Positions 1 through 25,738 of a stretch of DNA of 25,738 nucleotides are shown here, one piece after another. The number at the start of each line of letters is the position of its first letter. Positions within the stretch are counted from its first letter, which is position 1. The translations under genes and the position numbers were made by a program. Source of the DNA: a virus; the IMG/VR virus record IMGVR_UViG_3300042355_001510, positions 1-25,738 of that record; one strand, given 5' to 3'. The notes beneath the pieces are model-generated. The model was not told the DNA's origin, made no database searches, and saw nothing but the letters and a program-made list of their open reading frames with translations.

Positions 1-462
1 CTCCAGGGCCAGCTCGACGCCACCCGGCACCAGCTCACCGAAGCCCTGCGCGAGCTCGACGAGCAGGCCCCGCGGTGGCGCACCCTGTTCATCGTGACCG
101 CGCCCATCACCACCGTGAGCGAGGCGAACCAAAGGGACCACCATCAGGTCAAGGGGAAGCGGGCCGCTCGCCAGAGGGACGCCCTGACGGCTGCCCTCCG
201 GTGCCTGTCGGTCAACCCCGAGGAGATGCCCCGGCGCCTCCGCGTCACGTTCACCCGGCTCGCCTCGGGGACGCTGGATGACGACAACCTGGCCGGCGCC
301 TTCAAAGCGTGCCGCGACGCCGTGGCCGCCTGGCTGGGCGTCGACGACGGACCCCGAGGCCCCATCACCTGGAGCTACGCCCAGGAACCCCACAAACGCC
401 ACCGCAACGCCCCCGGGATCCTCGTGACCTTCGAGGAGCCGGCACCAAGGAGGACACCATGA
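1..462 (+). CDS. RusA-like Holliday junction resolvase, 5' end beyond window
   Basis: The frame is open from base 1 and nearly all its third positions are G or C, so coding probably begins upstream of the window. GTG at 94 is an internal alternative start. The part after base 94 (122 residues) reads TVSEANQR near its start, then an Arg/Lys-rich stretch, then LDDDNLAGAFKACRDAV (Asp codons at 277-285) and WLGVDDG. This spacing of acidic residues resembles the metal-binding Asp cluster of RusA-family resolvases found in many phages. RusA enzymes cut four-way DNA junctions and can debranch replicating DNA before packaging. The first ~30 residues look like an amphipathic helix (LTEALRELDEQAPRW) that is not typical of RusA; they could be an extension or the end of a fused gene. 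The stop overlaps the next start (ATGA). The family call is by motif only. Confidence 0.6.
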   Translation, partial: LQGQLDATRHQLTEALRELDEQAPRWRTLFIVTAPITTVSEANQRDHHQVKGKRAARQRDALTAALRCLSVNPEEMPRRLRVTFTRLASGTLDDDNLAGAFKACRDAVAAWLGVDDGPRGPITWSYAQEPHKRHRNAPGILVTFEEPAPRRTP

Positions 463-641
463 CCTGCCAGACCACGCTGCCCTGGTGCAAGGGCGAATCC
501 CTCACCGTCGCCATAATGCTGCGTCGCGCCCTCGCGGACTGGTGCCAGAACCGCCCCGAGGGCCCAACGTGGTGCCAGGGTGGCGAGCCCTGGGCCCCCG
601 CCCGCGTCGCGGACCTGACGTGGGGGAGGATGCACCTGTGA
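459..641 (+). CDS. Small Cys/Trp-rich protein, unknown function
   Basis: This 60-residue ORF starts at ATG 459, which overlaps the TGA of the previous gene, and has a strong ribosome site (AAGGAGG at about 447-453). Its own TGA overlaps the GTG of the next gene at 638. These couplings are the main support that it is real. The product contains four cysteines and five tryptophans (for example LPWCKGE and ADWCQNRPEG). The cysteines are not in an obvious CxxC zinc pattern. I recognise no family. It lies in a run of four small coupled genes between the RusA-like gene and the terminase genes. Confidence 0.55.
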   Translation: MTCQTTLPWCKGESLTVAIMLRRALADWCQNRPEGPTWCQGGEPWAPARVADLTWGRMHL

Positions 642-1066
642 CCGTGACCATCGCTGAGGTGCTCGACACCGACGGGGCGATCTGGACGAAAAGCGATCCT
701 TTCGACCCCGCCCCCTTCCACTGGAACGTTTGCGTTCGGCTGGTCGGCGGCGAGGGCCTCGCCCGTGGCGACCGGCTGCGGCTGCCCTGCGGGACGGCGC
801 TCCAGTTCGCCAGCCGCCATCCGCGCCACAGCCAGATCACCTGGCTCTACTTCGAGAGCGAGAGCCGCCCTCCTCACCTGGAGGACGGGATGGTCCTGGA
901 GGTGGACACGGGCGGGGCCTGCGCGGGCTCCGTGGCCTCGTGCGAGGGGGAGCCGTGTACCCCCGAGGCAAGGCTGTTCCAGGACTGGCTAGACCAGCAA
1001 CGGGCCTGGCTGTGGCGCATGGATCCGCGCCTCTCCTGGTGCAACCCCGGAAGGCCCTGGTCATGA
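638..1066 (+). CDS. Hypothetical protein, 142 residues
   Basis: The start is taken as GTG 638, overlapping the previous stop (GTGA). The open frame extends further upstream, but that part would lie over the coupled gene at 459-641. The protein begins MTVTIAEVLDTDGAIWTKSD and contains GEGLARGDRLRLPCGTALQF and LEDGMVLEVDTGGACAGS. The alternating hydrophobic, Gly and polar pattern suggests a small beta-barrel, with a Trp-rich helical tail (DWLDQQRAWLWRMD). Five cysteines are present. No family is recognised. The stop overlaps the next ATG at 1063. Its place just before the terminase genes suggests a late or DNA-processing role, which is inference from position only. Confidence 0.55.
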   Translation: MTVTIAEVLDTDGAIWTKSDPFDPAPFHWNVCVRLVGGEGLARGDRLRLPCGTALQFASRHPRHSQITWLYFESESRPPHLEDGMVLEVDTGGACAGSVASCEGEPCTPEARLFQDWLDQQRAWLWRMDPRLSWCNPGRPWS

Positions 1067-1254
1067 CCTCTCCCGCCCCGTCCCTGACCTGCATGGGTCT
1101 CCCCGCTCGCATCGTCTCCGACCATCCTCGCGACGTCGCCCTCTTCTTCCCCGACGAGCCGCCGCCCCTGCACTACCGCGCCTGTGTCCTGGAGGATGGC
1201 CGGTGCGTCGCCGTGCCGGCCTCGTGGGTCCAGCGCGCAGAGGAGACGCCATGA
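1063..1254 (+). CDS. Small hypothetical protein, 63 residues
   Basis: ATG 1063 overlaps the upstream TGA, and the TGA at 1252-1254 overlaps the next ATG at 1251. The product reads MTSPAPSLTCMGLPARIVSD, then HPRDVALFFPDEPPPLHYRA and CVLEDGRCVAVPASWV. It is probably a small beta-rich domain. The pattern of a cysteine-flanked turn followed by VPASWV resembles small phage accessory proteins, but I cannot assign a family. Support is the four-base overlap on both sides and consistent GC-rich third positions. Confidence 0.5.
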   Translation: MTSPAPSLTCMGLPARIVSDHPRDVALFFPDEPPPLHYRACVLEDGRCVAVPASWVQRAEETP

Positions 1255-1556
1255 GCTGCCCCGTCACCACCATCGACTTCGGCGAACTGGTCCGCTGCAC
1301 CCTCCCCGAGGGGCACACGGGCCCCCACGAGGACGGCTGTATCGGCTGGTACGCCCCAGCTCCTCCGGGGCCCTACAGCGAGAGCACGCCCCCCGACGAC
1401 CTCGCCGCCTGGCGTGGCCTTGCCATCGCCCTGCGAGGGCGCCTCACCGCGACCCAGGAGGCAGCGCGGGCGTATGTCGAGGCCAGGGAACGGGTGGACC
1501 CCGAGGGGGAACGCGAGGCGAAGGCACGGCTGGAGGAGGTGCTCGATGAGCGGTAA
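1251..1556 (+). CDS. Small protein with CxLPxGHxGPH zinc-type motif
   Basis: The 101-residue product begins with a short Cys/His module: Cys3, Cys16 in RCTLPEGHTGPHEDG, then His22 and His26. The C-L-P-x-G-H-x-G-P-H signature recurs in many small proteins of high-GC bacteria and their phages and probably binds one zinc ion. The C-terminal half (about residues 55-101) is a charged helix (VEARERVDPEGEREAKARLEE). The role is unknown; binding nucleic acid or a protein partner is possible. Start ATG 1251 overlaps the previous stop, and the TAA at 1554-1556 lies inside the start of the small terminase gene (11-base overlap). Confidence 0.6.
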   Translation: MSCPVTTIDFGELVRCTLPEGHTGPHEDGCIGWYAPAPPGPYSESTPPDDLAAWRGLAIALRGRLTATQEAARAYVEARERVDPEGEREAKARLEEVLDER

Positions 1557-2019
1557 AAAGGCTGCCCCCACCTCGCCCCCGTCCGACCCAGCGCGCGCGC
1601 CCGACCCCCCTCCCGTCGTGCTGCGGGTCCGTGCCATCAGGCTCCGCATGGAGGCCGGCACCTGGGGGCCCGGGTGCGCCGCCGAGCTCGCCGCAGCGTG
1701 GGGCGTGACGGAGGCCATGGTGCGGGGCCATGCCTCCGAGGCTTCGAGGCAGCTCGAAGCTGTGCTCGACGCGGGCGCCGCCGCTCGCCAGATCGAGGCG
1801 GATATCGACGCGGCGCTCCAGGTCGCGTTCCAGGCTGGCGACATGGGGGCGGTGCAACGGCTCCTGGAGACCCGGCTGAAACTCCACGGCATCGGCGCCC
1901 ACAAGCGCCCCGAGGCTGGGCCCAGCATCCACCAGCAGCCCACGACACAGGCCCCCGCCGAGGTGCCCTTCTGGCTCAAGCCCAAGGCGAAGGCCTCGAA
2001 GGAGGGCGACCCCTCGTGA
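1546..2019 (+). CDS. Putative terminase small subunit (HTH protein)
   Basis: This 157-residue protein directly precedes the large terminase gene and overlaps it by GTGA at 2016. After a Pro/Ala-rich leader (residues 5-24), residues about 25-75 form a helix-turn-helix candidate: RVRAIRLRMEAGTW, then AAELAAAWGVTEAMVRGHAS. Residues 75-120 are helical (IEADIDAALQVAFQ, MGAVQRLLETRLKLHGIG) and could be an oligomerisation domain. Small terminases bind the packaging site on phage DNA and regulate the large subunit's ATPase and nuclease. The assignment rests on HTH-type sequence, size and position; small terminases diverge quickly. Start ATG 1546 is chosen because earlier in-frame starts lie inside the preceding gene. 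Confidence 0.7.
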   Translation: MSGKKAAPTSPPSDPARAPDPPPVVLRVRAIRLRMEAGTWGPGCAAELAAAWGVTEAMVRGHASEASRQLEAVLDAGAAARQIEADIDAALQVAFQAGDMGAVQRLLETRLKLHGIGAHKRPEAGPSIHQQPTTQAPAEVPFWLKPKAKASKEGDPS

Positions 2020-3584
2020 GCGACGGCGCCGCCTTCACCGACTTCCTCGACGCCCTCGACGTGCGCCTCGAAGCAGGCCAACGGGCTTTCTGCCTCGTGG
2101 CCTTCGATGGGCTCCAGGTCGCTGACCTCCAGGGCGAGGACCGGACGTGGGCGGTGAAGATCTTCGGCGACCTGCCCCGGATGCCCGAGGAGGAGTGGGC
2201 GTTCATCCGCATGGTGCTGTGCATCGTGGCCGGGGGGCGCAGCGGCAAGACCTACCTGGCCTCGCTGCGCCTCTTGCACCTTGCCCTGACGGTCGACCTC
2301 AGCGGGCTGGCGCCGGGCGAGGAGGCCTTCGCCGTCATCATCGCCCCGCGCCTGGAGGAGGCAGAGCAGGCGCTGCGCTACATCGCCGGGGCCGCCCGGA
2401 AGCACACCGACATCAAGCGATGCCTCACCACCGACACCTCGGAGCAGCTCACCATCAAGCGCCCCCAGGACGGGCAGAAGGTGACCATCAAGCCGATGGC
2501 AGCCGGGGCCGGTGGCATCAGCGGGCGAGGCAAGACGCTGATCGGCGTGCTGATGGACGAGACCTGCTTCTTCCGCGATCGGCAGAGCGGGGTGGTGAAC
2601 GATGACGTAATCTTCGACGCGGCCGAGCCCCGCGTCGTCGAGGGCGGCCAGACCATCGTGTCGAGCACGCCTTGGGTGGCTCGTGGCCTTCTGCACCGGA
2701 AGTACAAGGAGAACTTCGAGCACCCGCGCAACGCCCTCGTGGCCCATGCCTCGACGCGGAACATGCGCACGAACCCCTTGCAGCTCCGCAAGGTGGACAA
2801 CGCCTATCGCAAGGACGCGAGCAATGCCGCCATCGAGTTCGGCGCCGAGTGGGGCAGCACCACCACCGAGTTGTTTTTCTCCGACGCTGAGCTGGACAGC
2901 ATCTTCGATGGCACCGCGCCGCCCCTGGGCACCCGCCCGACGCCCGGTGACCTCGTGGGCGCCGGCGGGGACCTGGGCTTCAAGCGCAACAGCAGTTCGC
3001 TCGCCATCGTGCGCCAGCGTCCCTCGCGTCAGGTCTGGCTCGCTGACCTCCTGGAGCACAAGCCGACGGGGGGCGTGCGCCTCAAGCCGAGCGTGGTCTG
3101 CGGGGACTTCGCCCAGCGCCTGGCGACCTTCGGGGCCTCGGGCCTGGTGGCCGACCAGCACGAGCGGGCGTCGCTCGAAGAGCACATGGGCGACGCCGGG
3201 TTGAGCGTCCACGATGCCCCGGCGGCGACGGATGCGCTGGTGTCGCTCCGGGCGCAGGTGCGCGAGGGCCTCGTCAAGGCGCCGACCCCCGCGGACGACG
3301 ACGACAGCCCCGAGGCCGCGCTGCTGCGGCGCCTGCGCGAGCAGCTCACCGGGATCAAGCAGCGCCGCACAGTGGGCAACCAGATCTCCGTGGTCATCCC
3401 CGAGGCCATCGACGGGAGCCACGGTGACCTGGCGCAAGGGCTGGCCAACGCCGTGTGGGGCCTGGCCGCGGTGGGGGCCCGAGAGGTCGAGGAGCCCAGG
3501 ACCCGGGCCCACCTGGACCCCGATGAGCGCGAGATGATCGAGGCCGAGGAGCGCCAGGCAAGCAAGCGCCTGGCCTGGCTCTAG
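2016..3584 (+). CDS. terL: Terminase large subunit (packaging ATPase-nuclease)
   Basis: This 522-residue protein is the motor that translocates DNA into the prohead and cuts it into headfuls. The ATPase part shows Walker A GGRSGKT (residues 73-79), Walker B LMDE (179-182, catalytic Glu182) and a coupling motif SSTP (216-219). The nuclease part shows spaced acids of an RNase H-like fold: Asp319 in GGDLGFKRNSS, Asp380 in GLVADQHE, and Asp466/Asp471 in DGSHGDLAQG. GTG 2016 overlaps the end of the small terminase gene. The longer open frame upstream is a shadow. Length and motif order fit the family. The TAG stop shares the palindrome CTAG (3581-3584) with the stop of the convergent minus-strand gene. 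Confidence 0.95.
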   Translation: MSDGAAFTDFLDALDVRLEAGQRAFCLVAFDGLQVADLQGEDRTWAVKIFGDLPRMPEEEWAFIRMVLCIVAGGRSGKTYLASLRLLHLALTVDLSGLAPGEEAFAVIIAPRLEEAEQALRYIAGAARKHTDIKRCLTTDTSEQLTIKRPQDGQKVTIKPMAAGAGGISGRGKTLIGVLMDETCFFRDRQSGVVNDDVIFDAAEPRVVEGGQTIVSSTPWVARGLLHRKYKENFEHPRNALVAHASTRNMRTNPLQLRKVDNAYRKDASNAAIEFGAEWGSTTTELFFSDAELDSIFDGTAPPLGTRPTPGDLVGAGGDLGFKRNSSSLAIVRQRPSRQVWLADLLEHKPTGGVRLKPSVVCGDFAQRLATFGASGLVADQHERASLEEHMGDAGLSVHDAPAATDALVSLRAQVREGLVKAPTPADDDDSPEAALLRRLREQLTGIKQRRTVGNQISVVIPEAIDGSHGDLAQGLANAVWGLAAVGAREVEEPRTRAHLDPDEREMIEAEERQASKRLAWL

Positions 3585-3775
3585 CCCCGCAGCCTGGACC
3601 AGAAGGGGACCGCCACGCGCCGCACGATGGCCTTGCTCTCTGGCCGGTCTGAAGCGGGCAAGACCTCCTGCTCGAGGATGACGCTCCCGCTCTCCAGGTC
3701 GGTGACCTTGACGGGCTGGCGGGCGTCGAGCCCGAGGGCGTCGAGGTGCGGGAGCAGGCGGGGAGGGCAGGTCAT
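3581..3775 (-). CDS. Small protein of reversed moron, unknown function
   Basis: This 64-residue ORF begins MTCPPRLLPHLDALGLDARQ, with a middle segment VKVTDLESGSVILEQEVLP and a basic tail (VRRVAVPFWSRLRG). Its ATG (3775-3773) overlaps the TGA of the RHH gene upstream on the same strand by ATGA, so the pair is probably co-translated. It is transcribed against the surrounding late genes and converges on terL, sharing the CTAG at 3581-3584 as stop for both. No toxin or inhibitor family is recognised. As the partner of an RHH protein it could be a toxin, a co-regulator or an anti-host protein; this is inference. Confidence 0.6.
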   Translation of the reverse strand: MTCPPRLLPHLDALGLDARQPVKVTDLESGSVILEQEVLPASDRPESKAIVRRVAVPFWSRLRG

Positions 3776-3951
3776 GCCGCCAGGGTACGCTGAAGCTCCT
3801 CGACGCGGCGCTTCAGGTCGGGCCGCTGGTCCAGCAGGGCCGCCAGCGCCATGTCAGCGACGCGGCTGAAGGTCTCTCCGGTCAGGAGATGGACGGCGCG
3901 GGCCTTCTCGTACACCTCGTGCTCCAGGCTCACCTGTTTACGTAGTGACAT
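3772..3951 (-). CDS. Ribbon-helix-helix (CopG/Arc-like) regulator
   Basis: From ATG 3951 the product is 59 residues: strand RKQVSLE (4-10), helix A HEVYEKARAVHLL (11-23), a TGET turn (24-27) and helix B FSRVADMALAALLDQ (28-42), then a charged tail. This is the length and pattern of RHH DNA-binding proteins (CopG, Arc, antitoxin type), which dimerise and insert a two-stranded sheet into the major groove of repeated operators. A longer reading from 4080 is less likely because the extra N-terminus (with CWHR and CIQV) is translated from the repeat-rich upstream region. The gene precedes a 64-residue ORF with ATGA overlap. Autoregulation through the repeats at 3960-4006 is plausible but not shown. 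Confidence 0.75.
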   Translation of the reverse strand: MSLRKQVSLEHEVYEKARAVHLLTGETFSRVADMALAALLDQRPDLKRRVEELQRTLAA

Positions 3952-3959
3952 GCCCCCAA

Positions 3960-3973
3960 GATACCACGATACC
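3960..3973. repeat. Tandem GATACC half-sites upstream of RHH gene
   Basis: GATACC occurs at 3960-3965 and 3968-3973, an 8-bp spacing, 9-22 bp before the RHH start codon. RHH repressors commonly bind short repeated half-sites at such spacing. On the minus strand the repeat overlaps the possible -10 TGGTAT (3966-3961), so bound protein would block transcription. Confidence 0.5.
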
Positions 3974-3989
3974 TTGATTGAGCGGTCAA
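3961..3989 (-). promoter_or_regulatory. Candidate promoter of the reversed RHH operon
   Basis: On the minus strand TTGACC (3989-3984) is followed after 17 bp by TGGTAT (3966-3961), a fair -35 and a weak -10 element. The ATG at 3951 would then be very close to the transcript start, implying a leaderless or nearly leaderless mRNA. TAGAAT (4018-4013) is a better -10 further upstream but lacks a good -35. The region is clearly more AT-rich than the coding DNA around it. The plus strand also has a perfect TTGACA at 4002-4007 without a matching -10. Confidence 0.4.
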
Positions 3990-4006
3990 CCTGTATGCAC
4001 GTTGAC
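3985..4006. promoter_or_regulatory. 22-bp dyad, operator candidate
   Basis: Arms GTCAAC (3985-3990) and GTTGAC (4001-4006) form a perfect 6-bp inverted repeat with a 10-bp centre CTGTATGCAC. The centre is itself partly symmetric, so 9 of 11 positions pair about the axis. It sits between the RHH start (3951) and the plus-strand gene at 4053, where a phage repressor or the RHH protein could act. Confidence 0.5.
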
Positions 4007-4052
4007 AACACGATTCTAGCAACCGTCGACCGGTGCCAGCAGACTCCCTCCC

Positions 4053-4289
4053 GTGAGCATCGAGGCGGCGCTGGCAGCACTGAGGGACGCGGGGGCGACG
4101 CAGGTCGTTGTCACCTTCGCCCTCGTGCCTGCGGCCCCGTCCGCCCCTGCCCCGCTGCCGGCGCCCCCTGAGCCCGAGCCCACCCTCACCGAGGAGCCCG
4201 ACGATGAAACGCTAGCCGAGGACCCGCTCTTCCGTTCCACGTCCGTCCGTCCTCGGCGCCCTCGCCATGCGGAGGAGCCCGATGGCTAA
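4053..4289 (+). CDS. Small proline-rich protein before portal
   Basis: This 78-residue ORF starts at GTG 4053 with MSIEAALAALRDAGATQVVV, a short helix and strand, followed by a Pro/Ala/Glu-rich disordered tail (residues 27-52) and a basic end. Its TAA (4287-4289) lies eight bases into the portal gene, as is common for small genes inserted between terminase and portal. No family is recognised. It is the first plus-strand gene after the reversed module, so it would need either read-through from terL or a promoter in 3952-4052. No clear ribosome site is visible before the GTG, which lowers confidence. Confidence 0.5.
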   Translation: MSIEAALAALRDAGATQVVVTFALVPAAPSAPAPLPAPPEPEPTLTEEPDDETLAEDPLFRSTSVRPRRPRHAEEPDG

Positions 4290-6075
4290 CCTCCGCTGGT
4301 GGCACGAGGACAAGCCCCACGCCTCGCTGATGCGGGTCGTGCGAAAGATCCAGGACGACCAGAGCGACCTGAACGAGCGTACGTTCACCTCGCTCTGCCT
4401 CTACGACGACTGGCAAGCCCTGCCCTTCGCCTTTGGTGGCTACGAGCTGCAGCGCACCGAGGTTGAGGGCCACTTCGCCGTCAACGCGGTGCGCTCGTGC
4501 GTCGACACGGTGAGGGTGGAGACCATCCAGGCCCGCCCTCGCCCGCTGTTCCTCACCTCCGGCGGCGACTGGACCCTGCGGCGCAAGGGCCAGAAGATGG
4601 GGAAGTTTGTCGAGGGCGTCTTCAACGAGTGCGCCTTCGACCGCCTCGCCTCGTCCGTCGTGCTCGACGCCCTCACCTCCCCCTGGGGCTGCGTCCAGAT
4701 CGTGCAGGACGAGTTCACGGGCCGTGCGGCGCTCCGGCGCATCCTTCCCGGTGAGCTGTGGGTGGACCGTCGCGACGGGCACTACGGCGCCCCCCGGTCG
4801 GTCTACCTCACCCGGTGGGTCGACCGCACCGTGCTCCAGGAGCTCTACCCCAAGCACGCCAACGAGATCGAGACGGCTCGCGACGAGCTGAACCTGCAGT
4901 GGCAGTGGTCTGACAGTGAGAGCGATCTGGTCTGCGTGGTCGAGGCCTGGCACCTCCCCAGCGGCCCCAACGCCAAGGACGGGCGCCACGTCGTGGTCTG
5001 CTCCGCCTGCACCCTGGACGAGGAGGCCTGGACGGCGCAGTCGTTCCCCTTCGCTTTCCTCCGGTGGAAGACCCCGACCAGCGGCTTCCACGCCCGCTCC
5101 CTCGCCGACGAGCTGCGGAAGATCCAGCGCGCGCTGAACGTGGCCGCCGCGGACATCGAGGACGGCCAGGAGCTACACGCCCACACCAAGATCTGGCTGC
5201 CCCTCAACAGCAAGGTCAACAAGGGCCACTTCACCGGCGACGCCGGGCGGTTCATCGAGGGCGCCGTGAAGCCGGAGCCCATCGTGTTCCCCGCGGTCTC
5301 CCCCGAGGTGTACCGTTGGTTCGATCGGCTGCTGGAGCTGGCCTACCAGATGAGCGGCGTAGCCGTCGCCGCAGCCCGGAGCGAGAAGCCCGCGGGCACC
5401 ACGAGCGGGCGAGCCATCCGGCTGACCGCTGACCTGCAGAGCAAGCGCTTCCTCGACTTCGCCCGCGCCTACGAGCAGTTCTACATCGACGTCTCACGTG
5501 AAATCGTGCGGCTCATGGAGCGCCTGTCCGAGGAGGACTCCTCCTACGACGTGGCCTACCAGGGCAAGGGCCACGCCGAGCGCATCGCCTGGAACGATGT
5601 CCGGATCGATGAGTCTTCGTACATCCTCCAGACCTGGCCGACGAACCTCTTGCCCAGCACCCCCCAGGGCAAGCTCGACAGCGTCGTCGACCTCGTCTCG
5701 ACGGGCTTCACCGAGCGGCTGGGCATCCCCGCCGAGCAGATCCTCAAGCTCCTCGACTTCCCCGACATCGAGGCCGCCTTCGGGCTGGTGACGGCGTCGT
5801 GGGATCGCGTCGAGCAGATCCTCGAGATCATGCTGGACGAGGGCAAGTACCTGCCACCGGAGCCCTTCTACAACCTCTCCTTGTGCCTCGGCGCCGCGGT
5901 CCGCCACTACCAGCAGTGGCAGATCTGGGGCGTCCCCGAGGAGCGTATGGAACTTCTGCGGCAGTGGATCGGCGACTGCAAGGCGCTGCTCCTGGCCGCC
6001 AACCCCCCAGCGCCCCCGCCGCCCCCCGCCGGCGGTGAGGCGCCCCTGCCCCCCGCCCCGGAGATGGCCGCATGA
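4282..6075 (+). CDS. Portal protein
   Basis: The portal is the dodecameric ring at the capsid vertex through which DNA enters and leaves, and it docks the terminase and adaptor. The 597-residue size, the place after terL and before scaffold, and segments such as FPFAFLRWKTPTSGFHARSL, DELRKIQRALNVAAADIED and GRAIRLTADLQSKRFLDFA, with a long helix, fit podovirus portals. The start is ATG 4282, with GGAGG at 4271-4275 six bases upstream; the ATG at 4267 lies upstream of this ribosome site. The C-terminus ends in a Pro-rich tail (PPAPPPPPAGGEAPLPP). The stop overlaps the scaffold start by ATGA. Confidence 0.88.
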   Translation: MANLRWWHEDKPHASLMRVVRKIQDDQSDLNERTFTSLCLYDDWQALPFAFGGYELQRTEVEGHFAVNAVRSCVDTVRVETIQARPRPLFLTSGGDWTLRRKGQKMGKFVEGVFNECAFDRLASSVVLDALTSPWGCVQIVQDEFTGRAALRRILPGELWVDRRDGHYGAPRSVYLTRWVDRTVLQELYPKHANEIETARDELNLQWQWSDSESDLVCVVEAWHLPSGPNAKDGRHVVVCSACTLDEEAWTAQSFPFAFLRWKTPTSGFHARSLADELRKIQRALNVAAADIEDGQELHAHTKIWLPLNSKVNKGHFTGDAGRFIEGAVKPEPIVFPAVSPEVYRWFDRLLELAYQMSGVAVAAARSEKPAGTTSGRAIRLTADLQSKRFLDFARAYEQFYIDVSREIVRLMERLSEEDSSYDVAYQGKGHAERIAWNDVRIDESSYILQTWPTNLLPSTPQGKLDSVVDLVSTGFTERLGIPAEQILKLLDFPDIEAAFGLVTASWDRVEQILEIMLDEGKYLPPEPFYNLSLCLGAAVRHYQQWQIWGVPEERMELLRQWIGDCKALLLAANPPAPPPPPAGGEAPLPPAPEMAA

Positions 6076-7073
6076 GCGAGCCCACCGCAGACGCCCCCGT
6101 TGTCGACGTCGACGCCGCCGAGCCTCCCGCCGAGGCCGTCGAGCCTGCCGCCCCCGAGTCCCCGGAGCCCTCCGCCGAGGAAGGCGAGGCCCCCGAGGGC
6201 GAGGACGGCAAGCCCGCGCCCAAGGGCAAGGGGAAGGGCAAGGGCGACATGCCGCCCTCTCTCGCCGCGGCCATCCGCCTGGAGGAGAAGGCGAAGAAGA
6301 TCCAGGAGAAGGCGGACGCCAAGGTCGCCGACGTTACCCGGCGCGAGGAGCGTCTTCGCGCCGACGTGGCCGCCTGGGAGGCTCAGCGCAAGGGCTGGGA
6401 AGAGCAGGTGCGGCCCAAGCTGCAGCGCCTGCAGGCCATCGACCGCGCGCTTCAGGAGGGGAACTACACGGGGCTCTTCGAGACCCTCGGGGCGGACCCG
6501 AAGAAGGTCCTCGATGGCCTCGCCGGTGACCTCCAGATGCCGGACCACGTGCGCGAGGAGCTGGCTGCCGCTCGCCGCGACCGTGTTCAGCGCGAGCAGC
6601 GCGAGCAGCAGGAGCGGCAGGAGCGCGAGCAGCAGCAAAAGACCCTCGCCGAGCGGCAGGAGATCTGGGGGCGCATCGTCGACGTGGTCGACGCCAACCC
6701 CGAGGCCTACGCCCAGGCGACCCGCTACGCCCGCGAGGTCGGCGCCGACGCCTTCGTCGAAGAGGCGAAGACCATCCGCCAGCAGCTCGGCGGCAACGTC
6801 GGCACCGCCGCCGTCATGCGCGAGGTCGAGCGGCGCGCAAAGATTCACTACGGCGACCCGGCGCCTCAGCCCGGGAACCCCTCGCAGGTAAAGGGGCCGG
6901 GCCAGCCGGCGACTCCTGCGGCGCCAAGCGCCACCCCCGCGAGCCGAAGGCCCGTGGGTGTTTCGCAACGGGCCGCGCAGGAAGCCGCAGTAGAAGATGA
7001 CGAGACGGATCCCGTCATCCTGCGGCGTCGGGCGCTGGCCGTGCTCCGCGAGGGCCGCCAGCAGGCAAGCTGA
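6072..7073 (+). CDS. Scaffolding protein
   Basis: This is a 333-residue, highly charged, low-hydrophobicity protein. The first ~65 residues are Pro/Glu/Ala-rich and end in a Lys/Gly run (PKGKGKGKGDMPPS). Residues ~70-110 and ~165-200 are long coiled-coil candidates (LEEKAKKIQEKADAKVADV; QREQREQQERQEREQQQK). The C-terminal end is basic (RRRALAVLREGRQQA), as in scaffold proteins that bind the coat through a charged helix-loop-helix. Scaffolds direct prohead assembly and leave before DNA enters. Position between portal and coat supports the call. No protease domain is seen here or nearby, so a P22-like reusable scaffold is inferred. Confidence 0.85.
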   Translation: MSEPTADAPVVDVDAAEPPAEAVEPAAPESPEPSAEEGEAPEGEDGKPAPKGKGKGKGDMPPSLAAAIRLEEKAKKIQEKADAKVADVTRREERLRADVAAWEAQRKGWEEQVRPKLQRLQAIDRALQEGNYTGLFETLGADPKKVLDGLAGDLQMPDHVREELAAARRDRVQREQREQQERQEREQQQKTLAERQEIWGRIVDVVDANPEAYAQATRYAREVGADAFVEEAKTIRQQLGGNVGTAAVMREVERRAKIHYGDPAPQPGNPSQVKGPGQPATPAAPSATPASRRPVGVSQRAAQEAAVEDDETDPVILRRRALAVLREGRQQAS

Positions 7074-7094
7074 CGCCCTCGCCATGGAGTCCCC

Positions 7095-8318
7095 ATGGCT
7101 GACGCATCTCTTACGACTGCAACGTTCAACAAGGCTCTGAAGACGGTCTGGCCGCAGAAGCGGCTGACCAAGCTCTTGCTCGAGAAAAACGCGACCGCGG
7201 CGATGATCCCCATTCGCCCGTTCAAAGGCCTCATCATGCCGCTGGTCGTCCAGTACGGCATCCAGACCGGTCGCTCCGCGGTGTTCGGCACCGCGCTCGC
7301 CAACGGCACCGGCTCCAAGCAAGCGCAGTTCGTCATGTCCACCGCGAAGGACTACGCGAGCGGCGGCATCGAGGGCGAGGCCCTCTTCGCCATCGAGGAT
7401 GACGAGTCCCTGATCGCGAAGCTGGAGGAGGAGATGCAAGGCTCCTTCGACTCCCTCGATGAGAGCATCGGCGAGCACATCCACGGCGACGGCGCCGGCA
7501 ACCTGGGGCGCATCGCCTCGCTGGCCGCGGGCCCCCCGACCACCTTCACCCTGACCAACCCGTACGACGCGGTTCGGTTCTTCGTGGGGATGGTGCTCCA
7601 GGCCAACCCCAACCGCACCGGCAACAGCGGCACCCTGCGCGCCGGCACCGGCACCATCACCGCCGTCGACCACGACAACGGCGTCATCACCTACACGGCC
7701 AACGGTGGCTTCACCCCGGTGGTGAACGACTACGTCTACGTCGAGGGCGACTACGACGCGAAGATGAAGGGCTTCGAGGGGTGGAACCCCGAGACGGCGC
7801 CGACCTCCGGGGACAGCTTCCTCACCGTCGACCGGAGCGTGCACATCGGGCAGCTCGCCGGGCACCGCTACGACGCGAGCGCCTTCAACCCCATCGAGGG
7901 CATCAACAAGGCGCTGGCTCACGCCCGCGCGCTGAAGTGCCTCCCCACCGTGCTCTGCGTCAACCCGCTGGACGCGCACAACATCCGCCAGGACCTGGGG
8001 AACGCCGTGGTCTGGGACATCGTGAAGAGCCCCAACGACCCGAGCGTCAGCATCCAGACGGTCAAGTTCAGCCAGGGCGGGCGCATGCTCCGGATGTACG
8101 AGGACGAGAAGGCGCCCCGCGGCGTGGTGCGCGGCTTCGACCCGGCGAACATCGCCATCTACGCCCGCAACTCGATGTTCCCCGGGGTCCTCGACAAGGA
8201 CGGGAACAAGATCCGCGCGGACGCTTCGGCCGACGCCTACAAGTGGCGTCTGGGCTTCTACGCCCAGATCGGCTGCCAGCGCCCCAAGGATCTCCTCCGC
8301 ATCAAGATCGCGACCTGA
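7095..8318 (+). CDS. Major capsid (coat) protein
   Basis: The 407-residue protein follows the scaffold and has its own ribosome site (GGAG 7086-7089). Features typical of HK97-fold coats are an N-terminal helix (FNKALKTVWPQKRLTKLLLE), a basic/hydrophobic stretch with QYGIQTGRSAVFGTAL, a long acidic E-loop/spine-helix region (EGEALFAIEDDESLIAKLEE, then SIGEHIHGDGAGNLG), and an A-domain-like C-terminus with VLCVNPLDAHNIRQDLGN and DAYKWRLGFYAQIGCQRPKD. Residues ~175-225 (TGTITAVDHDNGVITYTANG) look like an inserted beta domain, common in P22-type coats. No cleavage signal or delta domain is evident. The call comes from position and pattern, without an alignment. Confidence 0.87.
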   Translation: MADASLTTATFNKALKTVWPQKRLTKLLLEKNATAAMIPIRPFKGLIMPLVVQYGIQTGRSAVFGTALANGTGSKQAQFVMSTAKDYASGGIEGEALFAIEDDESLIAKLEEEMQGSFDSLDESIGEHIHGDGAGNLGRIASLAAGPPTTFTLTNPYDAVRFFVGMVLQANPNRTGNSGTLRAGTGTITAVDHDNGVITYTANGGFTPVVNDYVYVEGDYDAKMKGFEGWNPETAPTSGDSFLTVDRSVHIGQLAGHRYDASAFNPIEGINKALAHARALKCLPTVLCVNPLDAHNIRQDLGNAVVWDIVKSPNDPSVSIQTVKFSQGGRMLRMYEDEKAPRGVVRGFDPANIAIYARNSMFPGVLDKDGNKIRADASADAYKWRLGFYAQIGCQRPKDLLRIKIAT

Positions 8319-8327
8319 GGAGGCACC

Positions 8328-9290
8328 ATGGGAACCGCAGGAATCCGTCGAGAAATCGCAGGCTGCAGCCCTTCCCAGGTGGAACTCTCCGCCAGGGTCC
8401 AAGGCGCAGCCAACAGCAACCCCAGCACCATCAAGGGCGCGACGAGCCAGGTCGCCAGCGTCACCCGCCTCGGCGTCGGCCGGTACCGGATCTTTCTGCG
8501 GGAGGCTTTCCCCCAGGCAGAGCAGGTACACGCCAGCGTCCAGGACACGAACTACGCCACGGCGGCCTCGAAGAAGGTCGCCAAGGTCATCACCCACAAC
8601 GTGAGCACCAGCGTCGCGGCCAGTCGCTACATCGACGTCGCGGTGCACGAGCCCAGCAACTTCGTCGCGGACGAGCTGACCGACCCGCTCGCCGCCGCCG
8701 CCGCCGGGCTCCGCGCGGCGACCGCCACCACCGTCGCGCCGCAGACCGTGCTGACGGCGGGCCTCCTCTCGGGTGGCCTCGCCGAGCTGCTGGCACGGCC
8801 CAGGAACGTGACCTTCACCACCGCGGGCGGCACCCCAGCGGACGCTCCGGCCACCGCGCTCATCACCGGCACCGACATCCACGGCGACCCGATGACGGAG
8901 ACCGTGAACATCGCCCAGACCGCGACCATCGCCAGCGGGGTCGAGGCCTTCCGGACCATCACGAGCATCGCCTTCGCCGCGGCCGAAGGCACCAACGCGA
9001 CCGTGTCCATCGGCTACGGCAACGCCTTCGGGCTGCGTCGCAAGGCCAAGACCCGGGCCGGCGCCGTGATGCGCGGCACCGAGATCTCCGCGGGCAGCGT
9101 CGTCACCAACGGCACGCTGGTCACGGCGGAGACCTCGCCGCCCAACGGCACCTACACCCCCAACGCGGCCCCCAACGGGACCAACGACTACGCCATCGCG
9201 TACGAGACCGATGGTGATGTGGACCTCACCAGCACCGAGTGGCTCCACATCGACATCACGCTCCGCAACACGGCCCAGGGGGTCTCGTGA
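8328..9290 (+). CDS. Head decoration/fibre-like structural protein
   Basis: This 320-residue protein has a GGAGG ribosome site directly before ATG 8328 and follows the coat gene, which suggests high expression. The N-terminus (TRLGVGRYRIFLREAFPQAE) and the repeated short strands rich in Thr, Ala and Val indicate a mostly beta protein. A segment ITGTDIHGDPMTETVNIAQT followed by VEAFRTITSIAF and VSIGYGNAFGL resembles a repeat found in capsid-associated phage proteins, where a D-x-x-G-N/D-P-x-T-E turn precedes a second strand. It may decorate the capsid lattice or form head fibres. The stop overlaps GTG 9287. The structural role is well supported; the exact role is not. Confidence 0.7.
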   Translation: MGTAGIRREIAGCSPSQVELSARVQGAANSNPSTIKGATSQVASVTRLGVGRYRIFLREAFPQAEQVHASVQDTNYATAASKKVAKVITHNVSTSVAASRYIDVAVHEPSNFVADELTDPLAAAAAGLRAATATTVAPQTVLTAGLLSGGLAELLARPRNVTFTTAGGTPADAPATALITGTDIHGDPMTETVNIAQTATIASGVEAFRTITSIAFAAAEGTNATVSIGYGNAFGLRRKAKTRAGAVMRGTEISAGSVVTNGTLVTAETSPPNGTYTPNAAPNGTNDYAIAYETDGDVDLTSTEWLHIDITLRNTAQGVS

Positions 9291-9502
9291 AGAAGTCCCT
9301 GGCTGACATGGTCCCGCCGAAGCCCGAGCCCTCGGGCAAGGTCGAGGCGGAGGACGACGGGGGCGACATGGCCCAGGCGAAGCTCGATGCGTTTGAGCGC
9401 CTGGCCAGGGCCCTCGGCCTCGACCCGAAAACCCTCGACTCCCAGGAGGGCGCCGAGGCCCTGGAGGAGATGATCGCGGTCTGCTCCTACGAGGAGGGCT
9501 GA
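9287..9502 (+). CDS. Small acidic protein after head genes
   Basis: The 71-residue product from GTG 9287 (overlapping the previous TGA) starts MKKSLADMVPPKPEPSGKVE. It has an acidic linker (EAEDDGGDM) and a helix LDAFERLARALGLDPKTLDS, ending in an acidic tail. Small acidic helical proteins at this place are common in phage head operons, where they can be minor head proteins or assembly helpers, but no family is recognised. The longer upstream frame is rejected because the coupled GTG explains the arrangement. Confidence 0.6.
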   Translation: MKKSLADMVPPKPEPSGKVEAEDDGGDMAQAKLDAFERLARALGLDPKTLDSQEGAEALEEMIAVCSYEEG

Positions 9503-9505
9503 CGC

Positions 9506-10282
9506 ATGCGCTACGCGCTCTTGAGCGATCTGGTGACGCGGACTCGGGCCCGGGTGGGCTACGAGAACAACCAGCACATCACCGACGCCGAGCTGAAGGC
9601 GGAACTCAAGAGCGCGGCGCGTGCCCTGCTGGACGTACTGCTGGAGATTCACGGCCCCGAGCCGTACCGCAAGACGGTCTCCCTCAACCTCACCGACGGG
9701 ATCTCCGTCTACGACCTGCCGACCTCCGTCAAGGAGGTGCTGGCGGTCTACTCCTGCGCCGCGGACCTGACCGGAGACGTCAGCCCGACCGTCGTCCCGC
9801 GCGGGAAACCTTACGCCGAACTGCGCCCCTTCGAGGAATGGGAGCGGGTGCAGCTCCTGAACCTGACCTTCACCGACCACGCGGGACTGCGCTGGCGCCT
9901 GGGGGGCGCCGAGGCGAGCGACAGCACGACGGACGACGACGTCGATCAGATCGAACTGCTCCCGGTGCCACGGACGCCCCCGTACGGGACCGTCTACCTC
10001 TCCGTCGTCCCGCACCCCGTCCAGGCCACGCTGACCGACGACAGCGACGTGCGACTGCTCGCGCCCAACAACGCGGACGAGTGGCTCATCGCCCGCGGCT
10101 GCGCCTACATCCGGACGAAAGAGAAGGACGACCCGAGCCCGTTCTACGCGCTCATGAGCGAGGTCGAGGGCCGCATTCGCGCCGCCCACGCCCGGCGCAC
10201 CACCAACGAGCCCCAGCGGATGCGCGGGCGCTCCGACCGTCGGCGCCTCCGCCCCGGTGACTACACGGACGGTGAGCCATGA
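9506..10282 (+). CDS. Head-to-tail adaptor protein
   Basis: This 258-residue protein starts MRYALLSDLVTRTRARVGYE and has an early helical bundle (DAELKAELKSAARALLDVLL) followed by a beta segment with a Y-D-L-P turn (DGISVYDLPTSVKEVLAVYS). It ends in a helical segment with GCAYIRTKEKDDP and a basic tail. The helix bundle, then the VYDLPxxVKEVLxV strand, then a C-terminal helix is the usual pattern of podovirus adaptors (T7 gp11 or P22 gp4 class), which form a ring under the portal and close the filled head. It lies between head genes and the nozzle-like protein. Start ATG 9506 follows the previous stop by three bases. Confidence 0.75.
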   Translation: MRYALLSDLVTRTRARVGYENNQHITDAELKAELKSAARALLDVLLEIHGPEPYRKTVSLNLTDGISVYDLPTSVKEVLAVYSCAADLTGDVSPTVVPRGKPYAELRPFEEWERVQLLNLTFTDHAGLRWRLGGAEASDSTTDDDVDQIELLPVPRTPPYGTVYLSVVPHPVQATLTDDSDVRLLAPNNADEWLIARGCAYIRTKEKDDPSPFYALMSEVEGRIRAAHARRTTNEPQRMRGRSDRRRLRPGDYTDGEP

Positions 10283-10590
10283 GCGGCGAGCGGCGGAACC
10301 TGGCCGGAGACCCCCGCGTCGATCAGGTCGGGCGCGAGCGAAGCGACGACCTCTCGGGCGAGCTCCGCCGGCGCTTCCCCCCGGGTGTGCTCCTGGAAGG
10401 CATCGCCTTCAAGGCGCTGGAGCGCCGCACGATCCCCCACGGGCTCAAGACGACGCCCCGCGGCGTGCTCCCGTCCGTCCCTCGCGGCGGCGCCACTCTG
10501 CTGGTGCAGATGGGCCTCACCGGGGATTCGGTGGTGCTGGAGAACGCCACCAGCAACGAGGCGACCTACGACCTGTGGGTGTACCTGTGA
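10279..10590 (+). CDS. Small tail-associated protein, 103 residues
   Basis: ATG 10279 overlaps the adaptor stop, and its TGA overlaps GTG 10587 of the tail protein. The first ~40 residues are charged. The second half reads RRTIPHGLKTTPRGVLPSVP, then GATLLVQMGL, VVLENATSNEATYDLWVYL. The order basic patch, HGL, turn, strand, then a final alternating strand ending in WVYL resembles a small beta module found in minor virion proteins of short-tailed phages. A tail or adaptor accessory role is likely from context only. Confidence 0.6.
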   Translation: MSGERRNLAGDPRVDQVGRERSDDLSGELRRRFPPGVLLEGIAFKALERRTIPHGLKTTPRGVLPSVPRGGATLLVQMGLTGDSVVLENATSNEATYDLWVYL

Positions 10591-13500
10591 GCCAGCAAGA
10601 ACAGGTGCTCGACCTCCCCATCGGCCGGAGCCTCGCCGAAGGGGTCGACCCCAAGCTGCTCCCGATGGGCGCAGCGGCGAAGCTCGAAAACTTCGAGGTC
10701 TTGCGCGGCGGCGGCATCACCAAGCGCAAGGGCTGGGGCCTGCGCCTGCGGCTCGAGGACTCCACCGACATCACGCCCCGCTACAAGGTCGAGGGCGACG
10801 GGACCACGCTCCGCGCCGTCTGTCCGTCCCCGGCCTCGGGCATCCCCCATCTCTACACCTACAGCGAAGGTCTCGACCTCTGGAGCGACCAGGACGACGT
10901 CTCCCCCTGCTCCGTCGAACGGCGCGGGCTCGTGGCCACCACGGACGTTCTTGCCTTCACGGACGTCGTCCCCTTCGGCTCCGGGGCCTTCCTCCTGGTG
11001 GTCTACGGCGCCCTCTCCAGCGATACCTTTTACAAGATCGTCGACGCCCGCACCGGCGCCACAATCCAGCAGGCGACTTCGCTCACCAGCGGCTTTTATT
11101 CGCGCACCGCCTGCGTCCAGATCAACAACGACGTCTGGGTTCTTTACAACCATCGGACGAACGGCTTCAGCGCGCGCAAAATCAGCGGCACCGACCTCAG
11201 CGAGACGATCGTCGTCCTCTCCGCCACCGCTGCCGCGCACTTCGACGCCAACCTCTACTCGCTCGCTGAGGTGGTCTTCGCCTACTCCACCGCGGCCTCG
11301 TCCACGCTGCGCTTCGGGCGCATCGCCAACGCGACCGCCACGGTCAGCGTGACCGGGAACTACGCCGCCGGCGGCACCGTCGAAAACATCGGCGTCTGCG
11401 GCAACGCGACCGTGGGGGTGCAGGCGATCTATCACGAGGGCGCCGCCCACGACGTGAGGGTGATCCGGATGCTGGCCAACCTCAGCGGCACCAGCGGCGG
11501 CCCTTACACCCTCGAAGCGACGCCCGCGTTCTGGTCTCCCGGGGTCGCCATCGCGATGAACGGCACCACGACCTGCTGCGCCTACGAGGTGGCGGCGACG
11601 GCCCAAGATCGCGGCCGGGTGCAATACAAGGAAGTCGACTCCGGCGGCTCTGTCGTCAATCCCCGCAACGCTCACCGCTGCTGCCTCGCCTCGGGCTTGC
11701 ACCTGATTCAGGGCAGGATCTACGGGCTGGTCGTGGCCTGGCAGGATTGTCTTGCCCAGGTCAACAACGCGGAAAGCGGCCTCGTCTCCGGGCTGACGTC
11801 TGTGGAGTACACCGCAGGTACCGGCATCACCGACAGCACCACGGGCTCCGGGCCGGTGTCGCACGTCGCCCTCGTCTGCTTCAACGACCCGGACTCCTCG
11901 ATCCTTACCTTCGCCGCCAAAGCCGGCACGATCAACGCGACCAAGACCTTCGGCCAGTACGTGCCGAAGATGTGGCCCATCCTCAGCGACGAGCTGCGAT
12001 GGGTGGCGCCGCTCATCACCTACGACCCGGGCCGCCCGCTGCGCCTGGAGCAGCTCACCCTCGACTGGTCGCCGCGCCAGGGGCCCAACCTCCACAGCGC
12101 GCTTCCTCGCCCGCTGTACGTGCTGGGGGGCGGCCTCGTCAGCAGCGGCGACGGGACCAGCAACGCGGAATTCTCCTTCCTCCAGGGCCCCACCTGGGGC
12201 GAGCCATCGTTCACCTTCGGTGGTGACCTCGCCTCGTCCCCCACGGGGGTCACGTACCTCTACCGGGCGCGCTACGAATGGTACGACGACGCGGGCCTGC
12301 TTCACGTCTCGCCCTGGTCTCCTGACCTGGCCATCACGCTGATCGACGCGGCTTCGGGCGGCTGGGATATCGGCCTGGTTTTCACCTGCACCCAGATCTC
12401 CCGGCGCGGGCGCCTGCGCTTCGGCCTGGGACGGCAGCCGAAGATCGCGATCTACCGCAGCGCTGGCAACTCCATCACCCTCAGCGGTGACGTTGTGTAC
12501 TACCGGCTGCGAGAGTGGGACGCGCTCCCCACCAACAACACCTCGCTCTTTTCGACAACGTTCACCGACGACAGCGACGACGCCGATCTTCTGGCCCGGG
12601 GCTTCGGCCAGGAGGTTGCCCCCCGCGGGCTTCTCGCTCCGATCTGTCCCCCGGCGAGCATCCACCTATGCCTGCACCGCGGGCGCCTGTGGCTCGCCAG
12701 CGCGGAGACGGGGCGTGACCTGTGGGCCTCGCGTCAGCTCACCCGCGGCGAGCAGCCCGTGTTCCCGCCAGAGCTTCAGGTCACCCTGGCCGACAGCCCC
12801 GACCGCCTCACCGCGCTCGCCAGCCTCGATGACAAGCTGGTCTGCTTCACCACCGGGCGGATCTATTACCTCGTGGGCGAGGGCCCTGCCGACAACGGCA
12901 CCGGCGAGTTCTGGCCGGCGCCCTGGCTGGTAACGGCGCAACACGGATGCCTCGACAGCCGGAGCCTTGTCACGACCCCCGAGGGCGTCTTCTTCCAGAC
13001 GTCGGCCGGGATCGCGCTGCTCACCCGGAACCTCACCGTCTCGCTCGTGGGCGAGGCGATCCGGGACCTCACCGACGAGCGGCCGACCTGCCTCGGCGCG
13101 GTCCACGACCCGAAGCGGTCGCGGGTGGTCTGGCTCTTCGCCAACGCCGACGGGGAAACCGTGGGCGCGGTCTACGACTACCTTCACCAGACCTGGAGCC
13201 GTCAGGACACGGCGATGGCGTCGGAGCTGTTCGGCATCGCGCTCTGGCAGGACCTCCTGGTGGTGACCGCTGACGAGCTGCTCCGCGCCGAGGGCGAGCC
13301 CGGCAACCCGGACGACCGTGGCCAGGATGTCGCGGGGGATCCCTCGTGGGTGACGGGGGTCTACGAGACGCCCTGGATCTGCCCCCAGGGGCCCGGCGCT
13401 TACCAGCGCCACCGGCGCCTGGTGCTGCTCGGAGAGAAGCTCAGCGGGTGCTCGCTGCGCGTCGACATCTACCTCGACTTCGACGCCGCGACGGTCAAGC

Positions 13501-13754
13501 AAACGCACACGCTTGACCTCCAGGCGGCGTCGACGATCACGGGCCTCCCGCTGGTCCGGTACGAGGTGCCCCTCACGATTCAGGCCAGCCAGGCGATCAA
13601 AGTTCGGCTGACCGACCTGCCCCCCGACGCGAGCGAGCCGCCTGCGGGCGTCGAGCCACGGGTGGGCGTGTCGTTGCAGCGCATGGCGTTGGAATTCGTG
13701 CCGGAACGGGGGACGCCCCGCCTTCCGGCTCTCAACCGCGGCGGAGGTGGATGA
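10587..13754 (+). CDS. Tail nozzle / DNA-stabilisation protein (beta-propeller type)
   Basis: This 1055-residue protein is the largest gene product. The N-terminus contains GVDPKLLPMG, then LENFEVLRGGGITKRKGWG, the typical opening of podovirus nozzle or stabilisation proteins (T7 gp12 or P22 gp10 class). The middle is made of repeated short strands. Residues from about 748 (DKLVCFTTGRIYYLVGEGP) through QHGCLDSRSLVTTPEGVFFQ to IALLTRNLTVSLVGEAIRDL carry the conserved cysteine/Ser-Arg-Ser and F-F-Q blade signature of this family. These proteins form a hexameric tube that closes the tail and plugs the DNA. GTG 10587 is chosen by overlap with the previous stop; the frame open to 10257 is shadow. 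It is larger than typical T7 gp12, with extra N-terminal beta repeats. Confidence 0.82.
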   Translation: MSQQEQVLDLPIGRSLAEGVDPKLLPMGAAAKLENFEVLRGGGITKRKGWGLRLRLEDSTDITPRYKVEGDGTTLRAVCPSPASGIPHLYTYSEGLDLWSDQDDVSPCSVERRGLVATTDVLAFTDVVPFGSGAFLLVVYGALSSDTFYKIVDARTGATIQQATSLTSGFYSRTACVQINNDVWVLYNHRTNGFSARKISGTDLSETIVVLSATAAAHFDANLYSLAEVVFAYSTAASSTLRFGRIANATATVSVTGNYAAGGTVENIGVCGNATVGVQAIYHEGAAHDVRVIRMLANLSGTSGGPYTLEATPAFWSPGVAIAMNGTTTCCAYEVAATAQDRGRVQYKEVDSGGSVVNPRNAHRCCLASGLHLIQGRIYGLVVAWQDCLAQVNNAESGLVSGLTSVEYTAGTGITDSTTGSGPVSHVALVCFNDPDSSILTFAAKAGTINATKTFGQYVPKMWPILSDELRWVAPLITYDPGRPLRLEQLTLDWSPRQGPNLHSALPRPLYVLGGGLVSSGDGTSNAEFSFLQGPTWGEPSFTFGGDLASSPTGVTYLYRARYEWYDDAGLLHVSPWSPDLAITLIDAASGGWDIGLVFTCTQISRRGRLRFGLGRQPKIAIYRSAGNSITLSGDVVYYRLREWDALPTNNTSLFSTTFTDDSDDADLLARGFGQEVAPRGLLAPICPPASIHLCLHRGRLWLASAETGRDLWASRQLTRGEQPVFPPELQVTLADSPDRLTALASLDDKLVCFTTGRIYYLVGEGPADNGTGEFWPAPWLVTAQHGCLDSRSLVTTPEGVFFQTSAGIALLTRNLTVSLVGEAIRDLTDERPTCLGAVHDPKRSRVVWLFANADGETVGAVYDYLHQTWSRQDTAMASELFGIALWQDLLVVTADELLRAEGEPGNPDDRGQDVAGDPSWVTGVYETPWICPQGPGAYQRHRRLVLLGEKLSGCSLRVDIYLDFDAATVKQTHTLDLQAASTITGLPLVRYEVPLTIQASQAIKVRLTDLPPDASEPPAGVEPRVGVSLQRMALEFVPERGTPRLPALNRGGGG

Positions 13755-14764
13755 TGGCGAGTGGAGCAGACTGGGGCTCAGGGATCGGCACGGTCGCCGG
13801 CGGCGGCATCGGCGCCTTCTTCGGCGGGCCGATGGGCGCCGGGGTTGGCATGGGCGCCGGTGGCATGATCGGCGGCCTCATCGGCGGCGGCTTCGACGAG
13901 GAAGAAGGCGGCCCTCCGCCCGTCTACGTCGACCCCGCGCTGTACACGACCCCCGGCTACGACCAGTACCTGCAGGGCATCGGGCAGCAGCAGGACTACT
14001 TCGGCGGGCGCGCGGCCCCGGTCATGGACTGGTCGATGGCCAACCAGGACCGGGCCTACGGGCTCGAAGCCCGCGGCATCCAGGGCGAGGCGGCGCAGAG
14101 CTACCGCGACGTCCTCGCCGGCAAGACCCCCTCGCTCGCTGACCTGCAGATGCGCCAGGGCCTGGCCCAGGCCTCGACGCAGGCGGCGCAGCAGGCGGCG
14201 AGCACCCGTGGCGGCGGCGGCGCGGCGCTCCTGGCCAACCAGGAGGCGATGCGAATGGGCTCGGCCAACGCGGCGCAGGCCTCGACGCAGGGGGCGATGC
14301 TCCGCGCCCAGGAGGTGGCCGCCGCTCGAGCGGGGCTGCTTCAGTCGGGCACCCAGATGCGTGGCCAGGACAACGACATGCGGGGCCAGAGCCAGGGCCA
14401 GACGCAGATGATCGCGGCCAACGAGGCGCAGCAACGCGCCCAGAACGACGCGATGATTCGAAGCCTGGAGCAGGGCCGCCTTGCCGCGCTGGCGGGGCAG
14501 CAGGGAGCGAAAAGCCAGTACGCCAGCGACGTGATCGCGGGGCAGTCGGGCAACCAGGGAGCCTCCCTGCAAATGCAGCAAATGGCGCAGAGCCAACGCA
14601 ACCGCGACCAAGACTACCAGCGCCAGCTCGCGGGCGGCGTGCTGCAACAGGGCGGCTCGCTGGCGGCGATGGGCATGACCCAGGGAACCGGCGGGGGCGC
14701 CGCGCCGACGCAGGGCGAATGGGACAGCGCGTGGGACTCCTCGGGCGGAAAGAAGTGGTGGTGA
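13754..14764 (+). CDS. Gly-zipper, Gln/Ala-rich virion protein; ejection candidate
   Basis: This is a 336-residue product. Residues 8-46 form a hydrophobic glycine zipper (GIGTVAGGGIGAFFGG, then GAGVGMGAGGMIGGLIGGG), able to pack as membrane helices. It is followed by an acidic/Pro linker and a long Gln/Ala-rich helical region (QGLAQASTQAAQQAAST; QMQQMAQSQRNRDQDYQRQ). Such Gln/Ala-rich proteins between the nozzle and the larger internal proteins are typical ejection proteins of short-tailed phages (P22 gp7 or T7 gp14 class), released into the envelope to build a DNA conduit. ATG 13754 is six bases after GGAGG (13743-13747); the overlapping ATG 13751 would leave only three bases. The role is inferred from composition and order. 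Confidence 0.7.
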   Translation: MASGADWGSGIGTVAGGGIGAFFGGPMGAGVGMGAGGMIGGLIGGGFDEEEGGPPPVYVDPALYTTPGYDQYLQGIGQQQDYFGGRAAPVMDWSMANQDRAYGLEARGIQGEAAQSYRDVLAGKTPSLADLQMRQGLAQASTQAAQQAASTRGGGGAALLANQEAMRMGSANAAQASTQGAMLRAQEVAAARAGLLQSGTQMRGQDNDMRGQSQGQTQMIAANEAQQRAQNDAMIRSLEQGRLAALAGQQGAKSQYASDVIAGQSGNQGASLQMQQMAQSQRNRDQDYQRQLAGGVLQQGGSLAAMGMTQGTGGGAAPTQGEWDSAWDSSGGKKWW

Positions 14765-14768
14765 CGCG

Positions 14769-16604
14769 ATGCCTGGACCTCTCGACTTCGGCCTCTCGGG
14801 TGGGCTGGCGGGGAGCTACCTCCCTCGCCTCCCGGCGGCGCCCGTTCCCCAGGCCCCCCAGGGGCGCTTCCTCGTGCCCGCGCCGCCCCTGGAGATGGCT
14901 TTGCCGGCCCCGCCGTCGATCCCTGTGGACCCGGCTGCGCTAGAGGCCGCCGAGCGTCAGCGCCTGCGCTTCTTCCCCCAGGGTGACCCCAACGCCAGCG
15001 GCCTCCCCCCGGGGCCGTCTGCGCCCGCGTGGACGCCCCCGCTCTCGGCGCAGCTCGCCCCCGCAGGCCTGGCCCCCAAGACGCCGCAGTTCGCGCCGCC
15101 GACGCTGGGCTTCGGCTCGGCGATGAACGACAAGGGCGTCGTCTCCACCGCGGTCAACCCCACCAAGATCGTGACGGGCACCCCCGGCGCTCCGGGCCCC
15201 ACCGGGGGAGCTCCAACGGGGCAGTCCAACCCCTTCCTCGACAGCTACAACAACCTCCTCAGCGCCCAGCAAGCGGCGCTCCTTCGCCCGCAGCCGCAGG
15301 GGCGCTTCGTGCGTCCTCCGGCGCCGGAGCCGCTCGTGCGCCTCGGGGGGCTCCAGAAGGAAGCCGGCGCCATCGAAGAGGCGAGCGCGCGGGGCGAGCG
15401 GGACGTGACCTTCCGCCGGGCCGACCGCGGCATGGACCTCGCCGAAGAGCGCATGCGCGGCGTCGAGGAAGAGGCCCGTCTCATGGCGGAGCGCGAGGCG
15501 AAGCTCGCCCCCATCCGCGACCAGCTCACCCAGATCCAGCAGGACGTGGCCGCCGGCACCATCGACCCGGACCGCCTCTGGAACAAGGCCAGCGACGGCA
15601 AGCGGGCGGGCTTCATGGTGGGGGCCATCATGGCGGGCCTGGGCCAGTCGATGGCAGGTCGAGGGGGGCAGCCCAACGCGGCGATGCAGACGCTGTTCAC
15701 GCTCATGGACCGGGACAACAGCGCGCAACAGCTCGCCCAGCAGGCGCGCGGCCAGAAGGCGGGCGAGCTGGCCCAGATCTACAAGCAGACCCTCGACCTC
15801 ACCGGCAGCCAGCAAGCCGGCGTCCACGCCGCGAACCTGGCCAAGCTGGACGCCATGGAGCGGCAGTTCGAGGCGGAATACGAGCAGCTTCGGGCGCGAA
15901 TGCCGGTGGGCGGCAGCAAGCGCGACCCGCTCACGGGGCAACCCGTCGAGACGACGATGCTCGACCTCCGCCTCGAAGGCGCCGTCAACCAGATCCGGCA
16001 GCGCCGCGCCCAGGAAGACCTCGCGCTCCAGGCGCAGATCGCGGCGGCAACGAAGCCCGTCGGGGTCGGTGGTGGCGGAAACAATCGCGCCAAGCTCCTG
16101 GGGCAGATCGCCGACCTGGAGAAGAAGAAGCTCGACGCGGCCAACGAGGCGGCGAAGGCGGGTCGCGAGGCCAACAAGGACCAGCCCGGCGCCGTGTTCG
16201 TGGGTGGCCAGAAGCTCCAGATCGACCCGAACGCACCGAAAGAGGCGGCGTTTGAGGCGCAGAAGAAGCTAAACATGGCCGAGCAAGGGCTGGCCACCAT
16301 CGACAACGTCGAGGCGAGGCTCCGCGCCGCGCCCGCCGCTGGCTACCTGGAGAAGGGAGCGCGTCTCGTGGGTCTCGACCGCGTTGCTGGAGCCCTGGCG
16401 GACGAGGGGCGCGTCATCGGCGCCGACGACGTAACGGGCCTCAAATCCCAGCTCTCCGGCGCCGGTGTGCCGTCGGAGACGCAGGCGCGGCTCTTCCAGC
16501 AGATGCTCGGCGGTGGCCCTGGCGCGCTGGTGGCTACACAAGAGATCCGTCGCGCGCTCAACAGCGCGCGCCAGATCACCGTACAGAACCTCGGGGTGAA
16601 GTGA
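14769..16604 (+). CDS. Internal virion/ejection protein, coiled-coil
   Basis: The 611-residue product has a Pro-rich disordered N-terminal third (residues 1-180). It continues with long charged helices (MDLAEERMRGVEEEARLMAE; QLTQIQQDV) and a short hydrophobic Gly-rich helix (FMVGAIMAGLGQSMAGRGG, about residue 280-298). A second long helical region follows (LGQIADLEKKKLDAANEA), then a helical C-terminus ending RRALNSARQITVQNLGVK. There is no enzymatic motif. Length, helical composition and neighbours suit the second internal protein of a podovirus (P22 gp20-like class), expelled with DNA. ATG 14769 follows the previous stop by four bases. Confidence 0.68.
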   Translation: MPGPLDFGLSGGLAGSYLPRLPAAPVPQAPQGRFLVPAPPLEMALPAPPSIPVDPAALEAAERQRLRFFPQGDPNASGLPPGPSAPAWTPPLSAQLAPAGLAPKTPQFAPPTLGFGSAMNDKGVVSTAVNPTKIVTGTPGAPGPTGGAPTGQSNPFLDSYNNLLSAQQAALLRPQPQGRFVRPPAPEPLVRLGGLQKEAGAIEEASARGERDVTFRRADRGMDLAEERMRGVEEEARLMAEREAKLAPIRDQLTQIQQDVAAGTIDPDRLWNKASDGKRAGFMVGAIMAGLGQSMAGRGGQPNAAMQTLFTLMDRDNSAQQLAQQARGQKAGELAQIYKQTLDLTGSQQAGVHAANLAKLDAMERQFEAEYEQLRARMPVGGSKRDPLTGQPVETTMLDLRLEGAVNQIRQRRAQEDLALQAQIAAATKPVGVGGGGNNRAKLLGQIADLEKKKLDAANEAAKAGREANKDQPGAVFVGGQKLQIDPNAPKEAAFEAQKKLNMAEQGLATIDNVEARLRAAPAAGYLEKGARLVGLDRVAGALADEGRVIGADDVTGLKSQLSGAGVPSETQARLFQQMLGGGPGALVATQEIRRALNSARQITVQNLGVK

Positions 16605-19166
16605 GTGGCTGACGTCCAGCTCTACGACGCGCAGACGGGCGCCCCGATCACCGCAGACGCGGCGACGGCGGCGGACCTCGTGCGCTCGGGGAAAGCTGGC
16701 TTCCTCGCCGACCAGAAGGTTGCGATCCAGGACCAGACCGGGGCCACGCGCGAGCTTAGCGGCACCGACGCCGCGGCCTACCTGAGCAGCGCCGAGGCGC
16801 GCTTCGGTGGCGGTGGCGTGGGCGACGCGGCGGTGCTCCAGAAGCAGCGCCAGCAGGAGGCCTTCGGCGGGGTCGGGGGCGCTGCCCTCGCCGCGGTGAC
16901 CGGTGGCCTCCGGGGGGCCACGCTGGGCCTCTCGGACCTGGCCTTGACGGGCATCGGCGCCGTCGAGGCGGACACGCTCCGGAACTTGCAGGAGGCCAAC
17001 CCCCTCGCGTCGCTGGCGGGCGAGGGCGCCGGCATGATCGCCCCGGTGCTGCTCTCCGGTGGTGCCGGGGGCGCGGCGCGGGCGGGCGTCGGGGCCGCCG
17101 AGGGGGCGAGCGCGCTCCGGGGCGTGGAGCTCGCCGCGGGGGCCATGCCCTCGGCTCTGGCGGCACGAGCGGGCGGCGCGGTAGAGCGGGCGATCCTGGG
17201 CGCGGCACCGGGGGCGCTCGAGCGGGTGACCGCCGGAGCCGCCAGCGCCGCAGCCGAGGGGGCGCTCTTCGGCGTCGGCCAGGAGGTGAGCCGGGCCACG
17301 CTCCGCAACGAGAGCCTGAGCGCAGAGAAGCTCGTCGCCAGCGCGGGACACGGCGCACTGCTCGGCGGAGCCGTGGGCGGTGGCCTCGGGGCCGTTGGGG
17401 CGGTCATGCGCGGGGCCGCCTCAAAAGCCTCGGATGCGGGCGCGGCGGCGCTACGGCGCTTCGAGCAGAAGGAAGGGGCGCTCGCGGGTGAGCTGGCCGG
17501 CGCCGCCCCCAAGACGGCCGAGGGGGTGCAAGCCCTCGCCGGGCGAGCGGAGCGCGAATTCGCGCTGAAGAGCACCGGAGCCAACCAGCCGCAGATTCAG
17601 CGGTTGCAGGCGATGGGCGCCGACATCGAGGCGCGCGCCGTCCGGACCATGGCCGATGGCGAGCTTGCTCAGGCCCTGGGGAAGGATGCGAAGGCGTTGC
17701 TCACCGCCGAGGAGAAGTCAGCCGCGGCGGCGCTGCTCCGCGACGAGCGGGGCAAGGCGGTGCGCGCGGGCGTCGAGGAGATCAAGGCCGCGGGCGGCAA
17801 GATCGACGTCGAGGCCTTCGTGGCGGAGCAGCGCGCGGCGATGGCAGAGCGCCTCGCCCGCGAGGCCAACCCCGACCTTGCGCGAGCGGCGAAGCAGACC
17901 GACGAGTGGCTCCAGCAGATCGAGACGAAGATCGGCGACGGTGACCTTGTCCGGGTCTGGGAGACCAAGAGCGACCTCGGGAAAGAGGCCTTCCGGAAGG
18001 GCGCCGACACCATCGAGAAGGACCTGAAACAGGACCTGTATCGAGCCCTGAACGACCGCATCAAGACCGTCGGCGATGACATCGCGGCCAAGGAGGGCGC
18101 CGAGTTCGCCGCTCGATGGAGCAACACCAACGCCGAATACCGCGCCGCGAACTGGCTGGCGGAGGCCACGGAGAAGGGCGCCGCGAGGAGCGCCAGCAAC
18201 CGAAACTTCGGCCTGTCGGAGCAGCTCGGCGCCGTGGCTGGCGTCATCGTGGGCGGGGGTGGACCTGCAGGCCTGGCCCTCGCCGCCGGCGGCGCCTACG
18301 CGAACCACCTCGCCAAGGTCTACGGCGCAGACGTCGGCATGCAGCTCGCCCGCAGCGTGCGACAGGGCGAGGTGGTCTCCACGGTCGAGCGGGCCTTCGA
18401 CCAGCTCCTGGGCCAGCGCGCGGCGGACGTGGCCGGGGTCGCTCGTGGGGCCCTCGGCGCCCTCACCGGCGCCGCCAAGGTGGCACGCCCCGGGGTGCCC
18501 CTGGCGCTCACCACCGGGCGCGTCGCCGAGGTCACCAGCGCCCGCGACCAGAGGCAGAACTTTGAGCGCACCCGCGACCGTCTCGCCGCCTACCAGGCGA
18601 ACCCCGACGCCAGGATCAGCGCAGCCACCGCGGGCCTCCCGCCGTCCACTGCGGCGGCGGTCAAGAGCGTGGTGCAGCGCGGCGCCGACTTCCTTGCCTC
18701 GAAGCTCCCCCGGCGCCCGCTCCCCGAAGGCGTGCCGGCGGCTATCGCGAAGGCGAGCCAGCCGAGCCCCGACGAGATCAGCCGCTTCATGCGCTACGCC
18801 CGCGCCGTCGATGACCCGCTGCAGGTCCTCGAGGACGCCCGCGCCGGCAAGCTCTCGGCCGAATCTGTCGAGGCGGTCAAGGCGGTCTACCCGAGCGTCT
18901 ACCAGGCCATCGTGGAGACCGTGCAAGAGAACCTCCTCGCCCGCGCGAAGCCGCTGAGCTGGGCGGAGGAAGTGCAGCTCGCGACGCTCGGAATCCCCGT
19001 CAACGACAACCTGCGCCCCGACGCGATCAAGCTCTTCCAAGACGCCTACACCTCGCCCGCCGCGTCGCCGGGCCCCTCGGCTCCTGTGCGCTCCGGCGCC
19101 CCGTCTCGCCCGCTCAACCCCCCGCGGCTCGCAAGCCGCCTCGACTCCCTCGGAGAAGCCCCATGA
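16605..19166 (+). CDS. Large internal virion/ejection protein
   Basis: This is an 853-residue protein from GTG 16605, directly after the previous TGA. Hydrophobic glycine-zipper segments occur at about 87-120 (FGGVGGAALAAVTGG...), 141-168, 248-270 (GHGALLGGAVGGGLGAVGAV) and 540-570 (LGAVAGVIVGGGGPAGLAL). They alternate with amphipathic helices such as QTDEWLQQIETKIGDGDLV and TKSDLGKEAFRKGADTIEK. A C-terminal helical domain begins near residue 724 (EISRFMRYARAVDDPLQVLE, then LSAESVEAVKAVYPSVYQAI) and continues to a Pro-rich end. This resembles the last domain of other phage internal proteins. It likely forms part of a trans-envelope DNA channel. No lysozyme or transglycosylase motif is visible. 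Confidence 0.7.
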   Translation: MADVQLYDAQTGAPITADAATAADLVRSGKAGFLADQKVAIQDQTGATRELSGTDAAAYLSSAEARFGGGGVGDAAVLQKQRQQEAFGGVGGAALAAVTGGLRGATLGLSDLALTGIGAVEADTLRNLQEANPLASLAGEGAGMIAPVLLSGGAGGAARAGVGAAEGASALRGVELAAGAMPSALAARAGGAVERAILGAAPGALERVTAGAASAAAEGALFGVGQEVSRATLRNESLSAEKLVASAGHGALLGGAVGGGLGAVGAVMRGAASKASDAGAAALRRFEQKEGALAGELAGAAPKTAEGVQALAGRAEREFALKSTGANQPQIQRLQAMGADIEARAVRTMADGELAQALGKDAKALLTAEEKSAAAALLRDERGKAVRAGVEEIKAAGGKIDVEAFVAEQRAAMAERLAREANPDLARAAKQTDEWLQQIETKIGDGDLVRVWETKSDLGKEAFRKGADTIEKDLKQDLYRALNDRIKTVGDDIAAKEGAEFAARWSNTNAEYRAANWLAEATEKGAARSASNRNFGLSEQLGAVAGVIVGGGGPAGLALAAGGAYANHLAKVYGADVGMQLARSVRQGEVVSTVERAFDQLLGQRAADVAGVARGALGALTGAAKVARPGVPLALTTGRVAEVTSARDQRQNFERTRDRLAAYQANPDARISAATAGLPPSTAAAVKSVVQRGADFLASKLPRRPLPEGVPAAIAKASQPSPDEISRFMRYARAVDDPLQVLEDARAGKLSAESVEAVKAVYPSVYQAIVETVQENLLARAKPLSWAEEVQLATLGIPVNDNLRPDAIKLFQDAYTSPAASPGPSAPVRSGAPSRPLNPPRLASRLDSLGEAP

Positions 19167-19567
19167 CCGAACCCATCTTGCGCGCCGCCGCTGAAGTCCG
19201 TCCTCCGCTCCGCGGCGCTGTCTACGCCAACGCGACCAGCACCACCACTGCCTACCTCGACCTCGACCAGGCGATCACCGACCCCGAGACGGGCAAGTCG
19301 ACGGCGAAGTTCCTGCGCGGGCGTTACCTCACCATCCAGGCCCTGACCGCGGACCTCTACTACGTGCTCCAGGCCAACAACTCCGACACCATCACGCCCA
19401 CGGCGGCGGCGGGAGACTTCGCCGCGGCGAACTGCGCGGTGATCTCCGCGGGCAGCACCGTGCAGATCTGGATCCCGAAGACCACGGCGGCGCGCTACCT
19501 CGCGTTTCGCACGGCCTCCGGCTCCGGGTCCGTGCGCGCCTGGCCTTCCTCCCCGGTGGGCCAGTGA
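19163..19567 (+). CDS. Small beta-rich virion protein
   Basis: The 134-residue product starts at ATG 19163, overlapping the previous TGA by ATGA. The sequence reads AYLDLDQAITDPETGKSTAK, then GRYLTIQALTADLYYVLQAN, then AGSTVQIWIPKTTAARYLAF. Alternating hydrophobic and polar residues and Thr/Ala-rich turns suggest a compact beta-sandwich. Small proteins of this kind, before fibres and after internal proteins, are often minor tail or capsid components. I recognise no named family. The stop overlaps GTG 19564. Confidence 0.6.
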   Translation: MTEPILRAAAEVRPPLRGAVYANATSTTTAYLDLDQAITDPETGKSTAKFLRGRYLTIQALTADLYYVLQANNSDTITPTAAAGDFAAANCAVISAGSTVQIWIPKTTAARYLAFRTASGSGSVRAWPSSPVGQ

Positions 19568-19719
19568 ACGCCGTCCGCCCCGTCCCGGGCAACCGGAGGC
19601 AGGAGCCCCCACCGACCGGCGGCGGCTCGCCTCCCCCCGGCCCCTCTGGAGACGCGATTCTCCTGGAGGACGGCTTTTACATCCTTCTCGAAGACGGCTC
19701 TTACCTCCTTCTGGAGTGA
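19564..19719 (+). CDS. 51-residue peptide with LLEDG repeat tail
   Basis: GTG 19564 overlaps the previous TGA (GTGA), and the TGA at 19717-19719 precedes the fibre start at 19726. The product begins MNAVRPVPGNRRQ, then a Pro/Gly linker (GGGSPPPGPSGD), then three near-repeats of eight residues: ILLEDGFY, ILLEDGSY and LLLE. LLEDG repeats of this kind recur at the ends of small putative phage structural proteins. They probably form short beta-hairpins, but no function is established for them. The DNA shows a matching 24-base tandem pattern with silent changes, so the repeat is maintained at protein level. It is a short gene that is easily missed; support is coupling on its 5' side and the repeat. 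Confidence 0.6.
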   Translation: MNAVRPVPGNRRQEPPPTGGGSPPPGPSGDAILLEDGFYILLEDGSYLLLE

Positions 19720-19725
19720 TCGACC

Positions 19726-20859
19726 ATGGCTGACACGAAAATCTCTCTGATGACGGCGGCCTCCGCTCTTGACGGGTCGGAGATCGTCCCGGTCGTCCAG
19801 GGTGCCGCAAATCGACGTACGACCGTCGAGGCAATCACGGCCTTTGCGCTGACCTTTTCCCTCTTCGGGGGCGGCCAGGACGGGGACGTAACGGTAACCA
19901 GCAGCGTCACGCTGACCCGCGATATGTACTATCGCAACCTGACCATTTCAGGGGCCGGCACGATCAACGCGGCCGGATTTTCGGTCTACGTCAGCGATAC
20001 CCTCGATATCTCCGCCGCTGGCGCCAGCGCAATCCAGCGCAACGGATCGGCGGGCGGCGCGGGTGGTGCAACGGGCACCGCGGGGGCGCTCGGCGCAGCG
20101 GTCACCGGCACCACGTCGGGGACCGGCGTGGCGGGGACGGCGGGCGGCGCGGGGAATGGCACCACAGGCCTCCAGGCGACCGCGGCCAGCGGGGGCGGGG
20201 CCGGCGGATCCAGCGGGACCAGCGGCGCGGGCGGACTCGGCGCCAGCGGCGCGGGCGGCCTCACCCGGGCAGGGGCGACCTCCGCGGGGCAGATCCCCGG
20301 GCGGCTGGAGGCTCCTGCCCTCTACTCGACCAGCACGTTTATCAGCGCCGGCAGCGGCGGCCCTGGCGGTGGCTCCGGCGGTGGCGATGGAACCACGAGC
20401 CCTGGCGGCGGTGGCGGGGGCTCCGGTGGTGGCGCGCTGTACGTGTACGCCCGTCGGATCAATCGCAGCGGCAGCACTGCGGCGGGGGCGATCTCGGCGC
20501 GCGGCGGCGCCGGTGGCAACGGTGGCACTCCTGGCGCGGGTAACAGGGGCGGCGGCGGCGGCGGGAGCGCGGGCGGCGGCGGCCATCTGGTCCTGGTGTA
20601 CGAGACGCTGCTGGGCTCGACGGCCACGAGTTGCCTCGCGACCTCCGGCGGCAACGGCGGAAACGGGGGCAACGCGACCGGGACCGGCGTGGGTGGCAAC
20701 GGGGGCTCTGGTGGAGGCTCGGGGCAGCTCCAGGTCTGGGATCTCGGGGCCTGGGTAGGCACCTGGTACGCGGCGCAGGCTGCGGTCACGGGAGGCAACG
20801 CGAGCGGCGTAACGGGCGGCACCGGCGGCACCGGCGCAGCAAGGGCGGTGAACCTGTGA
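19726..20859 (+). CDS. Glycine-rich tail fibre/adhesin
   Basis: The 377-residue protein starts ADTKISLMTAASALDGSEIV and PVVQGAANRRTTVEAI, a module common at the N-terminus of phage fibres and tail proteins, which attaches them to the virion. Residues ~50-105 form short strands (DMYYRNLTISGAGTINAAGF). From ~106 to 370 the chain is dominated by GG, GA and GS runs, interrupted by short conserved-looking strands (ALYVYARRINRSGSTAAG; HLVLVYETLL; GQLQVWDLGAWVGTWYAAQ). Gly-rich adhesins of some tailed phages fold as stacked polyglycine II helices with variable loops binding host receptors. Whether this protein does so is inference. The ribosome site GGAG (19713-19716) lies just upstream. The stop overlaps GTG 20856. 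Confidence 0.72.
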   Translation: MADTKISLMTAASALDGSEIVPVVQGAANRRTTVEAITAFALTFSLFGGGQDGDVTVTSSVTLTRDMYYRNLTISGAGTINAAGFSVYVSDTLDISAAGASAIQRNGSAGGAGGATGTAGALGAAVTGTTSGTGVAGTAGGAGNGTTGLQATAASGGGAGGSSGTSGAGGLGASGAGGLTRAGATSAGQIPGRLEAPALYSTSTFISAGSGGPGGGSGGGDGTTSPGGGGGGSGGGALYVYARRINRSGSTAAGAISARGGAGGNGGTPGAGNRGGGGGGSAGGGGHLVLVYETLLGSTATSCLATSGGNGGNGGNATGTGVGGNGGSGGGSGQLQVWDLGAWVGTWYAAQAAVTGGNASGVTGGTGGTGAARAVNL

Positions 20860-21089
20860 GCGACAAGATCCTGAGCGAGAAGATCGCGCTGAAGGAGGCG
20901 CCCACGCGGGACGCAGCGGGGCGTACCATCGTGGCGGAGCAGGCGCTGGAGCGGGCCTCGAAGGAGGGCGCTCCGGACAAACCGGTGGTGATCCTCTCGG
21001 CGCCGGGGATTGTCGTCCAGGCGGACGATGGGGACGGTGAGGGGCTGGCGCGGGCACTCTCGACCCTCGCCGCGATGGTGCCTGGATGA
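20856..21089 (+). CDS. Small hypothetical protein after fibre
   Basis: This 77-residue product begins MSDKILSEKIALKEAPTRDA. The middle (RTIVAEQALERASKEGAPDK) is helical. A hydrophobic strand, VVILSAPGIVVQADDGD, is followed by a short helix. GTG 20856 overlaps the fibre TGA, and its TGA overlaps ATG 21086. It could be a fibre chaperone or tail protein from its place, but nothing specific identifies it. Confidence 0.5.
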   Translation: MSDKILSEKIALKEAPTRDAAGRTIVAEQALERASKEGAPDKPVVILSAPGIVVQADDGDGEGLARALSTLAAMVPG

Positions 21090-21481
21090 GCGCCTCTCTC
21101 CGCAGCGTTCCACCACCGCCAGACCTCCGGGAGCGTCTCGACTCCGCCGAGAACGCGGTGGCGGATGCGCTCGTGGAGATGCAGGAATCAAACGCCAAGC
21201 TCGAAGACAAGATTACCGCGCTCACCGCGGAGAACGCCCAGCTCCGCGCCGACCATGACCGGGAAATGGCCCGAGCGTGGAAGGCGTGGGGCTGGCAAAC
21301 GACGCTGCTGGCGCTCGTCGCTATCGCGGCAAACATCGTCGCCGCAAACATCTGGAGGCTCGACAAACGTGACCGATATCCAACTCCTCATCACGTGGGC
21401 GCAGGCCCATCCGCTCCAGGCGTGCGGCGCGGTGCTGGCGCTGGCGCTGATGGCGCTGGCCCAGGTGAGGCTCACCCGTGA
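21086..21481 (+). CDS. Coiled-coil protein with one C-proximal TM; lysis candidate
   Basis: Of 131 residues, 12-62 form a charged coiled-coil (NAVADALVEMQESNAKLEDK, then ITALTAENAQLRADHDRE), followed by a transmembrane helix at about 68-90 (WGWQTTLLALVAIAANIVAA) and RLDKRDR. The last ~37 residues are Gly/Ala/Pro/His-rich and overlap the next gene, which starts at GTG 21369 in another frame (113-base overlap). The arrangement (cytoplasmic coiled-coil, then membrane anchor) resembles membrane-tethered phage proteins in lysis regions, but it is the reverse of classic i-spanins. ATG 21086 overlaps the previous stop. Holin, anti-holin or spanin roles are all possible and undetermined. Confidence 0.55.
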   Translation: MSASLRSVPPPPDLRERLDSAENAVADALVEMQESNAKLEDKITALTAENAQLRADHDREMARAWKAWGWQTTLLALVAIAANIVAANIWRLDKRDRYPTPHHVGAGPSAPGVRRGAGAGADGAGPGEAHP

Positions 21482-21674
21482 GCAGGCGCTGCGGTGGCCT
21501 CGCCTCGCGGCGCTGGTGGTCGTGGCCCACAAGGTGGCGCCGGTGCTCCGCGGGCTGCTCAAGCCGCTCGCGGGCGTTGGCTCCGCGAAGGTCGCCCTGG
21601 AGGTGGTCGACCTTCTTTTCCCCTCGCCCCCCAGCAGCAACCCTCCCCCTCCGTCGTCCAAGGAAATGCCATGA
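21369..21674 (+). CDS. Holin-like small membrane protein
   Basis: The 101-residue product (MTDIQLLITWAQAHPLQACG...) has one clear transmembrane segment at about 15-33 (ACGAVLALALMALAQV). An amphipathic or second weakly hydrophobic segment follows at 45-66 (PRLAALVVVAHKVAPVLRGL), then a Pro/Ser tail. Size, position and hydrophobicity fit a holin that permeabilises the inner membrane for endolysin release. It starts inside the preceding frame (GTG 21369) and ends with TGA overlapping the ATG of 21671. No named holin family is recognised. Confidence 0.55.
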   Translation: MTDIQLLITWAQAHPLQACGAVLALALMALAQVRLTREQALRWPRLAALVVVAHKVAPVLRGLLKPLAGVGSAKVALEVVDLLFPSPPSSNPPPPSSKEMP

Positions 21675-22015
21675 AGCACCTCGATTTCTTCGTCTGGTTT
21701 TTCGTCGGCTGCGCCTGGTGGTCGTGCAAGCCCCTGCCCTCTGCCTCGCCGGAGCCGACCCCCGGCCCGGCGGCGAAGCTCGCTGAGGTCATCGGGCGCG
21801 TAGAGCGCGTGGCCCCGGTGGCGCTGGCCGCGTGTGGGCTCGCCGCGGAGGACAAGAGGCCCGCGTGCGAGGAAGCGGCGCACGTCCTGGCGGCTGCGGC
21901 TGCGGAGGGGCGGGCGGTGCTCAAGACGCTGGACCGGTGCCGCGAGGAGCAAGACCAGGAGTGCTTGGCCCTCGCCATCGAGCGGGCGGCCGAGCTGGTC
22001 CGGGTGCTCCGGTGA
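21671..22015 (+). CDS. Possible secreted/lipoprotein of lysis cassette
   Basis: The 114-residue protein starts MKHLDFFVWFFVGCAWWSCK, a hydrophobic N-terminal segment with cysteines at 14 and 19. FVGC and WWSC are imperfect lipobox-like sites. A Pro-rich spacer follows (PLPSASPEPTPGP), then an Ala/Glu-rich helical domain with five more cysteines (for example AACGLAAEDKRPACEEAAHV). Small Pro-rich lipoproteins at this place often act as outer-membrane spanins, but the second hydrophobic partner is not clear. ATG 21671 overlaps the upstream stop and TGA overlaps GTG 22012. The role is inference. Confidence 0.5.
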   Translation: MKHLDFFVWFFVGCAWWSCKPLPSASPEPTPGPAAKLAEVIGRVERVAPVALAACGLAAEDKRPACEEAAHVLAAAAAEGRAVLKTLDRCREEQDQECLALAIERAAELVRVLR

Positions 22016-22101
22016 GCCGCGACCGCGCCACGGCCATCGTGCTGTGCCTCGCCGGGCTGGCCCTGGCGGCGCTGGCGCTGCGGGTCTGGAGGCTCCTGTG
22101 A
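22012..22101 (+). CDS. 29-residue single-TM peptide
   Basis: GTG 22012 overlaps the previous stop and its TGA overlaps GTG 22098. The peptide is MSRDRATAIVLCLAGLALAA followed by LALRVWRLL: a basic start, one hydrophobic helix and a basic end. It could be a holin accessory, a spanin fragment or a small membrane regulator. It is too short for routine gene finders. Overlap on both sides is the only strong support. Confidence 0.5.
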   Translation: MSRDRATAIVLCLAGLALAALALRVWRLL

Positions 22102-22742
22102 GCGCAGACGCCATCGGCCTCGCGGCTCACCGGCTCGTGGGGCTGTCGTGGGGTGACGAGGCGACCCGGCGCGACTACTCGCGGATCCTGGCGCCGTGGG
22201 ATAGCGAAGAGCGCGCGGTGCTCATGGCCTCGGAGCAGTCGAGCTGTGCTCTCACCGTCGCGGCGATCCTGCTGATCGCGGAGGTCGACGGGATGGTCCG
22301 GGGCTGGCGGGGCAAGGTCGCCTGCGATCCCCTCCGGGAGCCTCGCTGGCAGCGGTACGATAGCGTGGCCTACCTGGAGCAGCTCGCCCGGCAGCGCGGC
22401 GTGTACAAGGGCGCCGGGAAGGAGAGGCCGGACCTGCGCCCCGGTACGTGGTGGACGGTCTCCTCGGGTCGGGGCGATGAGCACGTGGAGATGGTCGTGG
22501 AGGTCGATGGCGATGACCTCGTGTGCGTCGGGGGCGGCAAGCTCGACCCGCTCAACCCCCGCCCCGGCGCCAAAGGTTGCACCCGCATCGCCCTCGGGAG
22601 GCACCGGCTTGCCCAGGCGCACGGGCGGTGGACGCTCTCGGGGCGCCCGCTGCTCTACACGGCGGACGCCACGGAGCTACCCTGCCTCACCACCGGCGAG
22701 CGCAAGGGGATGCCCTGGGAGCTGATCGGGGTGAAGCCATGA
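22098..22742 (+). CDS. Papain-like Cys/His peptidase or amidase candidate
   Basis: This is a 214-residue protein. Cys50 in EQSSCALTVAAIL starts a helix, as does the nucleophile of CHAP/NlpC-type enzymes. His129 in GRGDEHVEMVVEVDGDDLV heads a strand pair after a PGTWWTV turn, followed by CVGGGKLDPLNP and CTRIALGRHRL. This order (SxC helix, then PGxxxxV, then xHVEMVVxVDGD) is that of papain-like peptidoglycan hydrolases, though sequence identity is unknown. The gene overlaps the muramidase gene (ATGA at 22739), so a second cell-wall activity within the lysis cassette is plausible. Alternatives are an inactive homologue or a virion peptidase. GTG 22098 is set by overlap. Confidence 0.5.
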   Translation: MSADAIGLAAHRLVGLSWGDEATRRDYSRILAPWDSEERAVLMASEQSSCALTVAAILLIAEVDGMVRGWRGKVACDPLREPRWQRYDSVAYLEQLARQRGVYKGAGKERPDLRPGTWWTVSSGRGDEHVEMVVEVDGDDLVCVGGGKLDPLNPRPGAKGCTRIALGRHRLAQAHGRWTLSGRPLLYTADATELPCLTTGERKGMPWELIGVKP

Positions 22743-23452
22743 GCCGCGCCGTCCTCGCCCCGGAGGTGCTCGATCACTGGATCCGCCACACCGAGCGGTA
22801 TGAGGGCCGGATCCCCTGGCTCTACCTCGACATCCGGGGCCTCGTGACCATCGGCGCGGGCGTGCTCGTGGACCCCGTGGAGCTCGCCATGAGGCTCCCG
22901 TTGGAGCTCGACGGACGCCCGGCGACCCCCGGGGAGATCGCCGACGAATGGCGCGCGCTGAAGGCCCGCCCGTCGCTCGCCCAGCAGGGCGCCGGTGCTG
23001 CGGGCAGGATCGCCCGGCTGCGCCTCACCGGAGCCGACCTCGACGCCCTCACCTGGGCGCGGCTGGACTCGACCGTGAGGGCGCTGGTGCGACGGTGGCC
23101 TGGCCTCCCCGGGTGGCCCTGGCAGGCACAGCTTGCCGTCTGCTCGTGGGCCTGGGCGGTCGGGGCGATGGCTCAGGGCTGGCCCCGATTCGAGGCGGCC
23201 TTGCACGCCCAAGACTGGACCACGGCGGCGGACCAGTGCCGGATCCGGGACGCCGATAACCCGGGGGTGACCCCGCGCAACGTCGAGAACCGGAGGCTCT
23301 TCCTGGCCGCAGCCGAGCGGGCCACGACGGTCCCGCCCCCGGAGCCGGAGCCCACCGACCGGATCCCCGTGGGCGAGGTCACGGCGCTGGTGGCAGAGAC
23401 CGGGGATGCCCTCGCCCGGGAACTGCTCGCGGAGGGGTACCGGCGGCGCTGA
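22739..23452 (+). CDS. GH24-type endolysin (T4 lysozyme-like muramidase)
   Basis: This 237-residue protein is a phage lysozyme cutting the glycan strands of peptidoglycan. The catalytic triad spacing of T4 lysozyme (Glu11, Asp20, Thr26) is matched by Glu22 in ERYEGRIPW, Asp31 in YLDIRGLVTIG and Thr37, an exact E+9, D+6 spacing. The rest has a helical lobe with SWAWAVGAMAQGW, EAALHAQDWTTAADQC and NPGVTPRNVENRRLFLAAAE, the usual C-terminal RR-type lobe. The final ~50 residues are acidic/Pro with a helix (PEPEPTDRIPVGEVTALVAE). ATG 22739 overlaps the previous stop. No signal peptide is seen, so export depends on a holin. It is the last plus-strand protein gene, followed by a terminator. Confidence 0.9.
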   Translation: MSRAVLAPEVLDHWIRHTERYEGRIPWLYLDIRGLVTIGAGVLVDPVELAMRLPLELDGRPATPGEIADEWRALKARPSLAQQGAGAAGRIARLRLTGADLDALTWARLDSTVRALVRRWPGLPGWPWQAQLAVCSWAWAVGAMAQGWPRFEAALHAQDWTTAADQCRIRDADNPGVTPRNVENRRLFLAAAERATTVPPPEPEPTDRIPVGEVTALVAETGDALARELLAEGYRRR

Positions 23453-23523
23453 TCGGCTCGACGGGTCGCCGCGGGTGGGGTAGGATCGGGGCTCCTGGTC
23501 CGAGCTATCGCGCAGTGGACCGG

Positions 23524-23566
23524 CAGAGGCTCCCGGGATTTGGCCCCGGGGGCCTTCTGCTTTTGT
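23524..23566 (+). terminator. Rho-independent terminator after late genes
   Basis: CAGAGG (23524-23529) and CTCCCGGG pair with CCCGGGGG and CCTTCTG (to 23559), with one bulge, forming a GC-rich hairpin, followed by CTTTTG. It lies about 70 bases after the endolysin stop and would end the late transcript. Confidence 0.65.
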
Positions 23567-23723
23567 CGACGGGGCGCCGCGGCATGGTAGCCTCCCTCTC
23601 GGGTCGCCTCCTCTACCGGGTCGCGGGGAGCAGTCGGCGAGGGAACGGGCCCCGGCCCGGAGGAAGCGCCTCCGGGCCCCTGCCCAGCCTGTCAGATCCG
23701 CCGCCCTCGGCCGTCTCTCGCCC
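23567..23723. other. Non-coding stretch before tRNA, with a perfect 10-bp hairpin
   Basis: No convincing gene is present. GGCCCGGAGG (23654-23663) and CCTCCGGGCC (23669-23678) form a perfect 10-bp stem with loop AAGCG and no T-tract after it. TAGCCT at 23588-23593 with TTGTCG at 23563-23568 is a possible promoter for the tRNA, though the 19-bp spacing is long. I see nothing else in it. Confidence 0.4.
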
Positions 23724-23798
23724 CGCGTGGTGGAGCAGAGGTAGCTCGGCGGGCCCATAACCCGAAGGTCGCTGGTTCAAGTCCAGCCCGCGCAACCA
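23724..23798 (+). tRNA. tRNA-fMet (initiator), anticodon CAT, C33 variant
   Basis: This 75-nt tRNA has acceptor GCGTGG (23725-23730) paired with CCGCGC (23788-23793, one G-T pair). The D stem is GAGC/GCTC, anticodon CAT at 23756-23758, T stem GCTGG/CCAGC and CCA is encoded at 23796-23798. Initiator traits are C1 against A72 (23724 and 23794, unpaired) and three consecutive G-C pairs next to the anticodon loop (GGG 23751-23753 with CCC 23761-23763). The loop is CCCATAA, so position 33 (23755) is C instead of the near-universal U. The 27-43 pair is a G/A mismatch. Confidence 0.93.
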
Positions 23799-23799
23799 G

Positions 23800-23832
23800 A
23801 GCCCCCGGCGCCCCCGGGGGCTTCGCCGTTTT
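23800..23832 (+). terminator. Terminator after tRNA-fMet
   Basis: AGCCCCC (23800-23806) pairs with GGGGGCT (23816-23822), followed two bases beyond the CCA end by a T-containing tail TCGCCGTTTT. It probably ends the tRNA transcript; the T-tract is short. Confidence 0.5.
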
Positions 23833-23837
23833 GGGGC

Positions 23838-23855
23838 CCTCCGCCTGGACGGAGG
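23838..23855. repeat. Small hairpin CCTCCG/CGGAGG between tRNA and attP
   Basis: CCTCCG (23838-23843) and CGGAGG (23850-23855) surround CCTGGA. A TGGTCG (23861-23866) and CGACCA (23881-23886) inverted pair follows. The ~125 bases from here to the tRNA-Leu fragment hold these repeats and no gene. Confidence 0.4.
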
Positions 23856-23868
23856 TTCAGTGGTCGAC

Positions 23869-23886
23869 CGGCCAGAATCCCGACCA
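23869..23886. repeat. 18-bp direct repeat, copy 1 (arm-type site candidate)
   Basis: CGGCCAGAATCCCGACCA at this position recurs exactly at 24081-24098, so one copy lies on each side of the tRNA-Leu core (about 75 bp left and 70 bp right). The inner motif CCAGAATCCC appears a third time at 24096-24105. Tyrosine integrases use short arm-type repeats flanking the core, which fits. Confidence 0.6.
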
Positions 23887-23960
23887 CTAAGGGCATCCGG
23901 CGACCCTTCCTGACCTCTCCTCCCCCTGGGATTTGGCCTGGAATCGAGGGGCAGGGGTAC

Positions 23961-24011
23961 CTTGAGGTGCTAGCGGGTAACACCGTGGGGGTTCAAGTCC
24001 CCCCCTTCGCA
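23961..24011 (+). other. attP: attP core: 3' half of tRNA-Leu(GAG)
   Basis: From CTTGAGG (anticodon loop with GAG at 23964-23966) through GTGCTAG, the variable arm (CGGGTAACACCG), a T-arm GGGGG-TTCAAGT-CCCCC (23987-24003) and acceptor half CCTTCGC (24004-24010), then A, the sequence matches the 3' part of a tRNA-Leu. The 5' half of a tRNA is absent upstream, and the CCA reads CAA. Tyrosine-recombinase phages typically carry such a tRNA 3' half so that integration restores the host gene. Integrase lies immediately next to it. The exact core boundaries cannot be set without the host attB. Confidence 0.75.
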
Positions 24012-25216
24012 CAAGTCTTCAGGATTGCTGAGAGAATCGACGCCCGGCCCCGTGCTGGGCGTTCGTCGTTTTTGGCGGCTCGGCCAGAATCCCGACCAGA
24101 ATCCCAAGCCCTCCGCACCAGCGGCGCGGGGCGCTGCTTGGCCGCCTCCCTCGCCTGCCCCACCAGCTGCTCGGCGGCTCGCGCCGTCGCCTTCGCGTAG
24201 ATCGCCGTCGTCGTGACCTGCCTGTGCCCCGCGAGGTAGGCCACCGCCGTCAGGCTCCCGCCGTGCTCTACCCAGTAGGTCAGCCGCGCATGCCGGAGGT
24301 CGTAGACCGACAGGCTCCGGATCTTCTCGGGGGCCAGGCGCGCCGCCCGGGCCGCCGTCTTCAGGTAGGCCCGGCGGTCGTACCCCCCGAAGACCGGCAG
24401 GCCCGGCTCGGCGCACCCTTCGAGGATCGCCAGCGCCGTCGGGGTGAGCGGGACGCGGCGGGCGAAGCGGGCCTTGTCGATGGTCGCCGAGACGTCGAGG
24501 TGGCGCTGCCCTCGCCTCCAGTGCTCGCCCACCACCAGGGCCTCGACGGTCGCCGGCCTCAGCGCGGTCTCCCAGAGGAACCGGAAGTAAGCCCGCACCA
24601 GGAAGTGCCTCCCGTCGGCGCCCGGCTTCGTGCTGCGCTCGGGCAGCTCGGCGAGCAGGCGCAGCACCTCTTGCTCGCCGAGCTCGGTGGCCTGGGTTTT
24701 CCTCGAGGTGGCGCGGACCCCCGGGGCGCGACCGGGGAGCTTCGGGAAGACCAGCGGGGCGGCGAGGAGCTTCTGCTCCTTGAGCCACTCCCCGAAGCGA
24801 GCCAGCGCCGCCCGCTCCTTCCGGAGCGTCGTGCGGGTCACCTCGGCGAGGCGCTCGCGCTGGTAGGCACCGAGGGCGGCCTCGTCGAGCTGCTCCAGGC
24901 GCGACCAGCGCGGCAGCCAGTGGGCGCGGGCATAGGTCTCGTACAGCCCGACGGTGCCGGGCGTGTAGCTCGATTCCAGCGCTTCGAGCCAGGCCTGCAG
25001 CAGGTCCACCAGCGGAGTGCTGGTCGTCGCCTGGCCTCGCGTGGGCGTCAGGCGGCCTGCGAGGACGTCCGCGTAGAGCTTCTCCGCCCGCTCAAGAGCC
25101 GGGCCTTTCTCGCCCTCGCCTGTGGAGAGGTGGTAACGGCGACGGTCGTGGGTGAAGCGGACGTACCACGTGTCCCCTTCGAGCTTGATTTTCCAGATGC
25201 CTGGTCGTCGAGCCAT
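23993..25216 (-). CDS. int: Tyrosine integrase
   Basis: This 407-residue site-specific recombinase integrates the phage at tRNA-Leu. The catalytic set in ATG-25216 numbering is Arg220 (ETALRPATVEAL), Lys248 (KARFARRVPL), Tyr305-x-x-Arg308 (VYDLRHARL, where Tyr replaces the usual first His), His331 (LAGHRQVTTT) and nucleophile Tyr340 (AIYAKAT). The N-terminal ~65 residues (WKIKLEGDTWYVRFT) form an arm-binding beta domain and ~70-160 the core-binding helices. ATG 25216 (MARRPGIWK) is preferred over 25249, which would lie further inside the HTH gene. The 3' end runs through the tRNA terminator and into the attP core, with the stop at 23995-23993 in the T stem-loop. Confidence 0.92.
   Translation of the reverse strand: MARRPGIWKIKLEGDTWYVRFTHDRRRYHLSTGEGEKGPALERAEKLYADVLAGRLTPTRGQATTSTPLVDLLQAWLEALESSYTPGTVGLYETYARAHWLPRWSRLEQLDEAALGAYQRERLAEVTRTTLRKERAALARFGEWLKEQKLLAAPLVFPKLPGRAPGVRATSRKTQATELGEQEVLRLLAELPERSTKPGADGRHFLVRAYFRFLWETALRPATVEALVVGEHWRRGQRHLDVSATIDKARFARRVPLTPTALAILEGCAEPGLPVFGGYDRRAYLKTAARAARLAPEKIRSLSVYDLRHARLTYWVEHGGSLTAVAYLAGHRQVTTTAIYAKATARAAEQLVGQAREAAKQRPAPLVRRAWDSGRDSGRAAKNDERPARGRASILSAILKTCAKGGT
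24041..24073 (+). terminator. tRNA-Leu terminator carried inside int
   Basis: CGCCCGGC (24041-24048) pairs with GCTGGGCG (24054-24061, one G-T), followed by TTCGTCGTTTTT. It lies 30 bases after the tRNA-Leu 3' end on the same strand, inside the antisense of the int C-terminus. After integration it would terminate the restored tRNA and protect int from antisense transcription. Confidence 0.6.
24081..24105. repeat. 18-bp direct repeat copy 2 plus third CCAGAATCCC
   Basis: The second exact copy of the 18-bp repeat lies at 24081-24098, and CCAGAATCCC repeats in tandem at 24084-24093 and 24096-24105. Because this is int coding DNA, the repeat also encodes the WDSGRDSGR tail of the integrase. Confidence 0.6.
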
Positions 25217-25368
25217 CGGATCAAATCCTCTTCTTTGTAGCGGCAACACCCCCCGATCCGCCGCTCGAACCCCGCTCTGGCGAGGCTCGGCTGCACGTGC
25301 CGGAGGAAGGTCTTGAGGGAGAGCTGCAGGAGCTTGGCGGCTTCTTTTCGGGTGAGGAGCGGGGCCAT
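25048..25368 (-). CDS. Excisionase-like HTH protein
   Basis: From ATG 25368 the product is 106 residues (GTG 25377 is an alternative). Residues 4-55 read LLTRKEAAKLLQLSLKTFLR, then ERRIGGCCRYKEEDLIRWLD. This is the winged HTH fold of the MerR/excisionase superfamily (helix, turn, helix, then a YKEEDLIRWL wing), a common directionality factor for tyrosine integrases. It is encoded upstream of int on the same strand. The frame runs on ~170 nt past the int start as a low-complexity Ser/Thr/Arg tail, with no earlier stop. Either the tail is real or the protein is truncated by regulation or misread frame. Function may instead be repressor. Confidence 0.7.
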   Translation of the reverse strand: MAPLLTRKEAAKLLQLSLKTFLRHVQPSLARAGFERRIGGCCRYKEEDLIRWLDDQASGKSSSKGTRGTSASPTTVAVTTSPQARARKARLLSGRRSSTRTSSQAA

Positions 25369-25433
25369 CACCGCCACAGCCCCCGGGCTCCGGTTCTCCG
25401 GGGCGACGGGGGCGCGGTGGACAGGGCGAGGGG

Positions 25434-25529
25434 CTACCGCCTCTCCCTCCCGGAGACGGCGAGGCTGCTACCGACCGCCAGCGCCAGGAGGGCGAGGCCG
25501 GCCAGCATTTCGAGGATGCCTTGGGTCAC
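25434..25529 (-). CDS. 31-residue membrane peptide
   Basis: GTG (25529-25527) overlaps the stop of the upstream Cys-rich gene (GTGA), and TAG ends it at 25434. The peptide MTQGILEMLAGLALLALAVG, then SSLAVSGRERR, is one hydrophobic helix with a basic tail. It is 66 bases before the HTH start. Function is unknown. Overlap and a clear membrane pattern are the support; it is easily missed by gene finders. Confidence 0.45.
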   Translation of the reverse strand: MTQGILEMLAGLALLALAVGSSLAVSGRERR

Positions 25530-25738
25530 GGTGTCACCCCGCCCGGTAGCGTCGTCAGACTGGCCACAGCGCGCAGCACCTCGGCCCACGGCCTATCGGT
25601 CGTGGTGCCCGTGTGGCAGGCGTCGCAGGCGTCGCGCTTGGCTGCGTGGTCCACCACCGTGGCAACGGCGCCGCACGCACACGACGGGCACCGGGCTAGC
25701 ATTTCCAGGACGGCGAGGTGCAACGCGCGATAGTCCCG
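25526..25738 (-). CDS. Small Cys-rich (zinc-ribbon-type) protein, 5' end beyond window
   Basis: The minus-strand frame is open to the right edge of the window. TTG 25723 or ATG 25702 could be the start within it. The product reads MLARCPSCACGAVATVVDHA then KRDACDACHTGTTTDR, with CPSC and CDAC pairs 16 residues apart that would hold one zinc ion. The C-terminus is a short helix (PWAEVLRAVASLTTL). Zinc-ribbon proteins of this size are common in phage early regions. Partner and role are unknown. Confidence 0.5.
   Translation of the reverse strand, partial: RDYRALHLAVLEMLARCPSCACGAVATVVDHAAKRDACDACHTGTTTDRPWAEVLRAVASLTTLPGGVTP

Follow-up and report, generated by a model that had tools for sequence, protein, structure and literature searches.

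A phage-borne initiator tRNA with C33 beside the integration module of a temperate, most likely myxobacterial phage

Why should a phage carry an initiator tRNA of its own, and why should that tRNA have C rather than U directly before its anticodon? Both questions are raised by a gene at 23724-23798 of the IMG/VR record IMGVR_UViG_3300042355_001510. We analysed the whole of this 25.7-kb virus record, which is probably a fragment ('the window', 25,738 nucleotides). Its genes include those for a terminase, a portal, a head protein, an endolysin, an integrase and an excisionase (Pfam, PHROG), and its source is a temperate phage. The features on which the argument depends are the following.

1674-3584, + strand: terminase large subunit (PHROG E 1.1e-15)
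4267-6075, + strand: portal protein (PHROG E 7e-10; relatives in Myxococcota genomes)
22523-23452, + strand: endolysin, the last late gene upstream of the tRNA (weak PHROG match, E 3e-4; 86-90% identical in relatives)
23526-23556, + strand: terminator-like hairpin between the late/lysis genes and the tRNA (-31.9 kcal/mol, z -4.2)
23724-23798, + strand: initiator tRNA (tRNA-fMet, CAU) with C33 and encoded CCA (ARAGORN, Rfam, sequence)
23755, + strand: C33, immediately 5' of the anticodon CAU at 23756-23758 (sequence)
23799-23832, + strand: terminator-like hairpin 3' of the CCA (10-bp stem, 5-nt loop, then TCGCCGTTTT; -20.9 kcal/mol)
23961-24012, + strand: presumed attP core, running from the anticodon loop to the 3' end of a tRNA-Leu(GAG), no complete tRNA (up to 95% match, Myxococcota)
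23993-25249, - strand: tyrosine integrase (Pfam PF00589, E 4e-8; PHROG integrase, E 2e-29)
25048-25377, - strand: excisionase or HTH DNA-binding protein (PHROG E 5.6e-8)

The true start of the endolysin is likely an ATG internal to its open reading frame. The excisionase frame overlaps that of the integrase, and the exact ends in use there are not fixed. The first-pass annotation had described the tRNA as phage-borne, which the analysis supports. The gene stands alone between the endolysin and the attP/integrase region, and because it is bounded by hairpins on both sides it looks like a free-standing transcription unit. The upstream hairpin is strong and has a T-rich tail; the downstream one starts at, or within one or two bases of, the CCA end, and was not flagged by the terminator scan, its T's being too few. 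A scan of the window found no sigma-70-like promoter for the tRNA, and the promoters of this clade may differ.

The claim that this is an initiator tRNA agrees with both the model calls and the bases themselves. ARAGORN made a single tRNA call in the window, tRNA-Met(CAT) at 23724-23798 (+), and the Rfam tRNA model matched 23724-23795 at 53.4 bits (gathering threshold 29; E 4.6e-9), far beyond chance, so that the cloverleaf is recognised by both tRNA models. A bare minimum-free-energy fold did not return the cloverleaf, as is common for unmodified tRNA sequences. At the acceptor end, C1 (23724) lies unpaired opposite A72 (23794). The D-stem, GAGC/GCUC, includes A11:U24 (23734, 23746), and in the anticodon stem G29-G31 (23751-23753) pair with C39-C41 (23761-23763), giving three consecutive G-C pairs. 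The C1·A72 mismatch, A11:U24 and the G-C pairs of the anticodon stem are all marks of bacterial initiators (PMC4611024). Furthermore, the 75-nt gene has a regular T-arm with T54, intact contact bases in the D- and T-loops, the discriminator A73 and an encoded CCA (23796-23798). Judged from its sequence, it is a complete bacterial-type initiator tRNA. It shares C1·A72, A11:U24, the GGG/CCC anticodon stem, CAU and CCA with bacterial tRNA-fMet, but differs in having C33 rather than U33, a 7-nt D-loop and G27·A43, and in being phage-borne. The D-loop, which contains GG, is 2 nt shorter than in the candidate hosts discussed below; G27·A43, where the host has U27-A43, weakens the upper anticodon stem, and there is also a U5·G68 wobble.

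The anticodon loop consists of C32, C33, C34, A35, U36, A37 and A38. Because base 23755 lies directly 5' of the anticodon it is position 33, and the C that had been reported there, immediately before CAU, is present in place of the usual U. U33 is usual in all tRNAs; it is neither specific to initiators nor a strict mark of them. Moreover, since native C33 initiators exist, C33 does not exclude the gene from the initiators.

Three close relatives of the phage were found through the endolysin (L342, L343 and L344; 86-90% identity), and none has a tRNA at the corresponding place. In L342 the slot holds other sequence with small reverse open reading frames (read by eye), and in the remaining relatives it holds nothing. 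Next to a different integrase, the three relatives have an attP formed by the 3' half of a different tRNA. Because the three closest relatives are without it, the window tRNA is, on this genomic comparison, optional cargo adjoining an exchangeable integration module. We also considered that the gene is a relic, that is, a former attachment site, captured host DNA or a functionless pseudogene. In its favour, the slot that the gene occupies varies among relatives, and the present attP, which is itself a piece of a tRNA gene, is about 160 bp away. This reading is nevertheless improbable, as the gene is complete, whereas attP sites retain just a 3' piece, and it has lost neither any of its initiator features nor its CCA nor the bases through which the D- and T-loops make contact.

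Two further observations concern the region downstream. Compared with L342-L344, the integration module (23961-25249 in the window) appears to have been swapped as a unit, with the integrase and the tRNA 3' half of the attP changing together. Beyond it, 25349-25738 is 98.7% identical to L343/L344 over 390 bp, whereas other shared parts are about 88% identical, which may reflect a recent exchange at 25349-25738.

The attP also provides a pointer to the host. Against complete tRNA-Leu(GAG) genes of Myxococcota the best match was 95% over 58 bp, and distant relatives of the portal protein occur in 11 of 183 genomes of the same Myxococcota order, mostly at 25-33% identity. On the strength of one attP and these distant prophage relatives, the host is most likely a myxobacterium, and the candidate order, judged by the large size of its genomes alone, is probably Polyangiales. 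No exact host genome was found among the genomes compared, and the ten stretches around the portal relatives of this order contained no Met tRNA. Two other proposals were considered and set aside. Planctomycetota, whose Phycisphaerae natively carry C33, gave a weaker attP match (89% at best, against 95%), and the window tRNA is not the phage's own attachment site, the attP being a separate tRNA-Leu fragment.

If the host is a myxobacterium, how does its own initiator compare? An initiator pattern with base 33 left open matched in 140 of the 183 genomes of this order, and U33 was present in every chromosomal initiator among the matches listed, with about eleven of the 140 genomes outside them. 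The window tRNA and the best host initiator share 90% identity; the differences are at positions 33, 27 and 5, in the T-arm and at two D-loop bases. An identical host initiator, the case that the first-pass annotation had named as fatal to its proposal, is thus rejected for the sampled clade. When base 33 was masked, the nearest of 273 other initiators was a U33 initiator from a host-order genome, which suggests an origin from a host-type initiator followed by a change from U33 to C33, although this nearest-neighbour analysis of base 33 is coarse, a 75-nt gene carrying little phylogenetic signal. Given U33 in all the listed host-order initiators, and 90% identity to the nearest of them, the phage is probably where C33 arose. 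The anticodon loop accordingly differs from that of the candidate host clade (C33 here, U33 there), and the window tRNA belongs to a known kind, the phage-borne tRNA with an altered anticodon loop, being in this case an initiator.

We consider it rather probable that the gene encodes a working spare initiator, carried as optional cargo by a temperate and likely myxobacterial phage, and derived from a host-type U33 initiator with C33 gained on the phage. The phage would have acquired the host-type gene, in which U33 then changed to C33. Because an initiator goes straight to the P site of the ribosome, it would have no need of the U33 turn, for which A-site decoding selects, and this may be what makes C33 compatible with initiation. 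During infection, we infer, the spare tRNA would be expressed, charged and formylated, and would serve as an initiator, starting proteins once the host pool falls short.

That C33 can initiate is indicated by its native presence in some lineages, in one case as the sole match in a complete chromosome. A genome-wide scan found C33 initiators in Weissella/Leuconostoc relatives, Erysipelotrichaceae, Phycisphaerae, several Patescibacteria and several archaeal groups. In a complete 5.8-Mb Phycisphaerales chromosome the C33 form is the sole initiator match, and both initiator matches in Weissella confusa are C33. The native genes of Weissella/Leuconostoc, Phycisphaerae, several Patescibacteria and archaea resemble the window tRNA in being initiator-type with C33, but they are chromosomal and sometimes the only match, whereas the likely host clade of the window phage has U33. 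C33 was seen in the chromosomal initiators of three Weissella entries (L130, L137 and L147), and in Fructilactobacillus lindneri (L160) two copies, one with C33 and the other with U33, lie about 600 bp from each other, which offers a natural comparison inside a single genome. Separately, 8 kb of a Myxococcales metagenome-assembled genome (L231:118-7010) hold at least 26 tRNA genes, one of which, at 3867-3938, is a C33 Met tRNA; this array looks phage-like or mobile, and a separate initiator-like match lies elsewhere in that genome.

The recurrence of C33 in native initiators of unrelated prokaryotes could also mean that it acts as an extra barrier to elongation, in that a tRNA without the U-turn base would be a poorer A-site substrate, so that a phage initiator expressed at a high level would be kept off internal AUG codons. 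As the first-pass annotation had stated, eukaryotic cytosolic initiators likewise have C33 (PMC9023262), and the same role may hold there. However, formylation already keeps bacterial initiators off EF-Tu (PMC4611024), and most phage initiators retain U33, so we think this explanation unlikely. The similarity to the eukaryotic initiator is a one-base resemblance and not common descent, as the window tRNA is bacterial-type, with an unpaired 1-72 and T54.

How unusual, then, is such a gene among phages? Both the description of a phage-borne initiator as uncommon and the treatment of C33 as a rarity have to be given up, because initiator-type tRNAs abound in viral collections and C33 is frequent among them. 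Viral contigs searched for the C33 form yielded at least 119 stretches, and at least 102 of the C33 matches pass as initiator-type tRNAs. When base 33 was left open, 16 of 120 initiator-type stretches (about 13%, or one in eight) had C33, the 120 being made up of 104 new stretches, all with U33, and the 16 already fetched as C33. Cultured phages with C33 include Pseudomonas phage D3 and its relatives and Janthinobacterium phage Donnerlittchen. The D3 gene (AF165214, 53398-53473) is, like that of the window, phage-borne, initiator-type and C33, but it has another host and another sequence, is annotated merely as tRNA-Met and lies near other tRNA genes, whereas the window gene is alone. C33 phage initiators are thus already in the databases; in the literature that we searched, mostly outside subscription journals, we found no paper remarking on them. 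The same numbers bear on the quality of the base call. The window is a single metagenome contig, and 23755 might in principle be a sequencing or assembly error for T, but this is very improbable, as C33 is seen again in at least about 100 other viral matches and also in finished records of phages, D3 among them.

Further variation was seen in viral Met-type tRNAs, in a sample that mixes initiators and elongators, where the anticodon loop also varies at positions 32, 37 and 38. Several initiator-like phage tRNAs (e.g. L378, L382 and L387) have U in place of A38, and position 38 is where the anticodon loop meets its stem, the place at which VapC toxins reportedly cut. In Pseudanabaena phage Pan5 (L429, 31585-31653), a stretch resembling the window tRNA is annotated within a coding sequence (omega transcriptional repressor) and is possibly a missed tRNA gene.

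Sampled chromosomes gave a different picture from the viruses. No C33 was found in the Pseudomonadota and Actinomycetota chromosomes sampled, two genomes chosen for C33 being excluded. Over three host groups, C33 occurred in none of about 270 chromosomes among the matches listed, against 16 of 120 viral stretches (p about 1e-9, computed with 284 genomes, about eleven unlisted ones included); the viral and chromosomal samples were not matched host by host, and some viral hosts may natively use C33. Among 82 viral initiators whose register was checked by the D-stem, 12 had C33 and none had A or G, whereas U8, A14 and A21 deviated in only 2-5% of the same 82. As only C replaces U and the other invariant positions vary less, position 33 is specifically free in phage initiators, which does not mean that C33 is favoured.

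The simplest account of this freedom is that selection on the base is weak: a pyrimidine would be tolerated in P-site initiation, C33 would drift in and out, and the gene would be a plain spare initiator. The replacement of U by C alone, never by A or G, fits this account, as does the way in which phage initiators with C33 and with U33 intermingle when compared by sequence similarity. Phage elongators, too, lack U33 in about 6% of cases, and whole bacterial and archaeal lineages live with C33. On the other hand, variation at the other invariant positions of these phage genes is 3-6 times lower, so that they show no general decay; phage initiators depart from U33 more often than phage elongators do (Fisher p 0.003); and the absence of C33 from the chromosomes described above is harder to reconcile with drift. 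Neutrality is a serious contender, though one to which we give less than even weight.

Of the advantages that C33 itself might confer, survival of host anticodon-loop nucleases is the single most likely, although we hold it tentatively and consider neutral tolerance about as likely. Anticodon-loop changes relative to the host tRNA are common in phage tRNAs, where they serve as a means of nuclease escape (van den Berg et al., 2023; PMC10264068), and the window tRNA has such a change relative to the candidate host clade. The junction of anticodon stem and loop is where several VapC toxins cleave tRNAs, among them the initiator (PMC8522696), and PIN-domain (VapC-type) genes are present in seven of eight candidate hosts. 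However, phages tend not to encode the initiator where VapC cuts its anticodon (PMC10264068), which counts against nuclease escape here, and the literature searched yielded no nuclease shown to need U33 of the initiator. In its strong form, the proposal that C33 is a recurrent and selected phage adaptation, a spare initiator escaping defence or toxin nucleases aimed at the initiator anticodon loop, is possible but doubtful.

A last suggestion, that the tRNA aids late genes starting with GTG, is very unlikely to be right. Some window genes are given a GTG start in the mechanical list of open reading frames (e.g. 16605-19166), but the same list gives ATG for several structural genes (e.g. those at 6072, 7095, 8328 and 9506). 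Nor does the anticodon differ from the usual CAU, with which bacterial initiators generally decode AUG as well as GUG. We know of no link between base 33 and the choice of start codon.

That phages carry tRNAs has long called for an explanation, and the C33 pattern is a testable clue to it. A phage initiator is a clean test case because the usual codon compensation cannot apply to initiators. The excess of C33, both over chromosomes and over the other conserved positions of the same tRNAs, leads to a testable prediction about a single base, for which the cultured phage D3 and Pseudomonas aeruginosa provide a ready system. Such tests would also reveal whether initiation depends in any way on the near-universal U33. 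Finally, if the nuclease-escape reading were true, an adaptation nearly absent from the hosts would be found in over a tenth of phage initiators.
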